Positions 1 through 50,506 of a stretch of DNA of 50,506 nt are shown here, piece after piece. This stretch comes from Methylotenera sp. (GTDB lineage Bacteria; Pseudomonadota; Gammaproteobacteria; Burkholderiales; Methylophilaceae). Where the stretch lies: the NCBI GenBank assembly GCA_023259635.1, contig JALRGX010000148.1, forward strand, positions 1 through 50,506. The letters run 5' to 3'. The notes under the pieces are model-generated. The model was not told the origin of the DNA and did not search any database. It saw only the letters and a program-made list of their open reading frames with translations. Position numbers and translations under genes: made by a program. Position 1 is the stretch's first letter, and each line of letters opens with the position of its first letter.

Positions 1-78
1 CGCAGACGCCGTAGAGATAAAATGTTTTTCTTATTTTCTTGCCTGCTTTTAGGTGTTTTAGGAAAACGTCAAAAGTGA
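1..78 (+). CDS. 3' tail of an upstream gene (partial, product unknown; possibly a membrane glycosyltransferase from context)
   Basis: Frame 1 is open from the window edge (RRRRDKMFFLFSCLLLGVLGKRQK*) and its stop overlaps a GTG start at 75, as in a coupled operon. Confidence 0.35.
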   Translation, partial: RRRRRDKMFFLFSCLLLGVLGKRQK

Positions 79-1040
79 ATAGATCCAAGATTTTAATTAC
101 AGGTGCAAATGGATTTGTCGGGCGTTATTTAACGCATCATCTAGCTAATGACGGATTATCAATCAGTTGCGTCATTCGTTCAAAGGTAACACTTGATAAT
201 AAGGTAGATAAAAAAATTATTTTACCTTCGATTGATGGCAGTACTGATTGGGTTGATGCATTAACTGGGTGTGGCTTGGTAATCCATCTTGCTGCTCGCG
301 TACATGTGATGAATGATAGTACTTTAGACCCACTAGCCGAATTTAGAAAAATTAATGTAGAAGGAACTCTTAACCTTGCCCAGCAAGCCGCAAAGGCTGG
401 AATAAAGCGTTTTATTTTTATAAGTTCGATTAAGGTGAATGGTGAAGAAACAGAATATGATCAACCATTTACTGAAGAGCATGCAGTAAACCCGCAAGAT
501 GCTTACGGCCAATCAAAATATGAAGCTGAGCAGGGCCTTATGTTAATTGCAAGGCAAACCGGTATGGAAGTAGTGATTATCAGGCCACCTCTGATATATG
601 GTGCTGGGGTAAAAGCAAATTTTGCAAGCATGCTTAACTACATTAAGCGAGGTGTTCCTTTGCCGCTGGGTGCCATTCATAATAAGCGCAGCTTTGTGTA
701 TTTGGGTAATCTGGTAAGCTTGATCAAGTGCTGTATTGATCATCCGGCAGCGGCGAATCAAGTGTTTCTGGTTTCTGATGGGCATGATCTATCTACTACC
801 GAATTATTGCGTAACTGTGCGCTGGCATTAGGGGTAAAGGCAAGATTACTTCCAGTTCCACAAAGACTGATTGAGATGGGTGCCGCTTTGTTAGGCAGGC
901 GAGCTGTAGCGCAGCGATTATGTGGAAATTTACAGGTGGATATTACCAAGGCGCGTACAATGCTTGGTTGGACGCCACCAGTTTCAGTTGCAGATGGATT
1001 GAAGTTAACTGCTCTTGGTTTGATAGAGATGAATAAGTAA
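75..1040 (+). CDS. NAD-dependent epimerase/dehydratase (SDR, UDP-sugar epimerase-like)
   Basis: ILITGANGFVGRYL Rossmann motif and YGQSKYEAE (YxxxK) catalytic motif; ORF track begins at 39 (TTG) but GTG 75 is the more likely start. Confidence 0.85.
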   Translation: MNRSKILITGANGFVGRYLTHHLANDGLSISCVIRSKVTLDNKVDKKIILPSIDGSTDWVDALTGCGLVIHLAARVHVMNDSTLDPLAEFRKINVEGTLNLAQQAAKAGIKRFIFISSIKVNGEETEYDQPFTEEHAVNPQDAYGQSKYEAEQGLMLIARQTGMEVVIIRPPLIYGAGVKANFASMLNYIKRGVPLPLGAIHNKRSFVYLGNLVSLIKCCIDHPAAANQVFLVSDGHDLSTTELLRNCALALGVKARLLPVPQRLIEMGAALLGRRAVAQRLCGNLQVDITKARTMLGWTPPVSVADGLKLTALGLIEMNK

Positions 1041-1600
1041 TGAAGCGCTTTTTTGATTTATGTTTGTCGCTATTTCTATTTCTATTTTTGTTGGTGCCGA
1101 TACTACTTGTGGCGCTGATGGTGCGCATTACTTCAGACGGCCCCGTGATTTACTGGTCTGACCGGGTAGGGCGCAATAATAAAATTTTTAGAATGCCAAA
1201 GTTTCGCACGATGCGGGCCGATACTCCGGCAGTAGCAACACATTTATTGGCTAATCCTGATCAGTTTTTAACGCCTATAGGGTCTTTTTTACGTAAATCA
1301 AGTTTGGATGAATTGCCGCAATTATGGAGTATTGTGCATGGAGATATGAGTTTTGTAGGCCCGCGTCCTGCGCTGTTTAATCAGGGTGACCTGATTGCAC
1401 TTAGAACGCAGTATGGCGTACATAAGGTGATGCCTGGTTTAACAGGGTGGGCCCAGATTAATGGACGTGATGAATTGCCGATACCGGAAAAAGTTAAGCT
1501 GGAAGTGGAATATATGCAACAGCAGTCTTTTTTGATGGATATTAAAATTATTTTTCTCACTTTTGTAAAGGTTTTGAGAAGAGAAGGCATACAGCATTAG
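1040..1600 (+). CDS. Bacterial sugar transferase (undecaprenyl-phosphate phosphosugar transferase, PglC/WcaJ C-terminal type)
   Basis: N-terminal hydrophobic segment, KFRTMRADT, SSLDELPQLWSIVHGDMSFVGPRPAL, PGLTGWAQINGRDE motifs. Confidence 0.93.
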   Translation: MKRFFDLCLSLFLFLFLLVPILLVALMVRITSDGPVIYWSDRVGRNNKIFRMPKFRTMRADTPAVATHLLANPDQFLTPIGSFLRKSSLDELPQLWSIVHGDMSFVGPRPALFNQGDLIALRTQYGVHKVMPGLTGWAQINGRDELPIPEKVKLEVEYMQQQSFLMDIKIIFLTFVKVLRREGIQH

Positions 1601-1643
1601 AATGGATAGGTAATTAAGGTTAATCTGAATATAAAAAATTATA

Positions 1644-3545
1644 ATGAATAAAATACCGATTAATATTCGCGCATTTATTGCATTGCTGCATGATGTCATC
1701 GTAGCAATCATTGCGTGGTTTGGCGCTTATCTGCTACGTTTTAATTTTGAAATTCCTGCTGAATTTACGTTCAGTATGATGGATTCGGTAATATGGGTAG
1801 TGACTTTACAAGTTTTTGTATTTGTTAGCTTTGGACTTTATCGTGGCGTATGGCGATTTGCGAGTGTTTCCGATCTTAAGCGTATTTTTCTCGCAATTAC
1901 GTCGGCAACAGCCCTGATTATTGTCGGGTTATTCATGATGCAAGCTAACATTGTGATTCCACGTTCGGTAATTATTCTGGATCCGTTACTGCTGATTTTA
2001 ATGATGGGAGGTAGCCGTTTCGCTTACCGCGCTTGGAAAGAGTATCGGTATTACGGTATTACCCTGAAGCAAGGTAGCCCAGTGGTTGTTTTGGGTGCAG
2101 GTGAGGCTGCAGTTGCTTTGGTTAAAGATTTGACGCGAAGTCCACAATGGCGCGTTGTAGGGCTTTTAGATGATGATAGGAGCGTGCTTGGCCGTGAGGT
2201 TTTCGGTGTAAGGGTGTGCGGTGCAATTAATGACTTGAGCGCAGTGAGCAAGCGTTTAAATGTTAATCATGTGATTGTTGCTATGCCATCTGCACAACAT
2301 CAAAACCGCAGAATAGCAATTGAGTTGGCTAACCAACTCGGTTTAGAGGTATTGATAGTACCGGCAATCGATGATTTGATTAGCGGTAAGGTCAGTGTTT
2401 CGCAGATTCGCAAAGTAGATGTTGAGGATCTGCTTGGTCGGGATGCAGTAAGACTTGATTGTTCAGGATTACAAAAATTAATCAATCATCAGGTAGTGCT
2501 TGTAAGCGGTGCAGGTGGGTCCATTGGTTCGGAGCTTTGCCGGCAGATAGTAAAGTTCAATCCTGTAACATTAATTTGTTTGGACATCTCTGAATTTTCA
2601 CTTTATCAGCTCGAACAGGAGCTTAGTTCCAGGCAGCTACCAACCAAGCTTATATATGTAACTACAGATGTTAAGAATAAAGTTAGACTTGATAATTTAA
2701 TTGCACAGTACAAGCCTTCAGTCGTGTTTCATGCGGCAGCCTATAAGCACGTGCCGATGATGGAAAATGGTAACGTCTGGGAAGCACTGTCGAATAATGT
2801 AATAGGCACGCATACCTTAGCTCAGGCATGTAAAGAAGCCGGCGTGGCAAAGTTTGTTCTAATTTCAACAGATAAGGCGGTCAATCCTACCAATGTGATG
2901 GGGGCAAGTAAGCGCCTTGCAGAAATGGTTTGTCAGGGATTGCAGGATGATCTTACAGATGACGCAGTAGGCACGCGTTTTGTTATGGTGCGTTTCGGTA
3001 ATGTATTAGGTAGCAGTGGCAGCGTTATACCGAAATTTCGTGAGCAGATCGCTAAAGGAGGTCCGGTTACAATTACACATCCTGAGATTACGCGTTATTT
3101 CATGTCGATCCCAGAGGCAGCGCAGTTGGTGATGCAGGCTGGATTGATGGGTAAAGGGGGGGAGATTTTTGTGCTTGATATGGGGGAGCCAGTCAAGATT
3201 GCGGCATTAGCTGCGGATATGATCAGACTATCAGGTTTGCAGCAGGATGAGATCAAAATTGAATATGTAGGTTTGCGCCCGGGCGAAAAGCTCTATGAAG
3301 AGCTGCTGGCCGATGATGAGCATACAATGCCGACTCCGCATGAGAAACTCCGTATAGCAAAAGCAAGGCAGTCTGATGCAGTTTGGGTGAAAAAGCTTAT
3401 GAAATGGATAGAAGGTTCTTCTGGAGCAGATGAAAATCTTTTGAAAACGGAACTGGCAATTTGGGTAGAGGAATATAGCCCGCAAATGCAGCTAGATAGT
3501 AAGCCAATTAAATCGATTCAGCTTGAACAGATTACGCTTCATTAA
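1644..3545 (+). CDS. Polysaccharide biosynthesis nucleotide-sugar dehydratase/epimerase (WbpM/CapD/PglF-like)
   Basis: Four N-terminal TM segments, then VVLGAGEAA and VSGAGGSIGSELCRQ Rossmann folds, STDKAVNPTNVMGASKR, MVRFGNVLGSSGSVIPKF. Confidence 0.92.
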   Translation: MNKIPINIRAFIALLHDVIVAIIAWFGAYLLRFNFEIPAEFTFSMMDSVIWVVTLQVFVFVSFGLYRGVWRFASVSDLKRIFLAITSATALIIVGLFMMQANIVIPRSVIILDPLLLILMMGGSRFAYRAWKEYRYYGITLKQGSPVVVLGAGEAAVALVKDLTRSPQWRVVGLLDDDRSVLGREVFGVRVCGAINDLSAVSKRLNVNHVIVAMPSAQHQNRRIAIELANQLGLEVLIVPAIDDLISGKVSVSQIRKVDVEDLLGRDAVRLDCSGLQKLINHQVVLVSGAGGSIGSELCRQIVKFNPVTLICLDISEFSLYQLEQELSSRQLPTKLIYVTTDVKNKVRLDNLIAQYKPSVVFHAAAYKHVPMMENGNVWEALSNNVIGTHTLAQACKEAGVAKFVLISTDKAVNPTNVMGASKRLAEMVCQGLQDDLTDDAVGTRFVMVRFGNVLGSSGSVIPKFREQIAKGGPVTITHPEITRYFMSIPEAAQLVMQAGLMGKGGEIFVLDMGEPVKIAALAADMIRLSGLQQDEIKIEYVGLRPGEKLYEELLADDEHTMPTPHEKLRIAKARQSDAVWVKKLMKWIEGSSGADENLLKTELAIWVEEYSPQMQLDSKPIKSIQLEQITLH

Positions 3546-3574
3546 CAAGCGTGTTTATAAATTGAACAATATCT

Positions 3575-4129
3575 TTGGCAGACGATAAATTGAGTACACC
3601 ACAGCAAATACTAGAACAAGCAGAACTTATTCACTCCACAGAAGTAATTGCAGCTGCAATCAGTCGGCTGGGCGAGGAAATATCAAGTGTGCTGAAAAAT
3701 ACAAACCCGATAGTTTTATGTGTAGTAAGCGGCGGTATCGTTTTTTCCGGACAGTTATTAACACGGTTGGACTTCCCCCTGGAATTAGACTACGTACATG
3801 CCAGCCGTTATCATACTGCAACGGTAGGCAGCATGCTGACCTGGGAAGCATTGCCGCGACTGGATATGAACAACCGTACTATATTGCTTGTGGATGATAT
3901 TCTTGACGAAGGCATTACGTTAAAAGCTATTCAGAATAAGTGTTTTGAGTTAGGTGCAGCAAAAGTATTCTGTGCGGTACTGGTAGAAAAACTGCTCAAT
4001 CAGGCAAAGCCAATTGCTGCTGACTTTGTTGGGCTGGAAGTACCAAATCGTTACGTTTTTGGTTATGGTATGGACGCATATGGGTGGTGGCGTAATTTAC
4101 CTGCTATCTATGCCTTAAAATCAATATAG
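3575..4129 (+). CDS. Hypoxanthine-guanine phosphoribosyltransferase family protein
   Basis: PRPP motif ILLVDDILDEGITL and VVSGGIVFSGQL; TTG start in the ORF track. Confidence 0.8.
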   Translation: MADDKLSTPQQILEQAELIHSTEVIAAAISRLGEEISSVLKNTNPIVLCVVSGGIVFSGQLLTRLDFPLELDYVHASRYHTATVGSMLTWEALPRLDMNNRTILLVDDILDEGITLKAIQNKCFELGAAKVFCAVLVEKLLNQAKPIAADFVGLEVPNRYVFGYGMDAYGWWRNLPAIYALKSI

Positions 4130-4331
4130 TTCTGAATATATCATTGGCACTTTTATTATCTGGGGCCCTGTCATAAAATTGACGTAAAAGTTAATTTATG
4201 AACACTCCCATATGCTTTTTTGCGGCAATAATTTATGTAAATTATTGTTAATAATGTGCTTTTAGTTCTGGCCTCTCTTTTGCGTACGCTAATTCAATAT
4301 GCTTTCATGCCTATCGAGTGGAGGATCAAAT

Positions 4332-5102
4332 ATGGAGATAGAAGTTAAAAGTTACTATCTGGATAAATTGTTTTCAACTATCCAGTGTTCCAAACAAATA
4401 AAAAAACATATCGATTTTTTTGCTTGGATGCAGAATTCTGTTTCAGAATTTATTCCGCACGACGCACTCCTGGCAGTTTGGGGGAACTTTAAGGATGGCG
4501 CAGATAATGCAAAGCTTCAGTATGATGTAGCTTCCAATGTAGATGGATTTAATACCAAGGCAATGATGGGAGCCTCTAAAGAGGTAAATCAGTGTTTGGC
4601 TTATCTATATGAGCTATGGCTGGATAATAACCGTCATTTCTTTGTGCTCAACAGTTTTGGGACAAGCGAGTTTGATTGCAAGTTCCGGATGATATTCCCT
4701 GATTTACCACAAGAACTTAATTCATTGCTAGTGTATGGAATAAGTGACCTGCGTGGCGGCAATGATTGTCTGTATGTATTTTTTAGTAAATATAATAAGT
4801 TTCAGACTAAAAGTTCAGTAATGGATTTCATAATGCCGCACATTGATCATTCACTAAGAAAAATACAACATCTGGGGCCAATTAAAACTCTATCTAAAAT
4901 AAGATTGTCGTTAAACATGTCATGTTTGACTGAGAGAGAGTTGGAAGTGATTGAATGGATCAAGGCGGGTAAAACCAATCAGGAAGCTGCGATAATTTTA
5001 AGCATCACTCAAAACACAGTAAAAAGTCATCTCAAAAGAATTTATCAAAAATTAAATGTGACTAAGCGTGCGCAGGCTGTGGCGCTCTTAGCCAAACATT
5101 AA
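4332..5102 (+). CDS. epsA: LuxR-family transcriptional regulator, EpsA-like (XrtB/PEP-CTERM-associated type)
   Basis: C-terminal LuxR HTH LTERELEVIEWIKAGKTNQEAAIILSITQNTVKSHLKRIYQKL; RBS gagtggagg before ATG 4332; adjacent to EPS genes, resembling the EpsA regulators of methylotrophs. Confidence 0.65.
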   Translation: MEIEVKSYYLDKLFSTIQCSKQIKKHIDFFAWMQNSVSEFIPHDALLAVWGNFKDGADNAKLQYDVASNVDGFNTKAMMGASKEVNQCLAYLYELWLDNNRHFFVLNSFGTSEFDCKFRMIFPDLPQELNSLLVYGISDLRGGNDCLYVFFSKYNKFQTKSSVMDFIMPHIDHSLRKIQHLGPIKTLSKIRLSLNMSCLTERELEVIEWIKAGKTNQEAAIILSITQNTVKSHLKRIYQKLNVTKRAQAVALLAKH

Positions 5103-5366
5103 TCTACATGTTATTTTAGACCAGACAGAAAATATTGGTATTAACGAAATTCAGTCTTTCCTGAATATTTCTATTGCAAACGGCCATTTGTACGAATATT
5201 TTTTAACCTTAAATCCTATCAATGGCTTTCGGTGACTTTTAAAAAGTTGCCGTCTGCTTTTCGTAGTACAATGAGTCTCGTTCTGAGAAATGCCCACTAA
5301 AGAGAATGTTCAGTAACTTTAAACGGGGTTTTTGACTGTTTGAATTTTTGATGGAACTCAATTTGA

Positions 5367-5451
5367 TGGTGCCCAAAAGAGGACTCGAACCTCCACATCT
5401 TTCGATACTAGTACCTGAAACTAGCGCGTCTACCAATTCCGCCATCTGGGC
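5367..5451 (-). tRNA. tRNA-Leu (anticodon CAG), CCA encoded
   Basis: GCCCAGATGGCGGAATTGGTAGACGCG...CTAGTTTCAGGTACTAG...GGTTCGAGTCCTCTTTTGGGCACCA folds as a class II tRNA. Confidence 0.96.
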
Positions 5452-5518
5452 TTTTTTCTGCGAAATAACTATACTGCAGCAAAGAGACGCAATTTTATAT
5501 TAAAGGCAGGCTTTGTCA

Positions 5519-7969
5519 ATGACAAAACACAAAAATAAAAGTAAAAGAAGAAATAATGATCCTCATGCAGCTCGTGAAGCAAGCCGTTATGAAACGCCGC
5601 TGCCGAGCCGCGAATTTATTCTAGCCACAATGACAGAACAAGGGGTTCCGCTAAGCGTAGAGCAGCTTTATATATTGCTGGATATCAGTGACAACGAGCG
5701 TGAAATATTCAACCGACGCCTTGGTGCAATGGAGCGCGAAGGCCAGATCATGCGGAACAGGAAAGGTGCCCTCTGCATTACCGATAAGCTGGATTTAATA
5801 GCAGGTGTGGTACAGGGGCACCCGGATGGATTCGGCTTCCTGATTCCTGATGACAAAACCAAGACCAATGGTGAGGATTTATTCTTAAGCCCTAAGGAAA
5901 TGTCTCAGGTGATGCATGGCGACCGCGCCATGGTGCGCATGAGCGGCTTGGATAGAAGAGGGCGGCCGGAAGGTAAAATCGTTGAGGTGCTGGAGCGCCG
6001 CACCCAAAGACTGGTGGGACGTGTGATTCAATCCAGCGGTGTGACAATTGTTGCAGCAGAAGACAAACGTATTAACCAGGATGTTTTGATTCCATACCAT
6101 CTGGATATGGGAGCAAAATCAGGCCAGGTGGTGATGGTGGAATTAACTGAGCAGCCATCAGCTCACGCGCAGCCAATGGGGAAAATCACCGAGATTTTAG
6201 GCAATTATGCAGATAGCGGCATGGAGATTGAAATTGCTTTACGCAAACATAATCTGCCGCATCAGTTCAGCGCTGATGCGATAAAACTGGCTGAATCCTA
6301 TCCCAAGCTGGTACGTGAGGATGATTTTAAAGGACGGATAGATAGCCGTGAAATGCCGCTGATCACGATTGACGGAGAAACAGCGCGTGATTTTGATGAT
6401 GCTGTATATGCGGAGCCCCAGGGTAAGGGCTGGCGTCTGGTTGTGGCAATTGCTGATGTGAGTTTTTACGTAAAACCAAAAGACGCTCTGGATAAAGAAG
6501 CTTATGACCGTGGTAATTCAGTCTATTTTCCACGCCGTGTAATACCAATGCTGCCAGAGGCTTTATCGAATGGGTTATGCTCGCTGAACCCTGATGTTGA
6601 GCGTTTATGCATGATTTGCGACATGCAGATCGATGGCCATGGCATCGTCAAGCAATACAAGTTTTACCCCTCGGTCATGCGCTCTAAAGCGCGTATGACA
6701 TACAGCAAAGTCTATGACATTCTGCAAAATCCTGAGGGTGAACTGGCTAAAGAATATGAATGGCTGAACCCGCATTTACAGAACTTGTACAGTGTTTATC
6801 AGTTGCTGATCAAGCAACGTGAAAAACGTGGTGCCATTGAGTTTGAATCATCAGAAACGATCATGCTGTTCAATGAAGACGGCAAGATTGAACGCATTGA
6901 ACCAAGTTTGCGTAATGAAGCACATCGACTGATTGAAGAGTGCATGCTTGCCGCCAACGTTTGTGCGTCAGAATTCCTGAAAAAACATGAGCATCCGGCC
7001 TTGTATCGCATCCATGAAGGGCCAACGCCAGAGAAACTCGAACTTTTACGTACATTCATGGCTGAATTTGGCTTTGGCGTAGGCGGTGGCGATTCTCCAC
7101 AGGCCAAAGATTATTGCAAGCTGCTTGATCTTATTAAAGACCGCCCCGACGCCCAGTTGCTGCAAACCGTATTGTTGCGCTCCATGCAGCAGGCAGTCTA
7201 TAGCCCGGATAACGTAGGGCACTTTGGTCTGGCATATGAGGCATACGCACACTTTACCTCCCCGATACGGCGTTATCCTGATTTGCTGATACATCGGGCG
7301 ATCAAGGCTGTATTGAATGGCGATAAATACAAAGCGGGTGATTGGAATGAATTGGGCATCCATTGCTCAATGACCGAGCGTCGTGCCGATGATGCAACCC
7401 GCGATGTCACCAATTGGCTGAAATGCTTTTATATGCAGGATCGTATCGGTGAAGTGTTTGAAGGTACGGTTGCCGGCGTTACCAGCTTTGGTTTGTTCGT
7501 TGCATTGGATGGCGTATATGTTGAGGGATTGCTGCACGTAACCGAGCTTGGCAATGATTATTTCCACTATGACAAAGCTCGCCATGAAATGGCGGGGGAG
7601 CGCACTGGTGTGCGCTACCGTTTAGGTGACCGCTTAACGGTAAAATTGGTGCGTGTTGATTTGGAAACCACAAAAATTGATTTCACTTTAGTGAATAAAA
7701 CCAATGAGTTGGAAGTTAATCGTAATGTTGAATCTGCAAAAGGTGTTGCACAAGTTAAAACAAGCGTTAAAAGCAAAACTGCGGTAAAATCCACGCCTAA
7801 ATTTGAAAGCAGTAGATCTGAACTGGCATTGGGTGCCAAGCCGGCACGTAGGTCAACTAAACGCCCTGTAGCTGCAGGTAATACTTCAACAAAACCCAAG
7901 TCTGATAATAATTCTATTAAATCTAAAAAAGTGATTAAAAAAACCACTAAACGTAAGGTGAGAAAATGA
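5519..7969 (+). CDS. rnr: Ribonuclease R
   Basis: RNB motif [40 protein letters not shown]-terminal S1 domain and Lys-rich tail; ATG 5519 preferred over TTG 5513. Confidence 0.96.
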
Positions 7970-8715
7970 GTGATGCACGTATCCTGTTTGGCTTTCATGC
8001 TGTATTGAGCCGTTTACGCCAACATAGTGCGAGTGTGCAGGAGATTTTAATTGATCGTGATCGTGTAGATGCGCGTATGAAAGACCTTCTAAACATGGCT
8101 GAGTCTGCCGATGTGCGTGTCATGCAGGTTGAGCGTTCGCGTCTTGACGGAATTGCCGGCATAAATGGCCGTCACCAGGGCGTTATTGCTCGCGTGGTAG
8201 ATACGCCAATCCCGTACAAGGATATTCATGACATCCTGGAATCCGATCTTACAGAGCCGCCGTTTTTCCTGATTCTTGATGGTGTTGAAGACCCGCACAA
8301 CTTGGGCGCTTGCCTGCGTGTAGCTGATGCCATGGGTGTGCATGCGGTAATTGCGCCTAAAGATAGAGCGGTAGGCCTCAATGCCACCGTACGTAAAGTA
8401 GCTTGCGGTGCGGCAGAAACCGTACCGTTTATTGCTGTGACCAACCTAGCCAGAACCATTCGTGAGTTGAAAGAGGCAGGGGTGTTCGTGGTAGGCACCA
8501 CAATGGATGCCCCAAGTAACTTACACAATACCAAACTGGATGGTCCGATTGCACTTGTGTTAGGTGCTGAGGGTGATGGCATGCGCCGTTTAACAACAGA
8601 GGCTTGTGATGCGCTTATTACAATTCCGATGTATGGCTCGGTAGAAAGCCTGAATGTGAGTGTAGCCAGCGGTATTTGCCTGTATGAAATACGTCGCCAG
8701 CGGTCAGCAATTTAA
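7966..8715 (+). CDS. rlmB: 23S rRNA (guanosine-2'-O-)-methyltransferase RlmB
   Basis: SPOUT motifs [57 protein letters not shown]; overlaps the rnr stop. Confidence 0.96.
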
Positions 8716-8747
8716 TTGTTAAGGAATTTCTGATTTATTTTCATTGG

Positions 8748-8834
8748 GTCATTGTGAGCAAGGTGAAGCAATTCATGCATTTGTAGCAATCAATGCCTTA
8801 TGGATTGCCGCGTCGCTTTGATCCTCGCAATGAC
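8748..8834. repeat. REP/MITE-like palindromic intergenic repeat, copy 1
   Basis: gtcattgtgagcaaggtgaagcaatt...tggattgccgcgtcgctttgatcctcgcaatgac, imperfect long inverted repeat. Confidence 0.7.
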
Positions 8835-8918
8835 TGAATATTGTCGCTGCGGTAGCGTTAGCCCGTGGCAGTCCAGAAAAAATAACACACAAGGAAATGT
8901 TGGTTTATTTTTTACCTG

Positions 8919-8997
8919 GTCATTGTGAACGAAATGAAGCAATCCATATATGTGTCAGCATGTTATGAATTGCCGTTGCTTTGTCCTTCGCTATGAC
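8919..8997. repeat. REP/MITE-like palindromic intergenic repeat, copy 2 (diverged)
   Basis: gtcattgtgaacgaaatgaagcaatccata...tgaattgccgttgctttgtccttcgctatgac, same layout as copy 1. Confidence 0.65.
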
Positions 8998-9053
8998 GGA
9001 ACAAGTCAGTGCTGTCTCTTTAAAACGGCTTTATAGTCGTTTTTTCTTGCCGA

Positions 9054-10541
9054 TTATTTAGCCAGCTTCAAGGTTTGCAACGTTCGTTCGCGTACCCGTT
9101 TTAGCAGGCTGGCATCATCAACCAATGATTCGCCATAGCTTGGTACCAATGCTTTTAATTTTTGCTGCCATTCCGGATTTTTTAACTCGGTTCTAAAGCA
9201 ACGTTCAATTACATCGATCATTGCCTGTACTGAAACAGAGGCGCCGGGTGAAGCGCCTAACAGCGCGGCAATACTACCGTCTTGCGCGCTTACGATTTCG
9301 GTGCCGAATTCAAGCTTGCCACCCTTAGTGTCGCACTTCTTAATGATTTGCACACGCTTGCCGGCATCTTGCAGGTGCCAGTTGCTATCTTTAGCTTGCG
9401 GATAAAAGTTACGCAGAGTTTTCATACGTGACGCATGTGTCTGCAGTGCTTCACCTATCAGATAACGTGTCAGGTCAAAACTATGCCAGGCAACGCTCAG
9501 CAAGGGTTTCAAATTGTCTAGTCTGATAGACTTGAATAAATCCAGATATGAACCTTGCTTTAAGAATTTAGTGGTAAAACCTGCATATGGGCCAAATAGC
9601 AAGGACGGCTGACCATTGATGATTCTTGTGTCTAGATGCGGCACTGACATTGGCGGCGCGCCGAGCGCGGCCTTGCCATAGACTTTACTGTGGTGCTGCT
9701 TGATAACCTCAGGGTCGCTGCACACCAGCCATTGACCGCTGACAGGAAACCCTCCATAGCCCTTACTTTCCGGTATGCCTGATTTTTGTAACAGTTTCAA
9801 TGCACCGCCACCTGCACCAAGAAATACAAAGCCAGCATCAATGCTTGATGTTGCGTTATTATTTATATTCTTCAATTCAACCAGCCAGCGGCCGTTATTG
9901 TTTTGTTTTAATGCAGTTACTTCGGTATCAAGGGAGAGCGTGAAATTATTTCTGGCCTGCAGGGAGCTAATCAGGCTACGGGTCAGGGCGCCAAAATTCA
10001 CATCGCTGCCATAAGCAACACGAGTGGCAGCAAGCGGTAGCTTGTTGCTATCTCTTTGTTGCATTATCAGCGGCATCCATGCTTTCAAGGTTGCTTCATC
10101 ATCGCTAAATTCCATATCCTGAAACAAGTGATGCGCTTTAAGCGCAGCATGGCGCTTACGTAAAAAATCGACATCAGCATCGCCCCAGACAAAACTCAGA
10201 TGCGGTACGGCATTAATGAAGTTTTGCGGAGTTGGCAATATATTCTTTTCGACTAATGATGACCAAAGCTGCAAAGAAACTTCAAAGGAAGCATTAATCG
10301 CTAACGCACGGTTGATTTCAACGTTCCCGGCCGCATCCATCGGGGTGTAATTTAATTCACAGTAACCGGCATGGCCGGTACCGGCATTGTTCCAGGCATC
10401 TGTACTTTCGGTAGCTGCGCCAGATTGGCGTTCTACCATCATGATATTTAATGAGGAATCCAGTTCCGATAACAATGTGGCCAAAGTTGCACTCATCACA
10501 CCGCTACCGACTAATAGCACATCTACTTTTTGATTATTCAT
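9054..10541 (-). CDS. mqo: Malate:quinone oxidoreductase
   Basis: VDVLLVGSGVMSATLATLLSELD, NNAGTGHAGYCELNYTP, GFPVSGQWLVCSDP, LFGPYAGFTTKFLK. Confidence 0.95.
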   Translation of the reverse strand: MNNQKVDVLLVGSGVMSATLATLLSELDSSLNIMMVERQSGAATESTDAWNNAGTGHAGYCELNYTPMDAAGNVEINRALAINASFEVSLQLWSSLVEKNILPTPQNFINAVPHLSFVWGDADVDFLRKRHAALKAHHLFQDMEFSDDEATLKAWMPLIMQQRDSNKLPLAATRVAYGSDVNFGALTRSLISSLQARNNFTLSLDTEVTALKQNNNGRWLVELKNINNNATSSIDAGFVFLGAGGGALKLLQKSGIPESKGYGGFPVSGQWLVCSDPEVIKQHHSKVYGKAALGAPPMSVPHLDTRIINGQPSLLFGPYAGFTTKFLKQGSYLDLFKSIRLDNLKPLLSVAWHSFDLTRYLIGEALQTHASRMKTLRNFYPQAKDSNWHLQDAGKRVQIIKKCDTKGGKLEFGTEIVSAQDGSIAALLGASPGASVSVQAMIDVIERCFRTELKNPEWQQKLKALVPSYGESLVDDASLLKRVRERTLQTLKLAK

Positions 10542-10561
10542 ATGGCAAAGGTTAAGTCAAA

Positions 10562-12202
10562 TTATTGATTTTGCTTATTCGCGATGGACAGCAAGACTTC
10601 AACGTCATTGTTATCCAGTTTAGCTGTAGGGTTAAGCCCTTCAGCAAAATGCGAATGGTGGAAATTGTGGCAAGTCATACAATTACTTGCGATACGCTTA
10701 TGTTTGGGCTTGCTGCCCGAGTGGCACTGCAGGCATGATTGGCGGTCCGGTATTGCTACATCCGCGCTGCTTTCCGATTCTTCCACTTTGTGGCAGCTAA
10801 CACATTGTTGCGTGCGATGGGCGCCATGGTTAAATTGCGCCATACTGAACCAGTCCTGGTTGATATACAGGGGGGCTACACGCCAAGGCTGGGCAGCGCT
10901 TTCATTTTCGATTATTTCATGGCAATAGGCACAGCCATTTTTCTTTAAACTATCAGAATAGCTTGAAAACTGTTTAGGTGCGTATAGCTTTAATGCGTTA
11001 AATACGTTTTGTTCGTTACCGTGTGGTACGGTTATTTTAAGTTCTTTAGGACCTAGCTCCAGTTCTTTGGCGTGGCAGGAGACACAATTGTTTTTAAAAG
11101 TGAGCGGTTTGAAACGCATCTCCTTACCTTCAGGTGCGTGACAATTGGTGCAGGAGAGTTCACGCACGTCCCATATCCCGTTTGGCCCCTGCACCTTGCC
11201 TGTGTGCTGGTAATGCGGGAATTTGAGCCCGGATTTCTCAACTAAACGTGCTTTATCAGACTGCAGGATCCTTTCAATATCCGTAGACTTGGGACCGGTT
11301 TTAAATGTTAATTTAAACTCGGGATGGTCGCGGTCAAAGTCGTGAACGTTGGCGAGCGTTGATTTTGTATTAATCGCTTTAATATTGCCATGGCATTTTA
11401 TGCACATACCATTATCTTGTTTTGCCAGTGGATGCGGCGCTTTATGTTCTTCGTGGCATTCAGCACAACGCGTAGTGCCGATATAGCGATGTTTTGCATT
11501 GAAGGCGCTTTTCTGTAATACAGGGTTGGCTATGTGCGGTCCGATGTCCTGATGACAGGTCATGCAGGCTTTATCTGATACTTTCTGTAACGGAACCTGA
11601 TGGCAGTTAAAGCACTGCGAGCCAAAATGCATATGTGAAGCTGATATGCGCCCTGGGCTCCATACGCGATCAAATCCAATCGGTAACTCTGCCACAGCCT
11701 TGTGAACAGAGGGTATCAGGTTTTGTGCCAGAGGCAAGGCCAAGGCAATCAAGGCAATCAATACAGCAAGCAATAACGATAAGCGTCTTTTAAAAGATGA
11801 TGCGCCTGTAAGCGGTTGATGCGTGCGTGCTTTCAGGTCCTGAAAATCATCCGGCAGACGATGTGCCAATACCAGTGAAATGGCAAGGTTGACATCCGGC
11901 GGTGCAGGTTCAACTTTTAGTTCATACGGTCCCACCATGACCTTGCTGCCATGGGTAAGTACACTCCCCGGTACGATGGCGCCATCGATCTCCAGCTCGC
12001 CATTTAATGCCTGTACCACAAACAGGCCTTCATCATTTTGCTTGATAACAGCATGGTGCATAGACAAGCGTGGGTCAGGAAGGTGTACATTACATTCAGC
12101 ACCGCGGCCAAGTGTAAGCTCGTGAGCTGCAATGGTACGGTAGCTTCTAACCGGTAGGCCGCGTGAGTTATAGGTAATTTTTATTAAAAGGCAATTAAAC
12201 AT
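10562..12202 (-). CDS. FHA-domain / transmembrane / decaheme c-type cytochrome fusion
   Basis: N-terminal FHA-like region (LTLGRGAECNVHLPDPRLSMHHAVI), TM LSLLLAVLIALIALALPLAQ, then ten CXXCH motifs (CFNCH, CMTCH, CAECH, CIKCH, CTNCH, CVSCH, CAYCH, CVSCH, CLQCH, CMTCH). Confidence 0.9.
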   Translation of the reverse strand: MFNCLLIKITYNSRGLPVRSYRTIAAHELTLGRGAECNVHLPDPRLSMHHAVIKQNDEGLFVVQALNGELEIDGAIVPGSVLTHGSKVMVGPYELKVEPAPPDVNLAISLVLAHRLPDDFQDLKARTHQPLTGASSFKRRLSLLLAVLIALIALALPLAQNLIPSVHKAVAELPIGFDRVWSPGRISASHMHFGSQCFNCHQVPLQKVSDKACMTCHQDIGPHIANPVLQKSAFNAKHRYIGTTRCAECHEEHKAPHPLAKQDNGMCIKCHGNIKAINTKSTLANVHDFDRDHPEFKLTFKTGPKSTDIERILQSDKARLVEKSGLKFPHYQHTGKVQGPNGIWDVRELSCTNCHAPEGKEMRFKPLTFKNNCVSCHAKELELGPKELKITVPHGNEQNVFNALKLYAPKQFSSYSDSLKKNGCAYCHEIIENESAAQPWRVAPLYINQDWFSMAQFNHGAHRTQQCVSCHKVEESESSADVAIPDRQSCLQCHSGSKPKHKRIASNCMTCHNFHHSHFAEGLNPTAKLDNNDVEVLLSIANKQNQ

Positions 12203-12211
12203 GTGATTTTT

Positions 12212-13042
12212 TTACCAATAAACAAATACGGCGATAATGTGAGCCGTCATGGCGACCAGCAGTGCAATCGTAAAAGGAACATGCAGGTAAAGCCAGATAC
12301 CTAATCTTGCACGATACATTAAATCCTGGCGGGCGCGTTTCACGAGTGATAAACGGCGCACCATGATCGTGTATAACTCGCGGTGTAATTTGCGTTGGTC
12401 AGGTGTCAATGAGTTGGCCATGGCTGTCAGGTCATCTACAGCCTGTGCAGAAGGGCAGTTGGGTTGGTAGCCGCGTAGCTGGTCAATCAAGCCCAAGCCT
12501 ATGGATGTTTCGCGGCAGGCACGTGAAACTGTGTTGTTAATGGCATCAGGCATAACTAAAGCAATCTGGCGCGCGAGTTTATCCGCTTCGGCTATACGCA
12601 GTAATAAACTATCCAGGCTATCCTCGCCCATGTTTTCACTCATCTGGCGCGGATAAATCATGTAGGTGTAGTTACCAAAAAAACCGCTGGCCACCACCAC
12701 CAGTAATAGACCATAAGCAAGGGTATGGATATTAAAACCGTAGTGAAACCCACTATGCAGGGTAACCAGTACTGTCATGGCGGTGCCCAGGTAAATGTGG
12801 GCGGATAACCAGCTCTGTGTAGAACCGCTGCTGCGGTAACGTCTCTTACGAACGCCGTACCACGCCATCCATAACACCATCAGTGCAGAAACCGTACCCA
12901 AACCATACCCCAGAACGCTGCCGCCATAATGGCCTACTGCCGGTTCAAAGATCAGATAGGCGGCGAAGGCGATCAGAATTACAACGACTGCAATTTTGAA
13001 ATAGCGGTAATTTTTATAATCGAAAATATTGCCACGCTGCAT
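12212..13042 (-). CDS. Polytopic membrane protein, possible cytochrome b-like/ferric reductase-like electron carrier
   Basis: About five hydrophobic helices with membrane His residues (LVTLHSGFHYGFNIHTLAYG, LYLHVPFTIALLVAMTAHIIAV); sits between two redox genes. Confidence 0.6.
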   Translation of the reverse strand: MQRGNIFDYKNYRYFKIAVVVILIAFAAYLIFEPAVGHYGGSVLGYGLGTVSALMVLWMAWYGVRKRRYRSSGSTQSWLSAHIYLGTAMTVLVTLHSGFHYGFNIHTLAYGLLLVVVASGFFGNYTYMIYPRQMSENMGEDSLDSLLLRIAEADKLARQIALVMPDAINNTVSRACRETSIGLGLIDQLRGYQPNCPSAQAVDDLTAMANSLTPDQRKLHRELYTIMVRRLSLVKRARQDLMYRARLGIWLYLHVPFTIALLVAMTAHIIAVFVYW

Positions 13043-13054
13043 TAGCTGATCTTT

Positions 13055-15511
13055 CTATTCTTCATCAGAGCCCAATAAGTTGACTTCACCTGCCGTACCG
13101 CTTGCATAGCCCAAAAGCCCTTCAGGGTTTACACGAAGCGCGGCCCCGACCGGGCAAGCGCGTACGCACACAGGACCTTCTTCAATGTCCTTGCACATAT
13201 CACATTTAACGGCGACTTTAGTGCCTTCCTTATCATTGGGTATTCTGGGGGTAATGCCCAACAGCATTTGCCACAGGCTGCGCTCCTGCTGCTCATGAAT
13301 GACCGCCATCTGGATAACATCATAAGGACAGTTCTGCTGACAGTTTCCGCAGCCGATACAGCTATCGTCGATATAAACCTCACCATGCGGAGCGCGATGG
13401 ATAGCATCGGGCGGGCAGTCTTTCATGCAGTGCGGATGTTCGCAATGCCGGCATGAGGTGGGCACACGAATGTTGGCAAAGATCGGCCCTGTTTCTCGGT
13501 CCAGGCGCGATGCGCCGCCATGGGTGCTGGCGCAAGCCTCTTCACAATGGTTGCAGCGTACACATAGAGATTCATCTATCAACAGCACATCAGTCGCTTC
13601 ACCCACACCTTGCTGGATCAGGAACGAGATCAGGTTGGATTGTGTAGACTGGCTGGTGAGTGATCCGCCGCCGCTAGGTGCATTCTCCAGTTGCTCGCGT
13701 TTTTCCTGATCCTGCAGGTGTTGGAGATAGCGTGCGTCGAGCGCGCTGCGTATTTCAGGGTTGCGTGCAATGATTTCGCGCATGCGATCTGCTTTAATCA
13801 GCACGGCTTCTGTTGCCACTGCAGCGCGAACCGTAGCATAGCGCGGGTCACCTGAAACCAGCGACATCTCGCCTACATAATTGCCTGCTGCCACATAGAA
13901 CAACACGACCTCCCGGCCAGCGATCATGCGCGAAACTGTGACTGAACCGCTTTGAATCAGGTAAAGGCCGTCAGCATCATCACCCTCATGAAAAATTTCC
14001 TCACCCGCAGCAAAGCTTTTCAGTGTGGCATGGCTAGCTACATCATTAAGTTCTTCTTCGCTCAATGAAAGGCCTATGCATATTTGTACAACAGTCTTGA
14101 TTGCAACCTCATTCAGAACGCGGCGCATAGACTGCACCGAGTTAATCAGCTTTTGCATGAGTCGGCGCGGAGTTTCAATCAGTACACATCTGGTGCGGGC
14201 GCGTACAGTTCCAGGCCTGCGGCGACCGGAAACCAGTGCCATTTCGCCGAAAAAGTCACCGGTTTTCAGTTCGTCGTCGGGGATTTCATCGTCGTCGATT
14301 AAAACATCCAGTTCACCTTCAACGATAAAAAAGAAAGTTGTGCTGTAATCATTACGCTTGAAAATATAATCACCGGGTTCAGGCAGCAATATATTGCTTT
14401 CCATCACAAGCTCACGCAACTGCAGGGTACTGAGCATGGCTAGTAACGGCACGTTTTTCTGTATTTTTACCAGAACATCATCTACACCGCGATCATCGCA
14501 AAAGCTGGAGAACTTTGCGCGCAGCAATTCTGTGTCTGCGGATTCCACCGGGTTGCCAAGAATGTGCTCAATAACCTCATAGCCCTGGTTGATACCCTGT
14601 TTAATCAGAGGGTAACCGGCAAGTGCACCGATAATATAAAGACCGGGCACATTGGATTCGTAACTTGAGGAGAGCAGGGGCTGGGCGCCAGCATCCTCGG
14701 TTGGGAAGGCAACACCGAAATTTTCCAACACGGGGCGTGAGGGTAGTGCGCCAAGACGGGCAATTACCCTGTGACAAGGGATGCGCTCAACCCCATTGGG
14801 CGTTGTCGCAAACAGTGTAATAGGAAAGTCACCGCTACTGTTTTCTTCAATGGACTGCGGTTTAGTCTGCAGTAACCAGTCTACAGTGTTTTTTTGTCTG
14901 GCCTCGGTCAAGAGGTTAAGGTTGCTGTCTTTAAGATTGCTGAAATCTTCAGCACGATTAAGAATAATGACCTGGTTGCGGCCGGTAAGCGCCAACGCAT
15001 TTTCTACGCCGGTATCACCGCCGCCGATAACTACGATTGTTTCGTTCTGATAGGCATCAGGGTCGTCCAGGTGATACTGAACCTGAGGCAGGTCGCCGCC
15101 CGGGATTTCCAGTTTGCGCAGATTGCCTTGTACGCCGATTGCCAGAATCACATGGTCAGCAGTAAGTTTTTCGCCATCTTCCAGTTGCACCTTAAGATGT
15201 TTTGCTGTGCGTGAAATGCCGGTAACTTTAGCGTTATAGCGTATGTTGATTTTGTGATCCGCTATTGTTCTTTCCCAGGTTTCCAGTATGTTTTCACGTA
15301 GCGATGCCCTGAACGGAAGGGCGCTACGTAACGGCAGGGCACGCGGTTCCGCCATGACCAGTTTACGGCGTTGATAGTGGCGAATTGTATCAGCAGCAGC
15401 AGGAGCAGCTTCAAGCAGCAAATAATCTGCTGCCTGCTCGGCAGCACGGGTTGCGGCTGACAATCCGCTGGGACCCCCGCCGATAATGATAATATTGAAG
15501 TGTTTACGCAT
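13055..15511 (-). CDS. FAD/NAD(P)-dependent oxidoreductase + two cyclic-nucleotide-binding domains + 4x[4Fe-4S] ferredoxin fusion
   Basis: FNIIIIGGGPSGLSAATRAAEQ and VVIGGGDTGVENALAL; cNMP cores FFGEMALVSGRRRPGTVRA and YVGEMSLVSGDPRYATVRA; Cys clusters CVRCNHCEEAC, CRHCEHPHCMKDCP, CIGCGNCQQNCP, CDMCKDIEEGPVCVRACP. Confidence 0.92.
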   Translation of the reverse strand: MRKHFNIIIIGGGPSGLSAATRAAEQAADYLLLEAAPAAADTIRHYQRRKLVMAEPRALPLRSALPFRASLRENILETWERTIADHKINIRYNAKVTGISRTAKHLKVQLEDGEKLTADHVILAIGVQGNLRKLEIPGGDLPQVQYHLDDPDAYQNETIVVIGGGDTGVENALALTGRNQVIILNRAEDFSNLKDSNLNLLTEARQKNTVDWLLQTKPQSIEENSSGDFPITLFATTPNGVERIPCHRVIARLGALPSRPVLENFGVAFPTEDAGAQPLLSSSYESNVPGLYIIGALAGYPLIKQGINQGYEVIEHILGNPVESADTELLRAKFSSFCDDRGVDDVLVKIQKNVPLLAMLSTLQLRELVMESNILLPEPGDYIFKRNDYSTTFFFIVEGELDVLIDDDEIPDDELKTGDFFGEMALVSGRRRPGTVRARTRCVLIETPRRLMQKLINSVQSMRRVLNEVAIKTVVQICIGLSLSEEELNDVASHATLKSFAAGEEIFHEGDDADGLYLIQSGSVTVSRMIAGREVVLFYVAAGNYVGEMSLVSGDPRYATVRAAVATEAVLIKADRMREIIARNPEIRSALDARYLQHLQDQEKREQLENAPSGGGSLTSQSTQSNLISFLIQQGVGEATDVLLIDESLCVRCNHCEEACASTHGGASRLDRETGPIFANIRVPTSCRHCEHPHCMKDCPPDAIHRAPHGEVYIDDSCIGCGNCQQNCPYDVIQMAVIHEQQERSLWQMLLGITPRIPNDKEGTKVAVKCDMCKDIEEGPVCVRACPVGAALRVNPEGLLGYASGTAGEVNLLGSDEE

Positions 15512-15662
15512 TTAACGCAATTATACTTTTATACTGTAGTTAAGTGGTGCCATATATATTGATATATTTGAATATCCAGATCAGTGTTGATGCCAGAATT
15601 CATGTTATTTTTTTTGTTAGTAATCATTTGTTTGAATTATTTAAAAGAATTGTAAGGTAAAT

Positions 15663-16103
15663 ATGGATAAGTTCATGCAGGCGGCGATTGAAGAAGCGCG
15701 AATGGGTTTGGCTGAAGGCGGCATTCCTATTGGTTCGGTAATTGTGCATCAAGGGCGCATTATTGGCAGGGGACATAACCAGCGTGTACAGCGTGGCAGT
15801 GCTATTTTGCATGGGGAAATGGCAGCATTTGAGAATGCAGGCCGTCAACCAGCCAAGGTTTATGAAGAGTCTGTGTTGTACACCACGCTCTCGCCTTGCT
15901 CGATGTGTACTGGAGCCATTCTGCTTTATGGAATTCCGAAAGTGATTATCGGCGAGAACCAAACGTTTATGGGTGAAGAGGAGTTGCTGAAGTCCAGGGG
16001 CGTAGAAGTTGTTGTTTTGCAGGACGAAAGCTGCATAGAATTAATGCGTAGCTTTATTAAAGCAAAGCCGCAGCTGTGGAATGAGGATATCGGCGTTACC
16101 TAA
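15663..16103 (+). CDS. Cytosine deaminase, fungal FCY1-like zinc deaminase
   Basis: LHGE and PCSMC zinc motifs; GRGHNQRVQRGSAILHGE, LYTTLSPCSMCTGAILLYGIP, GENQTF, PQLWNEDIG resemble the yeast enzyme as remembered. Confidence 0.82.
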   Translation: MDKFMQAAIEEARMGLAEGGIPIGSVIVHQGRIIGRGHNQRVQRGSAILHGEMAAFENAGRQPAKVYEESVLYTTLSPCSMCTGAILLYGIPKVIIGENQTFMGEEELLKSRGVEVVVLQDESCIELMRSFIKAKPQLWNEDIGVT

Positions 16104-16138
16104 AGCAGGCTGATGTATCATCTGGCCACCGATAAGCC

Positions 16139-17620
16139 TCAGGTACCGCAAAACGTTTTGTAGTAGGTGTCAAATGCTGGTTCTGGGGCCTGCATGAATT
16201 CAGCATAATCTTCTCTAGCGTTGTATGGGTCTGAAATTGCGCTTAGAAGCCTTTCTAACGGTTTCAGGTTGTTGTGGTCAACCGCTGCTTTTAACGCTTC
16301 TTCAACCAAATGGTTGCGCGGGATAATCGCCGGATTGGATTGATCCATCAATGCCAGGCTCTGGGCAGCGGTTTCAGCTTGCCTGGATAGCCGTGCCTCC
16401 CAATGCCGCATCCAGCTCTGAAAGCCAGCATCATGATAAATTTGCATTGCTTTTATTGCATCTTTTCCTAATGTCTTGAATGTATTGGTATAGTCAGCCT
16501 TGTTTTTCTGCATATACATCAACAGATCTTCTACAAGTTTTAAATCATCAGCTTCCTGGTTAAACAGGCCCAGTTTTTTTCGCATACCGTCAAGCCAGTA
16601 TTCCAGGAATATCGCAGGAAACTTTTCCAATAACCCTTTTGCAATAGCGATAGATTGAACTTCATCAGCTTGCAGCAAGGGCAGCAGAGTTTCAGCAAAC
16701 CTGAACAAGTTCCAGTGGGCGATTGGCGCCTGATTGCCGAAGGCGTAGCGACCATTGCTATCTATGGAGCTGAACACGGTGGCCGGATCATAGCTGTTCA
16801 TAAAAGCACACGGGCCATAATCAATGGTTTCTCCGCATATGCTCACATTGTCAGTATTCATCACGCCATGAATAAACCCGACATGCATCCATTTGGCTAT
16901 TAGCGATGCTTGTAAATCGATAACCTTTTCAAGAAGTAGAGCGTATTTATTTTCTGCTTCTGCAATTTCCGGAAAATGTCGATGAATTGTATAGTCAGCT
17001 AACTCAGCAAGTACCTCGTGATTTTGAGTGGTAGCAGCATACTGAAAAGTCCCGACACGAATATGGCTGGATGCAACACGGGTTAAAACCGCGCCCGGAT
17101 ATGCATCATCCCGATAAACAGTTTCACCGGTCGTAACTACCGCCAGGCTTCTTGTGGTGGGGATTCCCAAGGCACACATCGCTTCACTGATAACGTATTC
17201 GCGCAGCATTGGGCCTAGTGCTGCGCGTCCGTCACCTGAGCGTGAATATACCGTTCTTCCCGCGCCTTTTAGTTGTATATCGAATCGATTGTTTTCTGGC
17301 GTGATATGCTCACCCAACAGTATCGCGCGACCATCGCCCAGCATATTAAATCCGCCAAATTGATGGCCGGCATAAGCCTGAGCAATAGGGGTCGCCGTGG
17401 TAAATACTGCATTACCGCCAAGGAATTCAGCACCTTCTTTTTCAAGAACTTCAGGATTTAAACCCAAGGTTTTTGCAAGCTGATGATTGAGTAATAAAAG
17501 GCTGGGGTTCTTTGTATTTTCTGGCTGTTGCTTTTGGTACAGCGCTGAAGCCAATTTTGCATAACTATTGTCGAACTTGAAGCCAGATAGTTCTGCTTTT
17601 AAATGTGCAGGGGGGTTCAT
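16139..17620 (-). CDS. selO: SelO/YdiU protein adenylyltransferase
   Basis: TPIAQAYAGHQFGGFNMLGDGRAILLGE, QLKGAGRTVYSRSGDGRAALGPMLREYVISEAM, GVMNTDNVSICGETIDYGPCAFM. Confidence 0.95.
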   Translation of the reverse strand: MNPPAHLKAELSGFKFDNSYAKLASALYQKQQPENTKNPSLLLLNHQLAKTLGLNPEVLEKEGAEFLGGNAVFTTATPIAQAYAGHQFGGFNMLGDGRAILLGEHITPENNRFDIQLKGAGRTVYSRSGDGRAALGPMLREYVISEAMCALGIPTTRSLAVVTTGETVYRDDAYPGAVLTRVASSHIRVGTFQYAATTQNHEVLAELADYTIHRHFPEIAEAENKYALLLEKVIDLQASLIAKWMHVGFIHGVMNTDNVSICGETIDYGPCAFMNSYDPATVFSSIDSNGRYAFGNQAPIAHWNLFRFAETLLPLLQADEVQSIAIAKGLLEKFPAIFLEYWLDGMRKKLGLFNQEADDLKLVEDLLMYMQKNKADYTNTFKTLGKDAIKAMQIYHDAGFQSWMRHWEARLSRQAETAAQSLALMDQSNPAIIPRNHLVEEALKAAVDHNNLKPLERLLSAISDPYNAREDYAEFMQAPEPAFDTYYKTFCGT

Positions 17621-17731
17621 TTTTGAATAATGTTTACTAAATTAGTAGGATATTAAGCAAATAAGAAACTGATGGCAATAAAATATCTATATTTAGAGGT
17701 CATTACTGGCCACCTAATTGCATCAGGTTGC

Positions 17732-18699
17732 ACTACCCAAACTTTGTTAGAAAACGTTATAGTTTAAATAAACTAAACGGAGGAAGTTATGGCAAGGTAA
17801 CGATTTGCTGAGGAATTCAAATCTGAAGCAGTAAGACAGGTGGTTTAACGTGGTTATTTGGTTACAGATGTTGCTAATCAGCGCAAAATCTCTACAAGTG
17901 GGTAAAAGCATCGAGCCCAACAGATAAAGAGAAAGACAAAGTCGAACTCATCGAAGTAAAACGTGAGAATCTCCGGTTACGTGCAGAGTAGGTGCGAGCA
18001 TAGGAAGAGCGTGACATTCTAAAAAAGGCCGCAGCGTACTTTACAAGACAGCCCGAGTGAAGTAAGCCTTTATTGAAGGTGCCGGAATCAAATACAAGGT
18101 TAGCAAATGTGTCGATTGCTAGGAGTGCACCCAAGTGGGTTTTACGCATGACGCCATCACCTGAAATCGAATCGGAGTAAAGAAGATAGCGACCTTCTCG
18201 ATTTGATCACACAATCGTTCGAGGCCAGCCAGGGTATCTATGGCAGCAGACGTGTCTTTTGCGACCTTAGAGAAGTGGGTGAAACTTGCGGTGTAGACCA
18301 CGTTGGCAAAAGAGATCGTATTAGATGCGATATTGATGGCCGTGTGGCATCATAAGCCAGCAAAATCGCTCATTATTCATTCAGACCAAGTATCTCAATA
18401 CAGTAGTGATGAATGGAGGGGCTATTCTGAGCAATATCAGTTGCAAGCAAGTATGAGTCGCAGAGGTAATTGTTATGACAATGCGGTGGCGGAATCATTT
18501 TTTAGCAGTCTTTAAAAAGAAAAAATCCACAACCATGTGTATCATACGAGGGATAAAGCACGTGCTGATATTTTTGATTATATCGAAGTGTTTTATAACA
18601 GGGCCAGACGTCATTCACACCTAAAACGGAATTAGCACTGAAGCCTTTGAAAAGGTTTTGCGCAAACAAGGCTAAATGTCTACTAAAACGTGGGTAGTC
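17732..18699 (+). mobile_element. Degenerate, internally deleted IS3-family insertion sequence
   Basis: Imperfect terminal inverted repeats (left cactacccaa..., right ...tgggtagtca); OrfA and OrfB remnants between them. Confidence 0.75.
17789..18676 (+). pseudogene. IS3-family transposase OrfA/OrfB remnant
   Basis: MAR*RFAEEFKSEAVRQVV*RG...TDVAN (OrfA with stops); SMAADVSF-like start of OrfB joins directly to TLAKEIVLDAILMAVW...SLIIHSDQVSQYSSDEW...[30 protein letters not shown]. Confidence 0.85.
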
Positions 18700-18805
18700 A
18701 AAAATTGCTGTAAGGCGTCTACAAAATTAGTGGCGATTCAATATATACTTTGATCTAGTTTTGTAAGCAGAAGAAAATTGTCATATTTCATAAACTCGAT
18801 CCTAT

Positions 18806-19663
18806 ATGCTGGGCCAAATGAAAATAAATAAAATAAGATACGCAAAACATTCAAACTTGGCGCTTAACGAGAACGAGCGATACTCATTCTCACGTAGATA
18901 CGCTCTACATATCTATCCTTCTGATGTGATATATACTTTTATTCCAAAAGTTGCTTGTTCAACAATGCGCTTTTCACTAGCAGTAGCTAATGGATTTATA
19001 GATGAAAATACAGATCCGAATTGGATTCATAAAAACATTAATTACAGTAGCAAGTTATTTTTGGTAAGTGATTTTAACCTTATAACGTCAAAGTATACTT
19101 TTGTGATTTTACGTTGTCCTTATAAAAGATTGGCATCCGCTTTTCTCGACAAGGCTGTAGATTTAAAAGTTCCTTTTTTAAAGCAATGTAAAGCAATTAA
19201 TCCATCTATAAACTCTCATGAAGCAATGATTGATTTTGCAAACAACATGTCATTTTCCTCCTTCGTAAAATCCATAATCTCTCTTCCACATGAAAGACTA
19301 GATGAACATTTTCGACATCAAGTTGATTTTCTTGTTTTTGAGGAGTATGACCGTTGGTTTTCTTTTGAGGAGTTCGATTGCACACAAAAACAACTTTATG
19401 ACGAGATCGGATTCATAACTCATGATACGCGCGAAAGGATTGGTCATCACACTTCAAGACTACTATCTGTAGAAGGTGCCTACTCTGATACAAGTATTAG
19501 AGATTTGAGAAAAATGAAACTTACTGGGTATGCCCCAAATATCAGATCTTTATATGATGATATGTCAAAAATATTGGTAACTGAATATTTTTCAGACGAC
19601 CTAACATTGTATCATGAGAAGTTTGGTAGTAAAAACAACCTTTTCCCAGATCAAGTTGGTTAA
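18806..19663 (+). CDS. Sulfotransferase family protein
   Basis: PAPS-binding-like loop FIPKVACSTMRFSLA and FVILRCPYKRLASAFLDK. Confidence 0.75.
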   Translation: MLGQMKINKIRYAKHSNLALNENERYSFSRRYALHIYPSDVIYTFIPKVACSTMRFSLAVANGFIDENTDPNWIHKNINYSSKLFLVSDFNLITSKYTFVILRCPYKRLASAFLDKAVDLKVPFLKQCKAINPSINSHEAMIDFANNMSFSSFVKSIISLPHERLDEHFRHQVDFLVFEEYDRWFSFEEFDCTQKQLYDEIGFITHDTRERIGHHTSRLLSVEGAYSDTSIRDLRKMKLTGYAPNIRSLYDDMSKILVTEYFSDDLTLYHEKFGSKNNLFPDQVG

Positions 19664-19667
19664 TTAT

Positions 19668-20375
19668 ATGAATTCAATTCATATATTCATTATCTCTTGG
19701 AAAGGTCAACACAAAAACGCTGCTTTAATTGCTAATAAACTTCTTGCTGTTACAAAAAATGTATGCATCGTTTATTCCGATCCCAATCCAGACTTTTCTT
19801 TTAACGTACCTTGTCAATTAATTAGAAGGCCTGATAAATTATTCTGGGGAGACAAGTTTAAATCTTGCTTGGATGCTTGCGGAGATGGTCCTATGTTGAT
19901 AATTCATGCTGACTGTGAATATTCGGACTGGGTAGAATTAATTAAAAGATGTCATGATGTAGTTACCAAACTACCATTTATTGGTGTTTGGGCACCAGAA
20001 ATTGACTGGGTACCGTGGATTGTCGAGAGACAGGTCATAGCACACATTGATAGCAACATAGTTGCAGTTGGTCGCACAGACGGAATAATTTTTTATTTGT
20101 CATCACAAGTGATTGCAAGAATGAGGCGTGCTAATTATGATGAAAATCTATATGGTCGCGGAATAGAGGTGATGTTTGTAATGGCAGCATATTCGAGGGG
20201 ACTAATTGCCGTGATTGACAGATCTATAAAAGTAGTGCATCCAAAAGGTAGCGGGTATCCTATAGAGGATGCAAATGTACAGTTTCAAAAGTTTATGGAA
20301 CAACTTGAAATTCCAGAGCGTATTCAACGAATATTGATTAATACAAGCCGTATAAGTAAAAGCGGTGAACCTTAA
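19668..20375 (+). CDS. Putative glycosyltransferase-like/hypothetical protein
   Basis: Single long ORF with ATG 19668 directly after the sulfotransferase stop; MLIIHADCEYSDW resembles a GT-A-like acidic motif, but family not recognised. Confidence 0.5.
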   Translation: MNSIHIFIISWKGQHKNAALIANKLLAVTKNVCIVYSDPNPDFSFNVPCQLIRRPDKLFWGDKFKSCLDACGDGPMLIIHADCEYSDWVELIKRCHDVVTKLPFIGVWAPEIDWVPWIVERQVIAHIDSNIVAVGRTDGIIFYLSSQVIARMRRANYDENLYGRGIEVMFVMAAYSRGLIAVIDRSIKVVHPKGSGYPIEDANVQFQKFMEQLEIPERIQRILINTSRISKSGEP

Positions 20376-20904
20376 CATTCAAAAATTAACTATGCATATT
20401 TTTAACCTATAGAAAAATTTGAAGATTATGTGGTGGTAATGGGCTAGTAAAAATGGACATTAATTTAAATATAAAAATCTCGACTTAGGTAGACATTTAT
20501 AATTTTATTCTTTTGGGGTCGGTAACCATGTAAAGTAAAGCAGAGCATGACATTGCTCGAAATTTAAAAGTATTAGCCCCCCCCCGTAAACGCGCACCAT
20601 TGCCGCTGATTTGCAATCGAATTCGGTCGTATTGGAAAGCGAAGTTAAAAAGATACGTCAGAATACTCAAAACAATTACATTAAAGGCATTAGATATATT
20701 TTATCGTTGGACGGATTGGTATGAGCGACGGTGAAGGGGCTCATGAATACTGGGTTATGAAAAAAGGATTGTATGCCCGTGAGCTTAGTTGAGCTGAGCC
20801 AAATCATTGCTTTTTTATTGAGTAATATTGAGATATAGCCTAAAACTAGAGTCCTGATGCTGTTTACTGTGTACCTGTACATACAGCCGATCAGGCTGTT
20901 AATC

Positions 20905-20980
20905 TGGCGTCCCCACGGGGATTCGAACCCCGGTCGCCTCCGTGAAAGGGAGGTGTCCTAGGCCTCTAGACGATGGGGAC
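20905..20980 (-). tRNA. tRNA-Glu (anticodon TTC), copy 1
   Basis: GTCCCCATCGTCTAGAGGCCTAGGACACCTCCCTTTCACGGAGGCGACCGGGGTTCGAATCCCCGTGGGGACGCCA cloverleaf. Confidence 0.97.
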
Positions 20981-21347
20981 CTAAGAATTGTTGCTTAAAT
21001 ACTTTAGAGCTATGTCAATCTCGAAGAGATACTCATATCCAAGCGAGGCGGCATTATAGCAAAGTTTTTTTAATATAAAAGCCCCGGGAGCCTTTAAATG
21101 CACATTTTTGTGGGTTTTGCATATGAAAAGTGGAAGCCAGGCTACTTTTGATTGGTAAAGTTGTGTGTTTTTAATAGTGCGCGGTATAAATTTCAGTGTT
21201 ATTGTTAGAGAGTAATTTATAAAAAGAATGACGTTAGCCTGTTGTTGGTAATAACCTGATGCGCCTGGTTAGCCATCATGAGGTGGTGTTTTGAGGCTAT
21301 ATCATTGAGTAGTCTGATTGCTAGATAATTTGATGTAATAATATTCC

Positions 21348-23570
21348 ATGGTTTCAGTTCATAGTCCAACTTCTGCTTTGCTCGCTTCAAATGGGAGCGA
21401 TGTTTCCTTATGGCTTGAGTCTACAGAGAAGCGTTTCTCGTCAGACGAAATCGAATTGATGCGCACAGCCTGCGATTTGGTGATTCCGCTTTATTCAGGT
21501 CATTCTGAATTGACGGGCGCATCGCTGTTACAGCATGCATTAGGTACCGCGACGATTCTCATCGATATGAATATGGATGTGGAAACAATCGCTGCCGCTA
21601 TACTGCATGCGGTTCCGGAGTATCTAGGTGATTGGCGCGAAACATTGGAAACGCGTTTCGGCGCTAATATTACCGGCCTGGTAGATGGTATTTCCCGCAT
21701 GGAACAGATCCAGGAGTTCAGCGAGATCGGGGGCATGCACGAGCATGGCAGGAATAATGGCAATCAGGCGCAGCAGATTGAAAGCCTGCGCAAAATGCTG
21801 TTGGCCATGGTGCAGGATATCCGCGTCGTACTGATAAAACTGGCTGAACGCACACAAACCCTGCGTCATTTGTCTGGCGCGGCCCCCGGCCTCCAAAGAC
21901 AAATTGCGCAGGAAAGCCAGGGCATTTTTGCGCCGCTGGCTAACCGCCTTGGTGTGTGGCAGATCAAATGGGAGCTGGAAGACCTTGCGCTACGCTACCT
22001 GGAACCGCAGCTTTATAAGGAAGTTGCGAAAAAGCTGGATGAACGTCGTGTTGACCGTGAGCAATACATTATTGACGTCGTGACCGAGCTCAAATCTGAA
22101 TTGAGCAAGGCGGGTATTAAGGGGGAAGTAACAGGCCGACCCAAGCACATCTACAGCATCATCAAAAAGATGAAAAACAAGCGCCTGGATTTCAGCCAGC
22201 TCTATGATGTGCGTGCAGTTCGGATTCTGGTTGACGATATCAAGGATTGTTACGCAGCGCTCGGTCTGATTCACAACTTATGGCAACCCATTCCCGGTGA
22301 ATTTGATGATTATATCGCCCGTCCCAAGAGCAATAATTACCGATCGCTGCATACCGCAGTTACTGGCCCCCGCGGGCTGGCGGTGGAGGTCCAGATCCGC
22401 ACTTTCGAGATGCACCACCACTCTGAATTGGGGGTTGCCGCACACTGGCGCTACAAAGAGGGTGGTAAATCTGATGCCAAATTTGACGAGAAAATCGCCT
22501 GGCTGCGCCAGATACTGGCATGGAAAGATGATGTTTCAGATAGTGGTGACCTGTTGGAGCAATTCAAGAGTGAACTGTTTCAAGACAGGGTCTACGTACT
22601 TACGCCGTTGGGAAAAGTCATTGATTTACCTAACGGGTCTACCCCGATAGATTTTGCCTACACACTGCATACCGATTTGGGGCACCGTACACGCGGCGCC
22701 AAGATAAACGGAAGTATCGTGCCACTTAGTACCAAGCTGCAAAATGGCCAGCGAGTGGAAATTCTGACTTCAAAGCATGGTTCACCCAGTCGCGACTGGC
22801 TAAGTCCTTCACTTGGATATCTGCAAAGCCCGAGTGCACGTGCCAAGGTAAGGCAATGGTTCAAACACCAGCATTTTGATGAAAATGTTGCACAGGGCAG
22901 GGCAAAATTGGACCGTGAACTGCATCGGGCCGGTGTCGGTGCTGTTAATCAGGAAAAAATCGCACAGAAACTGCACTTCCAGAAACTTGAAGATTTTCTG
23001 GCTGCCATCGGGCGTGGCGATGTTAGCGAGCATCAGATCATGCTGGCTATCCAGGAATACGCCGCGCCTAAAACAGAGGAAACGGTAAAAACAGTCTCTC
23101 CCAGACGTAATGCCGCTTTACAATCCCAGACCGGGGTTGTGATTGAAGGCGTTGGCAATCTGCAGACTGGCATAGCGAAATGCTGCAAACCTATGCCGCC
23201 AGATACCATTGTTGGCTACCTGACACGCGATCACGGGGTAACGATCCATCGCAGCAGCTGTGGCTTTATCGGGCGGCTACCGGCGGAGCGGCGCGACCGT
23301 GTTCTTAGCGCACAATGGGGCAGTAGCCAGAACTTCAGTACAGATGTTGATATTGAAGTGGAAGCCCAAGACCGCCAGGGCCTGCTTCGTGATATCAGTG
23401 ACTTATTCGTCCGGGAAAAAATCAATGCCACCAAGGCTAACACTATAAGCAGGAACAATCTGGCGCTGATGCAGTTTTCGGTAGAGATTTCGAACTCGCA
23501 GCAGCTTAATCGCCTGATGGCACTGATTCAGCAGGTACCGAACGTCATTGCGGTACGGAGGCGGGATTAG
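21348..23570 (+). CDS. relA: RelA-type (p)ppGpp synthetase with degenerate HD hydrolase domain
   Basis: Synthetase motifs GRPKHIYSIIKKM, YDVRAVRILVDDIKDCYAALG, YRSLHTAV; TGS and ACT domains; hydrolase HDxxED region reads ILHAVPEY. Confidence 0.93.
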   Translation: MVSVHSPTSALLASNGSDVSLWLESTEKRFSSDEIELMRTACDLVIPLYSGHSELTGASLLQHALGTATILIDMNMDVETIAAAILHAVPEYLGDWRETLETRFGANITGLVDGISRMEQIQEFSEIGGMHEHGRNNGNQAQQIESLRKMLLAMVQDIRVVLIKLAERTQTLRHLSGAAPGLQRQIAQESQGIFAPLANRLGVWQIKWELEDLALRYLEPQLYKEVAKKLDERRVDREQYIIDVVTELKSELSKAGIKGEVTGRPKHIYSIIKKMKNKRLDFSQLYDVRAVRILVDDIKDCYAALGLIHNLWQPIPGEFDDYIARPKSNNYRSLHTAVTGPRGLAVEVQIRTFEMHHHSELGVAAHWRYKEGGKSDAKFDEKIAWLRQILAWKDDVSDSGDLLEQFKSELFQDRVYVLTPLGKVIDLPNGSTPIDFAYTLHTDLGHRTRGAKINGSIVPLSTKLQNGQRVEILTSKHGSPSRDWLSPSLGYLQSPSARAKVRQWFKHQHFDENVAQGRAKLDRELHRAGVGAVNQEKIAQKLHFQKLEDFLAAIGRGDVSEHQIMLAIQEYAAPKTEETVKTVSPRRNAALQSQTGVVIEGVGNLQTGIAKCCKPMPPDTIVGYLTRDHGVTIHRSSCGFIGRLPAERRDRVLSAQWGSSQNFSTDVDIEVEAQDRQGLLRDISDLFVREKINATKANTISRNNLALMQFSVEISNSQQLNRLMALIQQVPNVIAVRRRD

Positions 23571-23980
23571 CATGGATCATTACTACTTTTAAAAGATGTA
23601 ACAGACGTTTTATTTCATAATTGCTAGATTTTGGTGCCTCCATGCGGTATAGAGGGAAATAGCCGTATCAAAGCCCATACCGACCTGATCAATGAACTTC
23701 TGATAACAGGAAAATCTGGTTACAGAAATCCATAGTGACAGTGAGGGTGGTTTTAAGCGATAGCTTATCTATTCGAAATATCAAACTTGCAGGACCATCT
23801 CCGATCACTGCAAATGCCAATCTTCACACATGCCAGCGGCCTTGCAGACCCGAATTTTCAGAAAAATGCCTAATTTTGTAGGTAGGGTGTTGTAAGTAGG
23901 ATATTGTAGCCAGGGAGACCCATGATGTTGATCTTGATTTCCCGGGCATGTTCGATGTGCGTGATTGTATTTGCCACTTA

Positions 23981-26275
23981 TCACCCACACACCCTGTTCC
24001 GTCCATTGTTCTTGGCTTTGTAGAGTGCTTCATCCGCTGCCAGAACCAAAGACATGGGTTCCTCTGCATTGTCGCTTGTGAAGCTGGCAACACCAATGCT
24101 TACTGTGACTGACTTAGGGCCTTTGCCATTCGTCCTGAAGTCGGTTTCGCTGATGGCCTGTCGAATACGCTCGGCCATCAGCATTGAGCTCTCTTTGTCC
24201 GTTTCCGGCATGATGACAACCAGTTCCTCTCCGCCATAGCGACAAGGAATGTCCAGGCTTCTGACTTCAGCGCGTAGCAGGTGACCGATTTTGCTCAATA
24301 CGACATCCCCTTGCAGGTGCCCATAGGTGTCATTTACTTCTTTAAAGTGGTCAATATCAATCATCAGCAGGCTCAGATGCACTCCGAATCGGTGGGCACG
24401 CTCCATTTCCGTTCTCAGCAGTTCATCAAAACGGCGGCGGCTTATAAGTGACGTCAGTTGATCAATATAGGCGCGTGTTTTCAACTCTAATTCATCTTGG
24501 CTCAAAATCTGGCTAATCCCCCGTGTCTGTGCCGAAAGAAATAGTATCAGTGGAATACCAAGCAGAATTAGTGCACCCATCATATAAAACAGCGCACGTT
24601 GTGCTAGTTCAACTTGATAGGTCACATCAATCATGATAACCAGGTCACCGACTTGCTCTCCCCGAATATCAGTTAAGGGTAAAGCCAAGGGGCGATAAGA
24701 TCGTCCTGCTACTTGAATCTGGTAAGGTGGATCCTGGTGGATTAGATTGTGGTGCTGGAGTAACTCCTGGAATGAACCAGCTTCACCAATCAGTATCACA
24801 TCAGGCAATTTATGCCAGCTGTTTTCCCGCCCCAGAGACTTCATGCCGTCTGCCCATTGCTTTTCGTCTAGATAGCGTTTATATAGCAACGTAAAGCCCA
24901 TCATATCGGTAGATGCCAGAATTTGCTCAACAATGCGATCGATTTCCTTACCCAATTCAAGGTACCCAATCAGCTTCCCGGTCTGACTATCATGCCAGGG
25001 CATAACGCAACGCTGGGTCAGTGTGCCCAGAACACCCAACTCAATACCACAACTGATAGCATCATTGCGTTCAGCCTGCAGGGTAGTTTGCCGGTTAATG
25101 ATGTCACCATATCTGGCTGGCGTGTGGAAACGTAATAAATTGACTCGGTCCGGAAGGGTTAAATAAAAATGGGTGACCTCAAACTCTTTGTTCAATTTGC
25201 TGTAGAGCCCGCTGCCATGCGCCAACAACCCCTCCCTGTCACGAGCAGCAAAAAGCCGTTCCAGCTCACGGTCACTGGATACACTGTGTAAAAGTGCACG
25301 TAAGGCCTCAGTGTCATTTCTCAAGCTATACATGAACATATGTTCATATAGCAAGTGCATCTGGGTCAGATGCGTCTGTATATAGCTGTCCTTGTTATCT
25401 TCCGTATTGTAGTAAGCGATGCCTACAACAGCTGCACCAAAGATGATGGATACGCTGACGATAATTGGTATCAGGAAACGCACTCTCAATGCGTTGATGG
25501 ATACTGCATGGCTATCAGTCGGATTCTCCATGGAGCGGGATTCACTCAGCAGCGCCATAGTCAGAATCCAGCCCTGAATGATCGTGGTCAGCAGGATCAA
25601 CATGGCGGCTAACAGAAATGGATTCAGGGCGAACCTGGATTGATTTGCGGCTTGGTCAGCCGAAAAAAACGTCACGCCGTAGACTGCAGTGTAGTGCATG
25701 ACGCTTGCCGCAAGTCCGATGACAGCAGACGCTGCAATCTTTGATTTTCCTGATTGCGTAATTTTGGTGGCAGCGAAATGGTTGACTATTATCACTGCAA
25801 CGCAGGCTACTATAAACGTAATCAGTGCTGCAATAATTATGATCGTGTGGGAGTATTCCATTCTCGCAGACATACGCATGGCTGCCATGCCAATGTAGTG
25901 CGTCGCTACAATGCCCATGCCAATCGTCGCGCCAGAACTGATAATCTGTTTGTTCGTAAGTTTGCGCCCCCGCCGCATCGGACTGGCACCCACTGTTATT
26001 ATCACGATTACAATCAAGAGTGAGAGCAGGGTAATCCAGGGGTCGTAATAAACGGTGACTGGCAATGTAAGGGCGAGCGAAGCGATGAAATGCATGCTCC
26101 AGATACCAGTACCAAGGCTGACACCAAAACCTAGCAACCATGCCCATTTGGATATTTTGGAATGCGCACTGTTAAGGCGAGTTGCTGTTGCTAGCGCCAC
26201 ATAGGAGGAACCCATGATTACCAGCACCGAAAGCAGTACCAGCTTGTAATCATAGAAACTTTCTAATGGAATCAT
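23981..26275 (-). CDS. MHYT-sensor diguanylate cyclase (GGDEF/GGEEL)
   Basis: Multi-TM N-terminus with MHFIAS, THYIGMAAMRM and MHYTAVYGV repeats; DIDHFKEVNDTYGHLQGD and RYGGEELVVIMP. Confidence 0.92.
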   Translation of the reverse strand: MIPLESFYDYKLVLLSVLVIMGSSYVALATATRLNSAHSKISKWAWLLGFGVSLGTGIWSMHFIASLALTLPVTVYYDPWITLLSLLIVIVIITVGASPMRRGRKLTNKQIISSGATIGMGIVATHYIGMAAMRMSARMEYSHTIIIIAALITFIVACVAVIIVNHFAATKITQSGKSKIAASAVIGLAASVMHYTAVYGVTFFSADQAANQSRFALNPFLLAAMLILLTTIIQGWILTMALLSESRSMENPTDSHAVSINALRVRFLIPIIVSVSIIFGAAVVGIAYYNTEDNKDSYIQTHLTQMHLLYEHMFMYSLRNDTEALRALLHSVSSDRELERLFAARDREGLLAHGSGLYSKLNKEFEVTHFYLTLPDRVNLLRFHTPARYGDIINRQTTLQAERNDAISCGIELGVLGTLTQRCVMPWHDSQTGKLIGYLELGKEIDRIVEQILASTDMMGFTLLYKRYLDEKQWADGMKSLGRENSWHKLPDVILIGEAGSFQELLQHHNLIHQDPPYQIQVAGRSYRPLALPLTDIRGEQVGDLVIMIDVTYQVELAQRALFYMMGALILLGIPLILFLSAQTRGISQILSQDELELKTRAYIDQLTSLISRRRFDELLRTEMERAHRFGVHLSLLMIDIDHFKEVNDTYGHLQGDVVLSKIGHLLRAEVRSLDIPCRYGGEELVVIMPETDKESSMLMAERIRQAISETDFRTNGKGPKSVTVSIGVASFTSDNAEEPMSLVLAADEALYKAKNNGRNRVCG

Positions 26276-26688
26276 TGACTCTTCCCCCTCTAATTGTTTT
26301 GGTCAATTTTTGATATTAGTAAGCCAATAATTAAGGTGATTGTAGCAAAACAATCTGTTTTTTTCAGAGTCTGTTTTCAGATCAGAGATGATGGCCGTTA
26401 GCCTGATTTCCTACCGGCAAGCCATAACACACTTAGTCCATCCCACAAAAAGTATATCATAACGCCCACTATAGCTAGCTGCCTCATGAAGTGATAAATT
26501 GCCCCCTGGAGAAAGCTAATCATGCGCTATATGCAAGATTATCAGACCGGAGCAATAATAGACATGGAACAGACAAATCATTCATACCTGATTGCGGTCG
26601 AATGTATCCAGTTTTGTATCGAAAAAAGTGACTGTAAGTCTTTGTATTGCGTGATATTTGATTGCGAATCAACCAGCTAAGGTTGTAT

Positions 26689-26764
26689 TGGCGTCCCCAC
26701 GGGGATTCGAACCCCGGTCGCCTCCGTGAAAGGGAGGTGTCCTAGGCCTCTAGACGATGGGGAC
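26689..26764 (-). tRNA. tRNA-Glu (anticodon TTC), copy 2
   Basis: Reads identically by eye to copy 1 over 76 nt. Confidence 0.97.
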
Positions 26765-26862
26765 CTAAGAATTTACTGCTTAACTACGAATTTACTACCT
26801 AACTACAAGTGCGACATTCTACTACATATTTGCTAATAAATCGAAGCGATTTTTAACATTTT

Positions 26863-26938
<76 letters not shown>

Positions 26939-27086
26939 AAAACCTACCATTTCCGCTTTCAAACTATTGCGGTGTCAGCGAGGCGCCATAATAAAGATGG
27001 CCGCCGTCCTTGTCAATCACTTTCATTCTATATTTGTTTAAAATTCGCACCTGAGCAGATTTGCACCAGCGTTTTGATTTTAAAAC

Positions 27087-27533
27087 TTAACCGCGAATGT
27101 TGGATTGACTCTCAAATTGGGTTAATTCAACACGAGGCTGTGGCTGCCATCCGGATTTACGATGCTCGGCAATAACATTGGTAAAAATCCCGCCACGCAC
27201 GAAAAACTTGGCTGTAACGCGCATGAATCTAGGCTGTGTCGCAGCAACCAGATCATCAAGGATGCGATTGGTAACAGCTTCGTGGAAGCAGCCTTCATCA
27301 CGGAATGACCACATATATAGCTTCAGGCTTTTGAGTTCCACACAGGCTTGGTCAGGAATGTAATCCAGGTAGATGACTGCAAAATCCGGCTGGCCTGTCT
27401 TTGGGCACAAGCAGGTAAACTCTGGAATTTCCATATGAATATGAAAATCACGGGATTTGTTCGGATTCTCAAAAGTTTCCAGCGTTTTAGTTGGTTGTGC
27501 GGTAGGTTTTGCGCCTAAAGATTGGTTGCTCAT
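27087..27533 (-). CDS. queF: NADPH-dependent 7-cyano-7-deazaguanine reductase QueF
   Basis: [47 protein letters not shown]. Confidence 0.95.
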
Positions 27534-27609
27534 GATTGATATGCTGCTTTTTGCTTAAAAAACGTTATTATAACGCTTAACAATTCAAACAAAAATTTTA
27601 TACCTTATT

Positions 27610-30600
27610 TTGCGTTTAACTCACTTAAAATTAGCCGGATTTAAATCATTTGTTGATCCAACGACGCTAAATATTCACGGGCAGCGCGTAGGCGTGGTCG
27701 GGCCTAATGGCTGCGGTAAATCCAATGTAATGGAGTCTGTACGCTGGGTGCTGGGTGAATCTTCCGCCAAGGAAATGCGTGCCGATGCGATGGATGCCGT
27801 TATTTTTAACGGCTCCGGCAATCGCAAACCGATATCCCGTGCCAGCGTAGAGCTCATATTTGATAATAGTTTAGGCGGTGCTAGCGGAGAATGGTCACAA
27901 TATGCCGAGATTTCAGTTAAACGCGTTATTGAGCGTGACAAAGGCTCCACATACTATATCAATAACACCGCCGTGCGCCGCCGTGATGTAGCCGACCTGT
28001 TTTTGGGTACTGGCTTGGGAGGACGCGCCTATGCCATTATCGGGCAAAACACCATCAACAGGATTGTTGAAGCTAAACCGGAAGAAATGCGTGTCTTCCT
28101 TGAAGAGGCGGCCGGTATTACCAAATATAAAGAACGCAGACGGGAAACAGAACTGCGCTTGCGTGATACCCGTGAAAACCTGATACGGGTAGAAGACATA
28201 TTGCGTGAGCTGGACAAACAAATTTTAAGGTTACAGTCGCAAGCTGTTGTGGCCGCAGAATATCATCGCCTGCATGAGGCCTTAAATCTTGCCAAAGGCC
28301 AGATATGGCTGCTCAAGAAGCAGGATGCGAGTGCTAATTGGGAGAAAGCGGGGCGCACAGTAGAGAAGCTGGTTAACGAGCTGGAAGCGCAAATGGCAAG
28401 CTTGCGCAACAGTGAAAGTGTGCTGGAGACTGTCAAACAGCAGCATGTAGCTGCTACGGAAACGGTAAATACAGCGCAGGCAGCTTACTATGAGGCAAAT
28501 GCCGCCGTCTCCAATCTTGAAAACCAGGTTAAAAATACAGCAGATGCGCGGGAGCGCATGCAAATGCAGTTACAGCAATTAATTGCACAATTAGAAAAAA
28601 ATGCTGGGCAGCAGACTAATGTTGAAAACAGCTTGCTGGAGGCAAATAATAATCTATCAGCGGCAAACTCTGATTTTGCTACCGCTGAAACACTGCTACA
28701 AACTGCTCGTGAAACGCTGAATGCCAATACGCAGCAATATCAAGCCGCACTTGCAGACTTTAATGCCAGCCAGACCAGCTGGCTAAACGCAGAGCAGAGA
28801 ATGCGACTGGAGCAGGCTAATATCGGGCATATTGCACGCACGATCAATGACGCTACAGAGCAGCTAAAACGACTTCAGCAGAGTTTATTGACATTGCAGG
28901 TTCCGGCGGATGATGTATTGACAGGCAAGCAAACGCAATTACAGTCGCTGGAAGCGGAAATCAAAGCAACAGAAGCACGAATTGCCGGCACACTTGAGAA
29001 AGAAACGGCAATACAAACCTCCATAAAAACCGTGCGCGAGCTCGTTCATGAGCAGCAGCGCAGCCAGCATGTCATCGAGGCTGAGATCAACTCGCTGGAT
29101 AAAATTCAACAGTCGATGCGCGATGCAAATAATGAGGCCAATCTGGGTTCATGGCTAAAAAACTCTGGATTGAATAACAATTGTCGTATCTGGCAACTGA
29201 TTGCTATTAAATCAGGCTGGGAAACCGCCTTGGAAGCCGTGTTAGGCAGCAGATTGAATGCAGTAGCACATAAAACCCTGCCCGAAACCAGGCCGCCGGC
29301 TGCGCTCAGTGTTGCTTTCAGCAATGATGCAAGTGACAAGTCGGCGGTTAAATCGTCGAATTTTCCCACCATTCTTTCTTTGATTGAGCGTGTAGAACCT
29401 GCATATCAGGCCGTGCTTAATGATTGGCTGGCTGGTGTGTGTGTATTAACGGAAGATGCAGACCCGATGGCGGCTTGCCAAAGTCTTGCTCAAAATGAGT
29501 GCCTGGTAAACCGGCATGGTGACATTTACACACGCAACAGTGTGACATATTTTGGAGCGCAATCTTTGCTGCATGGTGTGCTGGAGCGGCAGACAAGGCT
29601 GGAATCATTGCAGTTACAGTTGCCGCAATTGCAGGAACAATTGACAGCGGCTAATAAGCAGTTAAGCCAAACGGAAACTGAACTGCAAGAGTTACGTACT
29701 AGCCAGCATGCAGACCAGCAGTCATTAAAAAATATCACGCAGCAGGCACATCAGCTGAATTTAAGCCTGCAGCAGCTTAAACAGCAACAGGCAAGTGCCT
29801 TGCAGCGTAAAAATCAGCTGGAAGCAGATTGCCTTTTAACTGAACAGAAGCTGGAAAAGTTATTAACCGAAAAGACGCAAAAAGAAACAGCCGTTACCGA
29901 AATTACAGCAGGCTTAACGCAAATGCAGACTGAAAGAGCGGGTAATGAGGCAAAGAAACAGGATGCAGAAAACCGGCTTAATGAGGCGCGCAACCAACTG
30001 CAGGGGCTGGAGCGCGCCTATCAGGAAAAAGTATTTAATATAAAGTTAATAGAAAATAATATCAAAGAGTTAAGTTCTAAACTTGAATCTTTGCATGAAG
30101 AAAAAACAAGTCTGAAAGTCCGCAGTACCGAGGTGGAAACAGCACTGAATGCCACGAAAATGGAAACGCTGAAAGCGAATCTGGAGACTGCCCTAAATGT
30201 GAAGCAGAAGCGTGAAGCTGCACTTGCCGCTGCGCGCAATGCAATGGCTGAATCTCAGGAAACTTTGATGCAACAGGAGCGTACACGTTTGCAGAATGAA
30301 CAGCTGTTGCATCCATTGCGCGATAAGCTGGAAGCCAGCCGATTAAATGAACAGGAGGCGCGGTTGCATTTCGAACAATGCCAAATGGAATTGGCATCTT
30401 TCAGTATAGAAGAGTCTGTGCTTGCGAACAGCCTTCAGCAGCATGAAGGCAACCTGAAAATCAGTCAGCTTGAAAATAAGAAAATTAAACTGGAAGCAGA
30501 TATTGAGGCGTTAGGTGCAGTGAATCTGGCAGCTATTGAAGAATTGAAAGCGGAACAAACCCGCAAACAATATCTGGATAGTCAGTGCCATGATTTGACG

Positions 30601-31125
30601 GATGCAAGCCAAACGCTGGAGGATGCAATCCGTAAAATAGACCGGGAGACTAGAACTCGTTTACAGGCTACTTTTGATGCTGCGAACATGCATTTCAATG
30701 AATTATTCACCACACTGTTTGGTGGTGGCCAGGCAAGGTTGGTGCTGCTTGGCGATGAAATTCTGGATACTGGCATGCAGGTGTTTGCGCAGCCGCCCGG
30801 CAAGAAGAACAGTACAATCCATCTGTTGTCCGGGGGTGAAAAAGCATTGACTGCACTGGCTTTGGTGTTTGCTTTGTTCAGGCTCAATCCGGCACCGTTC
30901 TGCCTGATGGATGAAGTGGATGCACCACTGGATGATAGCAATACTGAACGTTTCTGTGCCATGGTGAAAAAAATGTCAGAAAGAACACAATTTTTATATG
31001 TGAGTCATAATAAAATCACAATGGAAATGGCGCAGCAGTTGATAGGTGTTACTATGCAAGAGTCTGGAGTTTCACGTATCGTCGATGTTGATATGGAAGC
31101 TGCGGTGAAAATGGCTGAGGCGTAA
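27610..31125 (+). CDS. smc: Chromosome segregation protein SMC
   Basis: Walker A VGPNGCGKSNVMES, long coiled coils with hinge, signature LLSGGEKALTALALVFA and Walker B FCLMDEVDAPLDD; TTG start. Confidence 0.96.
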   Translation: MRLTHLKLAGFKSFVDPTTLNIHGQRVGVVGPNGCGKSNVMESVRWVLGESSAKEMRADAMDAVIFNGSGNRKPISRASVELIFDNSLGGASGEWSQYAEISVKRVIERDKGSTYYINNTAVRRRDVADLFLGTGLGGRAYAIIGQNTINRIVEAKPEEMRVFLEEAAGITKYKERRRETELRLRDTRENLIRVEDILRELDKQILRLQSQAVVAAEYHRLHEALNLAKGQIWLLKKQDASANWEKAGRTVEKLVNELEAQMASLRNSESVLETVKQQHVAATETVNTAQAAYYEANAAVSNLENQVKNTADARERMQMQLQQLIAQLEKNAGQQTNVENSLLEANNNLSAANSDFATAETLLQTARETLNANTQQYQAALADFNASQTSWLNAEQRMRLEQANIGHIARTINDATEQLKRLQQSLLTLQVPADDVLTGKQTQLQSLEAEIKATEARIAGTLEKETAIQTSIKTVRELVHEQQRSQHVIEAEINSLDKIQQSMRDANNEANLGSWLKNSGLNNNCRIWQLIAIKSGWETALEAVLGSRLNAVAHKTLPETRPPAALSVAFSNDASDKSAVKSSNFPTILSLIERVEPAYQAVLNDWLAGVCVLTEDADPMAACQSLAQNECLVNRHGDIYTRNSVTYFGAQSLLHGVLERQTRLESLQLQLPQLQEQLTAANKQLSQTETELQELRTSQHADQQSLKNITQQAHQLNLSLQQLKQQQASALQRKNQLEADCLLTEQKLEKLLTEKTQKETAVTEITAGLTQMQTERAGNEAKKQDAENRLNEARNQLQGLERAYQEKVFNIKLIENNIKELSSKLESLHEEKTSLKVRSTEVETALNATKMETLKANLETALNVKQKREAALAAARNAMAESQETLMQQERTRLQNEQLLHPLRDKLEASRLNEQEARLHFEQCQMELASFSIEESVLANSLQQHEGNLKISQLENKKIKLEADIEALGAVNLAAIEELKAEQTRKQYLDSQCHDLTDASQTLEDAIRKIDRETRTRLQATFDAANMHFNELFTTLFGGGQARLVLLGDEILDTGMQVFAQPPGKKNSTIHLLSGGEKALTALALVFALFRLNPAPFCLMDEVDAPLDDSNTERFCAMVKKMSERTQFLYVSHNKITMEMAQQLIGVTMQESGVSRIVDVDMEAAVKMAEA

Positions 31126-31158
31126 GCTTCTGGCAGTTGAAATATAGTTGAAGGTTTA

Positions 31159-34625
<3,467 letters not shown>

Positions 34626-34628
34626 TCG

Positions 34629-35444
34629 ATGGAAAACAAGAACTATCATCAATATTTAGACGCCGTAATCGATATTGCTAAAGATGCTGGCGCAGCAATT
34701 ATGCAGGTGTATGGAACGGATTTTGATGTTGAAAATAAATCTGATAACTCCCCTTTAACACAGGCAGATATGGCAGCGCATAATGTGATTACTAGCGCAT
34801 TAAAGCAGCTAACGCCTGATATCCCGATTCTTTCTGAAGAATCCGAAACTATAGATGCCGGCGAACGTAACTCCTGGCAGTTGTACTGGCTGATTGATCC
34901 ACTGGATGGTACGCGCGAATTTGTTAAGCGAAACGGTGAGTTTACGGTGAATATTGCCTTGATAGATCAACATTCATCAGTAATGGGGGTAGTTTACGCA
35001 CCGGCGACAGACCTGTTGTATTTTGCATCATTGGGGAATGGGGCTTTCAAACAAGTTAAAGATCATGCCGCCACCTCAATTCACACCAGACCTTTTAATA
35101 TGGAAAAACTGATTATCGCGGGCAGCCGGTCTCATAGTGACCATAACTTACAGCGTTTTATAAACAATATTCATGTTGCTACTGGTGCAATTCCTGAACT
35201 TATCAGCATGGGAAGTTCTCTAAAAATTTGTTTAGTAGCGCAGGGTGCTGCTGATGTGTACCCGAGATTGGGACCAACCTCAGAATGGGATACTGCTGCA
35301 GCGCATTGTGTGCTGAAAGAGGCGGGCGGCGATATTGTTGATGAGGCTGGTAAGGAGCTGCGCTATAACACCAAGCAATCACTATTAAACCCTAATTTTT
35401 TTGCTACCGTTCAGAAATCATTTAATTGGTCTGAGTTTTTGTAA
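34629..35444 (+). CDS. cysQ: 3'(2'),5'-bisphosphate nucleotidase CysQ
   Basis: SEESETIDAGERNSWQLYWLIDPLDGTREFVKRNGEFTVNIALI, SEWDTAAAHCVLKEAGG. Confidence 0.93.
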   Translation: MENKNYHQYLDAVIDIAKDAGAAIMQVYGTDFDVENKSDNSPLTQADMAAHNVITSALKQLTPDIPILSEESETIDAGERNSWQLYWLIDPLDGTREFVKRNGEFTVNIALIDQHSSVMGVVYAPATDLLYFASLGNGAFKQVKDHAATSIHTRPFNMEKLIIAGSRSHSDHNLQRFINNIHVATGAIPELISMGSSLKICLVAQGAADVYPRLGPTSEWDTAAAHCVLKEAGGDIVDEAGKELRYNTKQSLLNPNFFATVQKSFNWSEFL

Positions 35445-35490
35445 AACAACCATGCATTGACTGCATATAACTTAAAGAATCTTGATAATT

Positions 35491-36396
35491 ATGAAGCTAC
35501 AATTAACTTTAACAACGTTTTTTACTGCATTGTATTTTAATAATGTTTATGCGGTTTCTGATGATGCCTACGCCTGTAACAAAGCTTATGAGCGGGGAGA
35601 TTATTCTGCTGCAACTACACTGGCAACCAAAGCACTGAATACAGATAGCCATGACCGTGATGCACTGATATGTCAGGGGCGCACTTATAGCGCACAAGGG
35701 GATTTAAAGTCAGCATTGACCGCTTTTAATTCAGCAGGAGACCTTTCCAGCAATGCTTTTGATAAAACGATTGTAGCGCTCGTTACCGGCCATGCCTATA
35801 AAAATGCAGACCAGTATGAGCAGGCCATTGCAAGTTACCAGGAAAGTTTAAAGCAGGCAGGCCTCGCTAAAAGCAAAGGTTTTCAGCGTGTATCTCATGT
35901 TGGTATCGGTAATGTGCTCTTTAAAACCAAACAGTATCCATTAGCGCTGGAGTCCTATTTAGCAGCGACTGAACTTGATGCTAATGACAATGAGCGTGGT
36001 GAAAGTTATGAACATATAGCTGAAATTTATCACTTGATGAATCAACATGACCAGGCGCTTGAATATCAGATCAAGGCTTACTTCATGCATCAAAAATCCG
36101 GCACACCAGATCAGTTTGCGCACTCCAGTATTGAGCTAGGGCGTTACTATGCCGCTACAAAAAACTACAGCAGTGCAGAAAACACTTTAAATAAGATTAT
36201 TAAATATGCCAATGAGCAGGGCGGTCCATATTATGAAGCCCAGGGCTGCTATGTTCTGGCTCAGGTTAAGGCTGCTGCAGGCGATATGGACTCAGCCAAA
36301 ACACTGATCGATAAAGCCAGATTGATTGCTAAAAACACCAATGACAAAGCGCTGGATGCAGAAATTACAAAGGAAACAGAAAATTTAATTAAATAA
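35491..36396 (+). CDS. Tetratricopeptide-repeat protein, secreted
   Basis: Signal peptide-like N-terminus and repeated TPR pattern (YEQAIASYQESLKQAG, YPLALESYLAATELDAND). Confidence 0.75.
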   Translation: MKLQLTLTTFFTALYFNNVYAVSDDAYACNKAYERGDYSAATTLATKALNTDSHDRDALICQGRTYSAQGDLKSALTAFNSAGDLSSNAFDKTIVALVTGHAYKNADQYEQAIASYQESLKQAGLAKSKGFQRVSHVGIGNVLFKTKQYPLALESYLAATELDANDNERGESYEHIAEIYHLMNQHDQALEYQIKAYFMHQKSGTPDQFAHSSIELGRYYAATKNYSSAENTLNKIIKYANEQGGPYYEAQGCYVLAQVKAAAGDMDSAKTLIDKARLIAKNTNDKALDAEITKETENLIK

Positions 36397-36497
36397 TTAC
36401 GTTACCCTGTAAGGAATCGGCAGGATATTTGACTAATTAGCGTTATCAATGTGTTAGTAGAAACTCTTTAGGGGTTTCCATAATTAAAGGATGCGTC

Positions 36498-37493
36498 ATG
36501 ATTATTCAAAAAAAATCCGATATTATTCCATCTGAAATTACACCTAGAGAAGTTTTTGAAAATAGGCGTAAATTTCTACAGCAGGCAGGCTTCGGCCTGC
36601 TGGCCGGGGCAGCAGCGGGACTGCTTGCAAACCCATCATATGCTGCTCTTGGTAAATCAACATCATTACACAGGGTAAGCAACTCATTAATAAAGCTGCC
36701 ACCTTTCAGTAAATCCCAATATGGAGGCGGTGAAAAATTAACGCCCTATGAGGATGTCACCACCTATAACAACTATTACGAATTTGGCACCAGCAAGGAC
36801 GAGCCAGCTATCCATTCAAAATTATTCAAGCCTGTTCCCTGGACTGTAAGCATAGAAGGGCAGGTGAAAAAGAATAAAACAATCAGCATTGAAGATATTC
36901 TGAAGCTGGCACCTTTAGAAGAGCGTATATACCGGATGCGCTGTATTGAAGGCTGGTCTATGGTCATTCCGTGGATAGGGTTCCCGCTCGCGCAGTTAAT
37001 TAAATGGGCAGAACCGAATGCCAATGCCAAGTATGTTGAATTTACCTCTTTAGCTGATGCTCATCAGATGCCTGGTGTAAATCTGCCAGTACTAGACTGG
37101 CCATATGTTGAGGGCTTGCGTATGGATGAAGCCATGAACCCGCTGACAATCATGGCGGTAGGTCTATACGGTGAGGCCCTGCCTAATCAAAATGGTGCTC
37201 CAATGCGTCTGGTGGTGCCATGGAAATATGGCATCAAAGGTGCAAAAGCAATCGTTAAGATTCGATTCACAGAGGAAATGCCGATTACAACATGGATGAA
37301 AGCCATCCCAAGTGAATATGGTTTTTATTCCAATGTTAATCCACAGGTTCCTCACCCGCGCTGGACGCAAACTTCTGAAAAAAGAATCGGAGCAGGGCTA
37401 TTTGCCGGAAGGATTAAAACGTTGATGTTTAATGGTTATACAGAGCAAGTAGGGCATATGTATGCGGGCATGGACTTGCGAAAAAACTTTTAA
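36498..37493 (+). CDS. msrP: Protein-methionine-sulfoxide reductase catalytic subunit MsrP
   Basis: RRKFLQQAGFGLLAGAAAG Tat signal; MRCIEGWSMVIPWIGFPL molybdopterin domain. Confidence 0.95.
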   Translation: MIIQKKSDIIPSEITPREVFENRRKFLQQAGFGLLAGAAAGLLANPSYAALGKSTSLHRVSNSLIKLPPFSKSQYGGGEKLTPYEDVTTYNNYYEFGTSKDEPAIHSKLFKPVPWTVSIEGQVKKNKTISIEDILKLAPLEERIYRMRCIEGWSMVIPWIGFPLAQLIKWAEPNANAKYVEFTSLADAHQMPGVNLPVLDWPYVEGLRMDEAMNPLTIMAVGLYGEALPNQNGAPMRLVVPWKYGIKGAKAIVKIRFTEEMPITTWMKAIPSEYGFYSNVNPQVPHPRWTQTSEKRIGAGLFAGRIKTLMFNGYTEQVGHMYAGMDLRKNF

Positions 37494-37500
37494 AAATATT

Positions 37501-38145
37501 ATGTTAGGTAATCTCAGCAAAGTCCCCGGTAAAAAGCTAATAGCTCAAATTAAAGTTGCTTTATTTCTATTGTGCCTTGTGCCATCGCTACGCTTGCTGT
37601 GGCTAGCTATTAATGATGATTTGTCAGCAAATCCGATAGAATTTATTGAAAGATCCACGGGCTTCTGGACACTATTCATACTCTTGGCAACGCTGAGCTT
37701 AAGTCCGATAAGGCTGCTGACAGGGCGCACCTGGCAACTGCAATACAGGCGTATGCTGGGACTTTTTATGTTTTTTTACGCCTGTTTACACGTTACAACC
37801 TATCTATGGCTGGATTACGGGTTTAATTGGACTGACATTATCAACGATGTTATTAAGCACAACTATGTGCTGGTCGGTACAGCAGCTTTCCTGTTAACGC
37901 TACCACTGGCTATAACCTCGAATAACCTAATGATCAGGCTGCTGCGTGAGCGATGGAAAAAGCTGCATTATCTTGTCTATATAATTGCCATTCTTGGTGT
38001 AATCCATTTTTTATGGCTGGTAAAAAAAGACCTGCGCGAACCTGTTTTTTACGGATTAATACTGGCCTTGCTCTTGGCGACCAGGATTTATTATCATTTT
38101 TCAAATACGAAATCTAATAAAAAAACTCCTTGGAAATGTAAGTGA
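37501..38145 (+). CDS. msrQ: Heme-binding subunit MsrQ
   Basis: Directly downstream of msrP; FerricReductase-like 6-TM (MLGLFMFFYACLHVTTYLWLDYG, KKLHYLVYIIAILGVIHFLW). Confidence 0.93.
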   Translation: MLGNLSKVPGKKLIAQIKVALFLLCLVPSLRLLWLAINDDLSANPIEFIERSTGFWTLFILLATLSLSPIRLLTGRTWQLQYRRMLGLFMFFYACLHVTTYLWLDYGFNWTDIINDVIKHNYVLVGTAAFLLTLPLAITSNNLMIRLLRERWKKLHYLVYIIAILGVIHFLWLVKKDLREPVFYGLILALLLATRIYYHFSNTKSNKKTPWKCK

Positions 38146-38197
38146 TAAGCCCTTAATGCGACTAACCGGCATCATCCATTAATCCGGGAGTCACAAA

Positions 38198-38719
38198 ATG
38201 AAGGCAAATAAATTAACGCAAGCAGCAACAAGCCTATATTGCAGAATTATCGCGCAATTGAACAATATGGCCGATTTTATTCCACCGTTATTCTTACGCT
38301 TAATCCTGGCTATTGAGTTTGGTGAATCAGGAGTTGAAAAGCTTCATGGCAGCAACTGGTTTAATGAAATAGCATTTCCATTTCCATTTAACCTGTTACC
38401 GCCAGATGTTAGCTGGCATATCGCAACTTATTTTGAAATCTTTGGTGCAATCGCTTTATTGCTGGGCATTGCTACAAGGTTTTTTTCAATTTCTCTCGTA
38501 ATACTTACTATCGTTGCAATTCTTTCTGTACATTGGCCAGCTGAAATAACAAGCTTCAATGATTTAATCAGTGGTTACCGTATTATTGATGAAGAAGGTG
38601 ATGGACTAGGTAATTACAAGCTGCCGTTACTTTTTATAATAATGTTTTTACCTTTAATATTTAAAGGTGCTGGAAAACTCAGCTTTGATTACTTTTTAAC
38701 CTGCAAAGTTAAATCATAA
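38198..38719 (+). CDS. DoxX family membrane protein
   Basis: LRLILAIEFGESGVEKLHGSNWF, four TM segments. Confidence 0.85.
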   Translation: MKANKLTQAATSLYCRIIAQLNNMADFIPPLFLRLILAIEFGESGVEKLHGSNWFNEIAFPFPFNLLPPDVSWHIATYFEIFGAIALLLGIATRFFSISLVILTIVAILSVHWPAEITSFNDLISGYRIIDEEGDGLGNYKLPLLFIIMFLPLIFKGAGKLSFDYFLTCKVKS

Positions 38720-38744
38720 TATTTCAATAAATTTCCATTCCTCC

Positions 38745-38790
38745 AAAATTTACCGTTAACCTCTGAAAAATGAAATTAACGGTAAATTTT
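38745..38790. terminator. Strong hairpin downstream of doxX (putative bidirectional terminator)
   Basis: AAAATTTACCGTTAA (38745-38759) pairs perfectly with TTAACGGTAAATTTT (38776-38790); 16-nt loop. Confidence 0.7.
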
Positions 38791-38932
38791 ACAAGCATTT
38801 AAATTGGTAGGTAATGGTATGACCTTAGTTATCTAATTTAAAACGCTCTAAACGCGCTTATTAATAGTAGTGATGATTGATTGAGAAAAAAATAGCTATT
38901 TGCCATAACTTAGTTAAATAATGATATTATTA

Positions 38933-38960
38933 ATTTTACATAATATACATTATACGAAAT
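38933..38960. other. Chromosomal dif site (XerC/XerD recombination site)
   Basis: ATTTTACATAA-TATACA-TTATACGAAAT; 23/28 identical to reverse-complemented E. coli dif (ATTTAACATAA-TATACA-TTATGCGCACC), with the central 6 bp identical. Confidence 0.88.
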
Positions 38961-39031
38961 AAGCATTATTATTTTGCGGAATAGTTATTCATTTTCACTT
39001 CTGCTTTTGGACAACTCCAAAAGGACTAAAA

Positions 39032-39268
39032 ATGAAAGAATTTCCGCACAATGTTTTTAATGTTCAGCTCACCCGTTCACAATTAGAGCTGCTTTCTAAA
39101 ATGCTAGACCAAGAAATTGCCACTCTTGAGTCTGGGTATGCACACCCACACCCACAAATTCTTAAAAAGACTGCCCGCGTGATTTGGGAACAACTGCAAC
39201 CTTCACCAGCAGAAAAGCAAAAACGCTTTGCTTCTTGGGTTAATAACTTGGGTTTGGCATCATGTTAA
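39032..39268 (+). CDS. Small hypothetical protein of the IMEX (78 aa)
   Basis: RBS aaaagga before ATG; stop overlaps the next ORF start (39262). Confidence 0.65.
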   Translation: MKEFPHNVFNVQLTRSQLELLSKMLDQEIATLESGYAHPHPQILKKTARVIWEQLQPSPAEKQKRFASWVNNLGLASC

Positions 39269-39462
39269 TCGACCATTCAAAACCCATTAGAACCGAACCC
39301 GTAAGCCTTCGTCGTTTTGCAGAGCTTACGGGCTTATCCCTTGATTTACTGCGCACATACTGCCTGCAAGGCCGTATTTTAGGCGCTCGCAAGCATGTAT
39401 TGACTAAGCAATGGTGGATTTACCCGCCCGCCAAGATTGTGCCTAGTCAAAAGCGCTGGTGA
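39262..39462 (+). CDS. Small excisionase/MerR-like wHTH protein (66 aa)
   Basis: VSLRRFAELTGLSLDLLRTYCLQGRILGARKHVLTKQWWIYP resembles the HTH_17/Xis fold. Confidence 0.65.
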   Translation: MLIDHSKPIRTEPVSLRRFAELTGLSLDLLRTYCLQGRILGARKHVLTKQWWIYPPAKIVPSQKRW

Positions 39463-39887
39463 AGCGGAAAAAGTACAAACGCAAGCCATATAAGCCAATA
39501 GATAAAGACCAGTTTATGGAAATCAGGAAAATTAACCGAATGAGTATTGAGCAGGTCGCCAAGCTGTTACAGGTGACCAGTAGAACGATAGCGCATTGGG
39601 AAAGCGGCGTTACCCGCATTCCCTATTCCGCTTTTAAGCTGCTGCGCTGCCTTGCCAATGGTGAATTGCTGCCTGATGTCTGGAAAGGTTGGACTATCAA
39701 AGGAGACACCCTTTGGTCGCCCGTGGGTAGACCGTTCCGGCAACATGAGCTTACGTATTTATCACATTACTTCACTATGGCTCGCTATTGGCAAGCGGAT
39801 TATGAACGCCGAAATGCCACAAGGCAAGGGGCTCAATCGCCCACTGCCCGCCCCTTGTTACGGGTCTTGAAAGGGGGCAAGGCATGA
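39459..39887 (+). CDS. VC1465-family Xer recombination activation factor (XafT-like, DUF3653-type)
   Basis: HTH MSIEQVAKLLQVTSRTIAHWESGVTRIPYSAFKLLRCLANGELLPDVWKGWTIKGDTLWSPVGRPF; GTG start overlaps the preceding stop. Confidence 0.78.
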   Translation: MKRKKYKRKPYKPIDKDQFMEIRKINRMSIEQVAKLLQVTSRTIAHWESGVTRIPYSAFKLLRCLANGELLPDVWKGWTIKGDTLWSPVGRPFRQHELTYLSHYFTMARYWQADYERRNATRQGAQSPTARPLLRVLKGGKA

Positions 39888-40249
39888 ATGCGCCAATGTT
39901 TAAAGGGCTTTTAGCGCCGTATGGGGGCATGACCCCATATAGACAGCGACAAAGCGCATTTATACGGCGTCTATCGCGTGCGGTTAAGGGTAGCGGTTTG
40001 CTTCAGGCCATTGCGCGCCCTGTAGACGGTTTTAAAGGGGTTATAACCAGACAGAGCGCGTGTGAAGCGCGGCAGCGCGTCGGCAGCGTGATGGATGGTT
40101 ATTTGTTGTTAGATAACCTGGCGTATTCCCCTATTTCTCGTCTGCTTCGCTTCTTAATAATAAGCGAAGTTTCGGCAACGGGTTGCCTTATTTGCAGGCC
40201 GTTAAATAGACCTGTAAGCCTTACGCTTACAGGCTTTGGGGGTTTTTAA
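39884..40249 (+). CDS. Hypothetical protein, possibly only partly real (121 aa)
   Basis: ATGA coupling with the upstream gene, but its 3' third coincides with three hairpins. Confidence 0.4.
   Translation: MNAPMFKGLLAPYGGMTPYRQRQSAFIRRLSRAVKGSGLLQAIARPVDGFKGVITRQSACEARQRVGSVMDGYLLLDNLAYSPISRLLRFLIISEVSATGCLICRPLNRPVSLTLTGFGGF
40145..40233. other. Cluster of three adjacent hairpins (possible ssDNA replication/packaging region)
   Basis: CTTCGCTT(40145-40152)/AAGCGAAG(40162-40169); GGCAA(40174-40178)/TTGCC(40183-40187); CCTGTAAGC(40211-40219)/GCTTACAGG(40225-40233). Confidence 0.6.
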
Positions 40250-40250
40250 C

Positions 40251-40559
40251 ATGATAAAAAACTGTTCCGTCTCAAAATTGCAGGTTTTTAGTGCGCCGGC
40301 TGGTTACATTGAAGCGGTTTCTGTGGCGTATGCTGCCGCCAAAATGTACGTTTCTGAAAGGCGTATCCGGCAAATGCTGGCTACTGGCGTGTTAAGCGGC
40401 ACCAAGCAGTCAAGGGCTTGGCGTATTGATTATCCGTTCAGGGTGCGTCTTGGCACTCGTGGCCCTGCTTCTCAATACTTTAAAGACCGTTCTGTCGTAC
40501 CTAAAAAACGCTGGAATAGTTCGCCCTTTCCTAATCAGAAAATAAAAAAGGGAGTATGA
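40251..40559 (+). CDS. Small HTH_17/excisionase-like DNA-binding protein (about 102 aa)
   Basis: VAYAAAKMYVSERRIRQMLATGVLSGTKQSRAWRIDYP; ATG 40251 preferred over TTG 40236. Confidence 0.6.
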   Translation: MIKNCSVSKLQVFSAPAGYIEAVSVAYAAAKMYVSERRIRQMLATGVLSGTKQSRAWRIDYPFRVRLGTRGPASQYFKDRSVVPKKRWNSSPFPNQKIKKGV

Positions 40560-40626
40560 AAATCTTTCTTTGGCTGATATCCAATGTAGATAATTTAAAA
40601 ATTTAGCTCCAAAAGTAGACAGTTGA

Positions 40627-40654
40627 ATTTGTACAACTATACATTACACGAAGT
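40627..40654. other. Degenerate dif-like attachment site, right end of the IMEX
   Basis: ATTTGTACAAC-TATACA-TTACACGAAGT; 20/28 identical to the left dif: XerC arm 9/11, centre 6/6, XerD arm 5/11. Confidence 0.75.
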
Positions 40655-40673
40655 TAACAATATCAATATCGGA

Positions 40674-40704
40674 GCAGCATTTAGCTGGGTATGCTAAATG
40701 CTGC
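40674..40704. terminator. Perfect 12-bp hairpin downstream of nasA
   Basis: GCAGCATTTAGC / GCTAAATGCTGC with 7-nt loop; no clear U-run. Confidence 0.55.
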
Positions 40705-40707
40705 TTG

Positions 40708-43431
40708 TTATGCCTTACTAAAAACACTAATGATCTTTTTCAGCTCAGGTACGCAAGAACCACATTGGGTTCCACATTTGAGTTTATTTTGAAGCGTAAT
40801 TAGATCTGCGCCTCTGGATACAGCGTCGATAATTTCATTTTCTGAAACATCCAGGCAGTTGCAAATAATTTTCCCCCTGCTTGGTTGAGATGCTGGCGGA
40901 GCACTTAGAGGGGCTAAAGCCCATTTTCTGAGATCATTGGTAAATTCGCCTGTGGTCATTACTTCTTTCAACCATTCAGTTGCAAGTGTTTCACCTACCA
41001 GACGTACGCCTGTCACTTTTTTATCGGAAGTTTCAGAACCAGAAGACTCAACCAGAATGCGCTTGCTAATGCCGCGTTTATCATCTTGATAATTAAGTAA
41101 TGGCATGTCATCCATCATGCCTAAAATTTCATCTATTTTGGATATTAGAGCCATATCCGGGGCTTCGTGATGCGCCGCCTTAAATATGAGAATGCCGGCA
41201 TGGCCATGCTGCTGACGGCCAAATAAGCCGCATGTGGCGTAATCAAACATCGATAGCATGTTGCGAAGTTTTTGCAGCAAAGTCAGGTCATTAATCGAGC
41301 GCATGATTGTCATGCGCCATGGCAGGGTTAATTTCTCGACTCGAATTGCAGTGTGTTTAAGTTCCGGTTGTTTTGAGGTTTTATCAAATGCTGAAGGCGT
41401 CATGGCATTTACACCAAGGCCATTCATGAAGTTGTTGTTCCAATGCATGGGTATAAAGGTCTGTGTTTCTTGAATATCACTGGAAACCCTGGCCTGCACC
41501 ACCAAACTGCCGCGTTTGTTGCTGACTTTTACGATGTCACCATCTTTGATTTGACGGCGTGACATATCCTGTTGGTTCATGTAGATCAAAGGCTCTTCTG
41601 CATGATTAAACAGCTGTGCTATCGTGCCGGTTCGGCTCATACCGTGCCATTGATCACGCAACCGCCCGGTTAATAGATGCAGTGGGTGGCGTGCATCAAT
41701 TTTATCTGTAGTTGGTTTGTATGAAGTATTGATGAATTTAGCTTTGCCATCTGCGGTTGCAAATACGCCGTCAGTATACAGCCGCGCCCTGCCGGTGCCA
41801 TCTCCGGACTTAAAAGGCCACTGTTGCGGGCCTTGTTCATTCAGCAATGCATAGCTTAACCCTGTGATGTCCAGATCGCGGCCGCGCGTGGTTTCACGGT
41901 GTTCGTTAAATATTTCTTCTGTTGCGGTATAAGGAAATAAACCGGAAGTTTTTCCTAGCTTTTTCTCCAGGCGCTGCGCAAAATCCACCATAATTGCCCA
42001 GTCATGACGTGCTTCTGCCGGCGGCATAATTGCCGGGTTCACGCGAGTAATCCGGCGTTCAGAATTTGTGACTGAGCCTTCTTTTTCTCCCCAAGTGCTT
42101 GCCGGCAAGAGCACGTCGGCATATTTAGCAGTGCTGGTATTATTAAAAGCATCCTGCACTACAACCAGTTCAGCCGCATTCAGAGCATCCAGTACATTAT
42201 TCAGGCCTGGCATGGAGTGTGCCGGATTGGTGCAGGCAATCCAGATTGCTTTAATCTCCCCTGCTTTTACTGCCTCAAACATTTCTACAGCCGTTTTCCC
42301 GGCTTTCTCCGGTACGGAATCAACGCCCCATAGTTTGGCGATCTCGGAGCGATGCACCGCATTGGCCAGATCACGATGCCCCGACATAAGGTTGGCCATA
42401 CCCCCTACTTCGCGCCCACCCATGGCATTGGGCTGGCCAGTAAGCGAGAATGGCCCGGCACCTGGTTTGCCGATCTGCCCTGTTGCAAGATGCAGGTTGA
42501 TCAGCGCAGCATTTTTATCCGTACCGTGTATGGATTGATTCAGGCCCATGCAGTACATGGACAAGCTTGGACCATGACCGAACCACTTGGCTGCGGTTAC
42601 GATATCTGATTCTTGAATGCCGCAAATATCTGCAACCATTTTAGGCGTGTATTCACGCACTGTATCTTTTAGTGCTTCAAAACCGGCCGTATGTGATTTG
42701 ATGAATTCAGTATCCAGCAGCCCTTCCCATAACAACACGTGCAGCATGCCGTTAAACAGGGCTACATCTGTTCCTGGCTGGATTGCCAGATGTAAGTCTG
42801 AAGATGTTGCTGTGTCAGTTTTGCGCGGGTCTACTACGATAATTTTTAAATCGGGATTCTTGTTTTTGGCATCTTCGATACGCCTGAAAATGATTGGATG
42901 TGCAAATGCAGTGTTCGACCCCGCAATCAATAAGCAGCCTGTATGATCAATATCCTCATAACACGCCGGTGGCGCATCAGAGCCCAGTGTGACTTTGTAG
43001 CCGGCAACCGCAGATGACATGCAAAGGCGTGAGTTTGAGTCTACATTATTGGTACCGATCAGGCCTTTAGACAGTTTGTTAAAAACATAATAATCTTCCG
43101 TCAGCAACTGTCCGGATATATAAAACGCCACACTGTCTGGACCATATTGCTTAATAGTTTGTGCAAATTTATCGGCAACAAAATCGAGGGATTGATCCCA
43201 GCTTGCTTTTGCTCTATGCCCTTCGCGTTGCATACGCATTTCGGGGTAAAGCAGTCGATTATCCAGTTTTGCAGTAAGGTGCAGCGTAGAGCCTTTGGTG
43301 CACAGGCGTCCAAAATTTGCTGGATGGTCAGGATCTCCCTTGACATCAACTATCACATTATTTTCAGAATGGATAATGACGCCGCATCCAACGCCGCAAT
43401 AACAACAGGTAGATTTTGTTTGTTTGATCAA
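40708..43431 (-). CDS. nasA: Assimilatory nitrate reductase catalytic subunit
   Basis: TKSTCCYCGVGCGVI [4Fe-4S] motif, molybdopterin domains, C-terminal BFD-type CNCLDVSENEI...CGTQCGSCVPEL. Confidence 0.95.
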   Translation of the reverse strand: MIKQTKSTCCYCGVGCGVIIHSENNVIVDVKGDPDHPANFGRLCTKGSTLHLTAKLDNRLLYPEMRMQREGHRAKASWDQSLDFVADKFAQTIKQYGPDSVAFYISGQLLTEDYYVFNKLSKGLIGTNNVDSNSRLCMSSAVAGYKVTLGSDAPPACYEDIDHTGCLLIAGSNTAFAHPIIFRRIEDAKNKNPDLKIIVVDPRKTDTATSSDLHLAIQPGTDVALFNGMLHVLLWEGLLDTEFIKSHTAGFEALKDTVREYTPKMVADICGIQESDIVTAAKWFGHGPSLSMYCMGLNQSIHGTDKNAALINLHLATGQIGKPGAGPFSLTGQPNAMGGREVGGMANLMSGHRDLANAVHRSEIAKLWGVDSVPEKAGKTAVEMFEAVKAGEIKAIWIACTNPAHSMPGLNNVLDALNAAELVVVQDAFNNTSTAKYADVLLPASTWGEKEGSVTNSERRITRVNPAIMPPAEARHDWAIMVDFAQRLEKKLGKTSGLFPYTATEEIFNEHRETTRGRDLDITGLSYALLNEQGPQQWPFKSGDGTGRARLYTDGVFATADGKAKFINTSYKPTTDKIDARHPLHLLTGRLRDQWHGMSRTGTIAQLFNHAEEPLIYMNQQDMSRRQIKDGDIVKVSNKRGSLVVQARVSSDIQETQTFIPMHWNNNFMNGLGVNAMTPSAFDKTSKQPELKHTAIRVEKLTLPWRMTIMRSINDLTLLQKLRNMLSMFDYATCGLFGRQQHGHAGILIFKAAHHEAPDMALISKIDEILGMMDDMPLLNYQDDKRGISKRILVESSGSETSDKKVTGVRLVGETLATEWLKEVMTTGEFTNDLRKWALAPLSAPPASQPSRGKIICNCLDVSENEIIDAVSRGADLITLQNKLKCGTQCGSCVPELKKIISVFSKA

Positions 43432-43435
43432 TTGA

Positions 43436-43750
43436 TTACTCTTTTAATTCTAAAAATACAAATCCATCTTCAACTTTAGTCTTGAAACATGCGGTTTCAC
43501 CGACATCCGGTTCTTCCGCTTTGCCGTCTATCAGGCTTATTTTCCAGCTATGCAATGGGCAAGCTACTTTATCCCCATACACAATGCCCTGTGATAGCGG
43601 CCCGCCTTTATGCGGGCATTTGTTATTAATGGCATATACGCTGTCATTTTCCAGGCGAAAGACCCCTATTTCCTGATCTTTTGCGCGTACAACGCGCGCT
43701 CCCAGTTTAGGAATATCTTCCAGTAATAACACTTTTACCCAATTACTCAT
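43436..43750 (-). CDS. nirD: Nitrite reductase small subunit (Rieske)
   Basis: CPHKGGPLSQGIVYGDKVACPLHSWKISL. Confidence 0.94.
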   Translation of the reverse strand: MSNWVKVLLLEDIPKLGARVVRAKDQEIGVFRLENDSVYAINNKCPHKGGPLSQGIVYGDKVACPLHSWKISLIDGKAEEPDVGETACFKTKVEDGFVFLELKE

Positions 43751-43787
43751 GTTGTTTAATCCTTTGTATCATGCCTACTGTCTAAAT

Positions 43788-45488
43788 TCAGACAATGATT
43801 AATAAATAAATCAATAAAAAATTCAAGATTAAAGAAAAAGCCGCAATCCATTGCCACTTAACAAACCGCGCCCTGGCAACCAGCGGTGTCCTGGCCGGTG
43901 CCAGAATAGGTTTTGATTCACCAGATTCAAGTGCCAATATCATTTCTTCAGCTGTTTCAAATCGCATTGCGGGATCACGGGCAACTGCTTTTAAAATAAT
44001 GTTTTCCAACCACAGCGGTGTATCTGGACGGTATCTGGACGGTGGAACCGGGTCGCTGAATTTTGGGTGTTGGAATGGCTCAACTTCTCCGTATGGATAT
44101 TTACGCGTGAGCAAATGGTAAAGTGTAACCCCTGCTGCATAAATGTCCGTACTGGCACTCGCCATTTCTCCTTCAAATAATTCCGGTGCCATGAAGCTCG
44201 GCGTACCCGGGTTTTGCATAGACTCTATCTTTCCAATACCACTGCTGACCGCAATACCCAGATCCAGAATGCGCAGGCGCTGGTCGCTACCCTGATGCAC
44301 ATTGGCAGGTTTAATATCACGGTGAATGATATTGAGTCGATGGAGCGCACCCATGCCACGCATCATATCTATGCCGATTTTAGCGATGCCAGCAATTGTA
44401 AAGTGGTGCCCGCCATCCAGCCTCTGCTGCAAAGTAGCTCCCTCATGCCAGCTGATGACAAAATACAACTTGCTGCGATGTTCAACCGATACAGGAAAAA
44501 CTTGAGGCAAGTGTTGAGAGACAACCCGTTTTGACAGCCACTCCTCATTTAACAGAGCGGCACATGTTTCTTTATCTGCCGCCAATAGTGGCTGCAAGGT
44601 TTTTAGTACAAATAACTGACGCGTTTTGACATGCCGGACCTTATATAAGAGGCTGGCACGCGACTCGTGCAGCAGTTCGACAATTTCAAAATTATCCAAC
44701 AAGTCGCTGACATTTAATTTATCAGGAACCATTAAATGCCGGCCACTTGCAATCAGCTCTGACAGTGTATCTTCGCCAGGCTGTATCACCTGGGCGGCAA
44801 CCGCAGTACAGTTATCCTGACTGCCTTTTTCCAAAGCGGATATAGTTAGGTGTTTACATAACAGCGATGGGTCATCATAGAGCTCTAATGCTTTCTGTAT
44901 GTACTTTTCATCAAGCGCCCCCCAGACGCCATCGCTCATTACAATAAACACATCATTCGTGGCAAGCTCACCTTCAATAAAATCCACAAACAAATGCTGA
45001 TCCAACCCAACCGCGCGCTTCAGCACATGACGCATATCCGGCCTATCCCACACATGGTCGGTTGTAAGCTGTTTGAGCACACCGTCACGGTAAAGATAAA
45101 TGCGCGTGTCACCTACATGGGCGGCATAGTAACGCTGCCCACGTAACAACAGCAAAGAAAGCGTCGTTGCCATGCCTGCCAGATCGCGATTCGCATTGGC
45201 CTGGGCCATTAACCAGCGATTAGCTGCCGTAATGACCTTGTCCAGTGCAGTCAATGGTTCCCACGTATCCGGTGTAGCATAATAGTCGGAGGTAACAGTT
45301 CTCACCGTCATTTCTGCTGCTTCGCCACCGCCTGCATTCCCGCTGACACCATCTGCCACAGCAACAATAGCACCCTTAACATTTAGCTGCGCTTGTGCCG
45401 GCGTGGCGACCCCCACGTAATCTTCATTACGTGGTCTGGGGCCGGTGAGACTGGATTGGCCTGTTGTGAATTTTAGCGACATTTGCAA
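43788..45488 (-). CDS. Bifunctional PP2C phosphatase / Ser-Thr protein kinase with C-terminal TM
   Basis: PP2C RPRNEDYVGVA, VADGVSGNAGG, MSDGVWGALDE; kinase MGALHRLNIIHRDIKPANVH...LDLGIAVSS...PGTPSFMAPELFEG; C-terminal TM helix. Confidence 0.93.
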   Translation of the reverse strand: MQMSLKFTTGQSSLTGPRPRNEDYVGVATPAQAQLNVKGAIVAVADGVSGNAGGGEAAEMTVRTVTSDYYATPDTWEPLTALDKVITAANRWLMAQANANRDLAGMATTLSLLLLRGQRYYAAHVGDTRIYLYRDGVLKQLTTDHVWDRPDMRHVLKRAVGLDQHLFVDFIEGELATNDVFIVMSDGVWGALDEKYIQKALELYDDPSLLCKHLTISALEKGSQDNCTAVAAQVIQPGEDTLSELIASGRHLMVPDKLNVSDLLDNFEIVELLHESRASLLYKVRHVKTRQLFVLKTLQPLLAADKETCAALLNEEWLSKRVVSQHLPQVFPVSVEHRSKLYFVISWHEGATLQQRLDGGHHFTIAGIAKIGIDMMRGMGALHRLNIIHRDIKPANVHQGSDQRLRILDLGIAVSSGIGKIESMQNPGTPSFMAPELFEGEMASASTDIYAAGVTLYHLLTRKYPYGEVEPFQHPKFSDPVPPSRYRPDTPLWLENIILKAVARDPAMRFETAEEMILALESGESKPILAPARTPLVARARFVKWQWIAAFSLILNFLLIYLLIIV

Positions 45489-45497
45489 TTGCTCTCA

Positions 45498-46703
45498 TTA
45501 AACCTTAGCTGTGGTTGCTGAACCCCAAGTAGTTCTCCAGCGGGTTTTAACGCCCATCAAGCCGCCCATGGCAAGTATTGCCAATGCTGAGAAAATCACC
45601 AAGCCCATTTGATAGCTGCCAAAGTTTTGCTTGAAATAACCCAGGCTTGCCGCCAGGTAGAAACCGCCAACACCACCCGCCATACCGACCAGGCCAGTCA
45701 TCACACCGATTTCTTTACGGAAACGTTGTGGTACCAGTTGGAACACAGCACCATTGCCCATTCCCAACATCGCCATGGCAGGCATAATAACAGCCAAAGC
45801 AGCTTGATAGGTTGACAAACCAAAGCTCATGACCAGCAGTAATACTGCCGCTAACGCGTACATTACCAACAATGTTTTTACACCACCGATTCTATCGGCA
45901 ATTACACCACCCAAAGGACGTACCAATGAGCCGATAAACACACATGCAGCGGTACAGTAACCTGCAGCTACCGGACCAAGGCTATATAAATCGTTAAAGT
46001 AAATCGTTAATGATGATGCCAAGCCGACAAAACCGCCAAACGTCACGCTGTAGAAGAACATAAACCACCAAGCGTCTTTATCTTTCAGGATCGTTAGATA
46101 CTGACCCAGTGATTTAGGCAGCGGCGCATCTGCTGTGTCTTTTGCAAAGTAGCTATAAAACACCAGTACGATCATTAACGGAATCAAAGCTAGGCCCAGT
46201 ACATTATTCCAGCCATAAGCAACAGCCAGCCCTGGTGCGAACAGCGCAGCAAACACTGTACCAGAGTTACCGGCACCCGCAATGCCAAGTGCTGTGCCTT
46301 GATGCTCAGGCGGATACCAGCGTGAGGCCAATGGCAATGCCACAGCAAAAGAGGCGCCTGCAAAGCCCAATCCCAAACCTAGCAGCAATGCCTGCTGGAA
46401 GGTGTGTATGCCGTGCATCCATGCAAAAAACAAACTTAAAATTACAATCACCTGACCGACGACTCCTGCCATTTTAGGTTTGATCTGATCGACCAGCACG
46501 CCCATGACAATTCTTAACAATGCGCCTGCCAATACCGGTGTTGCCACCATCAAGCCTTTTTGTGCAGGTGATAATTGCAGGTCTGTGGCTATTTGTACAG
46601 CCAATGGCCCTAGTAACACCCACACCATAAAACTTAAATCAAAATATAAAAACGCAGAAAATAATGTTGGTTTATGGCCAACCTTCCAAAAGCTACTTTT
46701 CAT
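45498..46703 (-). CDS. narK: NarK/NasA-type nitrate/nitrite MFS transporter
   Basis: 12-TM MFS; GNGAVFQLVPQRFRKEIGVMTGLVGMAGGVGGFYL nitrate-porter signature. Confidence 0.93.
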   Translation of the reverse strand: MKSSFWKVGHKPTLFSAFLYFDLSFMVWVLLGPLAVQIATDLQLSPAQKGLMVATPVLAGALLRIVMGVLVDQIKPKMAGVVGQVIVILSLFFAWMHGIHTFQQALLLGLGLGFAGASFAVALPLASRWYPPEHQGTALGIAGAGNSGTVFAALFAPGLAVAYGWNNVLGLALIPLMIVLVFYSYFAKDTADAPLPKSLGQYLTILKDKDAWWFMFFYSVTFGGFVGLASSLTIYFNDLYSLGPVAAGYCTAACVFIGSLVRPLGGVIADRIGGVKTLLVMYALAAVLLLVMSFGLSTYQAALAVIMPAMAMLGMGNGAVFQLVPQRFRKEIGVMTGLVGMAGGVGGFYLAASLGYFKQNFGSYQMGLVIFSALAILAMGGLMGVKTRWRTTWGSATTAKV

Positions 46704-46729
46704 GGTATTCCCCTAAATTAACAAAAAAA

Positions 46730-49159
46730 TCAAACAGAAATGGTTTCAAACTCTTTGAACTGATCGCGTTTCTGAACACGCTCGGCCCAAGGATTAACTG
46801 CTCCTTGCAGTGCATATAGCAAGCGCTCGTAAGCTGCCTTCCTGCCATCTGCATCTTCAACTACACGTTTCTTGACATAGTCCATGCCTACCCGCTCCAG
46901 CCAATGCACAGTGCGATCCAGATATCTGGCTTCCTCACGGTAAATCTGGATAAATGCACCTGAGTACTCAAGCACTTCGTCATGGGTTTTTACCTTGCAC
47001 AGGAACTGTGCAACTTCGGTCTTGATACCGCCGTTACCGCCTACGTAGATTTCCCAGCCTGAATCCACGCCAATAATGCCGACATCTTTAATCCCTGATT
47101 CTGCACAGTTGCGCGGACAGCCGGAAACCGCGAATTTGACCTTGTGTGGTGCCCACATATGATCAAAGGCCTTTTCTATATCAATCCCCATCTGTGTAGA
47201 GTCTTGAGTGCCGAAACGACAGAACTCGGATCCCACACAGGTTTTAACCGTACGGATCCCTTTGGAATAGGCATAACCGGAAGGCATATCCAGGTCTTTC
47301 CACATGCCAACCAGGTCTTCTTTTTTCACGCCCAGCAAGTCAATACGCTGGCCGCCGGTCACTTTCAGCATCGGCACCGCATACTTATCGGCCACATCAG
47401 CAATCTTGCGCAGCTGATCCGGCGTGGTGACCCCGCCATACATACGCGGCACAACTGAATATGTACCGTCTTTCTGGATGTTGGCGTGTACACGTTCATT
47501 GATAAACCGTGATTGCGGATCATCCACAGCTTCATGTGGCCAGGTAGAGATCAGGTAGTAATTCAGTGCCGGGCGACAGCTTGCACAGCCATTGGGCGTG
47601 CGCCATTCCATACCTTTGATCGCATCCGGAATATTGAGGTATTTATGAGTACGTATTTCTGCCCGTACTTCTTCATGGTTTTTATCGGTACATCCGCAAA
47701 TGGCTTTACTGGTAGATGGCGGTGCATAGCCACCGCCCAAGGTACTGGCAAGAATCTGCTCAACTAATCCGACACATGAACCACAGCTGGAACCAGCTTT
47801 GGTTTGTTTTTTTACATCATCAATCGTGAACAGTCCTTTATCCTGAATTGCTTTAACGATGGTGCCTTTACATACACCGTTACAGCCGCACACTTCCATT
47901 TCATTGGTCATGGCGGCAGCTTTATCCTGGCCCTGATGGCCGGTATTTCCCAGTGAGTCCTGTCCGAACATCAGGTAATCACGAATCTCATGAATAGGTT
48001 TGCTATCCCTGAGCATTTGAAAATACCACGAACCGTCCGTGGTATCCCCATAAAGCACACTGCCGATGATTTTGTCATCTTTGATAACGAGCTTTTTGTA
48101 AACCCCGCCAACTGCATCGTGCAAAACAATTTCTTCCGTTTCTTCATTGCCCTCAAACTCACCGGCGCTGAACAGGTCAATTCCTGTAACCTTTAATTTG
48201 GTTGAGGTAACAGAACCTTTGTACAAACCGATACCAAAATTACCAAGGTGCGTTGCACATACCTTTGCCATTTCAAACAGCGGCGCTACCAGACCGTAGG
48301 AAATACCGCGGTGACTGACACACTCCCCTACCGCATAAATACGTGGATCAAAGGTCTGCATGGTGTCATTCACCACAATACCGCGGTCACAGTGGATACC
48401 GGCAGATTGAGCCAGTTCAAAATTAGGGCGTATGCCTACTGCCATCACAACAAGGTCAGCTGGAACATAAGTGCCATCGCTAAACTGCACAGCTTTCACA
48501 CGGCCATCGGCATCACCAACTAAACGCTCGGTATTGGTTTCAAGTAAAAACTTCAGGCCTTTGGCTTCAAGATTATTTTTCAGCATTAACCCTGCGGTCT
48601 TGTCTAGCTGACGGTCAAGCAACCATTCATTCCTGTGTACTACCGTTACATCCATGCCCTGAATTTTCAGGCCATTGGCAGCTTCCAGGCCCAGCAAACC
48701 ACCGCCAATTACAACCGCATGCTTGTATTTACTCGCTGCCTGTATCATGTCATTGGTATCTTTGATGTCACGGTAACCAAGAACGCCGTCTAGCTCTTTG
48801 CCTGGAACCGGCAATATAAATGGCTTGGAGCCTGTTGCAATCAATAGCCGGTCGTATTCTGCACTGGTGCCGTCAGCGGCATATACCACCCGATTTTTAC
48901 GGTCGATTTTGTTAATGCGGGCATTGGTGTATAGAGCAATATTGTTTTCCGCATACCACTCACGGCTGTTCAAAATAATGTCGTCAATGGTTTGCTCATT
49001 TGCTAAAACCGGCGATAGCATAATGCGGTTGTAATTAGGGTATGGTTCATCCCCAAACACGGTTATGTCATAAATATCAGGCGCTATCTTTAATAACTCC
49101 TCTACAGTACGCATCCCGGCCATGCCGTTCCCAACCACAACCAATTTCATTTTTTTCAT
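46730..49159 (-). CDS. nirB: Nitrite reductase large subunit
   Basis: LVVVGNGMAGMRTVEELL, FAD/NAD domains, two BFD-like Cys clusters, siroheme/[4Fe-4S] TCVGSEFCRFGTQDS...SGCPRNCAESGIKDVG. Confidence 0.96.
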   Translation of the reverse strand: MKKMKLVVVGNGMAGMRTVEELLKIAPDIYDITVFGDEPYPNYNRIMLSPVLANEQTIDDIILNSREWYAENNIALYTNARINKIDRKNRVVYAADGTSAEYDRLLIATGSKPFILPVPGKELDGVLGYRDIKDTNDMIQAASKYKHAVVIGGGLLGLEAANGLKIQGMDVTVVHRNEWLLDRQLDKTAGLMLKNNLEAKGLKFLLETNTERLVGDADGRVKAVQFSDGTYVPADLVVMAVGIRPNFELAQSAGIHCDRGIVVNDTMQTFDPRIYAVGECVSHRGISYGLVAPLFEMAKVCATHLGNFGIGLYKGSVTSTKLKVTGIDLFSAGEFEGNEETEEIVLHDAVGGVYKKLVIKDDKIIGSVLYGDTTDGSWYFQMLRDSKPIHEIRDYLMFGQDSLGNTGHQGQDKAAAMTNEMEVCGCNGVCKGTIVKAIQDKGLFTIDDVKKQTKAGSSCGSCVGLVEQILASTLGGGYAPPSTSKAICGCTDKNHEEVRAEIRTHKYLNIPDAIKGMEWRTPNGCASCRPALNYYLISTWPHEAVDDPQSRFINERVHANIQKDGTYSVVPRMYGGVTTPDQLRKIADVADKYAVPMLKVTGGQRIDLLGVKKEDLVGMWKDLDMPSGYAYSKGIRTVKTCVGSEFCRFGTQDSTQMGIDIEKAFDHMWAPHKVKFAVSGCPRNCAESGIKDVGIIGVDSGWEIYVGGNGGIKTEVAQFLCKVKTHDEVLEYSGAFIQIYREEARYLDRTVHWLERVGMDYVKKRVVEDADGRKAAYERLLYALQGAVNPWAERVQKRDQFKEFETISV

Positions 49160-49173
49160 GTCAATTTCTCCAT

Positions 49174-49947
49174 CTACGCAGCTACATTGAAAGTAGCCAA
49201 TAATTTTTTACTGTTAGCCATGTGAACGACATCACCAATGACAATGATGGCCGGGCTATCCAATTTATGCTCATGTACTGCCATAGGCAGCATGGCAAGC
49301 GGTGCGGCTGCACAGCATTCCTCAGGCAATGTTCCGTGCTGAATAGCGATGGCCGGCGTGTCATGTTCCATCCCTGCTGCGAGTAAATCGCTTACGATTT
49401 CTGACACTTTTTTAATGCCCATGTAAATCACCAGTGTCGTTTTACTTGCAACCAGCGCCCTCCAGTTCAAAGGCTCACCATCCTGTGTATGCCCGGTGAA
49501 CATCGTGACGCCATGTGTAAACTCCCTGTGTGTTATCGGAATTCCCATGCTTGCTGGTACTGCAATTCCGCTAGTAATGCCTGAAATCACTTCATATTCG
49601 ATACCGGCATTCAACAGGGCTAACATTTCTTCGCCACCGCGCCCGAACAGGAATGGGTCACCGCCTTTTAAACGCACTACCAGCTGCCCTTGCTCAGCCA
49701 ATGCAATCAGCATGCGGTTGATAAAATGCTGCGGCGTAGATTTACAGCCGCCTCTCTTGCCGACATGAACTAGTCGTGCCTGTGGGCAATGCTCCAAAAT
49801 GGCGATATTTACAAGGTCATCAACAAGCACTACATCAGCAAGTTTCAAGGCTTTTATAGCCTTGAGCGTAATCAGCTCAGGGTCACCCGGGCCAGCACCT
49901 ACCAAAAAAACCTTACCTGACATGTTTAATCCAGCCTTTTTCAACAA
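49174..49947 (-). CDS. cobA: Uroporphyrinogen-III C-methyltransferase (siroheme synthesis)
   Basis: VFLVGAGPGDPELITLKAIKAL, RLKGGDPFLFGRGGEE, GIPITHREFTHGVTMFTGH; ATG near 49921 likely the true start. Confidence 0.95.
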   Translation of the reverse strand: MLKKAGLNMSGKVFLVGAGPGDPELITLKAIKALKLADVVLVDDLVNIAILEHCPQARLVHVGKRGGCKSTPQHFINRMLIALAEQGQLVVRLKGGDPFLFGRGGEEMLALLNAGIEYEVISGITSGIAVPASMGIPITHREFTHGVTMFTGHTQDGEPLNWRALVASKTTLVIYMGIKKVSEIVSDLLAAGMEHDTPAIAIQHGTLPEECCAAAPLAMLPMAVHEHKLDSPAIIVIGDVVHMANSKKLLATFNVAA

Positions 49948-49962
49948 AAATTGATGCTTCGT

Positions 49963-50506
49963 TTACAAGTTGTAGTTCAGTGTCAGCCATAACTTATCGG
50001 TATCTCTAATACGACCTGCGGCGTTTTGGTCACTCTCTGAATATTTGCCGTATTCCACTTTTGCCATCAGCTGCTTGTTATAGCTGTAACTCGTAGCGAC
50101 GTTCCACTCGCGGCCATATTGGTCTGCGATACCTCCGCCTACTTTATTAAAGTCTTCATCTGAGTTCATCCAGTGGTAATCAGCAAAAAATGCAAAGTCA
50201 CCGTATTTGTATGTGGCGGTAATAAATGAATCGCGCATACCTTGTTTGGGCGTGACCAGAAACTTGTCTGTCCATCCCTGGAACAAATGATTGGTGCCAA
50301 AAGGTGTTTGGAAAGCGTATTTACCATCGTTGCTGCTCAATAGCTCCTGGTCGGCACGTAATGTGAAGCTGCCATAAGCCACTCCTCCACCCAACTTGTA
50401 ATAATGGGCATCAATATTTTTATCACCGCCTGAGTAATCCTGCTGTTTCGCATATTCAGCGGTGTAAAGAATCTTCCAGTCATCATTCAGCTTACTAGCA
50501 CCATCT
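49963..50506 (-). CDS. Porin / outer-membrane beta-barrel protein (partial, N-terminus beyond window)
   Basis: Alternating amphipathic strands and terminal LWLTLNYNL; the frame stays open to the window edge (DGASKLNDDWKILYTAEYAKQQDYSGGDKNIDAHYYKLGGG). Confidence 0.75.
   Translation of the reverse strand, partial: DGASKLNDDWKILYTAEYAKQQDYSGGDKNIDAHYYKLGGGVAYGSFTLRADQELLSSNDGKYAFQTPFGTNHLFQGWTDKFLVTPKQGMRDSFITATYKYGDFAFFADYHWMNSDEDFNKVGGGIADQYGREWNVATSYSYNKQLMAKVEYGKYSESDQNAAGRIRDTDKLWLTLNYNL

Follow-up and report, generated by a model that had tools for sequence, protein, structure and literature searches.

What do three consecutive hairpins do in a short, dif-flanked stretch of Methylotenera DNA in which no gene for a replication initiator or a coat protein is detectable? 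The window, the whole stretch of 50,506 nucleotides analysed (contig JALRGX010000148.1), had been described from its letters as carrying three inverted repeats at 40145-40233 that overlap the 3' end of a 121-aa ORF (39884-40249), resemble a filamentous-phage intergenic region and might allow replication and packaging by a helper inovirus. All three repeats, and the overlap, are present where the preliminary description placed them, and the stability of the region is far beyond chance: the DNA fold of 40140-40240 reaches -24 kcal/mol, where 200 dinucleotide shuffles give -11.1 +/- 2.4 (z = -5.39, none of the 200 as good), and that of 39884-40260 has z = -4.9.

The first two hairpins, hp1 and hp2 (40145-40187), form a single module of a TAAY-loop stem, a fixed spacer and a stem with an A(C/T)GGGT-type loop, which from sequence comparison is best read as a putative plus-strand origin used by a PF05144-type Rep. 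A search definition of two hairpins at fixed spacing, the first with TAAY and the second with GG in its loop, was set after the relatives had been seen; it has one match in the 50.5 kb window, hp1+hp2 itself, with about 0.05 expected per window (2 matches in 2.02 Mb of dinucleotide-shuffled window). The third, hp3, is a good hairpin outside the conserved module and may have a role other than that of an origin.

A 1.69 kb element between dif-type sites

The element (38944-40638) has a full dif site on one side; the site on the other is dif-like, its XerD arm being degenerate (Table 1). Like most of the relatives read, it has the location of an IMEX, between dif or dif-like sites. Its 142-aa protein belongs to the XafT family of TLC-like satellites (NF040522, 84 bits; cut-off 70), and the PHROG 1668 'tail assembly' label on this protein is read as a naming artefact. 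The dN/dS of xaf is 0.07-0.22 and that of the 102-aa gene, whose relative in L029 matches HTH_17 (E 1.6e-5), is 0.15-0.31 where measurable. Rep and coat genes had been reported missing, and family searches of the five ORFs agree, with no Rep family and no coat or morphogenesis family among them. The motif AACTRTTCCG stands inverted near both element ends, also in relatives, and is perhaps an operator of the element's regulators.

Table 1. Features of the element and its cis region, by position in the window
Feature	Position	Strand	Description
Left dif (attL)	38933..38960	+	ATTTTACATAA-TATACA-TTATACGAAAT; full XerD-type arm, core, XerC-type arm
Inverted-motif copy	38977..38986	-	AACTATTCCG; inverse of the motif at 40260; at left end of many relatives
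78-aa ORF	39032..39268	+	No family match; 41-65% identity in relatives
66-aa ORF	39262..39462	+	Cox-like excisionase/repressor; PHROG 575, E 4.8e-6
142-aa ORF (xaf)	39459..39887	+	XafT/VC1465-family Xer recombination activation factor (DUF3653); NCBIfam NF040522, E 5.7e-24
121-aa frame	39884..40249	+	Over the cis region; no family match
hpA	39919..39944	+	GTATGGGG..CCCCATATAGAC (also GTATGGGG..CCCCAT.TAGAC); directly after xaf
CGCG block	40013..40039	+	GCGCGCCCTGTAGACGGTTTTAAAGGG
hp1	40145..40169	+	CTTCGCTT-CTTAATAAT-AAGCGAAG; first stem of proposed plus-strand origin
hp1 loop	40158-40161	+	TAAT; proposed nick region
hp2	40174..40187	+	GGCAA-CGGG-TTGCC; loop CGGG; second stem of proposed origin module
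hp3	40211..40233	+	CCTGTAAGC-CTTAC-GCTTACAGG; just upstream of 102-aa ORF
102-aa ORF	40251..40559	+	Weak helix-turn-helix (excisionase-like) match; PHROG 1840, E 0.0035
Motif	40260..40269	+	AACTGTTCCG; near right end of element
Right dif-like site (attR)	40627..40654	+	Degenerate XerD-type arm, core TATACA at 40638, XerC-type arm TTACACGAAG

Of the 188 genomes of the bacterial family, 25 encode relatives of the XafT protein. Most of those read are elements of about 1.4-2.7 kb that run from dif to dif; G149 has two such elements in tandem, and a Methylotenera MAG is one named relative.

The paired-hairpin module in satellites and inoviruses

The 25 nt of hp1 are identical in the satellites L029 and L035, though the XafT proteins are only 70-83% identical, and hp2 lies at the same place in both with a stem that has changed yet still pairs (TCTCA-TGGG-TGAGA in L029, GTCT-AACGGGTG-AGAC in L035). 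Conservation of hp3 extends only to the two closest relatives, with compensatory changes; the stem found at its place in L035 is altered and pairs (CCAATAGCC-TTAT-GGCTATTGG). Distant satellites (L037, L039 twice, L090, L091 and L092) have quite different hp1-hp2 stems with the same loop features and spacing. Within L039 (10503-10724) the hp1-hp2 module is duplicated together with a AAACTGTTCCG motif, and the stems differ between the copies.

A search pattern built from L037 and L039, scanned over the 2.9 million viral contigs of IMG/VR, matched seven contigs of 4.8-8 kb, all with inovirus genes. Six of them have a Rep gene, all six Rep proteins being PF05144 (G2P/CRI), and in five of the seven 3-48 nt separate the end of the module from the start of Rep. 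The second half of the module reads TTTGTCTCATGGGTGAGAC in L096-L098, and L029 has TTTGTCTCATGGGTGAGA of it. Built from inovirus modules only, a first covariance model (R1) recovers the satellites L039 (E 8.7e-14), L090 (6e-10) and L037 (2.4e-8), as well as L091, L092, L029 and L035 (up to 3.5e-4), and ranks the window module first in its 50 kb, not significantly (E 1.9).

A second model (R2) was built from a 16-sequence alignment that leaves the window out and includes L029 and L035, which share its hp1. Covariation in related elements, by which the preliminary description proposed to judge the hairpins, is present in this alignment, with compensatory changes in 13 of 15 base pairs and 94% of cells pairing. 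Its covariation score is 0.628 against 0.142 when shuffled and at most 0.126 when slid, the alignment having been fitted to the structure, which favours pairing and is partly addressed by the slid controls. R2 matches the window in full at 40144-40190 (E 5.1e-7), the sole match over the 2.2 Mb genome, a significance that is not fully independent because R2 holds the two relatives sharing the window's hp1; the claim is carried by a chain from inoviruses to distant satellites, from these to L029 and L035, and from these to the window.

In the bacterial family R2 matched 11 of the 188 genomes, five for satellites and six for non-satellites. PF05144 is present in five of the six non-satellite module genomes versus 3 of 182 others (Fisher p = 1.8e-7), and the module lies on the Rep strand wherever both were seen; in L067, L087 and L131 it immediately precedes Rep. 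Inoviruses and other PF05144 elements have the module beside and on the strand of the PF05144 gene, the satellites themselves being without Rep. The likeness to a filamentous-phage intergenic region stands for hp1+hp2, a module that is conserved, covaries and neighbours the PF05144 Rep genes of inoviruses in the same orientation, but does not extend to hp3, which is outside the module. As a candidate plus-strand origin, hp1+hp2 is well supported by computation.

The inovirus of G120, of the same genus, ends at a dif site with the module adjacent to it; the doxX-like gene beside that site also flanks the window's element. Nearly the same module recurs in the satellites L041 and L045, there on the strand opposite to xaf. 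In the satellite L038, a 19-nt block (10112-10130, ATTTATATTACGGACACAT) replaces hp1 and is identical in the inoviruses L074, L082 and L085. Exact hp1 scans of IMG/VR and GTDB returned known relatives only, with no inovirus carrying exact hp1; tblastn of XafT and Rep in INPHARED phages gave no matches, blastn of the origin gave one chance match and nothing further, and blastn of the element in plasmids gave no match.

Source of the Rep and other readings of the hairpins

A putative filamentous-phage origin on an element without a Rep or coat gene of its own suggests a life off a helper phage, like that of a natural phagemid. The search for a helper inovirus in the same genome, envisaged in the preliminary description, came out negative: the assembly (92% complete) has no Zot over the cut-off, and PF05144 is absent from its 2.2 Mb at E 1e-5. 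The relative L029/L062 stands beside an inovirus in the IMG/VR contig L062 (7831 bp), which reads dif, inovirus (Zot, pIII-like, Rep PF23343), dif, satellite, dif. A dif site marks every junction as well as the two contig ends, and inovirus and satellite are in opposite orientation relative to dif. In the inovirus part, outside the satellite, the model found no hp1/hp2 module, and its Rep is PF23343, not PF05144.

Further blocks shared with inoviruses lie upstream of the hairpins. The hpA motif is present in most close relatives and follows Zot in many inoviruses, and 25 nt of the window's cis region (40015-40039) are identical to intergenic noncoding inovirus DNA in L082 and L085. Three gokushovirus-like contigs (L077, L081, L088) have the motif shortly before their capsid gene as well, and for that reason it is not inovirus-specific. 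The idea that PF23343 Rep nicks at hpA was rejected, as the motif accompanies PF23343, PF02486 and PF05144 Reps. Its presence with several Rep families and before gokushovirus-like capsid genes may mean that the host, not Rep, recognises it, for example as a minus-strand origin. Together, hpA and the CGCG block (39919-40039) are as good a candidate for a packaging signal as the three hairpins.

These shared blocks bear on the possibility that the module is a PF05144 origin served by the Rep of another rolling-circle element of the host, so that the satellite would be amplified without inovirus packaging. Integrase-bearing PF05144 elements in G127 and G064, genomes in which no Zot was detected, do carry the module; satellites, however, have hpA and the CGCG block in common with inoviruses, use the same dif site as they do and in one case stand in tandem with one, and we regard supply by such an element as unlikely. 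Among the elements with a PF05144 Rep and no detected Zot (L126-L130), a tyrosine integrase-like gene was seen in L126 and L127, and the module was found in L126, L127 and L128, weakly in L129 and not in L130.

Reading the hairpins as terminators of transcription or as structures in mRNA would fit their place between two same-strand genes, xaf and the 102-aa gene. In addition, hp3 abuts the start of the second gene, and hp2 counts among the element's two weak terminator-like sites. That number is not above shuffles (2.3 expected), hp1 and hp3 are without a proper T-run, there is no Rfam match, the reading frame stays open through the hairpins, and the hp1-hp2 pair recurs upstream of inovirus Rep with fixed spacing and conserved loops, all of which makes this explanation very improbable.

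That open frame could itself be what is conserved, with the hairpins a by-product of a protein-coding 121-aa ORF: it has no stop in any of the seven elements counted, against 4-19 stops in each of the other two forward frames. Its residues, however, are nearly unconstrained, with dN/dS of 0.63-1.23 against the much lower values of xaf and the 102-aa gene; L031 has stops inside the hp1-like loop, the second module copy of L039 ends the frame, and the 13 covarying pairs change on both sides. A frame conserved at low dN/dS beside unconserved hairpins had been named as the case against the hairpins, and the reverse is seen; a coding origin of the conservation is scarcely credible. The frame is likely kept open because ribosomes must cross it on their way to the 102-aa gene.

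Some filamentous phages use a folded single-stranded attP (PMC4246890), and hairpins of this CTXphi type would fit an element that integrates at dif. The reading deserves almost no weight: the element has double-stranded dif-like sites at its two ends, over 400 nt away from the hairpins, which are unlike dif, and a degenerate XerD arm as the same paper describes for TLCphi.

Proposed replication by a helper and comparison with known systems

Taken jointly, the computed hairpins, the homology to Rep-adjacent inovirus modules, the covariation, the dif boundaries, the XafT family, the lack of detectable Rep and coat genes and the tandem of a relative make it probable that this is a 1.69 kb dif-integrated filamentous-phage satellite with hp1+hp2 as its plus-strand origin and with Rep and coat from a helper inovirus. 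In such a cycle, for which we infer Rep nicking, single-stranded DNA formation, replication in trans and packaging, a PF05144 (G2P/CRI-type) Rep from a co-infecting or co-resident inovirus would bind hp1+hp2 and nick in or beside the TAAY-containing hp1 loop, and the nick would start the displacement of single-stranded circles by rolling-circle replication. The helper would supply the coat and package the satellite, and the upstream hpA/CGCG block shared with helpers may serve as a signal for packaging or for the minus strand. Integration and excision by host XerC/XerD would fall to genes of the element itself, those for the XafT-like activator and for the Cox-like and HTH regulators.

The near identity of the L041 and L045 modules to that of the G120 inovirus, and the inovirus block in place of hp1 in L038, suggest module exchange. 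We lean slightly towards a whole family of natural phagemids, dif elements of 1.4-2.7 kb without Rep or coat genes that carry the origin of surrounding inoviruses, swap the module when the helper changes and have their integration steered by a XafT-like factor. If so, the satellites of filamentous phages include minimal natural ones that need only a cis origin and a Xer activator and are much smaller than TLCphi or RS1, and this would explain small dif insertions without a recombinase, Rep or coat gene. No description of a Rep-less satellite of this kind was found in the open-access literature. The module would also provide a sequence and structure model for the candidate PF05144 origin, by which satellites could be paired with helpers according to origin type.

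Like TLCphi, a filamentous satellite phage of Vibrio cholerae, the element is predicted to integrate at dif through host XerC/XerD, has an activator of the XafT family (NF040522; XafT was named in PMC9765430) and an attachment site with a degenerate XerD arm (attP in TLCphi), and lacks coat and morphogenesis genes. TLCphi carries its own replication module (PMC4246890), whereas the element, at 1.69 kb, has no detectable Rep, and thus no replication initiator of its own as TLC-like satellites have, and its putative origin is of the PF05144-inovirus kind. RS1, the satellite of CTXphi, is likewise small, dif-integrated and packaged by a filamentous phage, as the element would be, and is described as in essence identical to RS2, whose initiator is RstA (PMC4439123); no RstA was detected in the element, and the type of attachment site differs.

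The plus-strand origins of Ff (f1/M13) and CTXphi, which are nicked by HUH initiators, resemble the module in being hairpin clusters with inverted repeats, but differ in sequence: hp1-TTT-hp2 with TAAY and A(C/T)GGGT loops is a type of its own, and the nick site here is a proposed one. G2P of f1 is the namesake of PF05144. Phagemids and the laboratory miniphages of f1 carry an origin in cis and receive Rep and coat from a helper; unlike them, the element is natural, dif-integrating and encodes its own Xer activator and regulators. We file it as a variant of the filamentous-phage satellites which, without the replication module of its own that defines TLCphi, shares with TLCphi the use of Xer and the lack of coat genes.

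Follow-up and report, generated by a model that had tools for sequence, protein, structure and literature searches.

The dif-like sequence at positions 40627-40654 of the window (the whole 50,506-nucleotide stretch analysed here, one contig of a 2.2-Mb draft genome of Methylotenera sp., whose relatives are betaproteobacterial methylotrophs) is, judged from its sequence, the far-end junction of a mobile element and not a decayed dif. It looks half-broken because a XerC arm of the host is joined there to the element's own XerD arm. The earlier note on this DNA had described the XerD arm as lost from a dif, and this description was wrong: that half-site came with the incoming element. The site is very probably an att junction of an IMEX of the TLC-phi type, and the element is probably a minimal satellite of filamentous phages.

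The paired sites and the element between them

The right-end site and the intact dif at the left end were read directly on the minus strand, where they have the same orientation and lie 1,694 bp apart:

40627..40654, minus strand: hybrid right-end site, ACTTCGTGTAA TGTATA GTTGTACAAAT
40644-40654, minus strand: XerC arm of the hybrid, ACTTCGTGTAA, host-derived
40638-40643, minus strand: centre of the hybrid, TGTATA
40627-40637, minus strand: XerD arm of the hybrid, GTTGTACAAAT, non-consensus and element-derived
38933..38960, minus strand: intact left-end dif, ATTTCGTATAA TGTATA TTATGTAAAAT
38950-38960, minus strand: XerC arm of the left dif, ATTTCGTATAA, element-derived after integration
38944-38949, minus strand: centre of the left dif, TGTATA
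38933-38943, minus strand: XerD arm of the left dif, TTATGTAAAAT, host-derived

A direct recount of the right site against the left dif gave the matches stated in the earlier note, that is, 9/11 in the XerC arm, 6/6 in the centre and 5/11 in the XerD arm. The last value is near random, being equalled by 20% of random 11-mers of the window. With up to three mismatches, the 17-bp XerC arm plus centre occurs in only two places in the window, which are the two sites, whereas 100 dinucleotide shuffles of the window yielded a mean of 0.13 matches and never two. A base-composition model predicts 0.017 occurrences of at least 15/17 matches per window and 3e-4 per 2 kb (one strand). That the right site resembles dif by chance and is unrelated to the left one would suit an XerD arm no better than random, but the probability of this is negligible in view of the shuffles, of a paired layout that recurs in about ten genomes and of the similarity between elements, which ends at the site; homologous elements sharing the layout already refute it, and the argument against chance similarity made in the earlier note holds. 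The palindrome TTGTACAA to which the same note drew attention in the hybrid XerD arm is absent from related elements; it was given no weight and was ruled out as a functional feature.

The left site is very probably a working dif because it is the sole dif-like site in the draft genome at up to three mismatches and lies at the GC-skew sign change, the cumulative skew of the window peaking at about 40-42 kb, adjoining it. A consensus dif is common to nearly all members of the genus; it is intact in 34/37 of them, window included, and the partner site is absent in most. The genome of the window has an FtsK gamma domain and a single scored recombinase of the XerC/D type, labelled no more precisely than that because its 297.8 bits fall under the NCBI cut-off for XerD (329.6). 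Beside dif, a host gene (38198-38719) encodes a DoxX-type protein above the NCBI cut-off for HvfX, a copper-binding RiPP maturation protein.

The element and its parts are as follows:

38944..40643, plus strand: integrated mobile element of about 1.69 kb, crossover inside the centre; alignments start and end at both sites
38977..38985, plus strand: CGGAATAGT motif, separated from the XerC arm by exactly 16 bp on the element side
39032..39268, plus strand: ORF1, 78 aa, conserved in related elements (dN/dS 0.17-0.41)
39262..39462, plus strand: ORF2, 66 aa, Cox-like excisionase/repressor HTH protein (phrog_575, E 4.8e-6), conserved
39459..39887, plus strand: xafT-like gene, 142 aa (HTH_3 and DUF3653; NF040522)
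39898..40086, plus strand: non-coding region common to filamentous phages (nhmmer; folding z -1.8 to -3.6)
39920-39939, plus strand: stem-loop TATGGGG-GCATGA-CCCCATA, then TAGAC, inside the phage-shared region
40014-40027, plus strand: CGCGCCCTGTAGAC, inside the phage-shared region
40251..40559, plus strand: ORF5, 102 aa, HTH/excisionase-like (phrog_1840, E 0.0035)
40261-40269, minus strand: CGGAACAGT, inverted second copy of the motif, at the start of the last gene

What marks the element as an IMEX is its location at dif, the direct dif-like sites at both ends and the lack of an integrase of its own, none having been found among its ORFs in Pfam, PHROG and NCBIfam searches. In addition, relatives have empty sites, and in a homologous element the boundary falls exactly at the Xer core (G013/G028, see below). 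The boundaries of the window element itself come solely from element-element comparison, in which the similarity to the G024 element stops at the end of the hybrid XerC arm. As a circle, the element is predicted to carry the attP ATTTGTACAAC TATACA TTATACGAAAT (plus-strand order, XerD side first). ORF1 had no match in Pfam, PHROG or NCBIfam, and the homologue of ORF5 in L188 matches HTH_17 (E 1.6e-5). An ORF at 39884-40249 was rejected as a gene, since it covers the conserved non-coding region and is probably spurious. The 16-bp spacing of the CGGAAYAGT motif is identical in G024, both G007 elements, L134, L135, L137 and L188, and the motif is perhaps an operator or accessory site for an HTH protein of the element. 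It also recurs elsewhere within each element (window, L131, L132, L134, L135, L137, L188), frequently as an inverted copy where the last gene starts.

The earlier note had remarked on a XafT-like gene accompanying an XerD-poor att site, and the protein searches bear this out. The 142-aa protein reached 84.3 bits against the NCBIfam model NF040522, 'VC1465 family Xer recombination activation factor' (cut-off 70), and matched DUF3653 (E 1.1e-8) and HTH_3 in Pfam; all six members of the XafT alignment match NF040522. By these matches, it belongs to the XafT / VC1465 family. Among close homologues, the dN/dS of xafT is 0.04-0.19 and the gene is therefore maintained by purifying selection. A tblastn search with the protein gave no match in phage records and two weak Vibrio matches in plasmids, and a search of solved structures returned HTH matches only, such as the HigA antitoxin.

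Related elements, Zot phages and a shared non-coding region

Thirteen XafT elements were found in Beta- and Gammaproteobacteria, mostly in Methylotenera, Luteimonas being the gammaproteobacterial case. The paired layout of the window recurs, with a spacing of 1.2-2.7 kb, in G024, in G028, in the two tandem elements of G007 and in L135, L137, L140, L141 and L142; hybrid ends are also present in L130 (from M. mobilis 13), L133 and L138. Partner sites were located by a scan keyed on the XerC arm and centre, which left the XerD arm unconstrained. Consistent degeneracy of the XerD arm at the right ends of homologous elements, a check proposed in the earlier note, was found on alignment in 13/13, the XerC arm and centre being kept. 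The XerD arms match dif at 2-7/11 positions, with a mean of 4.3 over the 12 distinct arms compared with 3.2 for random 11-mers. Positions 1, 2 and 4 match almost never, positions 9 and 11 match in 9/12 arms, and position 1 is G in 11/12 distinct arms; the binomial value, 6e-7, makes this look stronger than it is, the elements being related. XerD-arm loss in XafT elements is thus patterned. In G024, G007, G028 and others, the hybrid is without exception in direct orientation to the intact dif and on its XerC side, as it would be if each new copy went into the rebuilt dif.

The cleanest proof of insertion at the Xer core, at the level of sequence comparison, is a pair of near-identical genomes, G013 with an empty site and G028 with an occupied one, where 2.7 kb are inserted between flanks 95-97% identical and the homology of the right flank restarts at the first base of the centre. 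For the window, no empty-site relative with both of its own flanks was found among the relatives compared. Its left flank is collinear with several of them up to near dif; the right flank (nitrate/formate-type oxidoreductase) sits elsewhere in those relatives, and this is why a clean empty-site pair is lacking.

Several related loci deserve a description of their own. Two XafT elements with differing XerD arms lie in tandem at one dif in L068 (G007):5857-9325, an arrangement that suggests serial integration at a rebuilt dif. The element in L063 (G028):6744-9487 carries a cargo ORF of 332 aa, encoded on the opposite strand, the one in L145:4585-5973 is broken by a 462-aa transposase-like ORF, and a Rhodoferax locus (L147) shows a similar pair of sites with a different core. 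Sites of the sequence TATTTAGCGGAATAGCTATA in several genomes were considered as distant left-end copies and rejected; they are a dispersed intergenic repeat in G007, G021 and G024 (L119-L124), often after GGAATGACGGGT, that appears unrelated to the element.

The reading of the site as TLC-phi-like gained from a comparison with Zot phages that have no XafT, all ten of which show att types other than that of the XafT elements. L195, L196, L197 and L200 keep the XerD arm and centre and have no XerC arm, whereas L198, L199, L201, L202, L203 and L171 have the XerC arm and only the first two bases of the centre. The XerD-poor architecture therefore tracks with XafT, in 13/13 elements against 0/10 phages (Fisher p ~9e-7; p = 0.002 when collapsed to rough lineages, whose numbers are estimated and not tree-based). 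At L195:27, L196:3655, L197:92 and L200:153, a perfect XerD arm and centre stand beside a degenerate XerC arm, the mirror of the TLC type, and we know of no described class of this kind.

A replication gene was looked for in every ORF of the window element, and no Rep-family match was obtained in Pfam, PHROG or NCBIfam; a cri-like replication gene, as TLC-phi has, was thus not recognised in it. In related elements, whose ORFs were read by eye and not scanned individually, no Rep-like ORF was recognised. What is found instead 3' of xafT in the subgroup of the window is a hairpin, ATGGGG...CCCCAT, with TRTAGAC behind it and CGCGCCCTGTAGAC some 80 bp further along. An nhmmer profile of this region, built from seven satellites, picked out, in seven contigs of filamentous phages, the intergenic stretch at the Zot 3' end (E 1e-9 to 1e-13). 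Two further matches came from outside the set used for building it, L171 (E 3.5e-7), a Zot-bearing contig from a Methylotenera genome, and L137 (E 5e-6), a XafT element; after these, the next E value was 0.03. The hairpin itself was first noticed in the satellites; the phage contigs were chosen because one of them (L188/L194) had surfaced in the XafT search and not for the hairpin. A cis region common to the element and its candidate helper phages is a feature of filamentous-phage satellites; the element appears to borrow a replication or packaging signal from filamentous phages, and the shared region may serve as an origin of replication, as a packaging signal or in both roles. Taken with the absence of a recognised Rep, it makes the element look like a Rep-less, XafT-encoding satellite of the TLC type.

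One contig holds phage and satellite together. L194 (IMGVR_UViG_3300024967_000026), 1-7831, carries Zot, a G2P-type Rep and coat-like genes along with a full XafT satellite of the window's family. An Xer core stands at each end of the satellite, and the 17 bp of the terminal repeat are those of the Xer centre and XerC arm. The att on its phage side has an XerD-poor arm, GAGAGGCGTAA, although the phage part has no XafT. These features fit a phage-satellite co-integrate or an assembly artefact. In a second XafT subgroup, another att-proximal hairpin, TTTACGTGTAACTGGACACGTAAAG, is common to elements and Zot phages, with 91-96% identity over 47-48 bp (L140:5263, L141:5220, L064:13100, L060:2637, L047:5010, L201:2637-2684), and so, by alignment, is a second case of cis-sequence sharing between satellite and phage.

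A proposed TLC-phi-type mechanism and its alternatives

The structure of the site, the XafT family of the protein, the constant degeneracy of the XerD arm, the empty/occupied pair, the phage-shared region and the lack of a recognised Rep can all be read in the sequences. From them we infer recombination by XerC and XerD, its order, its dependence on XafT, protection from FtsK and the use of a helper. The mechanism of TLC-phi is the best explanation here because the att type and the activator family are the same. By this analogy, the circular element would carry a single attP, matching dif in its XerC arm and centre but not in its XerD arm. The XafT that it encodes would activate the XerD of the host and may also hold a poor synapse together, so that XerD would exchange the first strands between attP and dif independently of FtsK, as in TLC-phi, and XerC the second. 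Integration would rebuild a functional dif on one side, from the XerD arm of the host and the XerC arm of the element, and leave on the other side the hybrid of host XerC arm and element XerD arm. The poor XerD arm would keep FtsK-driven dimer resolution from excising the element, and XafT would let it move on demand. Because the element has no Rep gene, it is probably replicated and/or packaged in trans by a resident inovirus, through the copied intergenic region of the phage. In the window's own draft genome no Zot phage was found, hence no documented helper there. A more speculative extension, which is possible but doubtful, concerns the Rep-less XafT satellites of 1.2-2.7 kb as a whole: phage and satellite may split the labour, the phage giving Rep and coat by way of the shared hairpin region and the satellite giving XafT, so that a XafT-less phage with an XerD-poor attP, as in L194, could integrate at dif if accompanied by the satellite.

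The part of this reading most exposed to an alternative is the satellite. A TLC-type Xer element could have an unrecognised replication protein of its own, or live by excision and integration only, the phage-like region being a relic of ancestry. ORF1, with no known relatives, and the absence of a Zot phage from the window's genome speak for this; the phage-like region is nevertheless kept in seven satellites, outside conserved coding sequence, and a single contig (L194) joins satellite and phage, which leaves the alternative unlikely, if still to be taken seriously. It is improbable that the right site is a second dif decaying after a duplication or an old insertion, with the element being the defunct remainder of a larger TLC-like phage after loss of Rep. 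The element is indeed small and Rep-less, and remnant ends exist elsewhere (65 bp of a left end in G012, and a left end without a XafT match in G016), but elements of 1.2-2.7 kb that lack Rep and keep both ends are found in several genera, selection on xafT is purifying, G007 carries two elements in tandem, and the XerD arms differ from one another yet are all non-consensus, with the recurrent G at position 1.

Integration of the CTX or VGJ type, in which XerC makes the sole strand exchange, the XerD arm is irrelevant and the XafT-like protein is merely a repressor, would account for the HTH domain of the 142-aa protein and for the XerC-arm-only att sites of other phages of these hosts. It is nonetheless the least probable of the three, given that the centre of the window site matches at 6/6 positions against 2/6 in XerC-only elements (L198, L199, L201, L203, L171) and that the protein passes the cut-off for Xer activation factors. 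The preferred reading thus remains a TLC-phi-type IMEX that acts as a phage satellite.

Known systems and significance

In TLC-phi of Vibrio cholerae, the XerC site and centre of attP-TLC are almost identical to dif1 and the XerD site has very little similarity to it, and integration starts with XerD and does not need FtsK (PMC4246890, PMC5357621); in this the literature agrees with the earlier note's account of a TLC-phi att site without a consensus XerD site. The window presents the same combination, a XerC arm and centre near-identical to dif beside a dissimilar XerD arm, and the two elements further share a dif rebuilt on one side and a XafT-family gene, XafT being the XerD-activating factor as cited in PMC9765430. 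Dependence on other filamentous phages is a further likeness, expected for the window element. For TLC-phi, an autonomous replication module has been described (PMC4246890); in contrast, the window element measures 1.7 kb, and in place of a recognised Rep it has an intergenic region like that of phages. CTX-phi and VGJ-phi are also filamentous-phage elements that integrate at dif by the host XerC/XerD, but their homology is confined to the XerC side and they have no XafT (PMC5357621). Some of the Zot phages related to the helper candidates belong to this type. Integration of Legionella LME-1 and of the gonococcal genomic island likewise yields an intact dif plus a modified site that reduces excision, an effect shown for the modified downstream dif of LME-1 (PMC9765430). 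Both are far larger than the window element, and no XafT is reported there.

XafT-like IMEXs are reportedly widespread in Beta- and Gammaproteobacteria, and the window element is one of that set. Among satellites, RS1 carries its own replication gene. Mobilisation by a filamentous helper is a trait that the window element would share with RS1 and with a plasmid satellite (Schmid et al. 2024, cited in PMC11389934), the latter differing in being autonomous according to its title. XafT-type IMEXs as such are already known. No description was found, the primary XafT survey aside, of a 1.7-kb form that lacks Rep and has an intergenic region derived from phages, of the strict association of att architecture with XafT as opposed to XafT-less phages, or of the patterned XerD arm.

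With this comparison, what has been a model from one species (TLC-phi and XafT in Vibrio cholerae) becomes a set of data that can be compared across elements. In several genera, the presence of XafT goes with one particular att architecture, and this yields a testable rule, namely that elements bringing an XerD activator can give up the XerD arm. The methylotroph system is harmless and naturally offers elements in tandem, empty sites and phages that are candidate helpers, so that integration, escape from FtsK and the dependence of a satellite on its helper could be studied there, outside a pathogen. If the reading as a Rep-less satellite is true, these elements would be among the smallest integrating phage satellites, and the two shared sequence blocks would name the helper signal.
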